From assembly GCF_900177045.1 (NCBI RefSeq), contig NZ_LT841358.1:1859559-1923558 (forward strand): DNA of 64,000 nt. The letters run 5' to 3'. This DNA is from Candidatus Nitrosotalea okcheonensis (GTDB lineage: Archaea > Thermoproteota > Nitrososphaeria > Nitrososphaerales > Nitrosopumilaceae). Position 1 is the first letter of the stretch, and each line of letters begins with the position of its first letter. Positions 1 to 64,000 of the stretch are shown here, piece by piece. A program made the translations under genes and the position numbers. The notes beneath the pieces were generated by a model that saw nothing but the letters and a program-made list of their open reading frames with translations, was not told the DNA's origin and made no database searches.

Positions 1-1
1 C

Positions 2-361
2 ACTAATTTAGAAAAACAACAATGTACTCTATGCAAAAGTGAATTTTATTTTCTTCAATCCAAGGTACAAGGAGAAAAATTCTGCAAGTTTTGTTATGAC
101 GTGGTTGCTAATGATAAATCAATTTCTAATTCCAATTCTTCCATGACCCAAAAATTGCCCAAAGTAAACATGATCTGGGGCATTTTTGGATTGGCTTTAA
201 TGCTAGCAGGCTTGGTATTTACCTTTGTAAACACGTCACAAGCGGGTGGTAATCTACTTAGTATCATTTTTGGTTCAATGACAACTGCTACTGGATTTAT
301 TGTTTTTAGAAAGACACTGTATTCACGGAGAGTGCTTTATGGAAAAAAAATACATGCATAA
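2..361 (+). CDS. Zinc-ribbon membrane protein (5' end outside window)
   Basis: The reading frame is open from the left edge, so the start lies outside the window and only 119 residues are seen. The visible part opens with two CxxC pairs (window residues 8/11 and 28/31), a classic four-Cys zinc ribbon. A polar linker and two hydrophobic helices follow (about residues 57-76 and 84-103), then a short basic tail. A GTG at 101 could serve as a start, but it would cut off the zinc ribbon, which is coding in the same frame. Small membrane proteins with an N-terminal zinc ribbon are common in this group; the function is unknown. Confidence 0.6.
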   Translation, partial: TNLEKQQCTLCKSEFYFLQSKVQGEKFCKFCYDVVANDKSISNSNSSMTQKLPKVNMIWGIFGLALMLAGLVFTFVNTSQAGGNLLSIIFGSMTTATGFIVFRKTLYSRRVLYGKKIHA

Positions 362-587
362 TAGAGTGATACGAAAAATAACTAGTCAAACACTATCGTA
401 GCTTGAGCAATTAACACGTGGTATCATTAGAAATACTATCATTGATCTTTTTCCATCAAAATCATTCTACAAGGAACAACAACATTCTACATTATGAGCG
501 AATGGAATTAATTAGCAGAGAGGGTCTTACAGACAAAATTTTTGCATTAATACTTTACTCACGAATCTTACTGAGAAATCCTGCTAG

Positions 588-1583
588 ATGATTATATGCA
601 ATTGTTTGTTCCAGTCTTATAACGTGCTAAACAAACATTTCTCGTACGCATTGATTCTCCTTGCAGGCACGATGATCTTTCCAGCAACTTCATCGTTTGC
701 ATTGCCTGCTCCTGTGGCAAAAAGTGACTCTTACAAGATTCTTGAAAATGGAATTTTGGAAATTCCTGCGCCGGGTATTCTTGCCAATGATATATCTAAT
801 GGAAAGACATTATCTGCATTACTTGTATCTGATGTGAAGAATGGTACACTGATGCTAAACGCCAATGGTAGCCTTGTTTATGTTCCTGATCCGAACTTTC
901 ACGGTACTGACATCTTTAGATATGTTGCAAGTGATGGTACTGCAATTAGCAATGTAGAAAATGTTACAATTTCAGTTGGTCAAATAGTTCAATCTCCAGT
1001 TGCACGAAATGATTCCTATATGATAAATGAAAATTCTACTCTTTCGGTAAGTGGTAGCGGGGTATTGTCAAATGATACAAATCCTAATGACAGACAGATG
1101 CAAGCTATTCTTGTGACCAATACCATTAACGGTCATTTATCACTAAACCAAAATGGAAACTTTACCTACATTCCAAACTCTGGGTTTTATGGTATGGATT
1201 CATTTACCTATGAGGCATCCGATGGACTTGTTACAAGTAATGTCGCTACTGTCACTATCATAGTAAAGGAGACAGGCACACAGTCTGGCGGAAATCCATT
1301 CCTTGTCTTGCTTGCCCAGATTCAGGACCTTATCTCTAGAATTACTGGTATTGAAAATAAGATAAGCACATTAGAGCAACAAAATAGTGCTCTAGACAGT
1401 CGTGTTAACCAACTGGAACAAGAAATACAAAAAATTCAGTCTAATCCAGGAATCATAAACAATCAACAAAATGACAGTCAAGGCGATGACCTGAATAATG
1501 GCGATAATCCAGGTAATGGTGAACATCATGATAATGGTAAACACCTAGGAAATGGCAACAATCGGAAAAATCACGAAGACTAG
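588..1583 (+). CDS. Secreted protein with two Ig-like (Big_9 type) repeats and coiled coil
   Basis: A surface protein of 331 aa. A hydrophobic signal segment (about residues 18-38) ends in a plausible cleavage site after Ala38. Two similar beta-rich repeats of about 90 residues follow (about 43-132 and 135-228). Both carry the pattern of bacterial Ig/cadherin-like tandem domains: an early N-D-S-Y or S-D-S-Y stretch, G-x-L-x-x-N-x-N-G in the middle and a D-x-F-x-Y-x-A-S-D-G end. A heptad-rich coiled coil (about 243-285) and an Asn/Gly/His/Asp-rich tail close the protein. A role in cell-surface adhesion or S-layer association is inferred. No membrane anchor is seen at the C-terminus. Confidence 0.72.
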   Translation: MIICNCLFQSYNVLNKHFSYALILLAGTMIFPATSSFALPAPVAKSDSYKILENGILEIPAPGILANDISNGKTLSALLVSDVKNGTLMLNANGSLVYVPDPNFHGTDIFRYVASDGTAISNVENVTISVGQIVQSPVARNDSYMINENSTLSVSGSGVLSNDTNPNDRQMQAILVTNTINGHLSLNQNGNFTYIPNSGFYGMDSFTYEASDGLVTSNVATVTIIVKETGTQSGGNPFLVLLAQIQDLISRITGIENKISTLEQQNSALDSRVNQLEQEIQKIQSNPGIINNQQNDSQGDDLNNGDNPGNGEHHDNGKHLGNGNNRKNHED

Positions 1584-1897
1584 GGTGTTAAACTGATTCA
1601 CAAGATCCCTTAGTGGATGTGAAACTAATGTTGTAATGCCTATCAAAGGTCTCAAGGTTCCTCCGATATTTTTTGGGTTTCGAATCATTTACGAACGGAT
1701 CCCCCTACATCAAAAAGAAGCATGTCAGAATCCATTCACAGGGTTTCAAATCTTAGGTGCTGAATCCTCCCTAAAACACAGATGTTTCAGAGCTTGTACG
1801 ATGTCCAATTCTTGGCTTTCTGCAATTGTATCCAACAGAATCTTGACCCACTTGCATATGGGTGACGTTCATTATCACCCAATTTGTAATGACATAT
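1584..1897. other. Intergenic stretch, no convincing gene
   Basis: No complete gene is supported. On the minus strand a short open stretch without a good start reads like coding sequence (WVKILLDTIAESQELD and on), which may be a gene remnant. The plus-strand frame here has no protein-like composition. Confidence 0.4.
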
Positions 1898-2185
1898 TCA
1901 TGCACTGTTGTCTCTGCCATAGAGATTCTTGTGGTCATCAAGGTCAACTAGTTGGATGATTTTCTTTTCCTCGAAGATCCTGTAAAGTAGCGTATGCGAT
2001 TTTGTTACATGGATGCCATAACAGTAGCGGTACCTTCCATGTTTTAGTTCTCCCATCTTTCTTGGATTTTCAGAATTGGCCAGTTCAACTACAATCCTCT
2101 TAAAGTTTGTAATTACCATCTTGTCAGATTTGAATTTCTTCAGTTTCTTTTCTATGCTAAAGGAATCAAAGTCGATTTGCCACAA
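1898..2185 (-). CDS. RelE/ParE-superfamily toxin
   Basis: A 95-aa basic protein with the compact layout of RelE/YafQ-type toxins: an N-terminal helical pair, then a beta sheet with GRYRYCYGIHV and LLYRIFEEKKIIQLVDLDDH, ending in HKNLYGRD. The LDDHKNLYGR end resembles the active-site C-terminus of archaeal RelE. The start is a TTG two bases after the stop of the upstream antitoxin gene, so the two are probably translationally coupled. Family members cleave mRNA on the ribosome or poison gyrase; which applies here cannot be told. Confidence 0.7.
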   Translation of the reverse strand: MWQIDFDSFSIEKKLKKFKSDKMVITNFKRIVVELANSENPRKMGELKHGRYRYCYGIHVTKSHTLLYRIFEEKKIIQLVDLDDHKNLYGRDNSA

Positions 2186-2187
2186 AA

Positions 2188-2331
2188 TTATTCAGAAACT
2201 ACCTTGTCCACAAAATCTAGAAACTCGTCAACATTATATCGCTTGGTTTTAACCTTGCCCATATCGATATCTTCCAATATCTTTTCAACTTTCGGGCTGA
2301 GCTCAGGCTTGTCCTTGGCAGTTCGTTGCAT
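2188..2331 (-). CDS. Small antitoxin of the RelE-type module
   Basis: A 47-aa ORF beginning MQRTAKDKPELSPKVEKILE, highly charged and helical, lying immediately upstream of the RelE-type toxin with a 2-bp gap. Size, charge and order (antitoxin first) fit a type II module. A TATA-like CTATAAAG on the minus strand at about 2362-2369 is at a suitable distance upstream for a short-leader transcript. The antitoxin family is not recognised. Its MQR start is shared with the small ORF at 7715-7822 next to the MazF-like gene. Confidence 0.6.
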   Translation of the reverse strand: MQRTAKDKPELSPKVEKILEDIDMGKVKTKRYNVDEFLDFVDKVVSE

Positions 2332-2572
2332 ACTATACAATCTTCATAGGTTCTAAAAAGGCTTTATAGATCATCCAGTCCATTCTTGAATGAACCTGCA
2401 CATGCCCTAATTTTGATTTGTGTAACAGCTAGTGTCAAAACCCATCAAAGGTACGAGTCATGTAAACGCATAGAAATTAGTATACTTGTCTTAGTTTCTC
2501 ACTTTAAAATATTAGTTAAACGGTCATTTGGAATGTATCTTATCTGTTTTAGATATGGAAACAGTTTAGAAA

Positions 2573-2656
2573 TCAGTCATCAGTAGCAAGATCATCTAAA
2601 AGTTTAGAGTACTTTTCAATGAGCTCATTGGTGATTTTCTCATCTTTTGGACTCAT
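2573..2656 (-). CDS. 27-aa ORF coupled to the Fic/Doc-like gene
   Basis: The ATG overlaps the stop codon of the upstream Fic/Doc-like gene as ATGA, a typical sign of translational coupling. The product is short, acidic and helical (it begins MSPKDEKITNELIEKYS and contains LLDDLATDD). It could be a small antitoxin or inhibitor of the neighbouring protein, but no family is recognised. Confidence 0.45.
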   Translation of the reverse strand: MSPKDEKITNELIEKYSKLLDDLATDD

Positions 2657-3096
2657 AATGGTTTAATTCTTTTTGAAATATAAAAAGACAACTGTTTCAT
2701 AATGCTTTGGTTTAAGGTTTTGTTTTGTTTCTTGATCTCACTTAACATGCATCTTAACTCCAAATTCTCGTTGTCTGGATCAATTTCTAATTCATATCCG
2801 TTATCATATAGAAATTTACTTGCAGCGATAATTCCAGTTCTTCTATTACCATCAAAGAACACTTGAGCCCAGGGAATAACAGTCATTATGCAAGCTGCTT
2901 TTTCAATCAAATCTTCTTTTCTATTTCCAGAATTACCCACACTGTTTACTTTCGGAATTACAAGATCAATATTTTTAGTAGTCTCGATGTATACCTTGAC
3001 TTTCTTTATTCTCGTATGTCTTTTGAGAATTTTCTCATTTATGTCAATTAAATATTGATTATCCAGTTCATTATTATCTTGTTTGATGTCATACAA
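2653..3096 (-). CDS. Fic/Doc-like protein with altered catalytic motif
   Basis: Residues 78-88 read QVFFDGNRRTG, matching the Fic/Doc active-site loop HPFxDGNKRT. The catalytic His is replaced by Gln78 and the following Pro by Val79. The nucleotide-binding D82-G-N-R-R remains. Surrounding helices (about 61-75 and 89-100) fit the small Doc fold. Doc phosphorylates EF-Tu and Fic enzymes transfer AMP; both need the His, so activity is doubtful or changed. The next gene starts inside its stop codon. It could be an inactive toxin remnant or a repurposed binding protein. Confidence 0.62.
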   Translation of the reverse strand: MYDIKQDNNELDNQYLIDINEKILKRHTRIKKVKVYIETTKNIDLVIPKVNSVGNSGNRKEDLIEKAACIMTVIPWAQVFFDGNRRTGIIAASKFLYDNGYELEIDPDNENLELRCMLSEIKKQNKTLNQSIMKQLSFYISKRIKPL

Positions 3097-3266
3097 TGTT
3101 TCCCTTAGATGATGTGATTTAAGGGTTGAAAGAATGTGTTACGGTTTTGAACTACAATCAAGATACACATCAAAGGTTTTGTAGATCATTTGCGTGGGAA
3201 GAAGTTTGTACACATTGTTTTGCTACTTATTTATTAATAAATTTCAAGAATAGTGACTGTTCCAAA

Positions 3267-3410
3267 ATGAGTGCAAATGAGTCATGCAGAAAATGTGGTG
3301 ATGAATTAACAATTCTTAGCAAGTGTGTTAAATGTATAGAGAGCGACGAAAAATTATGTCTAAAGTGCAACAGAGTTAGTCTATCAATGCACTATCACTC
3401 ATATGACTAA
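3267..3410 (+). CDS. Small three-CxxC zinc protein
   Basis: A 47-aa protein beginning MSANESCRKCGDELT with three CxxC pairs (residues 7/10, 20/23, 31/34) and a His-containing tail. It probably binds one or two zinc ions. The frame stays open upstream to a TTG at 3126, and that extension holds one more CxxC, but its composition is less protein-like, so the internal ATG is preferred. Function unknown; similar tiny zinc-ribbon proteins occur throughout this window. Confidence 0.5.
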   Translation: MSANESCRKCGDELTILSKCVKCIESDEKLCLKCNRVSLSMHYHSYD

Positions 3411-3454
3411 AGCAAATTTACATTTATACAAACAAGAGATCAATAACCAAGGAA

Positions 3455-4003
3455 TCAGTCCAAGGGAAACACAAGGGAGACGGTACTGTCCGTAGTCTTT
3501 ATCTGGATCTTTTTTCCCAGTACATCATGGGCAAGTTCTGATACCATTGTCTTGACATACAATGACCATTTTTTTCCAAGGTCATGTTGGATTGTAAAAT
3601 GGAACGAGTCACTTCCTTTTTCTATATAGTGTTGCATATATGCCACATTTAACCAAGAATGCAGTATCTCGATAAACTCATCTATACCTTGATCCCCCTT
3701 GGTGAAGACAAGAATGTTTGTAAAATCATCCTTTTCTATTTTATGTGCTAGATTTACAATCTCTTCTTCAGTCATACGATTTATGGCATCTTTTACAAAT
3801 GGTTTTGTCATTGGTAAGAGTCCGATCTTTCTTTCATATCTGCCCCATTTCATATGGCCTGAGAGTATCTTGGAGACAAATGCGTTTAGATTGATCTTCT
3901 CTAACTCTGCTTCTTTTTTCAACTCCTCAACCAGTTTTGACAATAATCTAAAAGTAACTGTCTCGGTTTTCTTCTTTGCATGATCGTCGTTAGTATTTTT
4001 CAC
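3455..4003 (-). CDS. Ribbon-helix-helix-like regulator, uncharacterised
   Basis: I prefer the GTG start here because a perfect Shine-Dalgarno GGAGGT sits six bases upstream on the minus strand; an ATG 18 codons upstream would place this site inside the gene. The N-terminus (TETVTFRLLSKLVEELKKEA, then LEKINLNAFVSKIL) has the beta-helix-helix pattern of MetJ/Arc-type DNA-binding proteins. The remaining roughly 130 residues form an alpha/beta domain that I do not recognise. A DNA-binding regulator is the likely role. It is transcribed in the same direction as the downstream dehydrogenases' strand but separated from them by about 100 bp. Confidence 0.55.
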   Translation of the reverse strand: MKNTNDDHAKKKTETVTFRLLSKLVEELKKEAELEKINLNAFVSKILSGHMKWGRYERKIGLLPMTKPFVKDAINRMTEEEIVNLAHKIEKDDFTNILVFTKGDQGIDEFIEILHSWLNVAYMQHYIEKGSDSFHFTIQHDLGKKWSLYVKTMVSELAHDVLGKKIQIKTTDSTVSLVFPLD

Positions 4004-4111
4004 TAGTGTACCTCCATTTCGTATAATAAAAAGTAGAGGTAGATCTTTCCAATTCAATACGTTTGTAGAAATTACCTTTTGTCATTAACTGTCGTATTCT
4101 AGTTCTAATTA

Positions 4112-5161
4112 TCATATCTTTTGAGGGGCTAGGAGTATCTTTCCAAAATGAGATCCATTTTTCATCATCTCAAGCCCTTTGGCAACATGACCAAAAGGTA
4201 AAATTGTATCTATTAGGGGCTTGATTTTCCCCTTACTAGTCCAATATACTACTTCCTCAAGCTCAGCCTTTGTTCCTTGCGTGGAACCTAGAATGTTTAT
4301 GCCTTTGAAGAAAAGGTATCTCAGATCTATTGTAGAATCATAGCCCGTGGTAGCACCTGTAGATACAAGAGTACCGCCTTTTCTTAGAAGCCTAATCTCT
4401 ATCGGAAAATGGGTCTTGCCTATGTGTTCAATTACCACATCGATTCCAGCTCTTTTAGTAATCTCTCTAATCTTTCTGTCCCAGTCATCCAATCTATGAT
4501 TGACAACAAAATCTGCTCCTAACGAATAACATTTTTCAATTTTTTCTTTGCTACCTGCAGTTGCAATAACTGTACAATTGAAAATCTTTGCAATCTGGAT
4601 TGCTGCCATGCCGATACCGCTGGCTCCCCCCATGACTAAAACTGTCTGTCGAGGCTGGATCTTTGCCCTGCCAACTAGCATATGCCATGATGTCATACCG
4701 ACCATGGCAATTGCAGCAGCTTCTTTAAACGAGAGATTATCTGGAATCTTTACAAGATTGGTATCAGGCATATGGGTATACTGTGAAAATCCTCCCCACA
4801 GAGGTCCTGTTTGATATCCCCAAACAAGTCTATCGTCACAATCGTATTCTCTTCCAGAATTGCATGCATTACATACCCTACAGCTAAGATTTGGGTGTAT
4901 GACCACCCTATCGCCAGTCTGAAATTTTGTGACATCTTCTCCAACTTCCATCACAGTACCGGCCGCATCACTACCTGAAATGTGTGGCATTGGAACCTTT
5001 ATCGGATATCCATAGAGTGCCCAGAGATCATCATAATTGTACGCAGCTGATTCTATTCTTACCAAGACCTCATTTGGTTTTATCTTCGGAGTCTCTATAT
5101 CTTCAATCTTTAAAAGTTTAGAAGGTTCTCTACCTATCTCACGAAACACGGCAGCTTTCAT
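4112..5161 (-). CDS. Zinc-type medium-chain dehydrogenase/reductase, paralog 1
   Basis: A 349-aa MDR-family oxidoreductase using NAD(P)H. The structural zinc lobe is complete (Cys94, 97, 100, 108), and the Rossmann motif GGASGIG lies at about 178-184. The usual catalytic-zinc ligands are not present: the N-terminal Cys position is Tyr41, and the GHE motif reads GSD (63-65). That suggests hydride transfer without a catalytic zinc, as in enoyl or acrylyl-CoA reductases, rather than a true alcohol dehydrogenase. It has a close paralog just upstream on the same strand. A part in the hydroxypropionate/hydroxybutyrate carbon-fixation cycle is possible but is only inference. Confidence 0.8.
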   Translation of the reverse strand: MKAAVFREIGREPSKLLKIEDIETPKIKPNEVLVRIESAAYNYDDLWALYGYPIKVPMPHISGSDAAGTVMEVGEDVTKFQTGDRVVIHPNLSCRVCNACNSGREYDCDDRLVWGYQTGPLWGGFSQYTHMPDTNLVKIPDNLSFKEAAAIAMVGMTSWHMLVGRAKIQPRQTVLVMGGASGIGMAAIQIAKIFNCTVIATAGSKEKIEKCYSLGADFVVNHRLDDWDRKIREITKRAGIDVVIEHIGKTHFPIEIRLLRKGGTLVSTGATTGYDSTIDLRYLFFKGINILGSTQGTKAELEEVVYWTSKGKIKPLIDTILPFGHVAKGLEMMKNGSHFGKILLAPQKI

Positions 5162-5330
5162 ATTTTGGAGGTTTCTTAACTACATCATATTTAGTAAGTT
5201 TACTTTGTCTTACATTGTTTTGCTACACGAATGTCAACTTCGTTTTCTAATATATTAAATGAAAGTAGATAATTCAAAACTCTGTTGGGGTTTTTGCATG
5301 GCATAGTCCAGAATCTTAATCTAAAAATAA

Positions 5331-6395
5331 TCAGCTTGGTTTTAACAATATCTTTCCAAACAACCCCTTGCCGATAAGCATCTTAGTATGTGCTTCTGCG
5401 GCATTTTCAAAGATATATTCAGAATCTATGATTGCTTTAATTTTCTTTTTACTCATCCAGTACAGTCCTTGTTCTAATTCTGCCTTTGTTCCTTGTGTAG
5501 AACCCAAGATGTTAGTTCCTTTAAAGAAGATATGACGCAAATCAGTCTTTGCATCATAACCGGTTGTTGCTCCACAAGTCACTAGTGTTCCACCATATTT
5601 GAGCAAGGTTAGTTGATCATTCCAGTGAGTCTGACCAATATGATCAAATGTAATATCAATTCCGCCAAATGGTTTTGCAATCTGTCTTACTTCCTTTGTC
5701 CAATCTGCTTTTCTGTGGTCTACTGCATAATCAACTCCTAATTGTTTTAATTTGTCTAATTTATCTGGACTTCCTGTTGAAATTACAACACAATTGTATA
5801 GTTTTGCAATTTGAATCCCAAAAGTTCCTACGCCAGAACCTCCACCCATGATAAGAACTACCTGACCAGGGCGAATCTTTGCTCTACTTACTAGCATATG
5901 CCAGGATGTAAGTAATGTCATGGATGCTGCTGCAGCTTCATCATAGCTTACTCCTTCAGGAATCTTTGCAACATTGACTTCAGGAAGATGTGTCATTTCA
6001 CAAAAACCTCCCCACAATGGACCTGTCTGGAATCCCCAGACCATTCTGTTCGTGCAGTCAAACTCTCTTCCATCGGTACAAGCTTGGCATACTCTACACG
6101 ACAAGTTAGAATGAGACACTACCCTGTCTCCAATCTTCAAGTTTTGTACTTCATTACCAACTTCCACTACATCGCCTGCAATATCAGAGCCTGAAATATG
6201 CGGTAGAGGAACAGGAACTGGTTTTCCTCTCATTCCCCATATGTCATTATAGTTACATGCGGCCGCTTTTACTTTTATTATAACTTCATTTGGTTTTGCC
6301 TTTGGTTCGTTAATCTCTTTTACTTTCAGTATTGATTTGTAGTCATCATTTGGTGCATATGATTCGTATACTACTGCTTTCACAATCCCATGCAT
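5331..6395 (-). CDS. Zinc-type medium-chain dehydrogenase/reductase, paralog 2
   Basis: A 354-aa paralog of the neighbouring dehydrogenase, similar along its length (shared ISGSD, SCRVC, QTGPLWGGF, LGSTQGTKAELE). Structural zinc ligands are Cys100, 103, 106 and 114; the Rossmann motif is GGGSGVG. Unlike its paralog it keeps a Cys (Cys47, AACNYND) at the catalytic-zinc position, while the GHE site is again GSD. The two genes are 170 bp apart, enough for separate promoters. Substrate unknown; an acyl-CoA or quinone-type reductase is as likely as an alcohol dehydrogenase. Confidence 0.8.
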   Translation of the reverse strand: MHGIVKAVVYESYAPNDDYKSILKVKEINEPKAKPNEVIIKVKAAACNYNDIWGMRGKPVPVPLPHISGSDIAGDVVEVGNEVQNLKIGDRVVSHSNLSCRVCQACTDGREFDCTNRMVWGFQTGPLWGGFCEMTHLPEVNVAKIPEGVSYDEAAAASMTLLTSWHMLVSRAKIRPGQVVLIMGGGSGVGTFGIQIAKLYNCVVISTGSPDKLDKLKQLGVDYAVDHRKADWTKEVRQIAKPFGGIDITFDHIGQTHWNDQLTLLKYGGTLVTCGATTGYDAKTDLRHIFFKGTNILGSTQGTKAELEQGLYWMSKKKIKAIIDSEYIFENAAEAHTKMLIGKGLFGKILLKPS

Positions 6396-6459
6396 TCTGA
6401 ACTGTTATTTGTGTAGGAGGTTTACGATGTACTATTTTGTCTTGCTACTAGTTTAATCG

Positions 6460-6885
6460 TTGACAAAAAATTATTGTGTGATTATGAAATCCTCGGATAC
6501 AGTGATGAAGGATAGTCAGTTTGGTACTGCAATTAATTGTATAGACGGTAGAGTACAATCACCTGTTTTAAATTGGTTAAAGGAAAGATATTCTGTATCA
6601 TATGTAGATACCATAACAGCGCCTGGGGTTAATAGGATACTTTCTGAGACAAACATAGACAAAATAGAACAATTAAAATCCAATGTCATGGTGTCGATAA
6701 ATGCACATGGATCTGACATCGTGGCAATTGCAGGACATCATGGTTGTGCGGGTAACCCTGTCACAAAAGATGAGCATCTAAATCACATCAGAAAAGCATC
6801 AGAGATCATCAAGTCTTGGAATCTTCCAGTCAAAGTAGTTGGGCTTTGGATAAACGAGAACTGGGAAGTTGAATTGGTATCATGA
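6460..6885 (+). CDS. Small beta-carbonic-anhydrase-like protein
   Basis: A 141-aa protein with the zinc-binding signature of beta-carbonic anhydrases: Cys27-x-Asp29-x-Arg31 and His93-x2-Cys96 (GHHGCAGNP). It is much shorter than canonical beta enzymes (about 180-230 aa) and resembles the compact Pro_CA_2-type family. If active it would interconvert CO2 and bicarbonate in the cytoplasm, useful to an autotroph, though members of this compact group are not all proven enzymes. The start is either the TTG used here or the ATG at 6484; neither changes the motifs. Confidence 0.68.
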   Translation: MTKNYCVIMKSSDTVMKDSQFGTAINCIDGRVQSPVLNWLKERYSVSYVDTITAPGVNRILSETNIDKIEQLKSNVMVSINAHGSDIVAIAGHHGCAGNPVTKDEHLNHIRKASEIIKSWNLPVKVVGLWINENWEVELVS

Positions 6886-6905
6886 GAGTTTAAGGGTAAT
6901 AGCAC

Positions 6906-7127
6906 ATGGTATTAATTTCATGTAGGGGTATCTGCATACGTTACAAAACGGTTAACAAGATTCTACGTCATACAAGATACGGATCAGGACAAAAGCGGTG
7001 TCAAATTTGTGACCTTTTCCTTTTCTGGGAGGGAAGAAAATGTCCATGTTGTGGATATATGCTTAGAACAAAACCACGAAATTCGAAGTTCAAAAACAGA
7101 CTTCGTTCACAGAATGATAATCAATAA
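6906..7127 (+). CDS. Small zinc-ribbon protein (CRGIC...CPCCG)
   Basis: A 73-aa basic protein with Cys6/Cys10 near the start, a CxxC at 32/35 and CPCCG at 46-50, followed by LRTKPRN. This Cys layout, with the GQKRC and LRTKPRN sequences, belongs to a small conserved family that I associate with ammonia-oxidising archaea. It probably binds one or two zinc ions, possibly with a nucleic acid. It follows the carbonic-anhydrase-like gene by about 20 bp, so co-transcription is likely. Function unknown. Confidence 0.7.
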   Translation: MVLISCRGICIRYKTVNKILRHTRYGSGQKRCQICDLFLFWEGRKCPCCGYMLRTKPRNSKFKNRLRSQNDNQ

Positions 7128-7333
7128 GATACAAACCACATATGTCAAGGCCTGCCAGAATTACTAACACATAAAATAAGACGATCTGAAATCATATTTT
7201 TTGAAGGTCTTTTTCGTTCGGGTATTAAACAAATTTGACCAAACCCACCCCCAGCACTTTTAGGGTTTCAAATCATGGCCAAAAAGCCACCATCCCATCA
7301 AGCCATACTTAATGAAGATGGGTTTTGATGCGA

Positions 7334-7609
7334 TCAGAATTCTATAATGTCGTCCCTTATCTTTTTCATAACGACTGAATAGAAGTTGGGTGTTACCTCA
7401 GTTAATTTCCTGACTATCCTGCTTTGAGATACAGTCACGATTCTTTTGCACATTACCTGTGATCTTTCTTGCAGGAGGAACATTGTGTCCTTGCCAGTCA
7501 CCGGAATGAGATGAGGATCCTTTTCCTGATTGGTAGTAATTCCAAGCGAAATAAAGAAGCGGCTGTTTTGATGGAAAAGAGGCCTTGATATGACTAGCAA
7601 TGGCTTCAC
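7334..7609 (-). CDS. MazF/PemK-like toxin, start codon unclear
   Basis: The visible protein starts VKPLLVISRPLF and continues through GITTNQ and SQVMCKRIVTVSQSRI to the C-terminal helix. This follows the MazF/PemK pattern (RPalVis, S-x-v-l-c-x-k-i-x-t-i). MazF cleaves mRNA at short motifs. Upstream in the same frame the codons read LKPRDIVQADPEYEDQKEQK, which matches the missing MazF N-terminus (RGDIV). That stretch runs back to a TGA at 7679-7681 with no ATG, GTG or TTG. Either a rare start (ATT or CTC) is used or the toxin lost its start. The antitoxin-like ORF lies upstream. Confidence 0.6.
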   Translation of the reverse strand: MKPLLVISRPLFHQNSRFFISLGITTNQEKDPHLIPVTGKDTMFLLQERSQVMCKRIVTVSQSRIVRKLTEVTPNFYSVVMKKIRDDIIEF

Positions 7610-7714
7610 CTTCTGTTCTTTCTGATCCTCATATTCCGGATCTGCTTGAACAATATCGCGGGGTTTGAGATTAAACTGTCAGTTCAACAACGGAATAGAA
7701 TCGATATAGAATTC

Positions 7715-7822
7715 TTAACTCTTTGCAAGTTCATCCAGGTCCCGTTCAGCATCTACTATGGATTCGTTCTCTGGAATTCCCAAGGAAACGGTCGGCTTTT
7801 TTTCATCTGCGGGTCGTTGCAT
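7715..7822 (-). CDS. Small antitoxin-like ORF upstream of the MazF-like gene
   Basis: A 35-aa ORF starting MQRPADEKKPTVSLGIPENE and ending ERDLDELAKS, charged and probably helical at its end. Its position before the MazF-like toxin on the same strand suggests an antitoxin, though it is shorter than usual MazE/PemI proteins (about 70-85 aa) and has no recognisable DNA-binding part. The MQR start resembles the RelE-module antitoxin at 2188-2331. Confidence 0.42.
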   Translation of the reverse strand: MQRPADEKKPTVSLGIPENESIVDAERDLDELAKS

Positions 7823-7847
7823 ATCAATTATCATCATCGTCCTATAC

Positions 7848-7979
7848 TTAATACTTTAGACAAAATATCTTCGAGTCTTTGCTGGTATCCACACCTTGAA
7901 TTGTAGGTTTTATCACAGTTTTCCACAGGCTTGTAAACCCATCAAATGTATCAAACTTGAGATTTTTATGTTTAGTCAT
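7848..7979 (-). CDS. 43-aa ORF, uncharacterised
   Basis: Begins MTKHKNLKFDTFDGFTSLWK and has a Shine-Dalgarno-like GGAAAGGATG just before its ATG. It lies on the same strand as, and 25 bp upstream of, the antitoxin-like ORF, and could be part of the same transcript. No family is recognised. A chance ORF is possible at this length. Confidence 0.35.
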   Translation of the reverse strand: MTKHKNLKFDTFDGFTSLWKTVIKPTIQGVDTSKDSKIFCLKY

Positions 7980-8018
7980 AATCATCCTTTCCGACCGTAT
8001 GGTTGACCACATAAGACA

Positions 8019-9341
8019 TCATAATGACTCGGCAGCTTTTGGGTCCTTTTGCCTGTATTTTGCCCAAGCATTGTTTACGGTAAATACAATTTTTTTGCCA
8101 AGAATATGTTCCAGCCACAATGGAAGGAAGAACTTTCTTGTCGGCGAAAAATATCTATAAAATTTTTCACTATCTAATTCCTTGTCATCAAGAACATTTC
8201 GTGCGGCAAAATCTCCACAAAAGGTAGCCCATGGAAGACCAACACAACCAAGAACAAAATGAGTCCAAGGATGCTCTGGGTCTACAAGCACTGTAGGAAT
8301 AAGGTCTCTAGTCATGTCTATGCGTCCCTGCCAGTACTGGATAAATCTAAGAGGTCGGATTACTGGAATTTTCTCTTTTAGTTCATTTATGACATGATCT
8401 ATGACACGAGGTGCTGTGGTATCATTTTTTGCATAAGTTGTTAACATGTTTCCACCACCAACTAGTAGCCGTTTTGTACCTGTAAGACGAAAATAAGTGT
8501 AGACAAGGTCCGAGTCCCAGCATTGGAGAGGTCCTTGTGGGAAAAGTTTTGCAATGTCATCGTCCCCCAAGGGTTCACTAATGGAAAGAAAAGTCTGAGC
8601 ATGGTATACACTCTCATGATATTTTGTAATCTCAGGTTTTGGCTTGTCTATACAAAAAATGATCTTGTCTGCAGTTACAGAGCCAAGATGTGTGCGAACG
8701 GTATGGCCCTCCCAAGAAAGCACTTCCGATGATTCATAGATCTCTATACCATTGTCTAAAAGAACCTGCTTGATTCCCTGTGCATACAAAAGGGCATTGA
8801 CTCCATATGTTCCAGTGTATCGAATTGCCCCAGAATATGCATTTGATCCAATCACGGATGGCACCTCTGATTCTCGATATACTTTACTGGAATAACCCAG
8901 TTTCTCACGTGACTCTACCTCGTCTTGTACATCCTTCCATCCACTTGCACCTTTTCCCAAAAATAGACAGTCCTGAACTTGTAGGTCGCATTCTATCTGG
9001 TGTTTTTTGATGTTATCTACCATTATCTCAACTCCTTTTGAAGCAACCCCCCACAAATCCTTGGCACCCTTTGTACCGTACTTTCGTAACAATTGCGATA
9101 ATTCAAGCTCACTATCAGGAGTTAGAAAACCTGCACTCTTGCCAGTAGAGCTTCCGCCACAAATATTCTTGTCAATCAACACAACTTTTTTTCCTGATCC
9201 AACAAGACGAAGTGCAGCTGCAAGACCCGCGGCTCCCGCACCTACTATCAACACATCTGTTTTTATTTGACCTCTTACTGGTTCTCTGATAGGTTCCTTG
9301 ATCCCTAATAACGTGGTAAACCACCAATCTTGTAAGATCAT
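8019..9341 (-). CDS. FAD-dependent oxidoreductase (DAO family)
   Basis: A 440-aa flavoprotein. The dinucleotide-binding motif GAGAAG (34-39) follows a beta strand (DVLIVGAG), and the acidic end of the second strand is IDK, as expected for FAD. The later VGGGN and LGCVGLPWATFCG segments match the D-amino-acid-oxidase/glycine-oxidase fold, which oxidises C-N bonds of amino acids or amines with O2 or another acceptor. The substrate cannot be inferred. The N-terminal about 28 residues (MILQDWWFTT) precede the fold and may orient the protein. The gene stands alone, flanked by non-coding DNA. Confidence 0.78.
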   Translation of the reverse strand: MILQDWWFTTLLGIKEPIREPVRGQIKTDVLIVGAGAAGLAAALRLVGSGKKVVLIDKNICGGSSTGKSAGFLTPDSELELSQLLRKYGTKGAKDLWGVASKGVEIMVDNIKKHQIECDLQVQDCLFLGKGASGWKDVQDEVESREKLGYSSKVYRESEVPSVIGSNAYSGAIRYTGTYGVNALLYAQGIKQVLLDNGIEIYESSEVLSWEGHTVRTHLGSVTADKIIFCIDKPKPEITKYHESVYHAQTFLSISEPLGDDDIAKLFPQGPLQCWDSDLVYTYFRLTGTKRLLVGGGNMLTTYAKNDTTAPRVIDHVINELKEKIPVIRPLRFIQYWQGRIDMTRDLIPTVLVDPEHPWTHFVLGCVGLPWATFCGDFAARNVLDDKELDSEKFYRYFSPTRKFFLPLWLEHILGKKIVFTVNNAWAKYRQKDPKAAESL

Positions 9342-9747
9342 AAATCTCAGCTTATCCTAAAGTATAAAATGATTGACACTTTCTGATGGTACCAATTCTG
9401 ATTTTCACAATAAGTCAACAAACAACAAATTTTTTATACCATCTTTGTAATGAGTCTTGCTAGGATTATCTACATTGGAGAATGACATTGGTCTCCTTTT
9501 GCACTTTCTATTCCTGACTGGATTCCCATCGGATTCAAATTTTTTCATTACTTGAGAACTAAACTGACTGATTAATTCCTTTGGTGGGTCACGCAAAATT
9601 CAAAATCCGTGCTGAAAACTAGAAGAATTACACACCAGTTTTTTAAACCATGCATACTGGCGCCTTTTTAGTTCAAAGCTATCGGGTATCTACATGGCAA
9701 AAGAGCCTATCTTATAGATTAATATTCTAAAATGAAAAAATAAACTC
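9342..9747. other. Intergenic stretch with one doubtful ORF
   Basis: Nothing convincing is seen. A 63-codon frame on the minus strand (9405-9596, TTG start, basic, no motif) is too weak to call. The region probably holds the promoter of the oxidoreductase to the left and of the small CDS to the right. Confidence 0.4.
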
Positions 9748-10008
9748 GTGTTTCCAGAACATTGCTCTGTTCGAAAAAAAGGACGGGATTGTCCAATGCC
9801 ACCAGAATTTGTAATTTCTGTAAAATCAGGTGATGGGGAATATATGGTTGGAGTGACATGTGATATACACAAAAATACGTTTACCGAAAAATTAGAGTTA
9901 TTGCAAAGGGAAGGCAAAGTCCCGCAGGGAACAATTAGTTTTACTGGTTTAAAACCGGTGGGTACCAGTTGTATCAAAGTGAATCCTGACGACTTGATTG
10001 AGCTCTAA
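9748..10008 (+). CDS. Small conserved-looking protein with Cys residues
   Basis: An 86-aa protein with GTG start; the in-frame TGA at 9733 leaves no other canonical start. Features are HCSVRKKGRDCPMPPEF at the N-terminus (Cys6 and Cys15), a beta-rich middle (FVISVKSGDGEYMVGVTC) and a helix (EKLELLQREGKVPQ). The protein-like composition supports this strand over the competing minus-strand frame. Function unknown. Confidence 0.55.
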   Translation: MFPEHCSVRKKGRDCPMPPEFVISVKSGDGEYMVGVTCDIHKNTFTEKLELLQREGKVPQGTISFTGLKPVGTSCIKVNPDDLIEL

Positions 10009-10032
10009 TCTGCAAACTCGATTATGACTGTG

Positions 10033-10995
10033 TTATATTTTGACTTGGTAGATTGGTTTTCTACCTGATAGTCCAAGTATCAAATTCTTGATTGCAATTT
10101 CAGCCATTTTTTTTCTTGTCTCTGTGGTAGCACTTCCACTATGAGGTGTTAATATGACATTATCCATCTCTGTGAGGGGATTTTTAGAATCAATTGGTTC
10201 CTTTTGAAATACATCAAGACCGGCTCCTGCAAACATTTTTCTCTTTAATGCAATGACAAGATCTTTTTCATTTATTATTTTTCCGCGTGATGTATTGATC
10301 AAAAATGCAGTCTTTTTCATTTTGCTAAATAATTTTAAATTCACAATTTCATGTGTATGTGTGGTATGCGGTGCGTGTATGCTAATGACATCACTGGTTC
10401 TAAACATGTTATCTAATGATACATATCTTACTCCAAGTTTTTCTTCTTCTTTTTTTGTCAATCTAGTTCTGTTATGATATGTTATGTCCATTTCAAACCC
10501 AGAAGCTCTTTTTGCCACTGCCTTGCCTATTCTTCCCATTCCAAAAATGCCCAAAGTTTTCTTGTATAAATCGGTTCCAAGAAACTCGTATGGACCAAAA
10601 ATTGCTCTCCATTTATCGTCTCGAATAAGTTTGTCCCCTTCTGGTATTCTTCTAAAAAGAGATAGCATCAAAGCCATAGTAAGATCTGCTGTGGCTCTGG
10701 TCAATACCTCTGGAGTATATCCTATGATTATGCCTCTTCTTGCAGCAGTCTTGGTATCTATGTGGTCATAACCCACACTGTATGTGGAAATTGCTTTGAG
10801 TTTGGTTCCTGAATTGATCACATCTGAGTCTATCGAGTCATAAGGATAGCAAACAAGACCGTCCTTGTCCCTGATTTTTGATATTAGCAGTTTTTTTGGA
10901 ATTGGGATGCTTCCTGTATGGATTTCTACATCATACTTTCTTCTTAGCTCCTTTATGGCAAAATCATGAAGTTTTCGTGTAAGCAGAATCTTCAA
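10033..10995 (-). CDS. D-isomer-specific 2-hydroxyacid dehydrogenase
   Basis: A 320-aa NAD(P)-dependent enzyme of the glyoxylate/hydroxypyruvate reductase and phosphoglycerate dehydrogenase family. The nucleotide-binding motif GIFGMGRIG is at 149-157, and the catalytic triad is in place: Arg237 (NTSRG), Glu266 (QKEP) and His285 (LTPHSG). There is no C-terminal ACT regulatory domain, which argues against full-length SerA and for a glyoxylate or hydroxypyruvate reductase. It is transcribed alone, away from the oxidoreductase genes that follow. Confidence 0.85.
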   Translation of the reverse strand: MKILLTRKLHDFAIKELRRKYDVEIHTGSIPIPKKLLISKIRDKDGLVCYPYDSIDSDVINSGTKLKAISTYSVGYDHIDTKTAARRGIIIGYTPEVLTRATADLTMALMLSLFRRIPEGDKLIRDDKWRAIFGPYEFLGTDLYKKTLGIFGMGRIGKAVAKRASGFEMDITYHNRTRLTKKEEEKLGVRYVSLDNMFRTSDVISIHAPHTTHTHEIVNLKLFSKMKKTAFLINTSRGKIINEKDLVIALKRKMFAGAGLDVFQKEPIDSKNPLTEMDNVILTPHSGSATTETRKKMAEIAIKNLILGLSGRKPIYQVKI

Positions 10996-11134
10996 CTATT
11001 TTGTTATGACACATGGCAATTTTAAGCGTATTTTATGGCAAAAAGTTAATGATAACCAGTAAGATTGAACACGGAATTGACCTAGTTTTGTTACAACAAC
11101 TCATTTATAATTAATCCTGATAATCAATATCTAG

Positions 11135-11269
11135 TTGAAACACAAAGAAGAGTTTGCTATTTGTGTACAATGTAGAAATCCTATAGAAAAATGTGTATGC
11201 GTATGTCCATTTTGCGGGGAACGTGACAAATGTGAATGTGCATTATTTGATGCAGCTACAGGCGGATAA
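11135..11269 (+). CDS. 44-aa Cys-rich zinc-binding protein
   Basis: TTG start, product MKHKEEFAICVQCRNPIEKC and on, with Cys at 10, 13, 20, 22, 24, 27, 33 and 35: a CxxC, a CxCxCPFC cluster and a CxC, ending in LFDAATGG. Eight Cys in 44 residues and the CPFCGE core point to two zinc sites, or perhaps one Fe-S cluster. It sits 110 bp before the oxidoreductase operon on the same strand. No function can be assigned. Confidence 0.58.
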   Translation: MKHKEEFAICVQCRNPIEKCVCVCPFCGERDKCECALFDAATGG

Positions 11270-11340
11270 ATTTTTGTATTTGAATTTATGGAGTACTGCC
11301 AAGTCGTGGGATATGTGTATCCCGTCAATTAGACTGCGCA

Positions 11341-11350
11341 TTTATAGTAT
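11341..11350 (+). promoter_or_regulatory. TATA-box candidate for the 2-oxoacid oxidoreductase operon
   Basis: TTTATAGTAT lies about 36 bp upstream of the ATG at 11382. Archaeal transcripts begin about 25 bases after the TATA centre, which would leave a leader of roughly 10 bases. Confidence 0.4.
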
Positions 11351-11381
11351 TATTAATATTTGATGAGCGTTTAGATCCGAC

Positions 11382-13295
11382 ATGTCTTCTATTGATCTAA
11401 CCTGGGTTATTGGTGGTCCTCAAGGTGGTGGTGTCGAAACCGCTGCAAATATCTTTGCTGGTGCATGCGCTGGTTGTGGCCTCAAAATATTTGGGAAAAG
11501 AGAATATTATTCCAATATAAAAGGCGAGCATAGTTACTTTGGAGTCCGAGTCTCTGACAAAACAATCCGATCAAATGTGAGTGGAATTACAATGCTTGTA
11601 GGTTATGATGCTGAGACACTATTCAGGCATGCCAATGAAGTGTTCGATGATGGTGCCATAGTGTACGAATCTAACTTGGTTGCAATGCAGGTTGATGAGG
11701 TTCCTACTCTTGATGCACAATTCAAGGCACGTCTAAAAAAATACCTTGCATCCAAAAACAAACCATTTACTATTCAGGGATTGCTTGACGAGTCCAAGGA
11801 AAGAGGAATCACTCTATATCCTGTATCTTTCAAAGAAATCTTGGCTAATCTTTCCGATGAAACCAAAAACCCCAAGATACGCGGCATGTTTCGCATGCAG
11901 AATGTTCTTGCTGTCTCTGTATCAATTGGACTGTTGGGACTACCGCCGGAAACATTATTGAAATCAGTAGGCTCGATATTTTCAAGAAAAGCCGATATTG
12001 CAGAGATGAATAAAATTGCGGCAAACTATGCTTATAATCTTGCCACTGTAAAATATTCCAAATTCCGGTATCAGTTATCACAAATTCCAAAAGAGGATCA
12101 TACTATGCTGGTTCAAGGTTTTCAATCAACAAGTCTTGGAAAAATAGCATGTGGTTGTAGATTCCAATCATATTATCCAATCACACCTGCATCAGACGAA
12201 AGCGTATTTTTGGAATCAAATGAAATTTTTGAGGTAGAAAACAATCGACCTGGATCTACATTGGTTGTACAAACAGAAGATGAAATTTCTGCAATTGGCA
12301 TGGTTATTGGCTCTGCCCTGACTGGGACTAGATCTTCTACAAGTACCTCTGGACCTGGCTTTTCTCTCATGGCAGAAGCTCTTGGCTGGGCTGGGATAAA
12401 TGAAGTCCCAATAGTTGTAACTTTATACCAACGAAGTGGTCCTTCAACGGGTCTTCCTACACGACATGGACAAGATGATCTACAATTTGCAATACATGCT
12501 GGGCATGGTGACTTTCCAAGAATTGTCTATGCCTCCGGGGATACTGAAGAGGGGTTTTATGATACTGCAAAATGTTTCAACTTTGCCGATGTTTATCAAA
12601 TTCCAGTAATTCACATGATGGACAAATTTATTGCAAGCACGGTTTCAACCGTGAAGAGATTTGATTCTACAAAAATAACAATAGAACGCGGAAAACTATT
12701 GGAAAAAATTGGAGAACCTGGATATCAACGATTTACACCATCTCCAGACGGGATATCGCCAAGATCAAGACTAGGGCTTGAAAATGGCATATTCTGGAAT
12801 ACTGGAGACGAGAGTGATGAAGTCGGGCATATATCCGAAGACCCTGAAAATCGTATCTACAAGATGGATAAACGTGCTCACAAACTCGAGGTTGCATTGG
12901 AAAAAATACCTAAAGAAGATCAGGCTACAAATTATGGCATATCGGACTTTTGCATTCTCAGCTGGGGGTCTACAAAGGGTCCAATCTTGGATGCTCTTGA
13001 TATGCTTAAAAAAGAAGGGCTTGATGTTGGCTTTATTCAGATTAAAATGCTACACCCATTTCCGACCCAGTATGTTCAATCATTACTTTCTGGAGTCAAG
13101 ACAATAATTGATATCGAAGCAAATCAATCCGGGCAAATGGGTTCGTTGATTAATGAATATTTAAACAGAAAAGTTGACTATTACATATTAAAATACACAG
13201 GAAGACCGATTACTTGTAATGAAGTTTTTGATTCCATCAAAAAGATTATTGAGAACAAGGCAGAGAAAAAACAGGTGTTAACATATGGTGTCTAA
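11382..13295 (+). CDS. korA: 2-oxoacid:ferredoxin oxidoreductase, fused gamma-alpha subunit
   Basis: A 637-aa subunit joining the gamma domain (about 1-190, beginning with [16 protein letters not shown]) to the alpha domain (about 215-637, with [26 protein letters not shown] and the C-terminal QIKMLHPFP region). With the beta subunit it oxidatively decarboxylates a 2-oxoacid to acyl-CoA and reduces ferredoxin. The fused gamma-alpha plus beta architecture is the two-subunit type of 2-oxoglutarate/2-oxoacid oxidoreductases. Substrate (2-oxoglutarate or pyruvate) is not decided by what I can see. It overlaps the beta gene by 11 bp. Confidence 0.88.
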
Positions 13296-14250
13296 TGTAG
13301 CTGATTACAAAACCGAAGTCCACAATGACTGGTGTCCTGGTTGTGGGGATTTTGGGATAGTAAATGCAATTCAAATGGCTCTTGCAGAAATGGAAATCCC
13401 ACGACACAAAGCTGCAGTATTTTCTGGTGTAGGATGCTCTGGCAAGACATCTCATTACCTTAACACTTATGGTGTCCATACTTTACATGGCAGAGTATTA
13501 CCATTTTCACAAGGCGCAAAGCTTGCAAATCCTGAGATGACGGTAGTTGCGGTAGGTGGAGATGGAGATGGGTTGGGAATTGGTGCAGGACATTTTGTTG
13601 CAGCCGGTAGAAGAAATGTGGATATGACATACATTATATTCAACAACGGAGTTTATGGTCTGACCAAGGGACAGGCATCACCTACACTCAAACTAGGATT
13701 GAAGACAAAGTCTCTCCCAGAGCCAAATGTTAACCAGTCAGTAAATCCAATCGCACTAGCAATTGCAAGTGGATACACATTTGTTGCAAGGGGATATGCA
13801 TATGATGTCAGACAACTAAAGGATCTAATAATTGCGGCAGTAAAACATAGGGGACTCTCATTTCTTGATGTGTTACAACCCTGCCCAACTTACAATGATA
13901 TCAATACCAGAGATTGGTTTTCAGGAATGGATAACATTGATGAGATGACTAACAAGCCTAGGCCAAGAATCTATAAACTTGAAGATACTGGCTATGATGC
14001 ATTTGTTCATATTGATTCACCTGACGAAGAAAATGAAAAACTAACTCAAGCCTTGATAAAATCAAATGAATGGGATTCAAAAATTCCTACTGGCATATTC
14101 TACAAAAATGAAATAATTGCACCGTATGACGAGCGAATGTCAGAAAGGATTCCAAACTATCTTGAAAATCCTCCTGCATACCAAGAGATTTCACATGCAG
14201 GCAAGTCGCTGACTGATATATCTAAAATGCTGGATACACTAGAAATCTAG
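13285..14250 (+). CDS. korB: 2-oxoacid:ferredoxin oxidoreductase, beta subunit
   Basis: A 321-aa TPP-binding subunit. The N-terminal WCPGCGDFG holds Cys17 and Cys20, and a third Cys lies at 51 (GVGCSGK); these can ligate the cluster that passes electrons. The thiamine pyrophosphate/Mg motif is GDGDGLGIG (92-100), ending at N120-N121. It overlaps the preceding alpha gene, so both are made together. No separate delta (ferredoxin-like) subunit is present in the operon, consistent with the two-subunit type that reduces free ferredoxin. Confidence 0.9.
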
Positions 14251-14343
14251 TTCTTGCTAGCCATCCAAACCTAATTTGTTAGATTTTCTGTTTCTAATAA
14301 TGATATAAGTTATTAGCATGTTCTAAAAAAGAATAGTTCTAGT

Positions 14344-14778
14344 TTGAATCTGGAAGAAGTAAACAAAATATTTCGAAAATCTATCATCGATGGATATTTC
14401 GAACCAAACCTTGTAAAACTAGATTTTAAAAAATCAAATATAAAACATCCTACAATTAGAGATGATGGACTGATGCAAACAAACATCTTGCATCTTTTTT
14501 TTGACATCGATACGGGTTCTGATTATCCTGATGGCGACGAATGGTTTATGGCAGAATTTCTTTTTCCTTATAATGTAAAAATTCCTGATAGCCTGAAGGG
14601 CCCTGATTATTTTAGCACACTATCTGTTGGAGAGGGAAAGAACTTTTGGAGACATAGAGAACTTATCCGATACAAGTATGGTAAATCCAAAAAATTGGAA
14701 GAATCCATAGATTTTATTGAAAAAAAATACCGTGAATTACAATCCATGCTAGAACCTTTGGAAAAAGAAATCAAATAA
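14344..14778 (+). CDS. Uncharacterised 144-aa protein
   Basis: TTG start; the N-terminus MNLEEVNKIFRKSI is helical, the middle has LHLFFDIDTGSDYPDGDEW and the C-terminus is a long charged helix (KKLEESIDFIEKKYRELQ). I do not recognise the family. It is 93 bp after the oxidoreductase operon and runs convergently into the next minus-strand gene, with an 8-bp overlap of the 3' ends. Confidence 0.55.
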   Translation: MNLEEVNKIFRKSIIDGYFEPNLVKLDFKKSNIKHPTIRDDGLMQTNILHLFFDIDTGSDYPDGDEWFMAEFLFPYNVKIPDSLKGPDYFSTLSVGEGKNFWRHRELIRYKYGKSKKLEESIDFIEKKYRELQSMLEPLEKEIK

Positions 14779-15301
14779 TTTTCCATTCGTTTTCTGCAAA
14801 GTGATATGTTTGGTCTTCTGAATTAGCATTAATGTTCCATCTTCCAGTCATGTCATCAAATTGATATGAAACTTGCGTAATATCTTTTGGAATTTTATTT
14901 GGATCTAAATGATACGGCAATAGCTCCAACACAAAATCTATCTTGTCTACCGCAGTATCAAACGAATGTCTGTTATCAAGATCTATCATAAATACAATGT
15001 CTGGGTTTGCACTGAATCTAATGTATACACGTAAACTTTTTCCTCCTCCCCTCCGTCGCTTCATCTCTTTTATGATGCCCTTCATCTTGTCCCACCGCGC
15101 AACTCCAAATTGTTTGAAAAAAATCTCATTGAACGCTAGTGGATATGTAACGTCGATCATAGTTGTAAAATCTTCTTCTTGTGCTGCATTGGGATATTCT
15201 TGTACGTTGAATAAATTGTGTAATAGACTATAGAGAACCTCCAACTCCCATGGGGAAATACCATAAAATTTCAAGGAAAGTGGAAGCTTTGGCGTGCTCA
15301 T
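14771..15301 (-). CDS. Uncharacterised 176-aa protein
   Basis: Begins MSTPKLPLSLKFYGISPWEL. It has a basic helix with KEMKRRRGGGK (about 80-90), then a hydrophobic/acidic beta region (VYIRFSANPDIVFMIDLDN). No domain is recognised and no signal peptide or membrane segment is seen. Size and clean coding composition support a real gene. Confidence 0.6.
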   Translation of the reverse strand: MSTPKLPLSLKFYGISPWELEVLYSLLHNLFNVQEYPNAAQEEDFTTMIDVTYPLAFNEIFFKQFGVARWDKMKGIIKEMKRRRGGGKSLRVYIRFSANPDIVFMIDLDNRHSFDTAVDKIDFVLELLPYHLDPNKIPKDITQVSYQFDDMTGRWNINANSEDQTYHFAENEWKII

Positions 15302-15384
15302 TTACAGATGATGATGAAAATTTCTAATTAAAGGTTCACTGCTGGAAAGATTATTTGGTGTAATTATTCCGACAAATCGGATTA

Positions 15385-16419
15385 TCAGGATGAATTGAAA
15401 TACTTTAACGCATCTTGGATGGTGTTTATCTCAATTACTTGCATTCCATACTTACTTTCCATTGCAGGAGAAAGTGGTTTTTCTTCTGTAGTACATGTTT
15501 GATAGATGATAGGGCCCTCGTTTGTCTTATTACATGTTTGAACTGGCATTACACCTTGTCCTTGCGGAACTAGAAAGATCTTTGCACCAAATTGTCCTGC
15601 CGCATCTGCTTTTTCTGCAGCTGCACCGATTGGTCCTATTGTTCCATCTGCTTGAATGGTCCCTGTCATCAATACTTGGCTGTTTATGGATTTGCCAAGT
15701 ATGTCTGAGATGAGAAGAACTGTCATGGCACCTCCTGCACTGCCCCCATCCACTGCCTGTAGGTTTTGATTATTTCCAGTACTGATTGAAAAAATAACAT
15801 CTTTCTTGGATAGATCAATTCCGGTAATGTTGTGGGCTACTGTTACTGCTGTCTTTGCCGAGGTCTGAAAATCCACTCCTGTTGGAATGGCTGTATTTAC
15901 CAAAACAAGTCCTGTACCATCTCTGACATCTACTGTAATTTTGAGTACTGCCCCCTGATATGTCGTAGTCTCAAAAAAGCCATCACTTTGAATCACTGGG
16001 CTTACTGCAACAGCAGATATTGTTGCATTGTTATCATTCATATTTGATGAATGATCGCCAAGATTTCTTACCTGTTGAACTAGTAAATTGTATTTTGTTT
16101 CAAGCGTATCATATCTAGTTTGTAAATCGTCTAGTTTTACAGCAAGTTGATTACCTGAAACTCCTGACATGTTGCCAACAGAGTTTGATTGGGTAGGCCG
16201 ACTAGAAACCTGAAGTATGTTGTTGTCGATCAAATATTGTATGGCTTGCAAGAAATCTGAATCGGTAGTCTGACCTTGTGACCACCACTTTACAGTGTTT
16301 TTTACCCAGCTTGGAATTGCGGGTTCCTGTGCAGATGCTTGGAGGAAATGCCAAATGGTAGACGTTCCAATCAAAATCATACATGATATTATGATTATGC
16401 TTGGTTTTATGGGACGCAT
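15385..16419 (-). CDS. Secreted or membrane-anchored Lon-type (S16) protease
   Basis: An N-terminal hydrophobic segment (about 8-30, ending ASAQE) acts as signal or anchor. A conserved-looking IPSWVKNTVKWWSQGQ-type module follows (about 36-72), then a coiled coil (about 92-120), then an S16 protease domain (about 150-290). The catalytic Ser227 (DGGSAGGAM) and Lys270 (GPIGAAAEK) are 43 residues apart, the same spacing as Ser679/Lys722 of E. coli Lon. There is no AAA ATPase domain, so it should degrade or process substrates outside the cytoplasm without ATP. Two Cys near the C-terminus may form a disulfide. Confidence 0.8.
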   Translation of the reverse strand: MRPIKPSIIIISCMILIGTSTIWHFLQASAQEPAIPSWVKNTVKWWSQGQTTDSDFLQAIQYLIDNNILQVSSRPTQSNSVGNMSGVSGNQLAVKLDDLQTRYDTLETKYNLLVQQVRNLGDHSSNMNDNNATISAVAVSPVIQSDGFFETTTYQGAVLKITVDVRDGTGLVLVNTAIPTGVDFQTSAKTAVTVAHNITGIDLSKKDVIFSISTGNNQNLQAVDGGSAGGAMTVLLISDILGKSINSQVLMTGTIQADGTIGPIGAAAEKADAAGQFGAKIFLVPQGQGVMPVQTCNKTNEGPIIYQTCTTEEKPLSPAMESKYGMQVIEINTIQDALKYFNSS

Positions 16420-16466
16420 GGTTTTAGTTTCACCGCAATGATGGAAAAATAGAAATTTAAATTTTA

Positions 16467-16474
16467 TGCAACAA
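16467..16474 (+). repeat. Left target-site duplication
   Basis: TGCAACAA, repeated exactly at 17271-17278 directly outside the other end of the element. Confidence 0.65.
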
Positions 16475-16500
16475 GGTTCTGTCGGGTTATCAAAGACCTA
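16475..16500 (+). repeat. Left terminal inverted repeat
   Basis: Begins GGTTCTGTCGGGTTAT and continues CAAAGACCTA. It matches the reverse complement of the right end over the 13-bp core TCTGTCGGGTTAT and the inner AGACCTA, with one small length difference. Confidence 0.68.
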
Positions 16501-16564
16501 TCACAAATAATTAATACAAATTCCCTCTATATGGTATTTAATTGAAAAACAAAGAGAAATCAAT

Positions 16565-17258
16565 ATGGCAGTAAAATCAATAAAACAGAGTTATGCATTT
16601 CCAGACGATATACAATCAATGATGGAACTGTAATGTACAAGACAAACAAGCTACTTTCAATAAAAGAAAATACATCTCATGTAATATCATCTTTCAAGAG
16701 GTTCGATGTAAGAGTAAAGAGACATTTTCAGCAACGACTTGGAAATAGGCATTCAAGACGCATACAGCAACATCTTCACAAGATATCAAAAGATATCATA
16801 CAAAGAGCAAAACAATCCAAGTCAATGATTGTGCTGGAGGATATCAAAGGCATCAGAAAATTATACAGAAAGGGAAATGGTCAGGGAAATCAATATCGAA
16901 GAAAATTAAACTCATGGTCATTCTATGAACTGCAAAGACAGATAAAATATAAAGCAGAATGGGAAGGAATTCAAGTACAATTCATAGATCCTAAACGCAC
17001 AAGCCAACTCTGTCCAGTATGCGGAGGCAAACTCCAAGAGGAAGGTTTCACAGACGAAAATTGTTGTGCAATAATTGTAAGAGATCAATGAACAGAGATG
17101 TAATCGCATCCATGAACATATCTTACAAGGGGTGGAGTAGGTTTTGCCATCCTAGAGGGCTTTCAGAAGAAGCGGTGAACGGGAATCTGGAATATATTCA
17201 GCCAGCAATCCTGCAAGTAGATGGAAGCAAGTTGGTATCAGAGACTAGGTCTCTATAA
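16565..17258 (+). pseudogene. tnpB: TnpB (IS200/IS605 OrfB) remnant
   Basis: Three coding pieces remain. A 22-codon start piece (MAVKSIKQSYAFPDD) ends in TAA at 16631. A long piece from 16633 includes the RuvC-II Glu (VLEDIKGI) and the first half of the zinc finger (CPVCGG). After a frameshift near 17040 the second half continues (KLLCNNCKRSMNRDVIASMN), including the RuvC-III Asp. The middle of the normal roughly 400-aa protein, with the RuvC-I Asp, is missing. It cannot make an active RNA-guided nuclease. The last codons overlap the right terminal repeat. Confidence 0.85.
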
Positions 17259-17270
17259 CCCGACAGAGCC
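17246..17270 (-). repeat. Right terminal inverted repeat
   Basis: Reads ATAACCCGACAGAGCC at its outer end, the inverse of the left repeat. It contains the stop codon of the tnpB remnant. Confidence 0.68.
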
Positions 17271-17278
17271 TGCAACAA
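17271..17278 (+). repeat. Right target-site duplication
   Basis: TGCAACAA, identical to 16467-16474. Confidence 0.65.
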
Positions 17279-17434
17279 AATTACGTAAACAATAATCCTG
17301 TTTTTAAAATTTGAAAACAAAGCGATTGTTATTTTCGAAAGCAATCTGTGTGATATGACGATAATCTTGAATTGTCATGGAAAATAATATTGTAAACAAG
17401 TAAAATGATTTTGCTTTTTATCCAGCTTGATGTT

Positions 17435-17986
17435 TTAAACTGTCATTAAATACTTGAAAAGATACAATCCGCCTATTGTTGAAATTACATATACCATGGG
17501 TTTCCATGCTAATACTGGAAAACTTGGAGTTGCAAGTTTAATTTTATAGTTATCAATAACCGTGCTGACATATTTTCTTATTCGATCATTCCAAATTTTG
17601 TATTCTATCTGGTGTTTTTTTAACAATGTCTCTATCTCATAAAATACTGGGGTTCTCTGACAAAAAAGATGTTGCAGATAGTCACGTGAAACCTCTACCT
17701 CTGCTTGAATTGCAACAAGGCCTTTTTTCATTTCTAAAAGCCTAACATGCATCTCCCATGGTTTTTTCAGCTTCAATGAAAGGCCGCTACCGATCTGCGT
17801 TTCTTGCTTGTGTTCAAACTTTACGTGAGTAAAACCTTCATTAGAGAAAATTTTTAGCATTTCTTCCACACTTTTCTTTACGACTATGGTGAGTTGCTCA
17901 ACTCCTTTTGTATCCACCTTGACCTTGTCTCTCTTACCGTCCAGAAAATGCATTGTCTTGGGATATCTAGTAAGAAACTCTACCAT
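17435..17986 (-). CDS. Uncharacterised protein with C-terminal membrane helix
   Basis: A 183-aa protein, mostly charged alpha/beta sequence. The hydrophobic C-terminal segment (about 155-180, AWKPMVYVISTIGGLYLFKY) could anchor it in the membrane with the bulk in the cytoplasm. An internal region (VEEMLKIFSNEGFTHVKFEH) looks like a ligand- or lipid-binding alpha/beta fold, but no family is recognised. It lies on the same strand as, and 40 bp downstream of, cofE, so co-transcription is possible. Confidence 0.58.
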   Translation of the reverse strand: MVEFLTRYPKTMHFLDGKRDKVKVDTKGVEQLTIVVKKSVEEMLKIFSNEGFTHVKFEHKQETQIGSGLSLKLKKPWEMHVRLLEMKKGLVAIQAEVEVSRDYLQHLFCQRTPVFYEIETLLKKHQIEYKIWNDRIRKYVSTVIDNYKIKLATPSFPVLAWKPMVYVISTIGGLYLFKYLMTV

Positions 17987-18027
17987 AGCTTGGCGTCCAT
18001 TTTAGCTCTATTAAAACTATAGTTGTT

Positions 18028-18798
18028 TTAAATTCTTGTTCCTAGTCCACGAACATAGACACACTGTTCATACGAAATTGCCATCTCATTCTCTCTTATA
18101 CTCCTGTCAGTAATTATCGCATCTGAATTCCTAATCAGTACACATGGAGTTGCGTCTGAGCCCTCTCCCATCTTTAGATTTGCAATTGATGCAAGATCGT
18201 CTGCAACCGCCTGGAAAGTGACTTTGAGGGCATTTCCATACAAGTCTTTTTCTCCCCTGAGGTCAAACGTGGGCTCTATGCCTGAACATGCTATTGCAAC
18301 TCCAACAGTTCCAATTCTGCCAGGCATTAGCCTGCTATCGGCAATAATTATGCCAACATGAACATTATACTTTAGTAGAAATTTTCTTTTAAGATGTTCT
18401 GCTCCAAGGTATGGCTCATTTGGATATAAAACCAGGGTTCCACTTTTTGTATTGGACTTGTCTATTCCTGCATTTGGCGCCATGATATTATCTGACGATG
18501 TTATTACAAATCCTGGAATTCCGCCAAATATTGTATCTGATTCTCTCAGGATTGTCTCTACAATGCTTGGTCTCATGCGGAATCTCTTGGCAATTTTTTT
18601 TGCACTGGATGAAGGTATTATCTTACTATATTCCAAAACTCTTCCCTGTGAGTTTGCAATATACTTGCTTGAAATTACAATAACATCACCATTTTGGGGA
18701 ACAATGCCAGCATCTACTAGATCTTCTACTATGCTTTCAAACAAATGGAATGGTTCTTTTTTCAATGTGGATTTTATGGGCAAAACTGTAAGTGACAT
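18028..18798 (-). CDS. cofE: Coenzyme F420-0:L-glutamate ligase
   Basis: A 256-aa enzyme that adds glutamates to the F420 precursor using GTP. Family features are present: the N-terminal NGDVIVISSKYIANSQGRV region, the IFGGIPGFVITSSDNIMAPNAGID segment (split here by position only), PNEPYLGAEHLK and the LMPGRIGTVGVAIACSG region, plus a C-terminal D-(x)-LASIANLKMGEG. Length fits archaeal CofE (about 250 aa). F420 biosynthesis genes are widespread in ammonia-oxidising archaea. It is divergent from the leuC-type gene with a 73-bp shared promoter region. Confidence 0.83.
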   Translation of the reverse strand: MSLTVLPIKSTLKKEPFHLFESIVEDLVDAGIVPQNGDVIVISSKYIANSQGRVLEYSKIIPSSSAKKIAKRFRMRPSIVETILRESDTIFGGIPGFVITSSDNIMAPNAGIDKSNTKSGTLVLYPNEPYLGAEHLKRKFLLKYNVHVGIIIADSRLMPGRIGTVGVAIACSGIEPTFDLRGEKDLYGNALKVTFQAVADDLASIANLKMGEGSDATPCVLIRNSDAIITDRSIRENEMAISYEQCVYVRGLGTRI

Positions 18799-18871
18799 GT
18801 ATGCTTTTAGATGATAATCACTATTTAGCGTTCTGCAAACATTTTAATTTCTTCCAAGTTGATTTTCACTA

Positions 18872-20143
18872 TTGAACATTACTGAAAAGATTCTAGCTCG
18901 TGCTTCCGGTAAGACACAAGTTTCACCAGGGGATGTAGTCTTTGTCAATGTGGATAAGGTGATGGTTCACGATGTATCAGGACCAGGTGTACTGGCAGTA
19001 TTTGAGAAATTGAGAAAGAAAGGAATGGTGATTGACAAAGTATGGGATCCGGAGAGAGTGTGGGTTGCAGAAGACCATTTTGTACCTGCAGCTGACAAGA
19101 TATCTGCACAAAATGTTGTGCTATTAACAAACTTTACAAAACAATTTGGAATCAAGAGACATTTCAAATATGGCATGGGCCAGTATGGAATCTGTCATAC
19201 TTTATCACATGAAGAAGCAATGGTGCTCCCAGGAGAAGTATATGTTGGAGGAGATTCTCATACAAATACAACCGGAGCTCTTGGTGCATTTGCAGCAGGT
19301 CTTGGGCATACAGATGTTGCATATGTCTTATTGAATGGAAAAATATGGTTCAAGGTGCCTGAGACATTATTCTTTAAGATTAATGGAAAACTTCCAGATC
19401 ATGTGATGGCAAAAGATTTGATATTGAAAATAATTGGTGATATTGGAACTGATGGGGCGGCATACAAAACTATGCAGTTTGGTGGAACGGGCATATCTGA
19501 AATGTCCGTTGAAAGTAGATTGACTTTGACAAACATGACAACAGAAGCAGGTGCCAAAAGTGGTATAGTAGAGCCAGATCTAAAAATAAGAGAATATCTT
19601 GCAGCAAGAGGGGTTACAAAATATGACGAAGTTCATGGTGATACAGATGCACAATATGAAAAAATTTACGAGTATGAAGGTTCTGAAATGGAACCTGTTG
19701 TAGCAAAACCATTCTCACCTGCAAATACAGTTGTTGCAAGAGATCTATCTTCTGTAGAACTCGACAAGGCATACATTGGTTCATGTACTGGCGCAAAGCT
19801 AGAAGATTTACAAGCTGCCGCAAAAATTCTAAAAGGAAGAACGGTAAAGATAAGAACCGAAATATTGCCTGCAGCAATGTCGATATTTAGAAAAGCGATG
19901 GATACTGGACTGTTGAAAATTTTCATGGATGCTGGAGCGGTTGTAGGACCTCCTACATGCGGTGCCTGCTGTGGTGCTCACATGGGTGTATTGGCAAAAG
20001 ATGAAATTTGCATCAGTACGACAAATAGAAATTTTCCAGGAAGGATGGGACATGTAGAATCGCAGACATATCTTGCATCACCTCTTGTTGCAGCAGCATC
20101 TGCTGTTACAGGAAAAATAACTGATCCGAGGGACCTAAAATGA
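18872..20143 (+). CDS. leuC: 3-isopropylmalate dehydratase/homoaconitase large subunit, archaeal type
   Basis: A 423-aa aconitase-family large subunit of the short archaeal type. It has the HTLSHEEAMVLPGEVYVGGD region, DSHTNTTGALG, and the 4Fe-4S ligands in YIGSCTGAKLEDL and PPTCGACCGAHMG. Together with the small subunit it isomerises 2-isopropylmalate (leucine) or homocitrate (lysine by the aminoadipate route); sequence alone does not separate these. A second, bacterial-type pair follows directly, so the two pairs may split the two jobs. The start is a TTG. Its stop region overlaps the small-subunit ATG by four bases. Confidence 0.85.
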   Translation: MNITEKILARASGKTQVSPGDVVFVNVDKVMVHDVSGPGVLAVFEKLRKKGMVIDKVWDPERVWVAEDHFVPAADKISAQNVVLLTNFTKQFGIKRHFKYGMGQYGICHTLSHEEAMVLPGEVYVGGDSHTNTTGALGAFAAGLGHTDVAYVLLNGKIWFKVPETLFFKINGKLPDHVMAKDLILKIIGDIGTDGAAYKTMQFGGTGISEMSVESRLTLTNMTTEAGAKSGIVEPDLKIREYLAARGVTKYDEVHGDTDAQYEKIYEYEGSEMEPVVAKPFSPANTVVARDLSSVELDKAYIGSCTGAKLEDLQAAAKILKGRTVKIRTEILPAAMSIFRKAMDTGLLKIFMDAGAVVGPPTCGACCGAHMGVLAKDEICISTTNRNFPGRMGHVESQTYLASPLVAAASAVTGKITDPRDLK

Positions 20144-20622
20144 AGGGCTCTGTAATAAAATATGAACGTGACAATATAGATACCGATGTAATCCTACCCG
20201 GTCCTTATCTGAAGATTCATGATTATGCAGAGTTGGCAACACACGCTATGGAGGGATTGGATAAGGACTTTCACAAGCGTGTCAAGCCTGGTGATTTCAT
20301 AGTTGCAGGACGAAATTTTGGATGCGGCTCTTCTAGAGAACATGCTCCAATAGCATTATCTTATTCTGGAATAAAGGCAGTTTTGGCCCTGTCTTTTGCA
20401 AGAATATTTTACAGAAATGCAGTAGATGGAGCCTTTTTACTCCCAATTGAGATAGATGAGGATGCATACAAGAACATCTCTGATACTGATTTACTTGAAG
20501 TTGACATATCTACAAACGAGATTAAAAATGTGACAAAGAACAAGATATACAAAATGAAGCCTTTTCCAGAACTAATCGGCAAAATAATAGAAGCCGGTGG
20601 ATTATTCAATTACAAACCCTAG
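20140..20622 (+). CDS. leuD: 3-isopropylmalate dehydratase/homoaconitase small subunit, archaeal type
   Basis: A 160-aa swivel-domain subunit. Conserved points are DNIDTDVILPGPYL near the start, GRNFGCGSSREHAP (67-80) and the NAVDGAFLLPIE segment. The substrate-loop region after GPYL reads KIHD. In characterised methanogen enzymes this loop (YLRT type) contacts the substrate side chain, so the different loop is worth noting for substrate prediction. It overlaps the large-subunit gene. Confidence 0.84.
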   Translation: MKGSVIKYERDNIDTDVILPGPYLKIHDYAELATHAMEGLDKDFHKRVKPGDFIVAGRNFGCGSSREHAPIALSYSGIKAVLALSFARIFYRNAVDGAFLLPIEIDEDAYKNISDTDLLEVDISTNEIKNVTKNKIYKMKPFPELIGKIIEAGGLFNYKP

Positions 20623-20670
20623 TTTGAATCTTATACTATTATATCTCCGATCTTGATTATGATGATCTAA

Positions 20671-22083
20671 ATGTCAAAGACATTATTTGAGAAAATTTGG
20701 GATTCGCATATTGTTGTAGAAGAAAATGGAAGATCATTACTTTATGTTGACAGGCATCTTGTTCACGAGGTTACCTCTCCGCAAGCTTTTGATGGTTTAC
20801 GCCTTAATGGGAGAACAGTGAGGCGCACTGATCTTACTTTTGCCACCATGGATCACAATGTGCCTACTAGTGATAGATCATTACCTATTATAGATCAGAC
20901 ATCATCAACTCAAATTAAAGCACTGGAAAGAAACTGCAAGGAATTTGGAATTACTCTCTTTGACATTCACAGCCCAAATCAAGGCATAGTACATGTCATA
21001 GGCCCAGAATTAGGGATAACTCTTCCTGGAACAACTATTGTCTGTGGTGACAGTCACACATCTACACATGGTGCCTTTGGAGCACTTGCATTTGGAATAG
21101 GTACAAGTGATGTTGAACATGTATTGGCAACTCAATGTATAATGATGGAAAAACCAAAGACTTTTGAAATTAACATTCATGGAAAGAGAAAGAACCCACA
21201 CGCTGTAACTGCAAAGGATATCATCCTCTCAATTATTCGAAAAATTGGAACATCTGGGGGAACAGGAACCGTGATTGAATATCGCGGTGAAACAATATCT
21301 GAATTAACCATGGAACAGAGAATGACAGTCTGTAACATGTCTATTGAGGCAGGAGCACGTGCTGGATTGATTGCTCCTGATGAAAAGACATACCAATATC
21401 TTAGAGGAAGAAAATATGCCCCGAAAAATTATGATGAGTATGCAAGTCTATGGCGTGAAACCTTGAAAACAGACAGCGGAGCAAGATTTGATAAATCCTT
21501 TACACTCAGTGCAGAAAACATTGCTCCCCAAGTAAGTTGGGGTACAAATCCTGCAATGACAACTGATGTTACTGGCGTTGTCCCATTCCCAGAAGAATAT
21601 GGAAAAGGAAATTCTGAGGAGAAAAAGGGTGCAGAAAAAGCTCTCCAATACATGAATCTAAAGGCTGGTATGGCAATTACTGATATTGCAATTGACAGGG
21701 TATTCATTGGTTCATGCACAAATTCAAGATTAGAAGACTTGATGGAAGCTGCAAAAGTTGTAAAAGGGAAAAAGGTTTCATCACGAGTACGGGCAATGGT
21801 GGTACCAGGGTCTCAACTTGTAAAGAAAAATGCAGAAGAGATTGGCCTTGATAAAATATTCAAAGATGCTGGATTTGAATGGCGAGAATCTGGCTGCAGC
21901 ATGTGTCTTGGCATGAATCCTGACATTCTGGCATCAGGAGAAAGATGTGCAAGTACCTCCAATAGAAACTTTGAGGGACGACAAGGTACTGGGGGAAGGA
22001 CACATCTTGTCAGTCCAGTGATGGCAGCAGCAGCTGCAATACATGGACATTTTGTAGATGTAAGGGAATTGGATTTGAATTAG
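20671..22083 (+). CDS. leuC: 3-isopropylmalate dehydratase large subunit, bacterial type
   Basis: A 470-aa LeuC of the longer bacterial type, clearly distinct from the 423-aa protein just upstream. Cluster ligands are in [13 protein letters not shown] and [10 protein letters not shown], with DHNVPT near residue 60 and [13 protein letters not shown] near 130. Bacterial-type LeuC isomerises 2- to 3-isopropylmalate in leucine synthesis. It follows the archaeal-type pair after 48 bp and is followed by its own small subunit 1 bp later. The bacterial type in an archaeon suggests ancient transfer. Confidence 0.88.
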
Positions 22084-22084
22084 A

Positions 22085-22654
22085 ATGCAACCATTTCAAA
22101 AAATAAAAAGCATTGCTACACCACTTGATAAGGTAAATGTTGACACTGATCAGATAGTGCCAAAACAATTTCTAAAACTAATTCAAAGAACTGGATTTGG
22201 TCAATACTTGTTTTACGACTGGAGGTTTGAAAAGGGCACCCCGAGAAAAGATTTTGTCTTAAATGATCCTGCATACAAAAACTCCAAGATCCTGCTTGCA
22301 AGAGATAACTTTGGTTGTGGTTCTAGCCGAGAGCACGCAGTATGGGCCCTTGATGACTATGGTTTTAAGGTGATAATCTCTACATCGTTTGCTGATATTT
22401 TTTACAATAACTGTTTCAAAAATGGGATTCTCCCAATACGGGTCTCTGATGAGACACTACAAAAATTATTCTCTACAAAATCTGAAATTGAAGTAGATTT
22501 GGAGGGCCAATCCATATTGGTAAACAATGTGCCAATCTTGTTTCACATAGAACCATACCGAAAAAAAATCCTACTTGAGGGCTTGGATGATATTGCAATG
22601 ACATTGCTACATGAAGATAAGATTATGATCTATGAAAGATCTCACAAAATCTAG
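22085..22654 (+). CDS. leuD: 3-isopropylmalate dehydratase small subunit, bacterial type
   Basis: A 189-aa LeuD with DKVNVDTDQIVPKQFLK, the YDWRFEKGTPRKDFVLN segment typical of bacterial LeuD, and DNFGCGSSREHAVWAL. It pairs with the preceding large subunit. Its 3' end overlaps the stop of the convergent nucleotidyltransferase gene by four bases. Confidence 0.88.
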   Translation: MQPFQKIKSIATPLDKVNVDTDQIVPKQFLKLIQRTGFGQYLFYDWRFEKGTPRKDFVLNDPAYKNSKILLARDNFGCGSSREHAVWALDDYGFKVIISTSFADIFYNNCFKNGILPIRVSDETLQKLFSTKSEIEVDLEGQSILVNNVPILFHIEPYRKKILLEGLDDIAMTLLHEDKIMIYERSHKI

Positions 22655-23382
22655 CCGAGTTTCTTTATTATTGAATTAACCAATTCTTTGTTTCTTTCAA
22701 CACGTGTAGGTGAATCAATGTCTAACCACTGAATTTTTCCTATGTCATACGCCGCAATTTTTCCTCTCTTGGATAATGGTTGTAAAATATCATAAGAAAG
22801 ATTCAGATCTTTTTTTTGTTGGCTTTTGGTCTTTATTGTGTTAATTATTCTGGAATTTATTATGTATATTCCGAGACACTCTGCCATCTGTAATTCAATT
22901 ATAGGTTTTTCCTTGAATTCATGAATTATCCCGTTCTTGACTATTGCGAATCCTGTCTCTTCCTTTCTATATCTTCTCACAGCTATTGTAGCATGTGTCT
23001 TGGAATCCTTGTGAAATTGATACATCTTGCTTATGTCGACTGGGCACAAGTTATCAACAAACCATAAGAGAAATTCTTTGCTTTCACCAAGGGCCGATCT
23101 CAAGTGAACAAGATCTCCTCCTGTTCCACTCTGTGAATCTTGTATGAATTTTATAGTTTTTTTAAACGAGATGTGATTTTCAAAGTATTTCTCTATCTGT
23201 TTTCCAATACCTGTAAAATTACCTAGTATGATTATCTCATCAATTATGTCAAACTTGGAAAGGTACTTGGCAATGTGATAGACCAGTGGCCTTCCATTGA
23301 CTGGAATCATTGCTTTTGGAATATAATCTGTGAATGGCCGTCCGCGTGTTCCGCGGCCTCCTGCCAAAATCACAGCTTTCAA
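22651..23382 (-). CDS. Sugar-phosphate nucleotidyltransferase
   Basis: A 243-aa enzyme with the full N-terminal signature GGRGTRGRPFTDYIPKAMIP (8-27) that binds NTP and sugar phosphate, and FVDN (about 108-111) in the metal-binding position. It should make an NDP-sugar from a sugar 1-phosphate for glycan or S-layer glycosylation. No left-handed beta-helix domain follows, so it is not a bifunctional GlmU-type enzyme. The specific sugar is unknown. It begins 2 bp after the end of rps9 on the same strand. Confidence 0.82.
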   Translation of the reverse strand: MKAVILAGGRGTRGRPFTDYIPKAMIPVNGRPLVYHIAKYLSKFDIIDEIIILGNFTGIGKQIEKYFENHISFKKTIKFIQDSQSGTGGDLVHLRSALGESKEFLLWFVDNLCPVDISKMYQFHKDSKTHATIAVRRYRKEETGFAIVKNGIIHEFKEKPIIELQMAECLGIYIINSRIINTIKTKSQQKKDLNLSYDILQPLSKRGKIAAYDIGKIQWLDIDSPTRVERNKELVNSIIKKLG

Positions 23383-23384
23383 AT

Positions 23385-23840
23385 CTATCTATATGATTTC
23401 TGTTTTCTTCTTCGTGCACCAGGACCTCCAAATTTCTTTGGTTCCTTTCTTCTGTCATCTCCGCTTAACAGGTGCTTGTCAAATTCACTCAATCGTTTTC
23501 TAAGGTCTTCTCTTACTGTTCTTGTGAGTGGATGATCTTTTGGTTCCTTTCTGGATTTTGTCCAGCCTGTCATTGCTCTTGAAATTGCAATTGCACTAGC
23601 GTAAGATTGTCCTACAAAACCTCCACCTTTGACCTTTACCGAAAGATCAATCTTGTTTCTGAGATCTCCTGCAACCTCCAAGGGGCCTAGCATGATTTCT
23701 CGTGCTACTTCTTGTTGAACCATTTCTACTGGAATGTTGTTAATTCTCACACGACCTACACCCTTTGTGATATATGCATGTGCACGTGCGGTCTTTCTAG
23801 ATGCATAATAGCTTTCTAATTTTACCATTATTCGTGCCAC
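23385..23840 (-). CDS. rps9: 30S ribosomal protein S9 (uS9)
   Basis: A 151-aa S9. Typical features are the N-terminal SRKTARAHAYI-like sequence (ASRKTARAHAYITKG), the central GGGFVGQSYASAIAISRAM and the basic C-terminal tail KKFGGPGARRRKQKSYR that reaches the P-site tRNA. It overlaps rpl13 by 13 bp and is the last ribosomal gene of a block running rpoD, rpl18e, rpl13, rps9. Confidence 0.96.
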   Translation of the reverse strand: MARIMVKLESYYASRKTARAHAYITKGVGRVRINNIPVEMVQQEVAREIMLGPLEVAGDLRNKIDLSVKVKGGGFVGQSYASAIAISRAMTGWTKSRKEPKDHPLTRTVREDLRKRLSEFDKHLLSGDDRRKEPKKFGGPGARRRKQKSYR

Positions 23841-24310
23841 CCGACCATTTTTCCTAGTTCTCCCAGAGTTGTATAATATGGAGAAGGCCTTCTAATTTTA
23901 GCGTCATCAAACTGCGTTGTTTTCTTTGATCTTAATTCATTTGGTACGCCAAGATAAGCTCTTAATCTTTTCAAAGCTGTTTTACCAGACGGCTTGTTCT
24001 TTGGTAGCATTCCTCGTACCATTCTACTTATCATGGTATCCGGTCTTCTGGGGTGAAATGGACCAAATTTAGGATTATTGATACTTGCAATTTCCAAAAA
24101 TTTTCTATATTCCTCGATAATTGTTTTTCTGTCTCCTGAAATCATGATGTTTTCGGAATTGACAATTGATACTCTGTTTCCTTTTATGAGTAGTTTTGCA
24201 ACATGGGAACAAAGTCTGCCTGCAATCATGTTTGTTCCATCAACTATGATTGTCTGTGATACTGCTGTATTCTTTTCTGATGATTTTACTTCAGTAACTT
24301 GTTTAGCCAA
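23828..24310 (-). CDS. rpl13: 50S ribosomal protein L13 (uL13)
   Basis: A 160-aa L13 with VDGTNMIAGRLCSHVAKLL at the start of the fold, the RPDTMISRMVRGMLPKNKPSG signature (split here) and AYLGVPNEL. It has an N-terminal extension of about 20 residues rich in Ser and Lys. It overlaps the genes on both sides, consistent with one transcript. Confidence 0.96.
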   Translation of the reverse strand: MAKQVTEVKSSEKNTAVSQTIIVDGTNMIAGRLCSHVAKLLIKGNRVSIVNSENIMISGDRKTIIEEYRKFLEIASINNPKFGPFHPRRPDTMISRMVRGMLPKNKPSGKTALKRLRAYLGVPNELRSKKTTQFDDAKIRRPSPYYTTLGELGKMVGWHE

Positions 24311-24650
24311 TTATTTTTACTCCTTTTCCAGTTGGGTGATCCTTGATAATCTGAGATATATCTGATATTTTTCCGCCTGATTGGGTTATTTTTTTTGCAC
24401 CGCTAGTTGATATTGAAAATGAGCATAATGTTATTTTGTGTGAGAGGTTGCCAGTTCCTAGTATCTTGCCTGGTACTATGACAACATCATTGTCTGATAC
24501 AAATTTGTCCAGTTGGCCTAAATTCATTGTTCTTTTTGCTCTGGTTGGTTTTAACGCCAGATCTGCTAACCTTTCCCATATGGGTGCATTGTTCTTCTTT
24601 GAAGCTACACGCAAGGTCTTCACCATTTGAATAACAATCTGGTTAGTCAT
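24303..24650 (-). CDS. rpl18e: 50S ribosomal protein L18e (eL18)
   Basis: A 115-aa archaeal/eukaryotic-type L18e, absent from bacteria. The core VVIVPGKILGTGNLSHKITL and the end FSISTSGAKKI are characteristic. The first Met may be upstream of the real one: an internal Met at residue 9 (MVKTLRVAS) would also give a plausible N-terminus. It is preceded by rpoD with a 40-bp gap. Confidence 0.93.
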   Translation of the reverse strand: MTNQIVIQMVKTLRVASKKNNAPIWERLADLALKPTRAKRTMNLGQLDKFVSDNDVVIVPGKILGTGNLSHKITLCSFSISTSGAKKITQSGGKISDISQIIKDHPTGKGVKIIG

Positions 24651-24690
24651 GTGTAATAATGCCCACTTTTACCCAAATATAATATATGCT

Positions 24691-25326
24691 TCAATCAAGT
24701 GTGGCTACATTCTTTTGGAATTCGCCTAGTCTTTTTTCAAGTTCTTCAATGGATGCACGTAGGACTTCTTTTGGAGTCAAACTACCTGTAGTTTCTATGG
24801 TCAAAATATGTTCGTCGGGATTATTTGTAGATGTAAGGGCTGAAACTGTAGCGGAATTCCACTTGGCATGATCGCTACCTCTGCCTAACCTTGCATATGC
24901 TTCCACTTTTAATTTCTGACTTGGAGCTAGTGCAACAATTGGAATGTTCGGGCTGACTGGCTTGACAACTTCGTCTTCTGAACTAATCTCTGCTGAGGTA
25001 ATAGTACGGGTTGTATCTGAATTACCAGAATCTAGCATGAGCAATACTCTGCATCGACTACAGCCAAGTTCACTGTGGCAATCACATGCTGCTGGTTCCA
25101 CAAATCTTTCAAGATCTGTTCTAAGCGGCATCATTGCAAGCCTGTGGGCTACTCCCTCATCTGGCAGGACTGATGAATTCTCGATAATTATGACATCGTC
25201 AACAGAGAATGTGGGAATCCCTGCAAGGCAAATTCGTCTAAGCGCATTAGCATATTGAACAGGTATGCCCTTTAGCTTAACAACCATATTGTTACCACTT
25301 TCCTGTACAATCTCTAAAGAAGTCAA
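24691..25326 (-). CDS. rpoD: DNA-directed RNA polymerase subunit D
   Basis: A 211-aa archaeal counterpart of bacterial alpha and eukaryotic Rpb3, which nucleates polymerase assembly with subunit L. It has the NALRRICLAGIPTFSVDDV and HRLAMMPLRTD motifs. Cys81, 83, 89 and 92 (CDC...CSRC) form a loop like the zinc loop of Rpb3, placed between the two halves of the fold, not at the place where Sulfolobus RpoD carries its Fe-S domain. Shorter than cluster-bearing RpoD proteins (about 265 aa). First gene of the ribosomal block on this strand. Confidence 0.95.
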   Translation of the reverse strand: MTSLEIVQESGNNMVVKLKGIPVQYANALRRICLAGIPTFSVDDVIIIENSSVLPDEGVAHRLAMMPLRTDLERFVEPAACDCHSELGCSRCRVLLMLDSGNSDTTRTITSAEISSEDEVVKPVSPNIPIVALAPSQKLKVEAYARLGRGSDHAKWNSATVSALTSTNNPDEHILTIETTGSLTPKEVLRASIEELEKRLGEFQKNVATLD

Positions 25327-25396
25327 ATCTTACGAAAAAGGACTGAAATTCCAAATAAAAATCTAGCGAGTTTTTCTTTATAGATAAATACCAAGC

Positions 25397-26101
25397 ATGA
25401 TTACCTCAATTGTGGATACTAAAGTAACAATTGTCAGATTTTCAGTAGAGGGCGAAAAATTTGAGATATTGGTAAAACCAGATCCTGCCTTGGAGTTCAA
25501 GCTAGGCAAGAGAAAGGATATTTCAGGTATCATGATTTCCGATGAGATTTACTCTGATTCTAATAAAGGCACTAGAGCATCTACCGAGAAATTAATGAAG
25601 GCATTCAAAACTACTGATGCAACTGTGGTTGCAACCATAATGCTTCAGAAAGGGGATCTGAATCTTACTACGGATCAGCGAAGAAAAATGGTCTCTGAAA
25701 AACGTAAACAGATAGTGGATTTTATCTCTAAAACATATGTAGATCCAAGATCACATCTGCCACATCCGCCCCTTAGAATAGAACAATCTATGGATGATGC
25801 AAGGGTATCAATTGATCCCTTCAAAAATACCGATGAGCAGATCAAAGAAATAATTGAACAGATTCGTTCTATAATTCCATTAAAATCTGAAAACATGCTC
25901 CTTGAAATTTTGGTGCCAGCACAATTTGCTGCTCAATCTTATTCTGTCTTAAAGTCATTTGGAACTTTAAAAAAAGAAGAATGGCAAGCAAACGGTTCAC
26001 TTAAAGTAATACTAGATATACCGGCGGCGGCAAGGGCAAATGTAATGGATAGGTTAGGTTCTGTAACGAAAGGTACTGCTTCTATTGAGGTTGCAAAATG
26101 A
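25397..26101 (+). CDS. sdo1: Ribosome maturation protein SBDS
   Basis: A 234-aa three-domain protein. The N-terminal FYSH domain (about 1-90) includes EILVKPDPALEFKLGKRKD, then comes a helical middle (LTTDQRRKMVSEKRKQIVDF) and a C-terminal ferredoxin-like domain. SBDS helps release the anti-association factor from new large subunits. It opens the plus-strand exosome block and overlaps rrp4 by four bases, the classic archaeal arrangement. Confidence 0.93.
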   Translation: MITSIVDTKVTIVRFSVEGEKFEILVKPDPALEFKLGKRKDISGIMISDEIYSDSNKGTRASTEKLMKAFKTTDATVVATIMLQKGDLNLTTDQRRKMVSEKRKQIVDFISKTYVDPRSHLPHPPLRIEQSMDDARVSIDPFKNTDEQIKEIIEQIRSIIPLKSENMLLEILVPAQFAAQSYSVLKSFGTLKKEEWQANGSLKVILDIPAAARANVMDRLGSVTKGTASIEVAK

Positions 26102-26802
26102 TGGATGTAAAAAGAAGATACGTTATTCCAGGTGATGTGATAGCAACTGGGCCTTTACGACCTGAACAAAACGTGTATCAAGATGGCGATAGAATGATTT
26201 CAACGTGCATTGGGATATCTGAAATTTTTGAAAATTCTGTTAAAGTGATTCCTCTCACTGGAGGATATATGCCAAAAACAAATGACTTGGTCATTGGCAA
26301 AGTAATTGGAACCTCGCCCCTCTCTTGGGAATTTGACATAAACTCGTGTTTTGTTGGATTTTTACCTGCCCAAGATGTTTTTGGTCGAGACTATTCTCCT
26401 ACTAAGGATGAGCTAAAACAAAGACTCGATATTGGTGATTTGGTTGCAACCAGAATTGCTAATTTTGATAGATCGAGAGATCCTCTTCTTACAGTACAGG
26501 ACAGAGATCTTGGCAAGATCGAATCCGGTGAGCTAGTTACGATATCGCCAAGCAAAGTGCCTAGACTGATTGGTAAACGCGGTTCTATGATTCAAACAAT
26601 AGAGATGGCTACTAAAGCAATTATTACAATAGGTCAAAACGGATGGATAGTAATATCCTGTGAAGATTCCGAGGGATTATTAAAGGCAGTAGAAGCAGTG
26701 AAAATGATTGATGCTCTTGCGCATACGCCGAACTTGACTGAAAGAGTCAAATCCATGCTTGGAGTATCAGATGGTGAAAATAATGACACAATTAATGACT
26801 GA
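26098..26802 (+). CDS. rrp4: Exosome RNA-binding subunit Rrp4
   Basis: A 234-aa cap protein of the archaeal RNA exosome. Domains in order: N-terminal region (RYVIPGDVIATGPL), S1 domain (about 65-140, with VGFLPAQDVFGRDY), and KH-type domain (about 145-205, with SPSKVPRLIGKRGSMI). It binds substrate RNA and feeds it to the Rrp41/Rrp42 ring. ATG occurs twice in a row at its start. The 3' end overlaps the rrp41 start. Confidence 0.95.
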   Translation: MMDVKRRYVIPGDVIATGPLRPEQNVYQDGDRMISTCIGISEIFENSVKVIPLTGGYMPKTNDLVIGKVIGTSPLSWEFDINSCFVGFLPAQDVFGRDYSPTKDELKQRLDIGDLVATRIANFDRSRDPLLTVQDRDLGKIESGELVTISPSKVPRLIGKRGSMIQTIEMATKAIITIGQNGWIVISCEDSEGLLKAVEAVKMIDALAHTPNLTERVKSMLGVSDGENNDTIND

Positions 26803-27499
26803 AGATGGAATTAGATGTGATGGACGGAGATTAGACGAGCTTAGAAACATCTCTATCAAAGTTGGAGTACTAAAGAATGCAGATGGTTCTGCATATATTG
26901 AATTTGGAAAAAATAAGATTTTGGCAGGAGTCTTTGGCCCACGAGATGTTCATCCAAAACATATGGCAAATCCAGATTCTGGAATTCTTCGCTGCAGATA
27001 TCACATGTCTCCTTTCTCTGTAACAGAAAGAAAGAATCCTGCTCCATCGAGAAGAGAGATTGAGATCTCCAAAGTTATCAAGGAAGCATTGCAACCTGCG
27101 GTAATACTAAAAGACTATCCACGTACTGTAATCGATGTATTCATCGAAGTTCTTCAAGCAGATGGTGGCTCAAGATGTGCTGCACTTGATGCAGCAGCTG
27201 TTGCTCTTGCTGATGCCGGTATACCAATGCGCGACTTGGTATCTGCATGTGCAGCAGGTAAGGTAGCAGACAGGATAGTCTTAGATGTAAATAATGAAGA
27301 AGATCAGGAAGGGCAGGCAGACATGCCAGTGGCATTGATGCCAAATATGGGAAACATTACACTTTTGCAGCTTGATGGTATACTAAAACCAGAAGAGTTC
27401 AAAACATGCATGCAAACTGCTCTGGTAGGTTGCAAACGTGTTTATGAAGTTCAACGAAAAGCATTAATGGAAAAATACTTTCAAAACGGTGAGCAATAA
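26771..27499 (+). CDS. rrp41: Exosome catalytic subunit Rrp41
   Basis: The catalytic RNase PH-like subunit, about 240 aa, which phosphorolytically degrades and also adds A-rich tails to RNA. Conserved parts are DGIRCDGRRLDELR, the arginine-rich SVTERKNPAPSRRE, VIDVFIEVLQADGGSRCAAL (split) and the catalytic acidic stretch near NNEEDQEG. Three starts are possible within 12 codons: the ATG used here follows GGAG, and the ATG at 26783 follows GGTGA. All overlap rrp4. Confidence 0.94.
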   Translation: MVKIMTQLMTEDGIRCDGRRLDELRNISIKVGVLKNADGSAYIEFGKNKILAGVFGPRDVHPKHMANPDSGILRCRYHMSPFSVTERKNPAPSRREIEISKVIKEALQPAVILKDYPRTVIDVFIEVLQADGGSRCAALDAAAVALADAGIPMRDLVSACAAGKVADRIVLDVNNEEDQEGQADMPVALMPNMGNITLLQLDGILKPEEFKTCMQTALVGCKRVYEVQRKALMEKYFQNGEQ

Positions 27500-27501
27500 A
27501 A

Positions 27502-28305
27502 TTGAATTCTCTAATATTAGATCAACTAAAACGAGATAAGATTCTTGATCTCCTCAAGACTGGGAAAAGAATTGATGGGAGAGCACTTGATGAACAAAGA
27601 CCACTAGTTATCGAAACAGGGGTTATTCCAAAGGCCAATGGTTCTGCCAGAGTAAAATTAGGAGATACTGAAATTATAACCGGCGTAAAAATACAACCTG
27701 ATAAACCGTTTCCAGATCTTGGAGACAAGGGAATTCTTATCTGCACCGCAGAAATCTTACCACTTGCAGATCCTAATGCAGAGCCTGGACCGCCAAATGA
27801 GGAAGTCATCGAACTTGCGCGAGTTGTTGACAGGGGAATAAGAGAAACTGAAATGATTGATTTACATCAACTAGTTTTAATTGAAAATAAATCTGTTATT
27901 GGAATGTTCATTGATAGCAGCGTGATTGATTCTGGTGGAAATCTATTTGATGCCTGTTCTTATGCATCGGTAGCTGGTATTCTTTCTTGTTCTGTTCCAA
28001 AATATAAAATAGAAAATGAGGTGCCGGTTCTTGTAGAGGGTGTAACATCCAAACCTCCGATAAAGACACTACCTGTATCTGTCACCATGGCAAGAATTGG
28101 TGACTATATTGTTATTGATCCCACTAGGGATGAGGAATCTTGTATGGATGCAAGAATTACAATTACAACCAATTCTGATGGAAATATTTGTGCTGTACAA
28201 AAGGGAGGAAGTGACGGATTTACTGCTGAGCAGCTCTTACGATGCTCTGAAATGGCACTTACTGTAGGAAGGAAAATAAGGAAGCAATTTGAGCAGTTGA
28301 TGTAG
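27502..28305 (+). CDS. rrp42: Exosome subunit Rrp42
   Basis: A 267-aa RNase PH-like partner that forms the hexameric ring with Rrp41 but lacks catalytic residues. Features are GKRIDGRALDEQRPL near residue 20, ARVKLGDTEIITGVK and the DPTRDEES segment near 210. TTG start two bases after the rrp41 stop; 1 bp before rpl37ae. Confidence 0.94.
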   Translation: MNSLILDQLKRDKILDLLKTGKRIDGRALDEQRPLVIETGVIPKANGSARVKLGDTEIITGVKIQPDKPFPDLGDKGILICTAEILPLADPNAEPGPPNEEVIELARVVDRGIRETEMIDLHQLVLIENKSVIGMFIDSSVIDSGGNLFDACSYASVAGILSCSVPKYKIENEVPVLVEGVTSKPPIKTLPVSVTMARIGDYIVIDPTRDEESCMDARITITTNSDGNICAVQKGGSDGFTAEQLLRCSEMALTVGRKIRKQFEQLM

Positions 28306-28306
28306 A

Positions 28307-28522
28307 ATGGTAAAAAGTAAAACTTCCTCGCTCAAAGGACTTGGTCAGAAATATGGTCTCAAACCAAGAAAAAAATACACCTCAATACATAGGCAACTAA
28401 AAGCACAGAGAAAATGCCCTGAGTGTGGTTCTGAGAGATTTGGAAGGGAGGCAGTAGGAATCTGGGCTTGTAAAAAATGCAATTTTAAAGTAGCAGGCTT
28501 GGCATACGATGTCAAACTATAA
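28307..28522 (+). CDS. rpl37ae: 50S ribosomal protein L37Ae (eL43)
   Basis: A 71-aa zinc-finger ribosomal protein with CPECGSERFGREAVGIWACK (first and second halves of the Cys4 finger) and CKKC. It follows SLKGLGQKYGLKPRKKY, typical for the family. Overlaps pcc1 by 14 bp. Confidence 0.95.
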   Translation: MVKSKTSSLKGLGQKYGLKPRKKYTSIHRQLKAQRKCPECGSERFGREAVGIWACKKCNFKVAGLAYDVKL

Positions 28523-28751
28523 TGCCAAAATAGAAATTTCTGCTGGAAAAAGAACAAAATCAATTTTTCACTCTGTTGAAACTGATAACAAATTTTACGA
28601 CGAGAATCCGACAAAAACAAATTTTTTGCTTGGTAAAAAAATAATGATTATGATTGATGCACAAGAAATTTCACACCTACGTGCCAATCTGAATTCTACG
28701 TTGAGACTTGTACAAGCAAGTAATGACTCGATTGAATCGGTAAAGATATAA
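28509..28751 (+). CDS. pcc1: KEOPS complex subunit Pcc1
   Basis: An 80-aa protein with the Pcc1 dimerisation pattern: an N-terminal beta strand (NAKIEISAGK), a long helical/strand middle and ISHLRANLNSTLRLVQASND at the C-terminus. The KEOPS complex makes t6A in tRNA with Kae1. Its location right after rpl37ae and before prefoldin beta is the usual archaeal order, which supports the call despite the short length. Confidence 0.82.
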   Translation: MSNYNAKIEISAGKRTKSIFHSVETDNKFYDENPTKTNFLLGKKIMIMIDAQEISHLRANLNSTLRLVQASNDSIESVKI

Positions 28752-28774
28752 GCAAAACAGATGGTCAGACAGTC

Positions 28775-29170
28775 ATGTCTGTAGGAGAACAACAAATTCC
28801 TCCATGGTTGCAGGAACAGGTAGGTAGAATGCAGCAATTGCAACAAAATCTCCAATCCATAATGATGCAGAAACAACATCTTGAATCGGAACATTTGGAA
28901 ACTGAGCGAGCACTTGAAGTTCTACAAAAGGCAACTGATGATGACATTGTTTACAAAACAGCAGGATCAATTCTTGTCAAGTCTACCAAGGCTGTATTGC
29001 TTTCAGAATTAGAAGAAAAAAAAGAGCTTGCAAATACGAGGCTTACAGTGTTGTCCAAACAGGAATCAAGAATAAAAGAAAACCTCAAAGAAGCCGAAAC
29101 CAAAATACGGGAAATGCTGAGAGGACCTACTACACCGCCAGGACCGCAAAAGACAGATGTTCCTAAATAA
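28775..29170 (+). CDS. pfdB: Prefoldin beta subunit
   Basis: A 131-aa chaperone subunit: two coiled-coil helices (about 10-50 and 80-120) joined by a beta hairpin with DDDIVYKTAGSILVK. Four beta and two alpha subunits form the jellyfish-shaped complex that hands unfolded proteins to the thermosome. The Pro-rich tail GPTTPPGPQ is an extension. 23 bp after pcc1. Confidence 0.92.
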   Translation: MSVGEQQIPPWLQEQVGRMQQLQQNLQSIMMQKQHLESEHLETERALEVLQKATDDDIVYKTAGSILVKSTKAVLLSELEEKKELANTRLTVLSKQESRIKENLKEAETKIREMLRGPTTPPGPQKTDVPK

Positions 29171-29197
29171 AATATTTTACAGAAACATGATGATTTA

Positions 29198-29884
29198 ATG
29201 AAAATTAACGATCTTCGAATGGTAATTGACGAAAGGGAAAGAAAGAGCGGAATACCTGATCTAATAAAAAACATTGGTGTGAAAGTGGAGATGATGACTT
29301 TGCCTGTGGGAGACTATATTGTTGCACCTGAAACCATAGTGGAAAGAAAAAGCGTTAATGACTTTATCTCGTCAGTTTTTGACGGACGATTGTTTGATCA
29401 ATGTAGTAGACTAAAAGAACACTTTGAGCATCCTGCCATTGTAATTGAGGGAAATGTTGACGAAATAGACAAAATTACAGAAAATCCACTCGTATTTTAT
29501 GGTGCGCTGTCTTCTGTAATATTGGATTTTAAAATACCTGTAATACCAACTCCTAATGCATCACATACAGCTAAACTATTGATATCCATGTGTGCAAGAC
29601 AGGATGCAGTAAAGGGACCATTTCTTAAAAAAATTAGAAAATCTGGTGATCTAAAACAGCAGCAACTATCAATTTTGTGTAGTCTGCCTGGTGTCGGAGA
29701 AAAACTTGCTACACGGATGCTAGAAAAATTTGGCTCTACGAGCAATTCGTTGAATGCATCATCTGTAGAACTGTCAAAAATAAATGGAATGGGAGAATCT
29801 CGAGCTCAAAAGATACGTAAAATACTTGATACCAAAAACAAGGATGAAAAAAAGACTGATCAAAAAACATTACATGATGTATGA
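29198..29884 (+). CDS. XPF/ERCC4-type structure-specific endonuclease
   Basis: A 228-aa short XPF without helicase domain. The nuclease domain carries GDY (38-40) and the metal-binding ERKSVND motif (49-55). A tandem helix-hairpin-helix domain (about 150-210) contains LPGVGEKLATRML and NGMGESRAQKIR. It cuts 3' flaps and forks as a dimer, usually with PCNA in crenarchaeal/thaumarchaeal relatives. The Lys-rich tail may hold a PCNA contact. 27 bp after pfdB, same strand. Confidence 0.9.
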   Translation: MKINDLRMVIDERERKSGIPDLIKNIGVKVEMMTLPVGDYIVAPETIVERKSVNDFISSVFDGRLFDQCSRLKEHFEHPAIVIEGNVDEIDKITENPLVFYGALSSVILDFKIPVIPTPNASHTAKLLISMCARQDAVKGPFLKKIRKSGDLKQQQLSILCSLPGVGEKLATRMLEKFGSTSNSLNASSVELSKINGMGESRAQKIRKILDTKNKDEKKTDQKTLHDV

Positions 29885-29924
29885 CAGATTATTCAAATAT
29901 GCCCCAAGCATTCTAATCAAATAA

Positions 29925-30683
29925 TTGATGTCTTCACATCAGTGGTTGGCAGAACACTACAATGATCCGGATCTCGTGATACTGGATTCTCGTGGGAATG
30001 TTCCATATTCATATGCACATATTCCAAACTCTCAGCCTTTGGGAATTGAAAAAGTTGTACAAACTAATCAGTATGGAGCAAATATTGTAATTGAAAATGA
30101 TCAAGCGGCAACTCTGTTTGGTTCACTTGGGATTGATGAATCAAAAACTGTCATAATATACGGAGACTATCTGGATCCTTCTGCTGCCAGAATAGCCTGG
30201 ACATTTTTATATTTTGGGCACGAAAAGACAAAAATTCTTGATATTGGAATGACAACATGGCAGAAAAAAGGTCTTCCAATTACCCGAGACATTCCAAAAC
30301 CTACGGGTGCAACATTTATTCCAAAAATAAATTCTTTGATAAGAATTGAAGCAGAGGAACTTTATAAAAAACTTGATACTGTCATCACTATTGACACTAG
30401 ATCTCTTCAAGAATTCATGGCAGGTAGGATACCATATTCAATACTTTTTCCTTTTACTGATGGTGTAGGAGATGATGGTTCTCTCTTTAAAGACAAAGAT
30501 GAACTCTTGAGGATTTTTAACGAGCAACAAATACCTAAAGACAAAGAACTGGTATGTTATTGTGCACTTGGACATAGGGCCGCAAATGTTTTTACCCAAT
30601 TACGACTAGCTGGATATGAAAACGTAAAGCTATATGATGGATCTTTTGCGGACTGGGTTGGAAGAAGACTTACTCTGGGATGA
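29925..30683 (+). CDS. Tandem-rhodanese sulfurtransferase
   Basis: A 252-aa thiosulfate/3-mercaptopyruvate sulfurtransferase-like protein. The N-terminal rhodanese domain (about 1-120) is inactive-looking; the C-terminal one has the active Cys213 in CYCALGHRA. It moves sulfane sulfur between donors and acceptors, for example cyanide or thioredoxin. TTG or the next-codon ATG may be the start. Its 3' end overlaps the convergent nob1 gene by 54 bp. A paralog lies at 32043. Confidence 0.85.
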   Translation: MMSSHQWLAEHYNDPDLVILDSRGNVPYSYAHIPNSQPLGIEKVVQTNQYGANIVIENDQAATLFGSLGIDESKTVIIYGDYLDPSAARIAWTFLYFGHEKTKILDIGMTTWQKKGLPITRDIPKPTGATFIPKINSLIRIEAEELYKKLDTVITIDTRSLQEFMAGRIPYSILFPFTDGVGDDGSLFKDKDELLRIFNEQQIPKDKELVCYCALGHRAANVFTQLRLAGYENVKLYDGSFADWVGRRLTLG

Positions 30684-31148
30684 TTTTTTCTTTAATTTAC
30701 TTCCACATATTGGACAATCTGACATTTTCTCAAAGTTCTTGTTACAAGCCGGACAAGAATACACACTATCCAACGCCTTGAATATTCCCTTGGTCATTAT
30801 TGGGATGACTCTGAAATTCAAGTGTCTGGCAACATTTGATACAGTATAATCATCGGTCACTAATTCGCCATCTAACTGCACACACAATGCAAGTACCGAT
30901 ATGTCTTCTTTTGATAATTCAGAAAGATCTCCTGTTTGCTTTGACTTTTCCAAAACAATACTGGTGAACTTTTCTTCTGGCTCTATAATCTTTAATCTGC
31001 CTAAATCGATGAGAGTTTGTACTGCATCATGACTTTTTTTAATATGTTTGATCTCTTCAAAAACTAGAGGAGTTGTAAATCCTTGTTCTTGTGAAGAAAA
31101 TGGAACTCCTGCATAAAATGAGGTGGCATCTAGTATTCTAGAAACCAA
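30630..31148 (-). CDS. nob1: PIN-domain rRNA endonuclease Nob1
   Basis: A 172-aa protein. The PIN domain (about 1-125) has acidic residues at Asp7, Glu31, Asp82 and Asp99/Asp100. It is followed by a zinc ribbon with Cys132/135 and Cys145/148 (CPAC, CPIC). Nob1 cuts the 3' end of 16S rRNA precursor in small-subunit maturation. It overlaps the NAD kinase gene by 11 bp at its start and the rhodanese gene at its end. Confidence 0.88.
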   Translation of the reverse strand: MVSRILDATSFYAGVPFSSQEQGFTTPLVFEEIKHIKKSHDAVQTLIDLGRLKIIEPEEKFTSIVLEKSKQTGDLSELSKEDISVLALCVQLDGELVTDDYTVSNVARHLNFRVIPIMTKGIFKALDSVYSCPACNKNFEKMSDCPICGSKLKKKSSQSKSSSNPVRKRSII

Positions 31149-31953
31149 GCTTACTCATCTGTCTTAGACCTTGTTTTTTCAGTCTTACAAATACTGCATG
31201 TTTCTTATATTTTCTAATGGTTATCACCTCGTCAAATCTAGCAGTTTTGATCACTTGGGCATCCATGATTATGTTTGAATCGTGATTACTTGTGATCTCA
31301 ATTTTTTCATCAGGAACCACAATTGATGGTAATTTGTTGACTGGTGCAACCGGTGTTATGATAAGGACGTCTAAACTTTCATGAAGAATTGGACCTCCTA
31401 GTGAGTATGAATGGCCCGTTGAACCGCTTGGAGTTGCAACAATCACTCCGTCCATTTTCTGTGTTACTGTATCACTTTGAAATTTGATCTCAAACAATGA
31501 TGTCTTTGTCAAATTTTGCCTATTGATGTAAATCTCATTTAATGCTGGAGGAAAGTCTTGTCCTCCACACGAAGCAACCACCCGTGTTCGCCTGTCAAAA
31601 AAAATCTTGTCTGCAATAATTTGTTCAATGGCGGTATCGATTTGAGGAAGTGTTATTTCTGATAATATGCCTCTGTTTCCCCCGACATTTATTGCAAGAT
31701 TTGGTACCTCGTTTTCTAAATATCTGAAAGTTCGTAAAGTTGTTCCATCTCCCCCCAAGGTGATTGTCAAGTCAAGTTTTGTGGTCTTGAGATCTTCTAA
31801 ATCATTGATTTTTCTGGCTCCATCTACATCCACAGGCGAAACAGTGTATACCTTGATTTTTTTTGCAAGTAGCTTTCTCGCAACTTTTTTCACTGCATCC
31901 TCCGATTCACTTGAACCGACTTTGCTTACTAGTGCAACATTGTGTAGTTCCAA
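31138..31953 (-). CDS. nadK: NAD kinase
   Basis: A 271-aa ATP (or polyphosphate) NAD kinase, which makes NADP. The signature GGDGTTLR is at 67-74, and the second motif reads TPSGSTGHSYSLGGP, where most enzymes have TPTGSTAY. The INVGGNRGIL segment lies about 92-101. It overlaps nob1, so the two are co-transcribed. Confidence 0.9.
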   Translation of the reverse strand: MELHNVALVSKVGSSESEDAVKKVARKLLAKKIKVYTVSPVDVDGARKINDLEDLKTTKLDLTITLGGDGTTLRTFRYLENEVPNLAINVGGNRGILSEITLPQIDTAIEQIIADKIFFDRRTRVVASCGGQDFPPALNEIYINRQNLTKTSLFEIKFQSDTVTQKMDGVIVATPSGSTGHSYSLGGPILHESLDVLIITPVAPVNKLPSIVVPDEKIEITSNHDSNIIMDAQVIKTARFDEVITIRKYKKHAVFVRLKKQGLRQMSKLGF

Positions 31954-32042
31954 TAGAAATTACTAATTTTAATTTCACTTAAAAAGCATCTGATGAGCAT
32001 AAAATATTAAGGACCTTTCGAGTCTAGTATGATAGAGACAAA

Positions 32043-32885
32043 ATGAATCCTGTACAACAAGTTTTAGTTGACACTGAAACCATATCAAAAAATCTGGGCA
32101 ATAACTCTTTAAAAATTGTAGAAGTGGACTATGATCCTGAGAACGCATACAGACAAGGACATCTGAAAGGGGCAAGTCTTATCTGGTGGAAGCGTGACAT
32201 TAACGATCCAATCACCAGAGATATAATCAACAAGTCCCAGTTTGAGGACTTGTTGTCACGAAATGGAATAACAACACAGTCTGAAGTTATCTTGTATGGT
32301 GACTTTAATAATTGGTTTGCTGCGTTTGTATTTTGGATATTCAAGTATTATGGACATGAAAATGTAAAGATAATGAATGGTGGAAGAAAAAAATGGGAAA
32401 TTGAAAGCAGATCTTATACAAAGGATGAACCACAAATACAAAAAACAAACTATGTTGCACAGCCACCAAATGAAGGACTCCGTGCATATCTCTTTGATGT
32501 AAGAAGGTCACTTGACAAAAGAGATACAGTCTTAGTTGATGTACGTTCACCAAAAGAATTCTCAGGCGAAATAACTGCTCCTGCAGAATATCCAATGGAG
32601 CATGCTCAAAGAGGGGGACACATTCCAAATGCGCGCAATATTCCTTGGGCCAGTGCAGTAAATGACACTGATGGTACTTTCAAATCCGTGGAAGAACTAA
32701 AGAAAATTTATGAAACAAAAGGCATTACACCAGACAAGGATGTCATATGTTACTGTAGAATTGGAGAGAGATCTTCGCATACTTGGTTTGTTCTTAAATA
32801 TTTACTTGGATATCCTCAGGTTAGAAACTATGATGGATCATGGACTGAATGGGGTAATATGATTGGAAACCCAATCGAAAAATAA
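32043..32885 (+). CDS. Tandem-rhodanese thiosulfate sulfurtransferase
   Basis: A 280-aa two-domain sulfurtransferase with active Cys238 in CYCRIGERSSH, the CRxGxR loop typical of thiosulfate:cyanide sulfurtransferases. The substrate-domain conserved DVRSPKEFSGEI is at about 166-177. A paralog of the protein at 29925. The following small gene starts inside its last codons, suggesting a shared transcript. Confidence 0.87.
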   Translation: MNPVQQVLVDTETISKNLGNNSLKIVEVDYDPENAYRQGHLKGASLIWWKRDINDPITRDIINKSQFEDLLSRNGITTQSEVILYGDFNNWFAAFVFWIFKYYGHENVKIMNGGRKKWEIESRSYTKDEPQIQKTNYVAQPPNEGLRAYLFDVRRSLDKRDTVLVDVRSPKEFSGEITAPAEYPMEHAQRGGHIPNARNIPWASAVNDTDGTFKSVEELKKIYETKGITPDKDVICYCRIGERSSHTWFVLKYLLGYPQVRNYDGSWTEWGNMIGNPIEK

Positions 32886-33195
32886 CGAAACAGGCCAAGA
32901 ACTGCCAATTCTAAAAAAAGGTATATTCTATACCATACTTGATGATCCAAATCACATCATACTGGAAGACAAGACTAAACGTGGTCTGACTGTACAAGAA
33001 AGATCGGTTGATGAAAAGTATGGTGTCTATTCGGATAAAGGGATGATCTATGATATGGATGGGATAGGGCATAAGGTGGTAATCCGGTGGTATTTTCCAA
33101 GGGACAAGTATGGTTTTGATAACGTACTAGGATATGCAACTGAGATAGAACAGCGATATAGAAAGATCCGAGAAGAGACTTGTCCTGATTATTAG
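32863..33195 (+). CDS. Uncharacterised 110-aa protein
   Basis: TTG start, overlapping the rhodanese gene by 23 bp. The product reads as a compact alpha/beta protein with ILKKGIFYTILDDPNHIILE at the start and VVIRWYFPRDKYG near residue 75. No family recognised. Coupling to the sulfurtransferase may hint at a related role. Confidence 0.6.
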   Translation: METQSKNNETGQELPILKKGIFYTILDDPNHIILEDKTKRGLTVQERSVDEKYGVYSDKGMIYDMDGIGHKVVIRWYFPRDKYGFDNVLGYATEIEQRYRKIREETCPDY

Positions 33196-33232
33196 GAAGC
33201 ATTTTTAAACTCTTTTTCATTACACTAAACAG

Positions 33233-34186
33233 ATGTCACTCCTGTTGAAGGATAAAGTGTATACAGTTCAATCGGCCACATCAAAAAGAGGAGTCTATCC
33301 TTTACACAGCTACAAACTTGGTCTTTATCGTCTTCCTATAAAACTTGAAGACAGCTATGAAATTGATTCTATTGTTTCTGGGTTTAAGAAAGTCTTTGAA
33401 ATGGATAAATTTGCTGACAGGATTTATGCCACATATCGCTGGAAAGAAGAAAATTTGCCAGATCCAGATGATTCGGGATACAAGTCTATAGATCTCGAGG
33501 TTCAGGTTGAGATAGTAACTGGAGAAGTAGTAGACATGATCTATCAAATATATCCGGTTGAAAAATATGGTGATGGTCTCTGGGTTAAAGATTATCGAAA
33601 GAAAGCCGATGCAAATGCAAAGATGATAATTGATACAATTTTACGAAATAGTGTCCTTGCTGATAAAATGCTAGAGCACGATGTAAAAATAAAACAAATG
33701 TCACAAGAGCAAGCTCTGAAGACCTTGGAAGAAATGACTCCATTAGCTCAAATAGTTCCTAATGCAAAGCCAAAACCAAAACCGGCAGCTCCGCAGCCTG
33801 GACAACAGGTTGCACAAGCAGAAGAACCTGAAACACCTTCTGGAGCCAAGCCAGGTCCAATCGATGTTGACTTTAAATCAAAACTCAAAGTTGTTGAGAC
33901 CTTCACTGCACCATCTAGTCATAAGATCAAAGTATTTGGTCAACGAAAGGGTAACGAAATACTTGGAATTTGGGGAGAATTTGTTTCAGTTGATTATGAC
34001 ATCTGTGTAGGTGATGGTGCATGCATAGATGCATGCCCTGTAAAAGTTTACGAATGGGCCGAGTTTGCAGGAAATCCAGCCTCTGATAAAAAACCATTGA
34101 TGGCACGAGAGCCTGATTGTATATTCTGTCTAGCTTGTGAAAACGTATGCCCAGTTCAAGCAATAAAAATATCCAAGAAAGGATAA
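33233..34186 (+). CDS. Zinc/dicluster ferredoxin with long N-terminal domain
   Basis: The C-terminal about 70 residues are a Sulfolobus-type seven-Cys ferredoxin. The first cluster has three Cys (258, 264, 268; CVGDGACIDACP), so it is 3Fe-4S type. The second has four (296, 299, 302, 306; CIFCLACENVCP). The ASDKK insertion between them is also like Sulfolobus Zfx. The N-terminal about 180 residues are alpha/beta and unknown, linked by a Pro/Lys-rich hinge (about 175-205). It probably carries electrons for 2-oxoacid oxidoreductase-type enzymes, perhaps as a fused acceptor protein. Confidence 0.75.
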   Translation: MSLLLKDKVYTVQSATSKRGVYPLHSYKLGLYRLPIKLEDSYEIDSIVSGFKKVFEMDKFADRIYATYRWKEENLPDPDDSGYKSIDLEVQVEIVTGEVVDMIYQIYPVEKYGDGLWVKDYRKKADANAKMIIDTILRNSVLADKMLEHDVKIKQMSQEQALKTLEEMTPLAQIVPNAKPKPKPAAPQPGQQVAQAEEPETPSGAKPGPIDVDFKSKLKVVETFTAPSSHKIKVFGQRKGNEILGIWGEFVSVDYDICVGDGACIDACPVKVYEWAEFAGNPASDKKPLMAREPDCIFCLACENVCPVQAIKISKKG

Positions 34187-34237
34187 TGAAAATTTTAGCG
34201 GTACGGCTATAAAGACTCTAGAGTTGAAAAACTCCAA

Positions 34238-36256
34238 ATGCTTACACACGTTCTTCCTAATACCTTAACACAATTTCTCTGGAATGTTTTCATTGGGATG
34301 GCAATGATAATCACGCTCTATACTTGTAATTTTTATTATCTTGTTGTAATTGCCAGGCGCCATAAAAAAAATAGTTCTATAGAACTAACCGAGACTCCGA
34401 CCGTCACGCTTCAACTCCCGATATACAATGAAAAATATGTTGCTTCTCGATTGGTTGATGCAGTTTGTGCATTAGATTATCCGAAAGATAAACTGTGCAT
34501 CCAAGTACTTGATGATTCTACTGATGAGACGTATGATCTACTTGAGAATCTAGTTTCAAATTACAAAAACAAAGGATTTGACATCCATCATATAAGAAGA
34601 TCAAACAGGAAAGGATACAAGGCAGGTGCACTTCGAAATGCAATGAAGTTTGCAAAGAGTGACTTTATTGCAATTTTTGATGCCGACTTTATTCCTCCAA
34701 CATGGTTCCTCAAAAAAGCTTTGTCATACTTTTCTAATTCAAACATTGGATTGGTTCAATGTAGATGGGGCCATATTAACGAGAAATATTCCCCACTGAC
34801 AAAGGCACAGGCCCTCAGCCTTGATTTTCATTTCCTGGTGGAACAAAAAGCAAAAAGCAATTCTCATCTCTTTATGAGTTTTAATGGTACTGCTGGTATA
34901 TGGAGAACCCAGTGCATTGAGGATGCTGGAGGGTGGCACACTGCTACACTGGTTGAAGATCTAGACCTAAGTTATAGAGCACAGATGAAAGGTTGGAAAT
35001 GTGTCTTTATTCCTGATATTGTAGTAGACGCAGAACTTCCGGTGCAGATGAATTCGGCAAAAAGGCAGCAATTTCGATGGGCAAAAGGTTCCATTCAGTG
35101 TGCAGTCAAATTACTTGGGGATGTTGCAATAAAGAAAATACCTGTCGACACAAAAATTCAGGCATTTGTTCAACTCACACGACATATTGTACATCCGCTA
35201 GTTCTTGCACAATTTTTAATTCTACCAATACTTTTGGCTTCAAAAATAAATCTCTATGTGATAAGTGGCTTGCCAGCACTCACAATAGTTGCTTACTTGG
35301 CAATGGGACCTGTGGCATACATCTTGGTCATTCAACAAATGTATGCAAAAAAATGGAGATCAAAGACACTTTCCTATTTGTATTTGATAATCTATTCTGC
35401 TGGCATGTCTGTAAACAATACCGTGGCAGTTTTTGATGCACTCTTTGGAAAAAAAAATGAGTTTTTACGTACACCGAAATTTGGAATAATAAAAAATGAT
35501 GACGATTGGAGAGACAAGGCTTATGCTCTCCCATTTACAAAAACTACTCTTCTTGAGATATTTTTTGGTGTGTACGGAATAGTCGGCATGTTTGTCGCAA
35601 TATTTTCTAATAATCCTATATTCGTACCAATAATAGGAATTCAGGTAGCTGGGTTTCTTTACATCGCATATCTTAGCATCTCGCATTCAACATTTAAAAA
35701 AGGCAAATCAAGAGGTAGAGTCGAATCAAAGGCAGAAAAAATGGCAAACAATTACTATAAACTAGCATTGGCAGGTATACTTGGATTGATCGTAATAGGT
35801 GTGGTCATGGCCTTTGAAGAATATGGAAGTACCATTTATCCGCTTGATCAATCTAGGGGAATTCTAAGTAGAATTCAGGCTACATCTGATCCGCAAATCA
35901 TTGCCAATGATATCAAAACTGTACAACAACTACTTCCAAAGTCTGGGAACCCTGTTTGGATATTTCCTACACAAGATACAGACTTTGGGATGATGCAAAG
36001 AGATCTTAGTACGATGTCGTCTACACTTGACAAAGTTTCGACTACTTCTGCAGATACTGCCGCATTTCACACTGGAATGCTGAATATTCATTCTCAAGCT
36101 ACTACTATAACATTCAACTTACTCGATGCTACGCCATACATGTACGTCAGCATTTCTAACATGTTATTTGGTGTTGTATGGGTTGCAGTAATTATTGGAA
36201 TCTTTGCACTTTTGAAGAAGAAAAAACAGAGCCTTGACAAAGACGATGAAAGCTAG
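34238..36256 (+). CDS. Family 2 glycosyltransferase, membrane protein
   Basis: A 672-aa membrane-bound GT2 enzyme of the cellulose-synthase-like type. One N-terminal helix (about 15-38) precedes the catalytic domain, with LDDSTDE (91-97), DAD (148-150), VEDLDLS (239-245) and QQFRW (277-281): the D, DxD, D, QxxRW set that polymerises or transfers sugars from NDP-sugars. Several helices follow (about 315-390, 435-470, 505-530), with a C-terminal helix (about 635-660). It may build surface glycan. Convergent with the next gene by 4 bp. Confidence 0.88.
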   Translation: MLTHVLPNTLTQFLWNVFIGMAMIITLYTCNFYYLVVIARRHKKNSSIELTETPTVTLQLPIYNEKYVASRLVDAVCALDYPKDKLCIQVLDDSTDETYDLLENLVSNYKNKGFDIHHIRRSNRKGYKAGALRNAMKFAKSDFIAIFDADFIPPTWFLKKALSYFSNSNIGLVQCRWGHINEKYSPLTKAQALSLDFHFLVEQKAKSNSHLFMSFNGTAGIWRTQCIEDAGGWHTATLVEDLDLSYRAQMKGWKCVFIPDIVVDAELPVQMNSAKRQQFRWAKGSIQCAVKLLGDVAIKKIPVDTKIQAFVQLTRHIVHPLVLAQFLILPILLASKINLYVISGLPALTIVAYLAMGPVAYILVIQQMYAKKWRSKTLSYLYLIIYSAGMSVNNTVAVFDALFGKKNEFLRTPKFGIIKNDDDWRDKAYALPFTKTTLLEIFFGVYGIVGMFVAIFSNNPIFVPIIGIQVAGFLYIAYLSISHSTFKKGKSRGRVESKAEKMANNYYKLALAGILGLIVIGVVMAFEEYGSTIYPLDQSRGILSRIQATSDPQIIANDIKTVQQLLPKSGNPVWIFPTQDTDFGMMQRDLSTMSSTLDKVSTTSADTAAFHTGMLNIHSQATTITFNLLDATPYMYVSISNMLFGVVWVAVIIGIFALLKKKKQSLDKDDES

Positions 36257-37650
36257 GTAATATTCAATTCACGTCTTATTTCATCTACTGCTCGTATTCC
36301 GAAAAGATCACGAACCTGTTCTATTCTAATTGTTCTTTTTACAATGTCTGAACCAAGTTCTGTAATCAAAAGTCTGAATACATCTGTAAACCTTATTTCC
36401 CATCTGTCTGCACAGTCAAGAATTTTGGAGATGCTCCATTGCTTTACCTCTATAGGCAATGGCATCTTTGATTCTACTTCGATAGAAATTCGATCAAACA
36501 GATTCACAATGTCTCTAGTCTGCACTACCATTTTCTCTATGTCCTCTAATGTGCCATATTTTGATTCAGAACGCATTCTAATGTTTGACTGGAATTCTGA
36601 CAAGCGGAGCAGACCCATGACCTCATGTGATGTATTTTGAGATGTCTTGTGAGTAACATTGCGAACATCCTGTAATTGTTGTGCAATCTCGTATGTTTTC
36701 TTGTTAAACTCTGATATTGATGCCGAATTTTTATTGAGCAGTTCTGCAAAATCTGATATTTTTTCATCAAGACTGTTACTCTTGTTAATCACGTTTTCTT
36801 TGAAGTTGATAAACTCAGAATTGATGTTTCTAATGTCATCCCCGAATGAAGACAAGGAATCTGTTTTCTTTATCAATGAATCAATCTCAGAACCAACATT
36901 TCTTATTTGAGAACTCAACCCTGATATGGAATCTGTCTTTGTAGATATGGTACCAATCTCACCTTTCAAATTTGATATGGCACCCTCTAATTCTGACATT
37001 TTTTCAGTTTTTGAGGCTATTTCCTTCGTACTTTGCCTTACCTCTTCAATCTCTTGATGTAGGTTGGAAAGTGACTCTGTTTTGGTTGATATGTCGCTTG
37101 TATTTTTTCGTAACTCCTCTATTTCATTACTGATATTAGATAATGATTCTGAACTAGTCATTACATTTTTAATTTCTTCACGTACCTTCTCCGTTTTTTC
37201 TGATACATGCATTATCATTTTGGTATTATTTCTAGTAGAGTCTAGATTATCTGCAATACTTTGCATGATTTTATTAGTATCTGGCATAGATTCTTGTTTG
37301 TCTCGAATTTTCTCTACGTGGTCCTGCAGTTTGTTTATTTGATTATTTATTTTGTCTATCAAGTTAGAATGTGCTTTGACTTGGGTCATCCCAGAAAACA
37401 GGCGTTGTGTATCTTCTTCAATTATGTTTATTTGTCTAGAATTTTTCTGAATCTGATCTAATGCAGAGTTTACTGATGATATCATGTCTTTAAGGGAGAT
37501 TAGGATTTTTTGATTTTCTGCAAATATTTTTGACATTGTTTTCACTTCAGAAGCCAGAGTCTTGGTAGCGTCTGAAATTGAAGACATTTTCTTGACAACA
37601 TCATGTGTAGAATCTTTTGGTCTTGATTCTGCACGTTTTGCTTTAGTCAC
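36253..37650 (-). CDS. Long coiled-coil protein with repeated heptad units
   Basis: A 465-aa cytoplasmic protein dominated by coiled coil (about 40-345). Inside it, units of 22-24 residues recur four or more times, each ending in a T-E-S-L-S or T-D-S-I-S type stretch (TKTESLSN, SKTEKMSE, TKTDSISG, KKTDSLSS). The C-terminal about 100 residues form a folded domain (begins near GTLEDIEKMVV). Chemotaxis- or structural-type scaffolds look similar, but no signalling hairpin is visible. Function unknown. Confidence 0.68.
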   Translation of the reverse strand: MTKAKRAESRPKDSTHDVVKKMSSISDATKTLASEVKTMSKIFAENQKILISLKDMISSVNSALDQIQKNSRQINIIEEDTQRLFSGMTQVKAHSNLIDKINNQINKLQDHVEKIRDKQESMPDTNKIMQSIADNLDSTRNNTKMIMHVSEKTEKVREEIKNVMTSSESLSNISNEIEELRKNTSDISTKTESLSNLHQEIEEVRQSTKEIASKTEKMSELEGAISNLKGEIGTISTKTDSISGLSSQIRNVGSEIDSLIKKTDSLSSFGDDIRNINSEFINFKENVINKSNSLDEKISDFAELLNKNSASISEFNKKTYEIAQQLQDVRNVTHKTSQNTSHEVMGLLRLSEFQSNIRMRSESKYGTLEDIEKMVVQTRDIVNLFDRISIEVESKMPLPIEVKQWSISKILDCADRWEIRFTDVFRLLITELGSDIVKRTIRIEQVRDLFGIRAVDEIRRELNIT

Positions 37651-37723
37651 TTTAAATTAGAATGAAGGCAACCGATAAAAGAGTTAGGGTTTGATTTTGT
37701 ATGGTACAAAAAAAGAACCAGAC

Positions 37724-37831
37724 TTAGTTATTCACTAATTCTGGATCGTGAAGACTTTCATGAAATGTCTTTGCTACCAACCCGTTTGCAGTTTCAAAGA
37801 ACTGTTTTGGGCAAAATTCGCAATTTAACAT
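37724..37831 (-). CDS. 35-aa C2H2-type zinc-finger protein
   Basis: A tiny ORF with MLNCEFCPKQFF at its start and FHESLHDPEL near its end: Cys4-x2-Cys7 and His24-x3-His28, a plausible single zinc finger. It sits alone in an otherwise empty 245-bp region between two genes on the same strand. Many small zinc-finger proteins of this kind occur in this window. Function unknown. Confidence 0.52.
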   Translation of the reverse strand: MLNCEFCPKQFFETANGLVAKTFHESLHDPELVNN

Positions 37832-37895
37832 ATATTACGGTATCATACGGTACTATTAATAACAAGGTAACTTTGCTATTACCCTGATACATAAT

Positions 37896-38273
37896 TTATT
37901 TTTCAAGTTTCAGAGAAACAGAATTTATGCAATATCGTAAACCTGTAGGATTTGGGCCATCATCAAATACGTGCCCAAGATGGGCGTCACATTTCTTGCA
38001 TAATGCCTCAACTCTTAACATGCCATGGCTTGTGTCTTCTTCTGTCTTTACATTGTCTGCAATTGATTCCCAGAAGCTTGGCCAACCGGTTCCAGAATCA
38101 AACTTTGTCTCTGAGCTAAATAGTTCGGTTCCGCAACATAGGCACTTGTAAATCCCTTTTTCCTTTGAATCATGATACACTCCAGTAAAAGGCGGTTCTG
38201 TACCTTTCATTCTACACACAAAATATTGTTCCGAGGTAAGTTTGTCTTTCCATGAATCATTTTGTGGTTCCAA
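37896..38273 (-). CDS. msrB: Peptide methionine-R-sulfoxide reductase
   Basis: A 125-aa MsrB that repairs oxidised methionine with thioredoxin. It has zinc ligands Cys44/Cys47 (CLCC) and Cys92/Cys95 (CKKC), the TGWPSF segment, and catalytic Cys115 in GLRYCINS. Full length for the family. Confidence 0.95.
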
Positions 38274-38555
38274 TGTCCTTCTATTGGGTCATTTAGGATT
38301 TAATTCTTGAGTTAATATGCCAGTCTCATATTTTTCGTGCAGTCAGATACCCCAGGTATAATTCATCAAATGATATCAGAATACCCAATCATCATTCTGC
38401 AATGACACCTTATCTTATTATGCTTTATATTGTGACTGATCTGCATTTTTGGGGCGATTTCTTATGTGTAGCGCCTGTTCATATCAGAGATAACAAATCT
38501 TCACCAAATTGTTATCCTATGTCACCTTGGATATTAAATAAAATTTTGTAGAGCC

Positions 38556-39134
38556 TTGTATGTGAAAGAGGAAATATTGGAGAAAATCAGCGCTTCTGGA
38601 ATAAGTGGGGTAAAGAAGGCTGATCTGAAAAAAATATTTGGAAAAGACTGTGAGAGCATGCTTGAGGAATTAAAGGCAGATGAGAAAATCTTTATTGAAA
38701 AAAAAGGCGTGGCATACTTTGTATGGACAAAAGAGAATTATGTTCAGCATGTAACACAAAACGATCCAAAATTCAAACTAATGCTTAACATGTTAGCAGG
38801 TGTGAACCAATCCATTGCAAAAGTGAAGGCTCATGCAGATGTTTTACAAGAAGAACTGGAACGATCTTCGCTACGCGACGATGCACATAAAAATGATGAT
38901 TTTGAAGGAGTCTTTAACAGTTCATTAAATGAATCTTCTACATCTATTGGATGGATTCCATTCAATAAAATCAGAGAAAAGGTTTGTGAGAATCAAAATC
39001 TATCAAAAGAAAAATTCTACCAAATGACAACAAGCCTGATTGAGAATCACCAAGATAGGTATGAAGTATCATCTGGAGGTCAAGAAGGAATTGTGATGCG
39101 TGGACTAGTTCATGGTTATGTGAGGAAAATCTAA
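38556..39134 (+). CDS. Winged-helix-like protein, first gene of an AAA ATPase operon
   Basis: A 192-aa protein. The N-terminal about 60 residues read as a winged helix (EEILEKISASGISGVKKADL then YFVWTKENY). A coiled coil and a second helix-turn-helix-like segment (about 130-185, IPFNKIREKVCENQNLSKEK) follow. Its stop overlaps the ATPase start by one base (TAATG), so the two proteins are probably made together. It may bind DNA and guide the ATPase. The start may be a TTG. Confidence 0.6.
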   Translation: MYVKEEILEKISASGISGVKKADLKKIFGKDCESMLEELKADEKIFIEKKGVAYFVWTKENYVQHVTQNDPKFKLMLNMLAGVNQSIAKVKAHADVLQEELERSSLRDDAHKNDDFEGVFNSSLNESSTSIGWIPFNKIREKVCENQNLSKEKFYQMTTSLIENHQDRYEVSSGGQEGIVMRGLVHGYVRKI

Positions 39135-40732
39135 TGTATCCATATAATTTAGATCTAAATCCATATCCAAGTAGTCCGACCCCCACGGAAAAAGATGCAA
39201 AGATACTTGGAGGCAAAAGACACAAAGAAGCAAAAGCTGCAGTGGTTGAATGCATAAAGGAACTAAATAGAAAAGTAGAGGGCAAGACTGCTGAAAATGG
39301 CGACTTTCGTGTAATCACTGTTGTACAAGACGTGGGTTCTGGTAAAACTCACTTGGCTCTACATGTCAAGAGTCTCAAAGGTCGATATAATGCAGAATGT
39401 TCCTATGTTGACTTGTCTACAATTTCGCCAAAGACTGTATCGGGAATTTATGATGCAATATTGAAGGGATTTGATAATGAATTCTTTGTACAATTACGAT
39501 CAAAGTTCTTGAATTATCTGAGAGAAAATGCGGAACAAGGTGATAACTCTGCAAAAAAGGCGCTTGATTATACATTTGTAAATAAACTTACTGGCATGAC
39601 GATAAAAGAAAAAACTGAGTATGTACTATCTGGAAAACAGTCTGTATCTTTAGAACACTTGACTGAATTTCTAATTCACAAATTTGACTATCATGAATCT
39701 ATCTTGATTAAAAATGTTATATCTAATTCATTTGATGAAATTAAAAATTTGGAAACATTAATCGGAATGCTGTCCTCACTATCTAAACTGACTCACAGAT
39801 TCTTGGGAAAAGTTCTAGTCTTTGAAATAGATGAGCTTGATGGAAATAAGGATTCAATTGAATTCGTCAAGGGTGTGATAAATGCTCATCTTCCAGCATC
39901 TGTGCTATTGTTGATAACCACGCCATCAGGCTATTTGGAGATTCAAAACGTTAATCCGTCTGTTTTTGACAGGCTAGAAAAAGCAAATTACAAAATAGAT
40001 CTGGCAGGATCAAACTCTAAAGACGAACTTGCCGAGATTGTTACAGAGTACATAAAACACAGTGATAAAAATGGCAAATTTGGATCTGAAGAGCAACAAG
40101 AATTAAATGAAAAAATCCAGGTCTTGTATGATGAATTTGCAGAATTTCGAAATGTACGCTCTGTCATCAATATCTTGTACCAGGCAATGGAAAAGGCAAC
40201 CCAATCAGATTCTAAAAAAATTGATGAATATGTAATTGATGACGCGATAAGGCAATCATATCCAGGACTTAGAGTGAGGGGAAGTATAATGAATATACCA
40301 ATATCTGATTTCTTGACAATACGAAGAAATGAAGGAAATGATGAAAAGGAAATCAAAAACGCAGTAAAAAGTCTCACTGTTTTTGCCCAGAAAATGGGTA
40401 CTATACAAAAACTAGAGAAACAAAATCTACTTCTTGATGCAGTTTATCAAGACAACTTTGGATCAAAAGTTGGATTGGCCGTGATTGCTGATGAATTAGG
40501 TATTCCTGACCTGGAACAAATCTCAGATATGTCAAAATCCGCAGTAGTGGATAGGCTAGTCATACTTACAAACAAAAAAATTCAGACTCCATACAATGCC
40601 ACAGTTGTAAACATGGACAAGTCCAAAGTAGTGGATTTGATATACTTCAATAACAAGTATAATGGCAAAAAAATCACAGAAGAAGATAATGAGAGAATAG
40701 AACTTTTGGCAAAAACTCTAAGCATCATCTGA
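39134..40732 (+). CDS. AAA+ ATPase with conserved N-terminal leader
   Basis: A 532-aa P-loop ATPase. Walker A is GSGKT (68-72), without the usual leading Gly, and Walker B is VLVFEIDE (227-234). Sensor-like LLLITTPSG follows (about 253-261) with a possible Arg finger in VFDRLEK. The C-terminal part is helical. The start MYPYNLDLNPYPSSPTPTEK and ILGGKRHKEAK look like a conserved recognition segment. The layout resembles Orc1/Cdc6-like initiator or partner ATPases, but no full match is recognised. It sits between a winged-helix-like gene and a small gene in one operon. Confidence 0.68.
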   Translation: MYPYNLDLNPYPSSPTPTEKDAKILGGKRHKEAKAAVVECIKELNRKVEGKTAENGDFRVITVVQDVGSGKTHLALHVKSLKGRYNAECSYVDLSTISPKTVSGIYDAILKGFDNEFFVQLRSKFLNYLRENAEQGDNSAKKALDYTFVNKLTGMTIKEKTEYVLSGKQSVSLEHLTEFLIHKFDYHESILIKNVISNSFDEIKNLETLIGMLSSLSKLTHRFLGKVLVFEIDELDGNKDSIEFVKGVINAHLPASVLLLITTPSGYLEIQNVNPSVFDRLEKANYKIDLAGSNSKDELAEIVTEYIKHSDKNGKFGSEEQQELNEKIQVLYDEFAEFRNVRSVINILYQAMEKATQSDSKKIDEYVIDDAIRQSYPGLRVRGSIMNIPISDFLTIRRNEGNDEKEIKNAVKSLTVFAQKMGTIQKLEKQNLLLDAVYQDNFGSKVGLAVIADELGIPDLEQISDMSKSAVVDRLVILTNKKIQTPYNATVVNMDKSKVVDLIYFNNKYNGKKITEEDNERIELLAKTLSII

Positions 40733-40777
40733 TTTTATCGGTTATCTTTTTAAAAAAGTCATACGCATATTTCTTCT

Positions 40778-41197
40778 ATGGTAAACAACGAGCTTGAAGA
40801 GCTTCTCTTGCAACGACACAAGGATGTGACATTGTTTGATTTTGAAGGAAAACAGGTGCCCTGTATTGTTGTGCCTGGTCAAAAATTTGATGATGTGATG
40901 AAAGTCATTGCAGGAAAACCGGTTTCTGTTGAGACAAATCTTAACATATTGCAAGATGGTCTTGGCCATGTTTTTGTTAGGATTACATTGCAATTCTCAT
41001 ATGGAAACATTGAAGAAAAATTTCTCATATATGCAAATGAGGCAGTGGATTTTTTTGAGGCGTTAGCGGAAACTGCATTGCTTGCCTTATCTTCTAATTC
41101 GCAATATGGAAACTCTAATGTGTTTATGATACAGTTGCCAAAACCTGAAAGAGCTCAGAATGCATTGGAAATAATCAGAAAGGGATTGCATAAGTAA
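40778..41197 (+). CDS. Uncharacterised 139-aa protein
   Basis: A small alpha/beta protein (MVNNELEELLLQRHKDVTLF, then a beta-rich middle with VFVRITLQFSYGN, and a C-terminal helix). It follows the AAA ATPase by 45 bp and is probably part of its operon. No family recognised. Confidence 0.58.
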   Translation: MVNNELEELLLQRHKDVTLFDFEGKQVPCIVVPGQKFDDVMKVIAGKPVSVETNLNILQDGLGHVFVRITLQFSYGNIEEKFLIYANEAVDFFEALAETALLALSSNSQYGNSNVFMIQLPKPERAQNALEIIRKGLHK

Positions 41198-41394
41198 ATG
41201 CCGATATACAAGTATACAGCTTTGAAGAGGTCTCACACCATAAGGAGTCTGAAATACAATGCGGTTGCCGGTGTGCAGCCCCGAACGAGTTCTTTGATCC
41301 GCCCAAAGGAACTAGAATCTATTTGACTCGGTATTTTGCCACTGCTGTGGTTGTGTTCTCTGATTATAAAAACTGGTTACTTGACAAAAGATAA
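41194..41394 (+). pseudogene. Coding-like remnant without start, contains the left long repeat
   Basis: From the upstream TAA to a TAA at 41392 one frame reads like real protein: VYSFEEVSHHKESE, CGCRCAAPNEFFDPP and YFATAVVVFSDYKNWL. It has no ATG, GTG or TTG before its last third, so it is likely a broken gene. The CGCR stretch coincides with the DNA repeat also found at 48240, where the same frame gives CGCRFAVPNG. Confidence 0.4.
41259..41292 (+). repeat. Imperfect 34-bp repeat, left copy
   Basis: ATGCGGTTGCCGGT followed by a less conserved second half. 29 of 34 bases match the copy at 48240-48273. It could be an att-like boundary or a conserved coding piece. Confidence 0.55.
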
Positions 41395-41429
41395 ACAATT
41401 TATAAGATTGGAATGATGATCCAGCAGCT

Positions 41430-41996
41430 ATGAAACAAACTGGCACGATATCTGTTATCCTAACTATTATCACAATCGTATCTATATCCCCTGCATTTGC
41501 GCAAAGTTCCATGTCTGGAATGTCTAACCAAAGTATGGGAAGCATGGCAATGGGCCAGATGTCGTATGACGTGATGGCCGGAGAAAAACATTTCAACATG
41601 ACGATAAGCTCGACCGGAAAACTTCCGGCAAACCCGCGGTTCAGCGAGGAACAGAAGAGCATAAGCTTTGACGTTTCAGGAATATCATCGCAAGATTTTG
41701 TGCATTATGAAGTTGCAATACCAACTGATCTGTTGAGCGGTAATCTTACCGTTAGTCTTGGAGGAATCCCGGTAAAAGCAATCTCAGAGATGAATAGTTC
41801 GTTCACAGCAATCCATATCACTGTGCCAAGCTCTTTTGTAAAAAGTAACAACATACCAGATTCCACTACACTTGTCATTACTGGCACCCAGGCGATCCCA
41901 GAATTTCCAATCGGTTCATCAATTGCTGTTGCAACCGCATTTTCAGCACTGGTGATCATGGTAGGAAGAAACAAGTTCAAACACAGGCTACACTAA
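41430..41996 (+). CDS. Secreted Met-rich protein with PEF-type C-terminal anchor
   Basis: A 188-aa exported protein. The signal peptide (about 1-25, ending FAQS) is followed by a Met-rich stretch, MSGMSNQSMGSMAMGQMS, that could bind copper or silver ions. A beta-rich domain (about 50-150) comes next. The C-terminus has IPEFPIGSS plus a hydrophobic helix and a basic end, like PEFG-CTERM sorting signals of these archaea. The neighbouring ZIP transporter suggests a metal-related surface role. Confidence 0.72.
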   Translation: MKQTGTISVILTIITIVSISPAFAQSSMSGMSNQSMGSMAMGQMSYDVMAGEKHFNMTISSTGKLPANPRFSEEQKSISFDVSGISSQDFVHYEVAIPTDLLSGNLTVSLGGIPVKAISEMNSSFTAIHITVPSSFVKSNNIPDSTTLVITGTQAIPEFPIGSSIAVATAFSALVIMVGRNKFKHRLH

Positions 41997-42084
41997 CTCT
42001 ATTTATTATTCCATGTTCTTGGAACACCCAAGTCATTTAAATTGAAGATTAGGTTGTCCTAATTCCAGTCAGTGATGATATTGT

Positions 42085-42933
42085 TTGATTGACTATACAC
42101 AAATTCTAATACTTGGAGCAATAGCTGGATTCACTATATTTCTAGGACTACCTCTTGCCATACTTCAAAACGTCAGCTTACGAACCAAGGGATTTCTCAA
42201 CGCGTTTGCAATAGGCATTCTGGTTTTTCTCATAATTGACGTCTTCAGCCAGTCCTGGGAGGCTGCAGAGACTGCTGCAAAAGATGCAGTCTCGGGAAAA
42301 GGAACGCTTGGAGACGCAACAATTGATCTTCTAGTCTTGTTTGGAGGAGTTGCAATTGGGCTCTTGGGTCTGGTGCTATACGAGTCTGGAATAATGCGAA
42401 GGTCTGTTCCGAACATTTTGTCGCTAAAAAATATCCAAGCCGGAGACGACCACCTCAAACAACTCTTCCACAAAGAGAGTGCATACAAGCTTGCAATGAT
42501 GATTGCAATAGGAATAGGAGCGCACAACTTTAGCGAGGGCCTTGCAATAGGCCAGTCTTATGTTGCAGGAGAGATCGGTCTTGCAGTTCTTCTGATAATA
42601 GGATTTGGAGCTCACAATACAACAGAGGGTTTTGGAATAGCTGGACCATTAACGAATCTCATAAAAAAACCAAGCATGAGGTTTCTCTTGACAGCAGGTC
42701 TTGTTGGTGGGGGTCCTACATTCCTTGGAACGGTTCTTGGAAGCCTCTGGTATTCTCCTGTGTTATACATACTGTTTCTCTCAGTTGCTGGCGGCGCTTT
42801 GATCTATGTCTCTATGCTGATGTACAACGCCGGAAGAAAACAGACAACCAACACGGTGCTGATGGTTGGAATTCTTTTCGGTCTAGTTGCAGGGTTTGGC
42901 ACTGACCTTATAGTCTCGCTTGGCGGGGCTTGA
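42085..42933 (+). CDS. ZIP-family divalent metal transporter
   Basis: A 282-aa membrane protein with about eight helices. The metal-binding motifs of ZIP transporters are present: HNFSEGLAIG and, about 30 residues later, HNTTEGFGI. The family moves Zn, Fe or other divalent ions into the cytoplasm. A His-containing loop lies between helices 3 and 4 (around DDHLKQLFH). TTG start; 88 bp after the Met-rich secreted protein gene, same strand. Confidence 0.85.
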   Translation: MIDYTQILILGAIAGFTIFLGLPLAILQNVSLRTKGFLNAFAIGILVFLIIDVFSQSWEAAETAAKDAVSGKGTLGDATIDLLVLFGGVAIGLLGLVLYESGIMRRSVPNILSLKNIQAGDDHLKQLFHKESAYKLAMMIAIGIGAHNFSEGLAIGQSYVAGEIGLAVLLIIGFGAHNTTEGFGIAGPLTNLIKKPSMRFLLTAGLVGGGPTFLGTVLGSLWYSPVLYILFLSVAGGALIYVSMLMYNAGRKQTTNTVLMVGILFGLVAGFGTDLIVSLGGA

Positions 42934-43242
42934 CCGTTACACACATCATCGCTGAATTTTCCGCAGACCCATACACGACTCCAGTCGATGTGGCAAAGAG
43001 TGGATTGATTACGACGGCAGGACTATGCTCAACACGTCAGAGCAGGTAGTGTACAACCAAGCCATGAAAATTTCAGAGGAGGCCCGTAGATTTTTTTAAA
43101 TAGCAAAATAACGAGTTCAAAAGGACTCGTCACAACAGTTTGCGCGGGAACCATAGTAATCACACTAATTTGTCATCTATCTAATTTTGATTTTGAAGAT
43201 CAAAGAGGGTTTGGTTAAATTCAACACTTGACAAACATGGAA
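42934..43242. other. Intergenic stretch with a short coding remnant
   Basis: The plus-strand frame 42956-43099 reads CGKEWIDYDGRTMLNTSEQV and on to a TAA but has no start codon; it looks like the end of a lost gene. The remaining 140 bp show nothing recognisable. Confidence 0.4.
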
Positions 43243-43548
43243 TCATTTTTGATTTAACTTATTCCAAGCCTCAAATCCACCTTCTAGATTTACTGCTTGT
43301 ATGCCACATTTACAAAGTTCTTCAGATGCAATATTTCCTCTATATCCAGCTGAACAATGACAAACTATTTTTTTACCTTTTAGGTGGTCAAGTTTTCCCT
43401 GTCTTGCGTTGCGTATGACAAGACCTAATGGAATGTTTATTGAGCCATCAATCTGCCTTCCAGCAAGCTCGTCTGATTCACGAACATCAATTATAACAAA
43501 CTCATCTTTTTGTTCTCTAAGTTTTTCTGCACTAATTGTGTCTGCCAT
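43243..43548 (-). CDS. Single-domain rhodanese
   Basis: A 101-aa sulfurtransferase-like protein with the active loop CHCSAGYRG, preceded by FVIIDVRESDELAGRQIDGS. The CxxGxR-type loop (C-S-A-G-Y-R) suits thiosulfate or persulfide transfer. It lies 45 bp downstream of a methyltransferase gene on the same strand and may share its transcript. Confidence 0.86.
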   Translation of the reverse strand: MADTISAEKLREQKDEFVIIDVRESDELAGRQIDGSINIPLGLVIRNARQGKLDHLKGKKIVCHCSAGYRGNIASEELCKCGIQAVNLEGGFEAWNKLNQK

Positions 43549-43593
43549 ATTTTCTATCCTTTGAAAATGGATTTAAACATAATCCCAAATTTA

Positions 43594-44211
43594 CTATTGT
43601 TTTCTAGTGGTAACAAGATAAAGTGTAGCAGGCTCTTCATATTCTTCTTTGATCTCAAATATCTTGAAACCTTTGACGAGATTCTCTATATCTTGTGTAG
43701 TAAAAAACCTAATCTGAAATCCATTGATGTCGTACACCTCATCATCTATCTTGATTCCTTTGCCATAGAATTTATCATTGTGATTTCTCACAGAAAAGAA
43801 ATGAAATCCGTTACCTTTTAACACTCTATTAACTTCTTGAAATAAAAATCGTAATTCATCAGCTGTGAACCTCATACTAAATAGCATGTGGGAATATACT
43901 GCATCAAACATGCCATCGTCAAAAGGTAATGGTTTTTTCATATCACATACACGTGCATTTACGTGTAAATTCTTCTGCTTTGATTTTTCAAGCAAACCAT
44001 TTATTGCAATCTGAGAATGATCCATTGCAGTAACTTTCAAGTTTTTAGACGCAAAAAATAGGCAATCACGTCCCTGACCGCATCCAATTTCTAATACATT
44101 TCTTAGGTCATTTTTCTTCATAGTATCATAACATGTGATTGCAAAATTGCTTGGCTCATCTCCGAAAAATGCAGCATCCTTTGCATAGACGTCATCCCAT
44201 ATGTTGTCCAT
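43594..44211 (-). CDS. SAM-dependent methyltransferase (class I)
   Basis: A 205-aa Rossmann-fold methyltransferase. Motif I is VLEIGCGQGRDCLFFA (about 39-54), and the post-I acidic residue lies in VTAMDHSQ. The sequence runs like TehB/thiopurine or tellurite-type enzymes. The downstream rhodanese suggests sulfur or metalloid detoxification, but the substrate is unknown. Confidence 0.82.
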   Translation of the reverse strand: MDNIWDDVYAKDAAFFGDEPSNFAITCYDTMKKNDLRNVLEIGCGQGRDCLFFASKNLKVTAMDHSQIAINGLLEKSKQKNLHVNARVCDMKKPLPFDDGMFDAVYSHMLFSMRFTADELRFLFQEVNRVLKGNGFHFFSVRNHNDKFYGKGIKIDDEVYDINGFQIRFFTTQDIENLVKGFKIFEIKEEYEEPATLYLVTTRKQ

Positions 44212-44296
44212 GCAACGATTACAGATTATTGACTATTTGTTACTTCGGTACGGCAATCCAATTGGGTTTCTATTTCTTAATGCATGAATAAAAAAT

Positions 44297-44345
44297 CTTG
44301 GACGGTGCCCACTACAACAATTCTAGCGGTAACCCCCCGGCCCGC
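44297..44345 (+). repeat. Repeat flanking the AbiE genes, left copy
   Basis: Contains GGTGCCCACTACA and GCGGTAACC, both exactly shared with 46220-46264; the rest is partly conserved and slightly longer. It lies in the same orientation as the other copy. Confidence 0.55.
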
Positions 44346-44754
44346 ACCTATCATATTCATAAAAATAAAATGATGTTAACATTGGACCCTTAACAAGAAC
44401 TTTATAATACCTGTCTCACACCAGTCCATAAAAAATTTTAAACTAGAAGAAAGATACACGATTCTTTTATAGACATAAAAGGGGTCCAAGATGTCAGAAT
44501 AAATGAAAAAAAATGTAATCCTAAGTTGCAATAGCAGTTGTTATTTCCTATGTGATCTTCACCTCAATCAATGAACCTCCATCCACCTCATTACCTACGC
44601 CACAAGTTGTCCAATCTGGAATAGAACCTTCCTATTCTTTCGTCGTTGTGTATAGTTGTGTGGGCAGCTTTAACCATTGACTCTAAGGCTAACCATGGGA
44701 AGTGTAGCACTATCTAGCTAAAAATTTCGTATAACGACTACAGGGCCATTATAT

Positions 44755-44797
44755 TACTTAACTTTAAATATTAAGTAGTTTAGTAATATATTACTAA
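44755..44797 (+). promoter_or_regulatory. Two palindromic operators upstream of abiEi
   Basis: An inverted repeat TACTTAA...TTAAGTA (44755-44777) is followed by a perfect 18-bp palindrome TTAGTAATATATTACTAA (44780-44797). AbiEi antitoxins repress their own promoter by binding inverted repeats, so these are good operator candidates. Confidence 0.6.
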
Positions 44798-44806
44798 TTT
44801 GGTATG

Positions 44807-44814
44807 TATATAAA
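44807..44814 (+). promoter_or_regulatory. TATA box of the AbiE operon
   Basis: TATATAAA centred about 25 bp before the abiEi ATG, the position that gives a leaderless transcript in archaea. It lies directly beside the palindromic operators. Confidence 0.6.
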
Positions 44815-44834
44815 CAATAGTAATAGGTGTTAAA

Positions 44835-45431
44835 ATGCAGAGGGGATACGTACGAGAAAGAATTCTGCGAGTACTACTAAATCACTACAAGGAAAGACTG
44901 ACAAAATATAGGATTACAAAAGAGGCCCAAGCAAATATCGCATGGGTAATCAAAATTCTAAGAAGGCTGGAAAAGGAAGGAAGCGTACAGGGAACTGAAG
45001 TCAAGGATTACCACAAGATCATTCTACTATGGAAAAACTGGAAGATGACGCCAGAAAAGAGAGAATACATGATAAGAGATCCGCTGGAACTGCTCAAGAA
45101 AACCGATATGACATATGCTCTGACAACATACTCTGCGGAGAATCTGGTACAGAAATACCTGTTCCCTTCCAGAGTTGATTTTTACATAGATCCTGACGAT
45201 CTTGCGAAATGGCACAAACTTCTTTCGGAAAATGGGCTTGTTGGAAAAGGAAATGTTAGAGTGTTAATGACAGACAAACATGTCTTTTACAACGCGATTG
45301 TTAAAGAAGGACTAAGTATAGTGTCAATACCGCAATTGATAGTGGATTTGTTGACAGAGGGTGCTGTTGCTGCGGAAGCAGCAGATATGCTGTTGGAAAA
45401 GGAGGAAAAAGACATTGTATCCAGACAATGA
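44835..45431 (+). CDS. abiEi: AbiEi-like antitoxin
   Basis: A 198-aa protein. The N-terminal winged helix (about 1-60, LRVLLNHYKERLTKYRITKE and KILRRLEKEGSVQ) binds DNA, and a C-terminal domain (about 90-185) with YALTTYSAENLVQKYLFPSR follows. Together with the nucleotidyltransferase next door it forms an AbiE-type TA module, known for abortive phage resistance. The gene overlaps the toxin gene by 17 bp. Palindromic operators upstream fit self-repression. Confidence 0.75.
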   Translation: MQRGYVRERILRVLLNHYKERLTKYRITKEAQANIAWVIKILRRLEKEGSVQGTEVKDYHKIILLWKNWKMTPEKREYMIRDPLELLKKTDMTYALTTYSAENLVQKYLFPSRVDFYIDPDDLAKWHKLLSENGLVGKGNVRVLMTDKHVFYNAIVKEGLSIVSIPQLIVDLLTEGAVAAEAADMLLEKEEKDIVSRQ

Positions 45432-46203
45432 AACCAAGATATCGCAAGAGCATCTTACAGCAGTATTCTCGAATATGAAGGAACCTGTATGTCTTCTTGG
45501 AGGATGGGCTGTCTATCTAACGGTAAATGAAAAGTTCAATCAGGCCAACGGCAGAAATTATCTAGGTTCAAGAGACATCGACCTCGGGTTTCATGTGGAA
45601 CTGAAGTGGTCTACAGCTGAATTACAAAGTTCTGCACTTGCGCAGTCAGTAAAAATCTTGAAGGATAGGGGGTTTGTGGGCGTAGGTTTTAGACTAGTAA
45701 AATACTATGACATGGATACGAAGAGGGAGATAACTGAAGCAGAGGCAAAGAAGAAACGACCGTATGAAATATTTCAATTGTACGTAGATACCATGTCGGA
45801 TAATCCTCATGCCAACGCACAAAAGGTTCTAGGTTTTCCATTGCTTGATGAGCAACTACTATCTTATGTTTTCAGGGATGGAAGGTTCATCTCGCTGAGT
45901 GATTTTGGAGGCACATTCAAGATGCCAGCCCCTGAAATCTTGGTCTCTACAAAGTTAAAATCTGCACCGGACAGAACAAAAGATGACAAGAGAATAAAGG
46001 ACATCTGTGACATATATGCACTTCTGTGGTATTCCAGTAAGACTCTCCCAGAATTGAAAAGAGAAGTTACTGCCATCTTGGGAAGGGAAAAAATTGTAGA
46101 TACGATATCAAAATTTACAGATGAGGATTATTCCCAAGTATCTGCAGTCACTGGAATAGACAAAGCTGAAATAATCATGGTAATTGGAGAATTAACAAAG
46201 TAA
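45415..46203 (+). CDS. abiEii: AbiEii-like nucleotidyltransferase toxin
   Basis: The TTG start is chosen because GGAGG precedes it by about nine bases; the frame is open further upstream but inside abiEi. The product, 262 aa, has the minimal nucleotidyltransferase motif: Gly29-Gly30 in LLGGWAVYL and Asp54/Asp56 in SRDIDLGF. Related toxins transfer nucleotides to tRNA or RNA targets and stop growth. The C-terminus includes DDKRIKDICDIYALLWY. Order and overlap with the upstream antitoxin are standard. Confidence 0.78.
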   Translation: MYPDNETKISQEHLTAVFSNMKEPVCLLGGWAVYLTVNEKFNQANGRNYLGSRDIDLGFHVELKWSTAELQSSALAQSVKILKDRGFVGVGFRLVKYYDMDTKREITEAEAKKKRPYEIFQLYVDTMSDNPHANAQKVLGFPLLDEQLLSYVFRDGRFISLSDFGGTFKMPAPEILVSTKLKSAPDRTKDDKRIKDICDIYALLWYSSKTLPELKREVTAILGREKIVDTISKFTDEDYSQVSAVTGIDKAEIIMVIGELTK

Positions 46204-46219
46204 TTTATTGTTAAAAAAG

Positions 46220-46264
46220 TCTGGGACTGGTGCCCACTACAGTTCTGGCGGTAACCGAACCCGC
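46220..46264 (+). repeat. Repeat flanking the AbiE genes, right copy
   Basis: Carries GGTGCCCACTACA and GCGGTAACC in the same order and orientation as 44297-44345. It lies between the abiEii stop and the end of the hicA remnant. Confidence 0.55.
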
Positions 46265-46482
46265 TTAAACTTCTCTCAAAAATTGTTCTTTTGAAATCTT
46301 TGCCTGAAAAAGAATGGATCTCAAAGTCCCCCTTCCTTGATTGGATCTTGTCGTGGCAGAGTGACATACTTGCCGTCTTTATGCACAAGCTGAATGTGAC
46401 TGCCACTTTGTCTGTCTACTACAAAGCCATGTTTGTGTAAAACCCTCAGAACATCACGAAAACGATGATTTCGTAAACTCAA
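46265..46482 (-). pseudogene. hicA: Frameshifted HicA toxin gene
   Basis: From a TTG the frame reads MSLRNHRFRDVLRVLHKHGF and SGSHIQLVHKDGKYVTLPRQ, including the catalytic-type His of GSH, then stops early at 46321. In the next frame the normal HicA end continues (GTLRSILFQAKISKEQFLRE). The shift falls at a run of five G (C on the plus strand, 46328-46332). HicA is an mRNA-cutting toxin; this copy looks inactivated unless frameshifting occurs. It directly follows hicB. Confidence 0.72.
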
Positions 46483-46485
46483 ATT

Positions 46486-46716
46486 TTAGGTTGTAATTTC
46501 CATGATCTTACTTTTTTCTTTCTTTGCTCTGTCTTTGATGTATTCTAAAACCAGATTAATTGCGTCAGCCATGTTGATTTTTAGCTCTTCCAGAATTTCA
46601 CCTTGACTAATTGCGCCTGGAATCTCCAAACACTGGCCGCTATAGCCGCCCTCTTTTTCCTTGTTTACAAGAATGGTAAACTTTCTTGATTTCTGAGATA
46701 TCTCCATACTTGTCAT
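46486..46716 (-). CDS. hicB: HicB-family antitoxin
   Basis: A 76-aa protein with the partial RNase H-like HicB fold: FTILVNKEKEGGYSGQCLEI, PGAISQGEILEE and the helix INMADAINLVLEYIK. It has no C-terminal DNA-binding domain, which some HicB proteins have. It neutralises HicA; here the partner gene is frameshifted, so the antitoxin may stand alone. An internal Met at residue 4 is another possible start. Confidence 0.75.
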   Translation of the reverse strand: MTSMEISQKSRKFTILVNKEKEGGYSGQCLEIPGAISQGEILEELKINMADAINLVLEYIKDRAKKEKSKIMEITT

Positions 46717-46731
46717 AACATGATATTATAA

Positions 46732-46908
46732 TTAGTGTATTTTGTTCGCAATCTTGACTTGGTATGTATTACCTTTAATTTCAGCTGAATTAGCGTGACT
46801 CGAGTAAATTTTTACCTGTAACTCCCCGGACCAGCTAACATCTGTTTTCACGGGCCCTGTTTTTGAAGGACCATCTACAACTGATTTCATGGTAACCATC
46901 TGGTCCAT
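46732..46908 (-). CDS. Uncharacterised 58-aa ORF
   Basis: Reads MDQMVTMKSVVDGPSKTGPV, then a beta-rich end with WSGELQVKIYSS and TYQVKIANKIH. It fills the gap between hicB and relE on the same strand and has protein-like codon order. No family recognised; a chance ORF is possible. Confidence 0.38.
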   Translation of the reverse strand: MDQMVTMKSVVDGPSKTGPVKTDVSWSGELQVKIYSSHANSAEIKGNTYQVKIANKIH

Positions 46909-46939
46909 GGAATTTTTTCATAAAAAAATTGGTTCAGAA

Positions 46940-47194
46940 TTATCTCTTGTAAATTTTACCTCTATGATCAGTCTCTACAACAAAGATTATCATCTTGCTT
47001 TGCTGTAAATCCAAAATTACTCTGTAATTTCCCACACGTAGTCTATAAAATGGCGAATTGGTTAGTCTTATCACGGCTCTGAATGGATCTTCAACACAAT
47101 CTAACACTGAATCATAAATCTTCTGAGCATTCTTCTTGTCTATTCTTTCTAATTGTTTAACGGATTTCTCAGACCAAATAACTTCCCATGCCAT
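46940..47194 (-). CDS. relE: RelE-family toxin
   Basis: An 84-aa RelE-type protein beginning MAWEVIWSEKSVKQLERIDK, with the central FYRLRVGNYRVILDL and the end VETDHRGKIYKR. These match archaeal RelE, an mRNA interferase acting on the ribosome. It begins directly after the stop of its antitoxin. Confidence 0.87.
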   Translation of the reverse strand: MAWEVIWSEKSVKQLERIDKKNAQKIYDSVLDCVEDPFRAVIRLTNSPFYRLRVGNYRVILDLQQSKMIIFVVETDHRGKIYKR

Positions 47195-47440
47195 CTACTT
47201 TAGTCCTAATTTCCTTTTTACTTGATCTGATGTATATACACGTCCTGCTTTGATGTCTGCAATACCTTCTTCAATATTTCTAATTACCTCATCACTTAGT
47301 ACATCGCCTTCCTGAGTAATTTTTAAAAGTCGAGCAATCACCATCTCGTAGGTTTCGCCAGGATGGTTCATTTGTTTTCTGAGATCATTTTTGAGCTTTT
47401 TAGAAAGCTTAATCGTGCTTTGTTCCATGGTATACTGCAT
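47195..47440 (-). CDS. relB: RelB-type antitoxin
   Basis: About 81 aa from the ATG chosen here (MQYTMEQSTIKLSKKLKNDL); the alternative start is four codons later. The N-terminus reads as a ribbon-helix-helix DNA-binding element, followed by acidic helices (SDEVIRNIEEGIADIK) that wrap the toxin. The TATA-like stretch at about 47461-47470 on the minus strand lies about 25 bp upstream, fitting a leaderless transcript from this ATG. A palindromic operator overlaps the start. Confidence 0.75.
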   Translation of the reverse strand: MQYTMEQSTIKLSKKLKNDLRKQMNHPGETYEMVIARLLKITQEGDVLSDEVIRNIEEGIADIKAGRVYTSDQVKRKLGLK

Positions 47441-47464
47441 TATACCATGGTATACTATGGTATA
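47425..47464 (-). promoter_or_regulatory. Triple CCATGGTATA operator of the RelBE-type module
   Basis: A perfect 14-bp palindrome TATACCATGGTATA (47441-47454) is flanked by half-sites CCATGGTATA (47425-47434) and CTATGGTATA (47455-47464). It covers the antitoxin start and promoter, as expected for self-repression by the TA complex. Confidence 0.6.
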
Positions 47465-47762
47465 AAAATAGATCGCCACAAATTAAGAACGAAGGTTTCA
47501 ATCCTAGTCTGTTTGCCGTATAATGAAAATAGGGACATGACAAAAGATGAGATCTATGAGTTTGTTTACAAAATGTTTCCAGTAAACAAGCTAGCTAGAT
47601 GTTTTTTCAAAACTTGATAATATACTAGTTAATCGAGGGTTGGGCATACCCATGTGAAGACTATTTATTGTTATACTACTGAAGGCTGTAGAACTTGTTT
47701 CATGAACGTATATCATTTTGTAAAACAACTACAACGTTTAGACAGGTGTTTGTTACAACCAA

Positions 47763-48177
47763 TTATCTTATGGTCTTTGCAACATCTAGAACTTTTTGGA
47801 GTTCTGCCGTAGTTGGGACTCGCTCGCTCTCGTATTTCGAATAATCATTGGAGCCGCCTACTAATTTTCTTTCTTACTTCTATATCATTGAAACTCCACC
47901 ATCTCTTCAGTGCTCTGACATATCCCTTGATGTTGGTGCCTGCACTTTTCTTGTTTTCAAAATGAGTTATGACTTGGAGCAGAAAGTTGCTAGCAGCTTT
48001 GTCATTTAATCTTGCAAACTTTTGTGTTGTTGTATCAAATGTCTTGCATATGTGTCCTATTCGTCTAAAGTATTCTGCATCTGTTATCACACTTCCTCTT
48101 TCAAGATTCTCTACCCAAAGTTTGAATTGGTTATTTTTTAGATCCTTGTAGGGTGAGTTTTTGAGCAATATCTTCAT
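47763..48177 (-). pseudogene. Decayed tyrosine recombinase (integrase)
   Basis: The first 110 codons form an integrase core-binding domain (LKNNQFKLWVENLERGS, FARLNDKAASNFLLQVITHF, YVRALKRWWSFND) and end in TGA. The next frame continues in typical fashion, YSKYESERVPTTAELQKVLD, to a TAA at 47763. The catalytic domain with the R-H-R-Y residues is absent. It marks a former integrated element; it lies about 60 bp from the right 34-bp repeat. Confidence 0.7.
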
Positions 48178-48488
48178 TTTTTTGACTCCATCTTAAGAGA
48201 AAGTTGAGTAAAAAAGGCGAATCTCAGACCCGATTTGAAATGCGGTTGCCGGTTTGCAGTTCCGAACGGGTCCAAGTCCATGCCAAAAATCAAGTTTTTA
48301 GTGGATGTTTCCAATTTTATAATTCAAAATAGTAATTCGAAATGATAAACCTTTTGCAAAAAGATTAGACATTCATATGCTTAGTGACTCTGAGTTCTGG
48401 CAAAGTGATGTTTTATTTGCCATATGGAACCATGAATTTGATCTATACAACTGGAGCGTAGACACATGATAAGCAGTTTGAAAAATTA
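48178..48488. other. Stretch with repeat copy and coding remnants
   Basis: It contains the 34-bp repeat (48240-48273). Around it a TTG-start ORF of 36 codons (48235-48345) begins MKCGCRFAVPNGSKS, the same CGCR sequence as near 41260. Next to it is a start-less coding-like frame (SEFWQSDVLFAIWNHEFDLY). No intact gene is supported. Confidence 0.42.
48240..48273 (+). repeat. Imperfect 34-bp repeat, right copy
   Basis: ATGCGGTTGCCGGT, then a second half with four changes relative to the copy at 41259. It lies just outside the integrase remnant. Confidence 0.55.
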
Positions 48489-48884
48489 TTACATTTTATT
48501 TTTCTTTAATTGTTCTCGCATATACTCTACAATAATGTTCATATGTTCTTCAGAACCATCATTATCAAAAAATCTATCGAATCCCACTTTTTGATATTCT
48601 TTTTCAAGTCCGGGTGCATTTGCATATGCACTACACCCGATCAGAATTATTTTTTTAAATTTTCTGTGGCTACTGACTATCTCCGCTATATCGGTTGCAT
48701 ATTTCTTCCCGTTTATGTCATCATCCGAAATTACTATTTTTGGAGAATTATTCATTATTGCATCATCGAGGCCTTCTATGTTTTTAATAAAAACTATTTT
48801 GAACTCAGTTGTGGAAAAGAATGAGGTTGCACCCATTATCATTTCATCCTGATCTTCAATGTATACGACAACTATCTCATTCAT
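48489..48884 (-). CDS. Degenerate response-regulator receiver protein
   Basis: A 131-aa stand-alone receiver-like domain. The acidic pair Glu10-Asp11 and Asp54 (VISDDDING) fit the phosphorylation site, and Ser85 fits the switch residue. The conserved Lys near the end appears to be replaced (FDRFFDNDG). No output domain is present. It overlaps the upstream kinase gene by 8 bp, so it is very likely the partner of that kinase, perhaps as a phosphate sink or inhibitor. Confidence 0.68.
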   Translation of the reverse strand: MNEIVVVYIEDQDEMIMGATSFFSTTEFKIVFIKNIEGLDDAIMNNSPKIVISDDDINGKKYATDIAEIVSSHRKFKKIILIGCSAYANAPGLEKEYQKVGFDRFFDNDGSEEHMNIIVEYMREQLKKNKM

Positions 48885-51252
48885 TTCTAAGTACCTTTTC
48901 CACGGGAAGCGATATCTTAAAAGTTACCCCGGTTTTGAATTCTGATTCATCCTCGATAGTTATTTCACCGCCATAATCTTTTACTGTTTCTTTTACAATT
49001 GGTAAACCTAATCCGCTACCAGCTCTGACTGATTCCATGTTTGCGGTTCTGGTCCAAAATAATTCAAAAACAAATTTACGGTCCATCTGAGGAATCCCAA
49101 TTCCGTTGTCACTGAATTTGATGTATACGTATTTTTTATCGACTGCGGCAGAAATACGAATAGTATTTTTTTTGGCATCTAGTATTTTTTTTCTATCATC
49201 AGCCAATAGTTTTAATGATTTAATGGAATTGGATATGAGATTTAACAGGATGGATTGCAGATCCGCTTGGAACATTCTTAATTTGGGTAGATTCTTTGGT
49301 ATGTCAATTATGAAATTTATGCCCCATCTTTCAAATATTCCACGCAATGAATTTTTAATGAAAACCAACTCATTGTATAAATTAATATCCTTTTTACGTC
49401 TGAATTCTTTTTTTCGACTACTCATAGCTGAGGTAAATGAGCCAATCAATGTCATATAGTTGCGAAGATTGACAATTGAGGGTTCCATGTATTCCAAGCT
49501 TTTTAGCATAATCTCTTTGTTAATTTCTGGTTTGTTTAATTCTCTCTTCAGAGTTCCGCTGTTTGATAAAATTGAACGCAGATAATCCCTGACCTCATGT
49601 GCAACCACTCCGGTAGTAATTCCGACTGATGCTAAATTTCTATATGCGTCCTTCTCATCCATCATTGCTTCTTTTTCTAGTTTGACACGTTCTCCCTCTA
49701 CAACAAAATGTGATTGAATCTGATCCAAAGTAGAAAGAATACTTTGTTTTTCCATGATTGGAATTTTGGCATTATTGACTACTTGGTCTCTGATTTTTAT
49801 TATGAATTTTGGTATTTCTTTTTTTGTTTGCTTTGCAACAATATCTGATCTATATTTTTCAGTAAATTTGTAATATTCATGAAGAGTTTGTAGCACGAAT
49901 CTTTTCAAGTCTTCAAATGCATTATTCTCTATGATTTTTTCCCTTGTTGTTGTATCCATGATCTGTGAATTATTTTTAGCAGTAATTGATACCCATCCTA
50001 TTACACTGTCATTAGCTAGTTTTCCTGCAGTAGCTCTTGCACGAGACTCCAATCCCAGCCAATCGTTTCCAGATTCTCCATATGGTCTGACTTTAAAACC
50101 ATCACGATATATTCGAATACCGCCATATTTTTTGACATCTTCACGTATTGTTGCAACTTTTGTTTCTCCATAAAATTCAGTCCATCCGAGAGGTCTACCA
50201 GTTGGATCATAGGGAAATCCGTAGTAAGTCAGTTTGACAGGTCCACATAATGCCATTGCAGCCTCTTTCTCTTCATTTAGAAATGGAAACTCTTCAAGTA
50301 ATTCGTATTTTACTCCTCTAACATTTGGGATGATTGATTCCTTTCTATATTCTGCACTGGTGAAACGGATCAAAGAATCCCCTGTTAATTCAGCTATGAA
50401 ATGATACGGAGCTTTTTTTAGTATCCCGCCTTTCACTTCAACTGTTACCGTCTTTCCTCCTTTTTCATATGTTGCAGTTATTTTAAATGGAAAATCAGGA
50501 TCTATTTCTTCAGGTAATACTAGTAACGACAATTCATCTAGAACTTTAGTAATTTTATTTTTTGTCCATATGTCTCTAAGATTTAGTAATTCAATTTTTA
50601 GTCCCTGTTCTGATTCATTTTTAGGTGAATATTCTATTGGAATCTTGATCTTATCGAAGGATTTTTTTGTTTTTTCAAATTCATCCCAATTATTATCGAC
50701 TATTGTGGTGTACTTTGAACCTCTTGTTTTTGAATGTAAAATTGTTCTATGTGATAACCTTTCTACCGCAAATCTGCCTACACCTTTTTCTCCAATTACT
50801 CGGCGATTTTTTTCCGTTATCAGTTCGTCTTCTGTTTTGCTAACCCCGATCTTCATCCACTTGTCGCGAATCTGTTCAAGTGTCATACCTTTACCAGTAT
50901 CTTCAATTATGATTGTTGTTTGATCTTTATATTTTTCTACAAGATTGTATTGTACTACGTACCATGGATCCTTTTTTACTAAATCATCCAATTCTTTTAC
51001 CGGAGCATCGGGTTTTTCATTTTTTAGTTTTGTAAATAAAATCTTGTATCTACGGTCAAGAGCATTAACAGCGTTACTGAGAAGTTCAACATGATTGAAT
51101 TTTATGGTAACCGCTTTCGCATCTGCATCATAAGAATTTTTTACTAATTCAAATAATGCTTGAATTTCGGTTGAAACTGATTCTCTTCCCAATAGTTTGG
51201 GCAGTTTACTGGCAACTGTATACTTTAAAAATTTAGGTTGTTTCAACATCAT
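48877..51252 (-). CDS. Histidine kinase with N-terminal MORC/Hsp90-type ATPase domain
   Basis: A 791-aa protein with two GHKL ATPase domains. The N-terminal one has ELVKNSYDAD (35-44), EDTGKGM (117-123) and IGEKGVGRFA (153-162), the MORC/MutL/Hsp90 pattern. A middle domain (about 190-440) follows, then a helical linker, an H-box HEVRDYLRS with His552, and a C-terminal kinase ATPase with NLISNS (671-676), DNGIGI (715-720) and GSGLGL (745-750). No membrane segment is present, so it is cytosolic. Its gene overlaps a receiver-like gene. It probably senses an intracellular signal through the first ATPase domain. Confidence 0.78.
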   Translation of the reverse strand: MMLKQPKFLKYTVASKLPKLLGRESVSTEIQALFELVKNSYDADAKAVTIKFNHVELLSNAVNALDRRYKILFTKLKNEKPDAPVKELDDLVKKDPWYVVQYNLVEKYKDQTTIIIEDTGKGMTLEQIRDKWMKIGVSKTEDELITEKNRRVIGEKGVGRFAVERLSHRTILHSKTRGSKYTTIVDNNWDEFEKTKKSFDKIKIPIEYSPKNESEQGLKIELLNLRDIWTKNKITKVLDELSLLVLPEEIDPDFPFKITATYEKGGKTVTVEVKGGILKKAPYHFIAELTGDSLIRFTSAEYRKESIIPNVRGVKYELLEEFPFLNEEKEAAMALCGPVKLTYYGFPYDPTGRPLGWTEFYGETKVATIREDVKKYGGIRIYRDGFKVRPYGESGNDWLGLESRARATAGKLANDSVIGWVSITAKNNSQIMDTTTREKIIENNAFEDLKRFVLQTLHEYYKFTEKYRSDIVAKQTKKEIPKFIIKIRDQVVNNAKIPIMEKQSILSTLDQIQSHFVVEGERVKLEKEAMMDEKDAYRNLASVGITTGVVAHEVRDYLRSILSNSGTLKRELNKPEINKEIMLKSLEYMEPSIVNLRNYMTLIGSFTSAMSSRKKEFRRKKDINLYNELVFIKNSLRGIFERWGINFIIDIPKNLPKLRMFQADLQSILLNLISNSIKSLKLLADDRKKILDAKKNTIRISAAVDKKYVYIKFSDNGIGIPQMDRKFVFELFWTRTANMESVRAGSGLGLPIVKETVKDYGGEITIEDESEFKTGVTFKISLPVEKVLRNE

Positions 51253-51477
51253 AACGATAAATTGATTAGTTTTTTAACCCTATCATCCATGTGCGTATTA
51301 AAACCGCTCTCATAAAATGGATTGAATTTCTTCCCGTTTTGTCATTAAGTGTTCTCTTCCTCAAAATCTGTAAATCCCCATATGTCACTGATGGCTACTG
51401 TAAGTGTAGGTGAATTGACCTATTTTATGACATATTTTTGGTCCTGGACTTAATTAGAAAAATATAGAAATCCATCA

Positions 51478-52485
51478 ATGAACTCTAATCAAATCATTTG
51501 TGAAGATTCTACTGTGGCATTAAGAAAACTTCATAGTGCTTCAATAGATCTTATTTATCTAGATCCTCCATTTTTCTCAAAAAGAAGTCATCAGAAGACA
51601 ACCGTCCAAGGAGAAATTCGTTCATTTGATGATAGTTGGGAAGGAGGTATTGGACAGTATCTTGATTTTATGCAAAAGATAATTTCTGAATGTCACAGGG
51701 TTCTAAAGAAAAATGGAACAATCTATGTCCATTGTGATTGGCACATCTCGCACTATCTCAAGGTGAATCTTGATTCTATCTTTGGTTATTCAAATTTTAG
51801 AAACGAAATAATCTGGAAAAGACATAATTCTCATAATGACACAAAACAGGGTGCCAGAATTTTTGGAAGAATACATGATTCGATATTATACTATTCCAAA
51901 GGGGATAATCCTACTTGGAATCCCATTTATCAGAAATACTCTGAAGAATATGTCAGAAAGGCATACAGACACTTGGAAGAAGAAACTGGAAGAAATTATG
52001 CACATGGAGATCTTGGTGGTCCGGGAGGGGCAGCAAAGGGTGATCCCTACTATACATTCTTGGGAATAACACGACATTGGAGATTTTCTAAGAAAAGAAT
52101 GGATGAATTATACCGAATGGGAAAAATTGTACAGACCAAACCGGGAAATATGCCGCTACTAAAAAGATATCTGGATGACATGAAAGGAATTCAACTACAG
52201 GATATCTGGGATGATATAAAACCAGTCAGATCCTCCAAGGCTGAATCAACAATGTACCCCACACAAAAACCCATAAAGCTTCTTGAGAGGCTGATACACA
52301 TCTCATCAAATGAAAAGGATGTAGTACTTGATCCCTTCTGTGGCAGTGGCACTACTCTAGAGGCTGCGGACAACTTGGGAAGAAAATGGATTGGGATAGA
52401 TGTGAGCAAGACTGCCTGTGAGATTACAAAAAAGCGAATGGAAAAAAGAAAAGAAACAGAAAAAATCATGACAGTAAAAACATGA
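51478..52485 (+). CDS. DNA methyltransferase, beta class (N6-A or N4-C)
   Basis: A 335-aa site-specific enzyme. The catalytic motif DPPF (29-32) comes before the SAM-binding motif DPFCGSGT (285-292), the order that defines the beta class. The middle holds target recognition. It is divergent from the kinase gene; no restriction partner is directly adjacent, so it may be orphan or work with the nuclease genes to its right. GC content is like its left neighbours. Confidence 0.88.
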   Translation: MNSNQIICEDSTVALRKLHSASIDLIYLDPPFFSKRSHQKTTVQGEIRSFDDSWEGGIGQYLDFMQKIISECHRVLKKNGTIYVHCDWHISHYLKVNLDSIFGYSNFRNEIIWKRHNSHNDTKQGARIFGRIHDSILYYSKGDNPTWNPIYQKYSEEYVRKAYRHLEEETGRNYAHGDLGGPGGAAKGDPYYTFLGITRHWRFSKKRMDELYRMGKIVQTKPGNMPLLKRYLDDMKGIQLQDIWDDIKPVRSSKAESTMYPTQKPIKLLERLIHISSNEKDVVLDPFCGSGTTLEAADNLGRKWIGIDVSKTACEITKKRMEKRKETEKIMTVKT

Positions 52486-52599
52486 TGTATTTTTCTAAGG
52501 TTTTTCATGCGCCAGAATTTTGTCTAGCCTCATATTCTACATAATTAATTTTTTTGAAATCGTTGGATTTGTAAAAAATATGAACTGAGAACTGTAATC

Positions 52600-53004
52600 C
52601 TAACCCTTGTCCAAATGTCTGATGATTCGTCTCTTGTATTTCTCCGGGTTTTTCATTATGTCATGCTCCCAAAACCTTAGAACCGACCATCCATCACGTC
52701 TGAGTTTTCTTGAAACCCTTCTATCTCTGGCCATGTTTCCTTCTATCTTGTCTTGCCAGAATTTCTTTGCAGGCTTCTTTTGGTCGTGATATCTGCAGCC
52801 ATGCCAAAAATCTCCGTCACAAAATATTGCAATTTTTTCTGCTGGGATTATGAAATCAGGACTGCCAAACATTTTTGGATACATTTCAAACTTTACGCCC
52901 ATGTCTGAGAGGGCCTTCTTCATTGCAAGATCTATCTTGGTATTGGATCCGCGTATTCTTGACATCACCCAGGAACGCTTCTCTGGAGTAAACACGTCTG
53001 TCAT
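52600..53004 (-). CDS. vsr: Very-short-patch repair endonuclease
   Basis: A 134-aa Vsr. Catalytic Asp50 (GSPDFII), Asp65 and His68 in FCDGDFWHGC and the C-terminal SVLRFWEHDI match the family. Vsr nicks T:G mismatches that arise by deamination of 5-methylcytosine, so it should protect sites of the C5-methyltransferase encoded about 1.3 kb away. It is divergent from the putative endonuclease gene with a 73-bp gap. Confidence 0.93.
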   Translation of the reverse strand: MTDVFTPEKRSWVMSRIRGSNTKIDLAMKKALSDMGVKFEMYPKMFGSPDFIIPAEKIAIFCDGDFWHGCRYHDQKKPAKKFWQDKIEGNMARDRRVSRKLRRDGWSVLRFWEHDIMKNPEKYKRRIIRHLDKG

Positions 53005-53077
53005 TTCTCATCAACTGCAAGCCCGTGAATGTGGTAATTGGCGGCAACTTTTTCTATGCTATCCACAGTAGTCCTAC

Positions 53078-54193
53078 ATGGCAGGGCAGGATAATTACAT
53101 TAGTTTTTTCAAGAAATGGTTTCCTGTCAACAAGGCCAAGGGACTTCTGGCACAACTGTCTTTTGAAAACGAGTTTGAGAACGGATTTTTAAAAAAATAT
53201 TCCGGAAATTTTTATCCAGGATGCTGGGTGATTAGCCCGAAATCACACGAATCACACAGGGCACGATATGCAGTTTTTATCCACAACAGAATTGAGGATG
53301 CATCAGGTGCGGGAAAGAACGTCGATTCGTTACTGGGATCAAAGAAGGAAATCTTCAACAAGATTGCACGATTTCTTGACAGCTCATCCTTCGGTGTAAT
53401 CTATGCAGTTCCACATACTGCTGACGGACATCTTGACTTCTCCAAGCTTGACGGTGATGGATTTGATTCTCTAAAATGGAATCTTTTCATTCTGAATGGA
53501 ACATCATTTGTTCTACTGGATGCAGGAAAATTCTTTTCAAAATGGAGGGGAGGAATGAGGCCGCGCAGGCCGCAGGAATCGCAGAAGTGGGACAGCAATG
53601 AACAGATCATCTCCAAGCTTTCAAAAATTCCTACGGAAAAACTTGAGGCATTTGTATTGAAGGAAATATTTTACACCGGGTTTCTGAAATCCGTCATAAA
53701 GGTTTCAACGGATGATCCTTATGATGTGGACAGTTTTATCATATCAACGCAAGACAATTCTGTATTTCCAGTAGAACTGAAGGAGAAGTCCCCCGTGTTT
53801 GAGAAATACAAAAAGGGGGATCAGATAAGGGAACACTATTTTGGAATAGACTCGGGCAGGATTTCATGTCTTGAAAGGATCTGTTCGCCTAATGATGCCA
53901 ATGCATTCTATGTAGTAAGGGAAGTCGAGGATGGCAAGGATGGGAAGGAAAGGAATCTTGTAAAATGGAAATGCATGACACTCTCGGGAGTAATCATGGC
54001 GGCCTCATGGAATGCAATAGGCGGAGGATCTGGAATGTTTGGAAGCACGACCAGCACCGTCAAACTCCCATATGGAGAGTTTGCAGATCTTACAGACCAG
54101 ACATTTTCTGAAGAAAACCTGAAAAAGGTCTCATCAAGAACAAGGGCCATGAAGATGATATCCGATGATTACCGATCATCCCTTCAAAAATGA
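53078..54193 (+). CDS. Putative PD-(D/E)XK restriction endonuclease
   Basis: A 371-aa protein lacking any close match that I recognise. Asp218 followed by Glu233-x-Lys235 (YDVDSF ... PVELKEK) fits the PD-(D/E)XK nuclease core. The N-terminal half (about 1-160) may read DNA sequence. Its place between vsr and the C5-methyltransferase, in one G+C-richer block, makes it the likely restriction partner of that methyltransferase. Base composition differs from neighbouring housekeeping genes, suggesting transfer. Confidence 0.68.
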   Translation: MAGQDNYISFFKKWFPVNKAKGLLAQLSFENEFENGFLKKYSGNFYPGCWVISPKSHESHRARYAVFIHNRIEDASGAGKNVDSLLGSKKEIFNKIARFLDSSSFGVIYAVPHTADGHLDFSKLDGDGFDSLKWNLFILNGTSFVLLDAGKFFSKWRGGMRPRRPQESQKWDSNEQIISKLSKIPTEKLEAFVLKEIFYTGFLKSVIKVSTDDPYDVDSFIISTQDNSVFPVELKEKSPVFEKYKKGDQIREHYFGIDSGRISCLERICSPNDANAFYVVREVEDGKDGKERNLVKWKCMTLSGVIMAASWNAIGGGSGMFGSTTSTVKLPYGEFADLTDQTFSEENLKKVSSRTRAMKMISDDYRSSLQK

Positions 54194-54297
54194 CCGGCCT
54201 GATCTTGATTCCAACTAAAAATTTTAAATAAATCAAACTAATGGTGACATGGTGTAGCTTGAAACACTTGATAACATCCCGGAGGTTAAGATAGATT

Positions 54298-55281
54298 GTG
54301 AAAAAGGACGCGTTTACATTCATTGATCTTTTTGCAGGAATAGGGGGAATGAGGCTTGCATTTGAAAGAGCCGGCGGAAGGTGCGTCTTTTCCTCGGAAT
54401 GGAACAAGTTCTCCCAGCAGACCTATGAAGCAAACTTCGGGGAAGTGCCGGAGGGAGATATTACAAACATAAACGAAAATGATATTCCTGATCATGACAT
54501 ACTTGCAGGAGGGTTTCCATGCCAGCCGTTTTCAATTGCCGGAGTATCCAAGAAGCAGAGCCTCAACAGGCCGCATGGATTTGAGGATGAAACACAGGGC
54601 ACATTGTTTTTTGATATTGCAAGAATTCTAAAAGCAAAGAGGCCCAAGGCGTTTCTTCTTGAAAATGTAAAGAACCTCCAGAGTCATGACAAGGGAAAGA
54701 CCCTGAAGATAATACTGAAGACGCTGCGGGACCATCTTGGTTATGATGTTCATTACAAAATAATGGATGCAAAAGTTGTTGTTCCACAGCACAGGGAAAG
54801 AATATTTATTGTAGGTTTTTCAGAGCCGACAGAATTTTCATTTCCAGAAATTCCTGATAGAAAACTCATTATGCATGATATTCTGGAAAGCAAGGTGGAC
54901 AAGAAATACACTCTGACCAAGGGAGTGTGGAACGCACTTCAGAGGCATGCTGCAAACAGCAAGGCAAAGGGAAACGGATTCGGATATGGCATGACCAATC
55001 TTGATGGTATTTCCAGAACACTGAGTGCAAGATACTACAAGGATGGGTCGGAAGTTCTGATTCCACAGAAAAATAATCCCGTTCCAAGAAGGCTTACTCC
55101 CCGTGAATGTGCAAGACTAATGGGTTTTCCGGAATCATTCAAGATTGTTGTCTCCGACTCGCAGGCCTATAGACAGTTTGGAAATGCGCTGGTGGTTCCG
55201 CTTGTTGAAGAGATTGCAAAGTCTGTTGTTGAATGTGTCCAGAGTAAAAAAAGAAGAATCACAATAGCGGATTATACTTGA
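54298..55281 (+). CDS. C5-cytosine DNA methyltransferase
   Basis: A 327-aa Dcm-type enzyme. Motifs in order: FAGIGG (12-17), catalytic Cys75 in [14 protein letters not shown] (about 116-120), QHRERIF and the C-terminal FGNALVVP. It adds a methyl to C5 of cytosine at a short site. GTG start; a GGAGG Shine-Dalgarno is found about 15 bases upstream. Paired with Vsr and the putative endonuclease. The next gene starts one base after its stop. Confidence 0.92.
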
Positions 55282-55282
55282 C

Positions 55283-55567
55283 ATGGAAAAATATCTGAAG
55301 ACGCTTTCACGTCCGGAGGCAAGACACCGATACTGGCACATACAAAAAGAAGGCAGGGAATTTTTTCCAGAGTCACTACAGGTCTTCAAGCTAAAGTTTG
55401 ACGGCAAAATCTATGATATGAAAGTAAATCACAAGGACGACATTATGACAGGGCAGCTCTATGAAAAATTCAGGTTCATGGAAGGGGACAGGATAACTGT
55501 TACAAGGAAAAAGCAGGGAGTGTACGAACTTGAATCTCCTGACACAAAACCATATCCTGAACTGTAG
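55283..55567 (+). CDS. 94-aa protein coupled to the C5-methyltransferase
   Basis: Begins MEKYLKTLSRPEARHRYWHI and has LKFDGKIYDMKVNHKDDIM and MEGDRITVTRKKQGVYEL, a small beta-rich fold. Its ATG lies one base after the methyltransferase stop. Possibly a DNA-binding or controller subunit of the restriction-modification system, but no family is recognised. Confidence 0.62.
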   Translation: MEKYLKTLSRPEARHRYWHIQKEGREFFPESLQVFKLKFDGKIYDMKVNHKDDIMTGQLYEKFRFMEGDRITVTRKKQGVYELESPDTKPYPEL

Positions 55568-55610
55568 ATAAAATTTTTGTTTATTAACATCACTGTCTTT
55601 GATTTCTGTG

Positions 55611-55964
55611 ATGGCTATTCCTGATCTTGAAACTATCATGCGTCCGCTTTTGGAATTTCTAGCTGACGGTAAACCACATGTCATGGACGAGGCGGAAAAC
55701 CATCTTGCAAAAATCTTTGGACTTTCCGAGGAGGAAAAAAATAAAATGAAACCAAGCGGAAGTGAGACCCTGTTTCATAACCGAATCCACTGGGCCAAGT
55801 TCTACCTGAAAAAGGCAGGACTTGTAGAAAGTCCTCCAAGAAAACCATTCAAAATAACTCCCAGGGGAAGCACGGTTCTCAAGGAAGGCAAAAACAAAAT
55901 AAAAATAACCTATCTGAAAAAGTTTCAGGAATTCTCCGACTTTGTAGACAGAAAAAATGACTAG
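55611..55964 (+). CDS. Stand-alone Mrr N-terminal winged-helix protein
   Basis: A 117-aa protein with the Mrr_N pattern: LLEFLADGKPHVMDEAENHL, FGLSEEEKNKMKPSGSETLF, NRIHWAKFYLKKAGLVESP and ITPRGSTVLK. In Mrr restriction enzymes this domain binds DNA before the nuclease domain; here the nuclease is absent. It may regulate the cluster or be a truncated Mrr. An ATG four codons upstream (55599, read from GTG) is an alternative start. Its end overlaps the next gene by 8 bp. Confidence 0.78.
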   Translation: MAIPDLETIMRPLLEFLADGKPHVMDEAENHLAKIFGLSEEEKNKMKPSGSETLFHNRIHWAKFYLKKAGLVESPPRKPFKITPRGSTVLKEGKNKIKITYLKKFQEFSDFVDRKND

Positions 55965-56988
55965 TGACGGGTACAATAATAGATCCCATGCTCAACTAAA
56001 TTCCATTAAAACTGATAAATGCCCGGGAACAAGAAAAAAGATATTGAATAAACGATTGGGCGGATTTGTATTATTTGCAATTATGATCAGTGCTGTCGGT
56101 ATCGGTCCCGCTTTTGCTTCTCCATATGCAGTACAACAGAATCAAGTAATGGCAAATTCTACAGCCACATCTGGAAATACAACAACTACATCGTCAGCAA
56201 ATACAATGACGAGTTCCTCGTCAACAAATACCATGATGAGTTCCTCTTCATCAGGTGCAATCACAGTTACAACCGACAAGACTTCATACAATGACGGAGA
56301 CAAGATTGCAATATCTGGAAGTACGCAGGATTACATTACCGATACTCCAATTACTGTCATAATAATCAGTCCAATAGGAAACCTTGTAAAAGTTGATCAG
56401 GTCAATCTTGGTTCAGACAAGACTTTTTCAACATCAATAACGGCTACCGGCGCACTCTGGCAGGCCGCAGGTGCATATACCATAAAAGTGCAGTTTGGCG
56501 GTCCGGATAGAACGGCCCAGACAACCTTCCAGTTTGCAGGCTCTGCAGGAGGAGGACCCTCAGGACCAACAATGAAGGTTGACGGTACCGACTTTTCAGT
56601 TACATACAGCATTACAAACGGCAAGGTTATCGGAATGAAAATTGATACAAACTCAAAATCACTTGTCGTATCAATACAGACAACAGGTGACGGAGTACTT
56701 ACAATGACACTCCCAAGAGGCCTTATTGATGCAAAGAATGGAAACACAGATGCCCCGTTCGTAGTAATGAATGACGGACAGGAGTCCACCTTCGATCAAA
56801 CCAGTACTACGACAACTGACAGGACACTTTCAATTCCTTTCACCAGCGGAACATCACAGATTGAGGTAGTAGGAACATTTGCAATTCCGGAGTTTGGCAC
56901 AGTTGCAGCAGCCGTTCTTGTCATTGCAATCGTATCAATAATTGCAATATCATCAAAGACGGAATTGCGATTCATTCCAAAATACTAG
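55957..56988 (+). CDS. Secreted protein with PEFG-CTERM-type anchor
   Basis: A 343-aa exported protein; the best start may be the TTG at 56044 (NKRLGGFVLFAIMISAVG follows), giving a standard signal peptide ending AFASP. After a Ser/Thr-rich linker (about 65-105) come two beta-sandwich-like regions (about 105-190 and 205-310). The C-terminus has IPEFGTVAAA, a membrane helix and a basic tail, a PEFG-CTERM sorting signal. It shares the G+C-richer composition of the restriction genes. Surface structural role inferred. Confidence 0.75.
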   Translation: MTSDGYNNRSHAQLNSIKTDKCPGTRKKILNKRLGGFVLFAIMISAVGIGPAFASPYAVQQNQVMANSTATSGNTTTTSSANTMTSSSSTNTMMSSSSSGAITVTTDKTSYNDGDKIAISGSTQDYITDTPITVIIISPIGNLVKVDQVNLGSDKTFSTSITATGALWQAAGAYTIKVQFGGPDRTAQTTFQFAGSAGGGPSGPTMKVDGTDFSVTYSITNGKVIGMKIDTNSKSLVVSIQTTGDGVLTMTLPRGLIDAKNGNTDAPFVVMNDGQESTFDQTSTTTTDRTLSIPFTSGTSQIEVVGTFAIPEFGTVAAAVLVIAIVSIIAISSKTELRFIPKY

Positions 56989-57092
56989 ATTCTACTCTCT
57001 GTACCTGACAAACAATTTCAAACTTTCATACAAAACTGAATCGATGTATTACATAATTAGAAATTCCAAAATTAACTCATTAGATTCTCTCA

Positions 57093-59771
57093 TCATGTAG
57101 AATGCAATAGTTTTCCCTTGATGGCCTGGTACAACAAATCATCATGTGAGTCATCAAACAAGTCTTGGACGAATTTACTTGGGTCCTGCTTCCACTCGAG
57201 TACCTTTCTTAGATGTTCTTCAAACGTGGGAAACGCATTTCTTTTTTCCTTTTCTACCAGTCTATCAAATTTACCCGTGTTTACGCTGCCTCTAAGTGCT
57301 AGAAAGATGATGATGATCTTGATCTTCTCTTCTGGAATGTTTTTTAATTTTGAATACATTTTTCTATATACTGATAGTTGCCTCTTGTGCTCAGATGCCT
57401 TGTCAGAATTTCTGTCCGTTTTGTAGTCTACAATCAGATACCCGTCATCATGCTGAAAAATTGCATCTATTCTACCTGTGAAAATCAGCCGGTCATCGTC
57501 ATATTCAATCATAGATCGTAAAGGCATATCACATGTTTCTTCAGATGATACATAATGTAGTCCAGGGTATTGCTTTTTTAGATCGTCTATTGCATTGAGC
57601 CCATTTTCAACTGCCTTTCTCACATCATCCTTGTAATCCTCAAGCTTTGTTTGATTTTCTAAAATACTCTGCATTGCATTATGTACAGTGCTTCCAAATT
57701 CTGCAGCATTAGAGACAAATGGCATTTTAATTATATTTCTGAGAAGAAATTCGTATGGTTTTGTTGTAACGCTGGAATAAGAAAGATGTGTAATGCTTTT
57801 AAAATAATTAATTATAAACTGTTCAAGCCACCCGTCTTCTTGCTTTAGCAGTTTTTTTGAATCATCAAATCTTCCTGCAATAAACAACGAAAATGCCTCT
57901 GACAACCTGCTGTCAATTTTAGTTGCAATAGCATTTTCTGCATTAGAATCAATCTCAATTTCAGACAAATTTTCGACATAGTATTTTGCTTTGTCCTTGT
58001 CATCAGTTATAATAATTAATTTCTCCTTGGCTCTTGTAAATGCGACAAAATCAATTCTCAATGATTCCTCTACAAGTTCTTTTTTTATGTCAATACCACT
58101 GGATTCTAGTATTGCCTGTACAATGACATCGATAAAACTTGTCCTTGACGCACTAGACTTTGGAAGATATACTACAACATCAAAGTCTCTCCCTTTTGCC
58201 TTGTGTACTGTTGTAAGCGTTATTTTTGAATCAATGTTTCTTTCTGTGTAAGACTCTTCGGCTATGGCAATAAAGTCAAAGAGTCCGTCTATTGTGGGAG
58301 TAGGAAGGGACAGGTATTCATCTACCTGTTGCTTGATTGTAATTGCTGTAGAAAACCACTCGGCTCCTTTGGAGACACACAAAGGGTAGATTATATCGTC
58401 AAACGTCTTGTCAATATCTTCTCTTTTGAGCGATATGCCAAATGACTTGATTTTTTCTAGATTGTCACTACTTCGTTTTCTCTTATGTGACTCTGAAATC
58501 TCAAACGCCTCTTTGAGGGTAAAAGGGGAAAATATCGTAAATGTTGCAGATATCTTGTATTCTACCCTGTCTGAGATCATGCCTCGAAGATAGCTGATTA
58601 TCTCACCTTTAGCCATCTCAGTTGTTGCCTGGGATGTAGTTGAGGAATATTGTATATTGCAGGAATCAAGAAACTGGGATATTTCTACAATCTGTGAGTT
58701 TGTTCTGGTTATGATTGCAACAGTCTTTTCCTTGTTCTCTTCTATTATTTTTTGAATCTGTGTCAGGTGTGCCCTTGTGGATATTATCTTTGGATGCTCA
58801 CCTGCTTCCTTGATGGAATTAAAAGTTTCAAGTTGTTCTGCAAAGTCCTTTTTATTTGAAGTCCTTTGAAGAAAATTTGTCTTTGAATAATCAAGTATCT
58901 GCTGTGTACTTCTCCTGTTTGTTGAAAGAAGCATAGGCTGACAAGTTTTCATAAACCTTTCAAAGTTTTTTACAGATCCTCCCTGGAATCCAAATATTGC
59001 CTGTTTTGCATCACCTACAAGAAATATGTTCTCTCCTACCATTTCCACAATCTTGGCTTCAAGCTCATTCATGTCTTGCATTTCGTCAACTAGAACATAC
59101 TGGAATTTTTTTCCGCGGAATTTTTCTATGAATATCAGCAACATGTCAGAATAATCTACTGCACCAAGCTTTGATTCCTCATAGTCCTTGTATGCAGAAA
59201 CAAAATATTTCAAAAATGCCAGCATCTCGTCAAGCGTGTAAGTACTTTTAGTTTCATCGTATGTTTTTTCTATGATATCAGAAGTTTTTTTGACATTTAT
59301 CTTGTCGTGGGTTATGCCAAAGCTCTTGATGTATCTCAGGGCGTTTTCTGACTTGGGTACGATTTCAGAAATAAGATAGTCCTTGGTATAATTGAATGCC
59401 TTGTTATTTTCATAACTCTCAAGTATGGCATACCTCATGGCGTTATTTCCTGTTATTTCTCTTGTAATCAGCCCTGCATCAACAAGATAGTTGAATGCAA
59501 AACCATGAAACGTATGTATGTTAAGCTTCATTATCTCAGAATCTGGAAACTTGCCTTTTGCCATCTCGAATATCTTTTCAAACATTTCCTTCTTTGCCTT
59601 TTCTGTAAATGTGATACACAAGATATTCTCAGGATTTACGCCGGTTTCAAGGAGCCTCATTACCTTCCATGATAATGTGGTAGTCTTTCCAGTTCCTGGA
59701 TTTGAAACTACTATTGCATTATTGTCAAATTTTATTATTTTTTCTTGTTCTTGTGAGGGCTGAATGCTCAA
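57093..59771 (-). CDS. UvrD/AddA-type helicase with RecB-like nuclease domain
   Basis: An 892-aa superfamily 1A helicase. Walker A NPGTGKTT is at 24-31, and Walker B carries DEMQDMN (usual DEFQD). Helicase motifs continue in the middle (TNRRSTQQIL, TTVHKAKGRDFDVVV). The C-terminal PD-(D/E)XK nuclease has Asp769 (GRID), Asp782 and Lys784 (IVDYKTDR). It should unwind and resect DNA ends, as AddAB/RecB do. In archaea this activity is usually HerA-NurA based, so a defence or recombination role in this island is plausible. Confidence 0.83.
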   Translation of the reverse strand: MSIQPSQEQEKIIKFDNNAIVVSNPGTGKTTTLSWKVMRLLETGVNPENILCITFTEKAKKEMFEKIFEMAKGKFPDSEIMKLNIHTFHGFAFNYLVDAGLITREITGNNAMRYAILESYENNKAFNYTKDYLISEIVPKSENALRYIKSFGITHDKINVKKTSDIIEKTYDETKSTYTLDEMLAFLKYFVSAYKDYEESKLGAVDYSDMLLIFIEKFRGKKFQYVLVDEMQDMNELEAKIVEMVGENIFLVGDAKQAIFGFQGGSVKNFERFMKTCQPMLLSTNRRSTQQILDYSKTNFLQRTSNKKDFAEQLETFNSIKEAGEHPKIISTRAHLTQIQKIIEENKEKTVAIITRTNSQIVEISQFLDSCNIQYSSTTSQATTEMAKGEIISYLRGMISDRVEYKISATFTIFSPFTLKEAFEISESHKRKRSSDNLEKIKSFGISLKREDIDKTFDDIIYPLCVSKGAEWFSTAITIKQQVDEYLSLPTPTIDGLFDFIAIAEESYTERNIDSKITLTTVHKAKGRDFDVVVYLPKSSASRTSFIDVIVQAILESSGIDIKKELVEESLRIDFVAFTRAKEKLIIITDDKDKAKYYVENLSEIEIDSNAENAIATKIDSRLSEAFSLFIAGRFDDSKKLLKQEDGWLEQFIINYFKSITHLSYSSVTTKPYEFLLRNIIKMPFVSNAAEFGSTVHNAMQSILENQTKLEDYKDDVRKAVENGLNAIDDLKKQYPGLHYVSSEETCDMPLRSMIEYDDDRLIFTGRIDAIFQHDDGYLIVDYKTDRNSDKASEHKRQLSVYRKMYSKLKNIPEEKIKIIIIFLALRGSVNTGKFDRLVEKEKRNAFPTFEEHLRKVLEWKQDPSKFVQDLFDDSHDDLLYQAIKGKLLHST

Positions 59772-59948
59772 AAATCTTCAGTTTTTGTAGAGGCGTTGAG
59801 GATATTAAATGCAGATCCCTTTTTCTATTTGTGATACACTACGGACAGATCATGGATTTTAAACAACTAAAAGATTTTATTGAAAAAAAAAAACGGGATT
59901 GGAGATAAAGACAGTCTGATTGGTTAAATCTAGGTATGACAACATATT

Positions 59949-60410
59949 GTGATGGAGTTTCGATTTAAGAAAAACATTGTAAACTTTAGTATACGAGATT
60001 TCGAACCTCTTACAGATAATGATGACACTATTGAAAGAAAAATTACTCTTCGAGATAGGATAAAAGAACAAATTAATTCAGACAAGATAAAAAAGATAAG
60101 AAATGACTATAAACAAAATCTGTTTTCTGTAAAAGTTATCTATTATCTCAATGCAAATACACTGGTTCGGGGAAAACATGAAAAAGACTTGGATAATATG
60201 ACAAAAATTGTATCAGATGTTTTAACTGATTATCTCTCGGATCAAGATAAGGTAAAACAAGAAAAAAATGGTCTTGGATTAATGCACGATGATGTAGATA
60301 TTCATGAATTGCATTTAATTAAAAAATTTGTTAAGATAGATTCTGATCAAGGACTTGACATTTCACTCTACAAATGGGGTAATAAAAAACCTAAACAAGA
60401 TAATGCCTAG
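59949..60410 (+). CDS. RusA-family Holliday junction resolvase-like
   Basis: A 153-aa protein whose core matches RusA: KDLDNMTKIVSDVL (Asp80, Asp82, Lys86), then the acidic MHDDVDIHEL and LIKKFV. RusA dimers cut four-way junctions during phage-type recombination. The N-terminal about 50 residues and C-terminal end are extra. It is rare in archaea, and its neighbours (RecB-like nuclease, HNH nuclease, methyltransferase) fit a mobile or defence context. The gene is followed by the HNH gene after 35 bp. Confidence 0.75.
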   Translation: MMEFRFKKNIVNFSIRDFEPLTDNDDTIERKITLRDRIKEQINSDKIKKIRNDYKQNLFSVKVIYYLNANTLVRGKHEKDLDNMTKIVSDVLTDYLSDQDKVKQEKNGLGLMHDDVDIHELHLIKKFVKIDSDQGLDISLYKWGNKKPKQDNA

Positions 60411-60445
60411 TATACAAAGTTCAATAATCCGGCGTTGAAAATAGA

Positions 60446-61915
60446 ATGATGGTTCTTACTGTAGTAGAGGATGCAAAGCAAATCCTTGCTCTTCAGCAAA
60501 AATTCTCTAAGATATTAGAATCAAAATCTGATGGACATTTTCCTATGGAAGTTGGTAATACCAAATATCCTGATGATTATTCTCATACTGTATATGACTT
60601 TTCAAAACATGGATTCTGGTATGCCCATCATGAAACTCCAGGTGCGCCGTATCGTAGATATGTGAATGTATTTGGGATAACAGAAAAAAATGAACGGGAA
60701 TTTGATACAGAATTTTTTTATAAAATAATCTGTGAAATTAATTTACCACCATCAGGAAATAACTGGTCCGTAGCAAGTGCTTTTGTGACGGATGAGGCTG
60801 GAAAAACCTACCTTGTACATTCTGGAAAAATAAGTGGTGGCAAAAATGCAATAGGGCAATCTGACTTTGAAAAACACTTTTCTGGCCATGGGAAATGGGG
60901 ATTTGTAAAAGGAACTGCAGATCCAAGAAAAAGAGTTATCATCATATCTGAATTGGATGATAAGCAACTAGTTTCAAACCTTGCCGATTTTGTAAAACAA
61001 GTACACCAAATCAAAACATTGACAGAGGGAGGAAATCTTCCTAACAACCCCTCAATTCAAACAGAAAATAGAACTGTTACAAATAAGACACAATCTAGCT
61101 CTCGTCTTTCTGGTGATGAAAAAGAGTTTTCTGTTGCAAAAACTGGAATGAAATTTGAAGAGTTTTGGGCTCTTATACAAAAATCACCATCACTGACTCT
61201 TGAGACCTTGAAACGAAAAAAACCATTCAAGATGTCTTATGATTCATCAAATGATTCAGTAGTTGTAATTCCTGAGCATAAAAAAAATCCAAGGAAAATC
61301 TATAGAAATGAATTTGAGAAAGTCTGGAGTGTAGCAGAAAAAATACTTTTCAATACACTTCAGAAGACAATACATAAAAAAAATCTCAATTCTGCTTACC
61401 ATGTTGCCATAATCGATCATTTTGTAAGAGATGAGATAGAAAAGTTATCTAGAACTTTTGAATACATTACTGGCAAAAAATACGAATCTGATGATACACA
61501 AACTGATGAGATGGAACAGTCCTATCTTGAATCAATTGAACTAAACAAAACCAAGGATGAAATTAGAAAAGAACTGAGAGATGTGAGCCCACAAACACCT
61601 CAGATGATTGAAGTACGAGGCAGGAAATGTAAAAGAGACAACAAGACCATTGTACAACTAAAAATATTACGTGATTTTAAATGCCAAATATGTGGGCATA
61701 CCTTTAGACAGAAAAATGGCAAATTCTATGCTGAGGGGGCTCATATTGATAAAAAAAGTAAATTCGGGCCAGAAACTTCAAGCAACATTATGATCCTATG
61801 TCCCAACCACCACAGAGAATTTGATCTTGGTAATACAGAAATAATCAAACGCACTATGGATGAAATTATTTTCAAACTAAACGGAATACCGCATCGAATT
61901 AAACTTAGTTTATAA
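60446..61915 (+). CDS. HNH endonuclease with unknown N-terminal domain
   Basis: A 489-aa nuclease. The C-terminal HNH domain (about 410-470) has CQICGHTFRQ, EGAHIDKKSK and ILCPNHHREFD, with zinc-binding CxxC and CxxH. The N-terminal about 190 residues (GFWYAHHETPGAPYRRYVNV and WGFVKGTADPRKRV) look like an alpha/beta binding domain, followed by a linker and a helical middle. Such fusions are often modification-dependent restriction enzymes, but I do not recognise the N-terminal family. It may cut incoming DNA. Confidence 0.76.
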   Translation: MMVLTVVEDAKQILALQQKFSKILESKSDGHFPMEVGNTKYPDDYSHTVYDFSKHGFWYAHHETPGAPYRRYVNVFGITEKNEREFDTEFFYKIICEINLPPSGNNWSVASAFVTDEAGKTYLVHSGKISGGKNAIGQSDFEKHFSGHGKWGFVKGTADPRKRVIIISELDDKQLVSNLADFVKQVHQIKTLTEGGNLPNNPSIQTENRTVTNKTQSSSRLSGDEKEFSVAKTGMKFEEFWALIQKSPSLTLETLKRKKPFKMSYDSSNDSVVVIPEHKKNPRKIYRNEFEKVWSVAEKILFNTLQKTIHKKNLNSAYHVAIIDHFVRDEIEKLSRTFEYITGKKYESDDTQTDEMEQSYLESIELNKTKDEIRKELRDVSPQTPQMIEVRGRKCKRDNKTIVQLKILRDFKCQICGHTFRQKNGKFYAEGAHIDKKSKFGPETSSNIMILCPNHHREFDLGNTEIIKRTMDEIIFKLNGIPHRIKLSL

Positions 61916-62112
61916 TAATTTTTTAGATGTATGCAAGATGTTACTGGTAATTTCTACTAATCTCAAGTTATCTTCATTTCAACCGAATCCAGATTCATTT
62001 GGCAATCCCTTCAAAGGTTATGTGTAGGAATCTGTGTTCCAAGCATGGATCATAATTTTGATGCTGGGCAATGCTGGCAAAAGCTTAAATATTTACTGGT
62101 TGTAATAAGACC

Positions 62113-62793
62113 ATGACATTAGCACTTGATGCACGCAAAGGGAACATGATGAGCATGGCTGTACCTAAGGATGACATTGAAATTACTAATTTTCGAAATT
62201 ATGTTTTAAAGATTGAAGGGCAAGAATTGACATCAAGAAATAGTCAAGATAAGAAACTTTTGTTAAAGATAGGACGAGATGGTGTTTTATATTTGGAATT
62301 AATTGGTTCTGGTAAAAAACCAGTGGAGGATTTTTCTCTGATATATGCTTCTGTACCCAGTGGATATGCAAAGTTCCACCAAACCGAGGCAGCGAAAACC
62401 ATTAGAGGAGTAAAAGGAAAATATCTTTATTTCAAAAATAAAGAAGATGATTTTATTGCATATGCTGTTGGGCCAAGTCAAAAAGTATATAGAATTACCT
62501 TAGGAAAAATTGCTGATAAAGATTCAAAATTACGAGTAGTGTTAGATAATCTTCCTATTGAACCATTCAACAAAGCATACTTCAACGATAAACTTCCATT
62601 TCATATAGTGGAAAATCGTCAACCAATAAAAGCAGCATTGGATGTTCTGGAAAAACTTGGTTATGTTAAAAAAACTGGTAGTTCGATTGGAATATCTGAA
62701 ATATATATTAAGACTGACAAAATCTCATCTAAAACGGCATCACAAATTAAACTAGTAGAAGATAATAAAATAACTAGAAAAGATGGCCGATAA
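62113..62793 (+). CDS. Uncharacterised 226-aa protein
   Basis: The N-terminal part (about 1-100) is beta-rich; the C-terminal part (about 165-225) has a winged-helix look (PIKAALDVLEKLGYVKKTGS). No known domain is recognised. It is convergent with the methyltransferase at its right. ATG start, 197 bp after the HNH gene. Confidence 0.58.
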   Translation: MTLALDARKGNMMSMAVPKDDIEITNFRNYVLKIEGQELTSRNSQDKKLLLKIGRDGVLYLELIGSGKKPVEDFSLIYASVPSGYAKFHQTEAAKTIRGVKGKYLYFKNKEDDFIAYAVGPSQKVYRITLGKIADKDSKLRVVLDNLPIEPFNKAYFNDKLPFHIVENRQPIKAALDVLEKLGYVKKTGSSIGISEIYIKTDKISSKTASQIKLVEDNKITRKDGR

Positions 62794-62895
62794 CAAGTTA
62801 TGAACACTTAAGCATAGTGATGCTTGCGTGTTATCGACTTATCTCTAGGAATTATTTTATTATCTAATCTACTTACTTATTTGTCTTTTGAGTCT

Positions 62896-63801
62896 CTATT
62901 TGTATTCATCAAGCGGCTGTGCCCACGTCTTGACTTTATTCCATTTTGGTACCATCTCTTCACAATCCTCATCAAATTCTAACATTAATGATTCATGCCT
63001 CAAGTTTGGTGGTTCTTTCAGTCTCTCTTTTGCAAGTTTGACATACTTTTTATGAATATCAATTCCAATGAATTTCCGTCCATATAGGTTAGCCAATTTT
63101 GTAGTTTGACCACTACCATTGAATGGATCTAATACTACATCACCACGATAGCTATAAAGATGAATTAGTCTAAAGGGAATCTCTTCTGGATATGGACATG
63201 GATGATCCAAATATCCCGGTGGTACTGGAGCAATATGCCAGACAGAATTTGCTATTTCTTTCCACAAAATTGGGTTTAGATTTTTAAATGCGTAACCAAT
63301 CTCTCTTCTTAACTTATTTTTCCCTTTTCTCATGACAAGAATTTTTTCATGCATTATGTTGGCTCGGAAATATGATGGATAGGGATGTTGTACAAAACTT
63401 CCAGCTCTATTTGCGCCTCCTGTTACCTTATGCCATACAATTTCTTCATGTAAATTCCAACCCCGCCTGACTAACTCAGCTGTTAATAAAGCTGGTAGTG
63501 GCTCTAATGTTCCCTTGTTAATTTCATTTCCTATTACTATACAACAATAACCGCCATCCACAGTAACTCTCTTTACTGCGTCAAAAATTTCACCCATATC
63601 TTGGATGTATTTCTCTAAGGAGAGAGATAACTTTCCTCGATAATTCTTTCCAGGTTCATTACTACCATGTTTTACATGCATACCATAGTCTATTGCATTT
63701 CTATATGGTGGAGATGTGATAGTAAGATTAACAGAATTCTCTTCCATCTTGGATAAAGTCTCAAGGTTGTCTCCTTGAATTATTTGATTAATGAATTTCA
63801 T
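62896..63801 (-). CDS. DNA methyltransferase, beta class with TSPPY motif
   Basis: A 301-aa enzyme. The catalytic motif TSPPY (29-33) precedes the SAM motif DPFNGSG (225-231), the beta-class order. SPPY-type motifs are common in N4-cytosine methyltransferases. Upstream on the same strand another gene ends 51 bp away at the window edge, possibly its restriction partner. Confidence 0.87.
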   Translation of the reverse strand: MKFINQIIQGDNLETLSKMEENSVNLTITSPPYRNAIDYGMHVKHGSNEPGKNYRGKLSLSLEKYIQDMGEIFDAVKRVTVDGGYCCIVIGNEINKGTLEPLPALLTAELVRRGWNLHEEIVWHKVTGGANRAGSFVQHPYPSYFRANIMHEKILVMRKGKNKLRREIGYAFKNLNPILWKEIANSVWHIAPVPPGYLDHPCPYPEEIPFRLIHLYSYRGDVVLDPFNGSGQTTKLANLYGRKFIGIDIHKKYVKLAKERLKEPPNLRHESLMLEFDEDCEEMVPKWNKVKTWAQPLDEYK

Positions 63802-63852
63802 CTGGAAACACTCCGATGTTCATCTCGGATCAAGGTTATTATGTTTTTACTC

Positions 63853-64000
63853 TCACAAGTTTATAATAAATTTTGACGGCACACTAGATATTTTGATCTG
63901 ATATTTTGGTTCCCTAGGCTTTCCGTTAGAATTTTTACCTTGTTTGAATATTCCTATCCAACCATCTGTGATTGCATTTTTAATCTCTCTCATATTTGGT
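63853..64000 (-). CDS. Gene fragment at the right window edge
   Basis: The minus-strand frame is open from the window edge to a TGA, ending NAITDGWIGIFKQGKNSN and SVPSKFIINL. An internal ATG would give 46 aa, but the frame continues to the edge, so this is probably the C-terminus of a longer protein, expected in the same operon as the methyltransferase. No function can be assigned. Confidence 0.45.
   Translation of the reverse strand, partial: PNMREIKNAITDGWIGIFKQGKNSNGKPREPKYQIKISSVPSKFIINL

Follow-up and report, generated by a model that had tools for sequence, protein, structure and literature searches.

The window, a 64,000-nucleotide stretch of the genome of Candidatus Nitrosotalea okcheonensis, encodes on its reverse strand a 791-aa double-GHKL histidine kinase (48877-51252), the gene for which overlaps by 8 nt that of a 131-aa REC-only receiver (48489-48884, reverse strand). 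Divergent from the kinase gene, across a 225-bp intergenic region (51253-51477) presumed to hold both promoters, lies the gene for a 335-aa N6/N4 DNA methylase (51478-52485, forward strand; Pfam N6_N4_Mtase, E 4.4e-51). This methylase, missed in an earlier note on this DNA, is the third part of the unit, as its conserved linkage (described below) indicates.

Pfam recognised two GHKL domains in the kinase (HATPase_c_3, E 7.8e-19, aa 107-197; HATPase_c, E 9.7e-25, aa 663-785), and an AlphaFold2 model (mean pLDDT 84) gave the order of parts as GHKL domain, transducer, long coiled-coil helices, DHp hairpin with His552, and CA domain. The N-terminal, MORC/Hsp90-type ATPase domain (about aa 1-200; 50653-51252, this and all other kinase features being on the reverse strand) carries the motifs E35xxxN39xxD42, D118xGxG and G154xKGxG and, as judged from the model and from homologues, contains a helical insertion of ~50 residues (aa 55-111; 50920-51090). 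There follow an S5-like transducer region located by structure matches (about aa 204-440; 49933-50643; motif YRDGFxVxPYGxxxxDWL), a coiled-coil linker (about aa 444-535; 49648-49923; modelled as long helices spanning 444-493 and 499-572), a DHp helical hairpin (about aa 536-610; 49423-49647; His552 codon 49597-49599) and a kinase catalytic (CA) ATPase domain (about aa 615-785; 48898-49410). The protein is predicted to be soluble, no transmembrane segment being expected from a maximum 19-residue Kyte-Doolittle mean of 0.98.

Conservation bears out this anatomy. In an alignment of 100 kinase homologues, E35, N39, D42, D118, G120, G122, G154, G157 and G159 were conserved in 98-100% of sequences and H552 was present in 96/100; the CA boxes (N671/N675, D715xGxG and G745xGxG) and transducer residues R383, D397 and R437 were also conserved, and the nucleotide-binding residues of both ATPase domains were retained in nearly all homologues. 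Retention of the ATPase residues and of H552 at these levels puts the double-GHKL assignment far beyond chance. Structure comparison of the model recovered histidine kinases (HK853, E 9e-14), to the DHp and CA domains of which a profile of the kinase family also aligns, together with the ATPase modules of MORC2 (9cdj), SMCHD1 (6mw7) and Hsp90 (E about 1e-11 to 6e-11, over >500 columns). The resemblance to MORC is at fold level (11-13% identity), and the N-terminal module combines GHKL motifs with an S5-type transducer, as MORC and paraMORC ATPases do; it appears, by motifs and modelled fold, to be MORC-like, and membership of MORC proper is not claimed. The earlier note's reading of this protein, as two GHKL domains in one cytosolic chain ending in a complete histidine kinase with His552, accordingly holds, the N-terminal ATPase residues on which it depended being intact in the alignment, as are the N and G boxes of the HK853-like end.

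Three other readings of the kinase were considered and rejected. A hidden nuclease has no room, the domains described covering essentially all 791 aa. Matches to the BbrUII/HgiDII family of type II restriction endonucleases (PADLOC/NCBIfam) span the shared GHKL aa 109-233 alone and fall far below cut-off. The helical insertion, found in the window kinase and its two closest relatives, is no unique hallmark of the trio, as one bacterial group (L048, L065 and L069) also has one.

Taken alone, the window receiver matches Pfam Response_reg weakly (E 0.079). Its model (pLDDT 92), however, has a complete (beta-alpha)5 fold that matches the PDB receivers Spo0F, NarL and KdpE (E about 4e-6, TM about 0.75), and a profile built from nine archaeal members matches the REC domain of PhoP at 5e-11. 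Four of the five active-site positions are kept (E10/D11, D54, with codon 48723-48725, and S85), the sole change being replacement of the beta5 Lys by Asn108. When the window protein was aligned with 85 receivers encoded beside homologous kinases, the phospho-acceptor Asp54 was invariant (86/86), a count conditional on the selection of these receivers by inspection of how each downstream gene begins; position 85 was Ser or Thr in 84/86, and the acidic pair was retained in nearly all. Position 108 was Lys in 57/86, the window protein and its two closest relatives having Asn there; substitution of this Lys need not abolish phosphorylation (PMC12632262). The receiver is thus intact apart from a single substitution in its active site. 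The gene had been described as a degenerate receiver with altered switch residues: degeneracy does not fit an invariant phospho-acceptor and a complete modelled fold, and of the alterations only that of the beta5 Lys stands, the fold and the other four positions matching canonical REC domains.

Relatives of the kinase are abundant, with 539 confirmed among the candidates from one scan of species genomes, and others found at 66 loci in viral contigs and on 238 plasmids. In a sample of 100 kinases from 96 loci, 86 had a REC-like gene directly downstream and one (L014) had its receiver on the upstream gene, so that at least 87/100 adjoin a REC gene; most of the remainder lie at contig ends, are truncated, or come from high-GC loci that fail simple ORF calling. 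These counts rest on alignment and inspection, a regular expression for REC neighbours having proved too loose (it took DrmA of L180). Kinase and receiver are therefore co-conserved, as the note's proposal of a functional pair needed them to be. The exceptional gene (L014:6878-7858), which overlaps the kinase gene, encodes a 326-aa protein with the receiver at its C-terminus (REC, E 2.7e-06) and a winged-helix-like N-terminal part.

Within the archaeal family the kinase is patchily distributed (14/250 genomes, 8/22 genera), as for mobile defence genes. Two archaeal genomes, G303 and G304, encode double-GHKL proteins (L178:8196-10391 and L180:8374-10569) in DISARM-like operons with a helicase, that of L180 also encoding an MZB-domain protein and a C5 methylase; both copies have Arg at the phospho-His position and no adjoining receiver. 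Loss of the phospho-His where the receiver is absent, seen in these two related sequences, is suggestive. In the 3.2-Mb genome G303, four tandem double-GHKL genes occupy ~16 kb (L179:3064-18883). At L181:9827-12552 a HerA-type ATPase and a possible NurA-like protein are encoded directly upstream of the double-GHKL gene; in L049, L086 and L092, too, the kinase gene is preceded by that of a HerA-type ATPase.

The closest archaeal relatives of the window kinase, in G053 (50% identity) and G245 (47% identity), belong to the same methylase-kinase-receiver trio: in all three genomes the kinase gene is divergent from that of an N6/N4 methylase and is followed by a 131-135-aa REC-only gene. Loci L010 and L011 show this divergent kinase/methylase layout, and their 993-aa neighbours were tried as a common partner and rejected on sequence starts and gene context, the one fitting a type I restriction-modification (R-M) cluster (L010) and the other being an unrelated signal-peptide protein (L011). 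Searched against 250 family genomes, the methylase had 20 matches, spread over 16 genomes. A double-GHKL kinase, in one case a decayed remnant (G318), lies within ~1.5 kb of each of the six homologues at ≥52% identity (52-100%, the window's own copy among them), as against 0/14 of the weaker matches, a lower bound given that some of these are gene fragments or near contig ends. The kinases beside close methylases come from three different tree branches and stand in several orientations, indicating that methylase and kinase have recombined while staying linked. Across the wider set, a methylase of one of four families was found within six genes in 73/89 loci (within three genes in 72), although many contigs are short.

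A dedicated N6/N4 methylase linked to the kinase is what a type II R-M system would have. Its cognate endonuclease should then be linked too, yet no nuclease gene is common to the three trio loci, and the absence of any nuclease or other effector conserved with the trio in these loci makes restriction no more than a possible output. The bacterial relatives are richer in this respect: their kinase-receiver core is constant and their extra genes are clade-specific, each clade of the tree keeping a characteristic set of methylase, receiver class and third gene. The extra gene encodes an HNH protein in L028 (E 7e-7) and an MBL-fold protein elsewhere. At L019:9773-10402 and in 19 other bacterial loci, the gene after the kinase and receiver specifies a protein in which a His-Gly ... 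Cys dyad is invariant and which weakly matches Peptidase_C25 (6e-4 in 2/19) and caspases, a candidate caspase/gingipain-like effector. At L035:10252-10959 and in 21 other loci, a His-rich protein of ~248 aa, always second after the kinase, carries near-invariant WHxDRH ... HPxYHFQFGG ... PRxxHPPMD motifs, and the single member tested had no Pfam match. These clade-specific genes near the receiver (HNH nuclease, caspase/gingipain-like, MBL-fold and His-rich) are candidate outputs. No such gene adjoins the archaeal trio, the output of which would therefore have to lie with the methylase, with a restriction gene nearby or with a product of some more distant gene.

The surroundings of the pair are as restriction-rich as the earlier note reported, with methylases, Vsr, Mrr-like and helicase-nuclease genes in the window. 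A Vsr endonuclease, a 371-aa protein (53078-54193) and a C5 methylase best matching DrmMII (together 52600-55281) probably form a separate R-M system. Beyond these, an Mrr N-terminal winged-helix domain (55599-55964; E 2.6e-30) lies in an ORF that encodes no catalytic domain. The segment 57093-63801 encodes a UvrD helicase with a PD-(D/E)XK nuclease, an HNH protein (60446-61915) and another N6/N4 methylase (62896-63801). On the other side, shortly past the receiver gene, a 110-aa ORF (47845-48177) that very weakly resembles the N-terminus of a recombinase is possibly a mobile-element remnant. When relatives were searched with the flanks for the boundaries of the island, the matches were partial or multi-copy and revealed no clean empty site; there are no tRNA genes in the 64-kb window, and no close DNA matches of the island were found on plasmids. 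A PEFG-CTERM signal, together with the genome search, points to an ammonia-oxidising member of the Nitrososphaerota.

The pair had been thought to correspond to no described system, but a bacterial version has been reported (Bellieny-Rabelo et al. 2021, PMC8011034). In that restricted search of Bacteria, a HATPase_c_3 + HEF_HK + HATPase_c protein paired with a Response_reg_2 protein was found to adjoin C5 and N6/N4 methylases, Vsr and R-M genes, was described as a restriction-linked two-component system, and was proposed to be of paraMORC origin. Like it, the window has HATPase_c_3, a His-bearing helical domain and HATPase_c in one soluble protein, an adjacent receiver-like gene with the conserved Asp, and DNA methylases and Vsr nearby. 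The described system, however, is bacterial and associated mainly with C5 methylases, whereas the window has a 131-aa REC-only protein and a divergent N6/N4 methylase. Neither of the published models, HEF_HK (PF19191) and Response_reg_2 (PF19192), has a match in the window proteins at E 0.1, and at 0.01 they match only 2/51 kinases and 1/86 receivers of the wider set; by those models the window pair is thus a relative that works like the described system rather than a member of it.

Other known systems share parts of this arrangement. MORC-like ATPases were placed in R-M operons by Iyer et al. 2008 (PMC2292703), and their paraMORC1-5 have the same N-terminal GHKL + S5 module and R-M neighbourhood but no histidine-kinase end, the window protein having a kinase at its C-terminus in place of a nuclease or TIR domain. 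With HK853-RR468, the canonical cytosolic two-component pair, the window shares the DHp + CA kinase end and the (beta-alpha)5 receiver; it differs in having a second GHKL ATPase as its likely sensor, a receiver lacking both output domain and beta5 Lys, and genes tied to a methylase. Detocs is a two-component phosphorelay that operates in immunity and has a second receiver fused to an effector. A similar phosphorelay logic is proposed here for immunity, although the window trio has a MORC module and a methylase partner, and only one REC-only gene, with no REC-effector gene among the neighbours examined. As for DISARM, double-GHKL homologues lie inside the DISARM-like operons of two archaeal relatives (above), and the window C5 methylase best matches DrmMII; the DISARM-associated copies, however, lack the phospho-His and receiver of the window system, and PADLOC and Pfam scans of the ten window genes between 45361 and 59771 found no DrmA or DrmB. 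DefensePredictor (2026, PMC13092281) includes a HATPase + REC system among its predicted, unvalidated systems, one that may or may not be of the window family. No experimental test of a defence role for the kinase-receiver module was found in the literature searched.

As a whole, the data are best explained by a three-gene, methylation-coupled two-component module, a reading we hold to be about evenly balanced between right and wrong. We infer its ligand, direction of signalling, phosphotransfer, output and role in defence as follows. The N6/N4 methylase would mark host DNA, and the MORC-like GHKL/transducer module of the kinase would act as an ATP-gated dimer clamp reading a signal from DNA or from DNA with bound protein, the simplest being unmodified invading DNA or lost host methylation. 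The coiled coil would relay closure of the clamp to the kinase end (DHp/CA), prompting autophosphorylation on His552; the phosphate would pass to Asp54 of the REC-only protein, and the phospho-receiver would act on an effector or regulator that it contacts. MORC2 and SMCHD1, to which the N-terminal fold matches, are known DNA-binding GHKL ATPases. The module is further favoured by the pairing of kinase and receiver (at least 87/100), the conserved Asp (86/86), Ser/Thr (84/86) and His (96/100), the methylase linkage (6/6 versus 0/14, and 73/89 loci in the wider set), the lack of the His in receiver-less, DISARM-like copies, the clade-specific gene combinations and the patchy distribution; against it stand the lack of an effector conserved with the trio in the three closest loci, the missing beta5 Lys and a MORC match confined to fold level (11-13% identity). 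A defence role for the pair is plausible.

The main rival, which we consider unlikely, is that the pair controls the methylase and restriction genes around it, at the level of transcription or of activity, and triggers no immune effector, as a phosphorylation-driven equivalent of an R-M controller protein. The divergent methylase with its shared 225-bp intergenic region, present in all three closest loci, would suit such a role, as would the winged-helix-like region in front of the L014 receiver, and the authors of PMC8011034 themselves suggest signalling that controls R-M systems. The window receiver, however, has no DNA-binding domain, so that a separate transcription factor would be required, and HNH or caspase-like genes in bacterial operons fit an effector better than a regulator. 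An abortive-infection alarm, with the real effector encoded elsewhere and the phospho-receiver as a decoy or brake that drains phosphate against false alarms, as DetB does in Detocs, seems improbable: a REC-only protein that lacks an effector domain and has Asn for Lys in its active site would fit, but no second REC-effector protein is adjacent in the three trio loci, and bacterial relatives usually have a single receiver and then a different gene. An ordinary housekeeping two-component system, in a restriction-rich island by chance, is disfavoured and very improbable despite its canonical kinase core and receiver fold, given the 6/6 versus 0/14 methylase linkage, the same association across bacteria (that in PMC8011034 held up with a shuffled-genome control) and the patchy distribution of the kinase within the archaeal family.

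The trio is thus an archaeal variant of a widespread bacterial signalling module beside restriction genes, and by the mechanism set out above it probably couples DNA methylation state to a defence response. The bacterial version was proposed in 2021 without a function, sensor or output; the kinase-receiver module is now seen to be much wider than its Pfam models and to reach archaea as a minimal methylase-kinase-receiver form, the window branch keeping every residue required for phosphorelay except one Lys. More tentatively, and with something short of even confidence, the MORC-type clamp may be the sensor of a phosphorelay that reads DNA methylation or foreign-DNA status, forming a general immune chassis of bacteria and archaea in which kinase and receiver are constant and the methylase and effector genes (HNH, caspase-like and others) are exchanged from clade to clade, the archaeal trio being its minimal form. 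Were MORC-like clamps indeed to report DNA status through a phosphorelay, this would provide a prokaryotic route to what MORC ATPases sense, and a testable link between DNA methylation and signalling.
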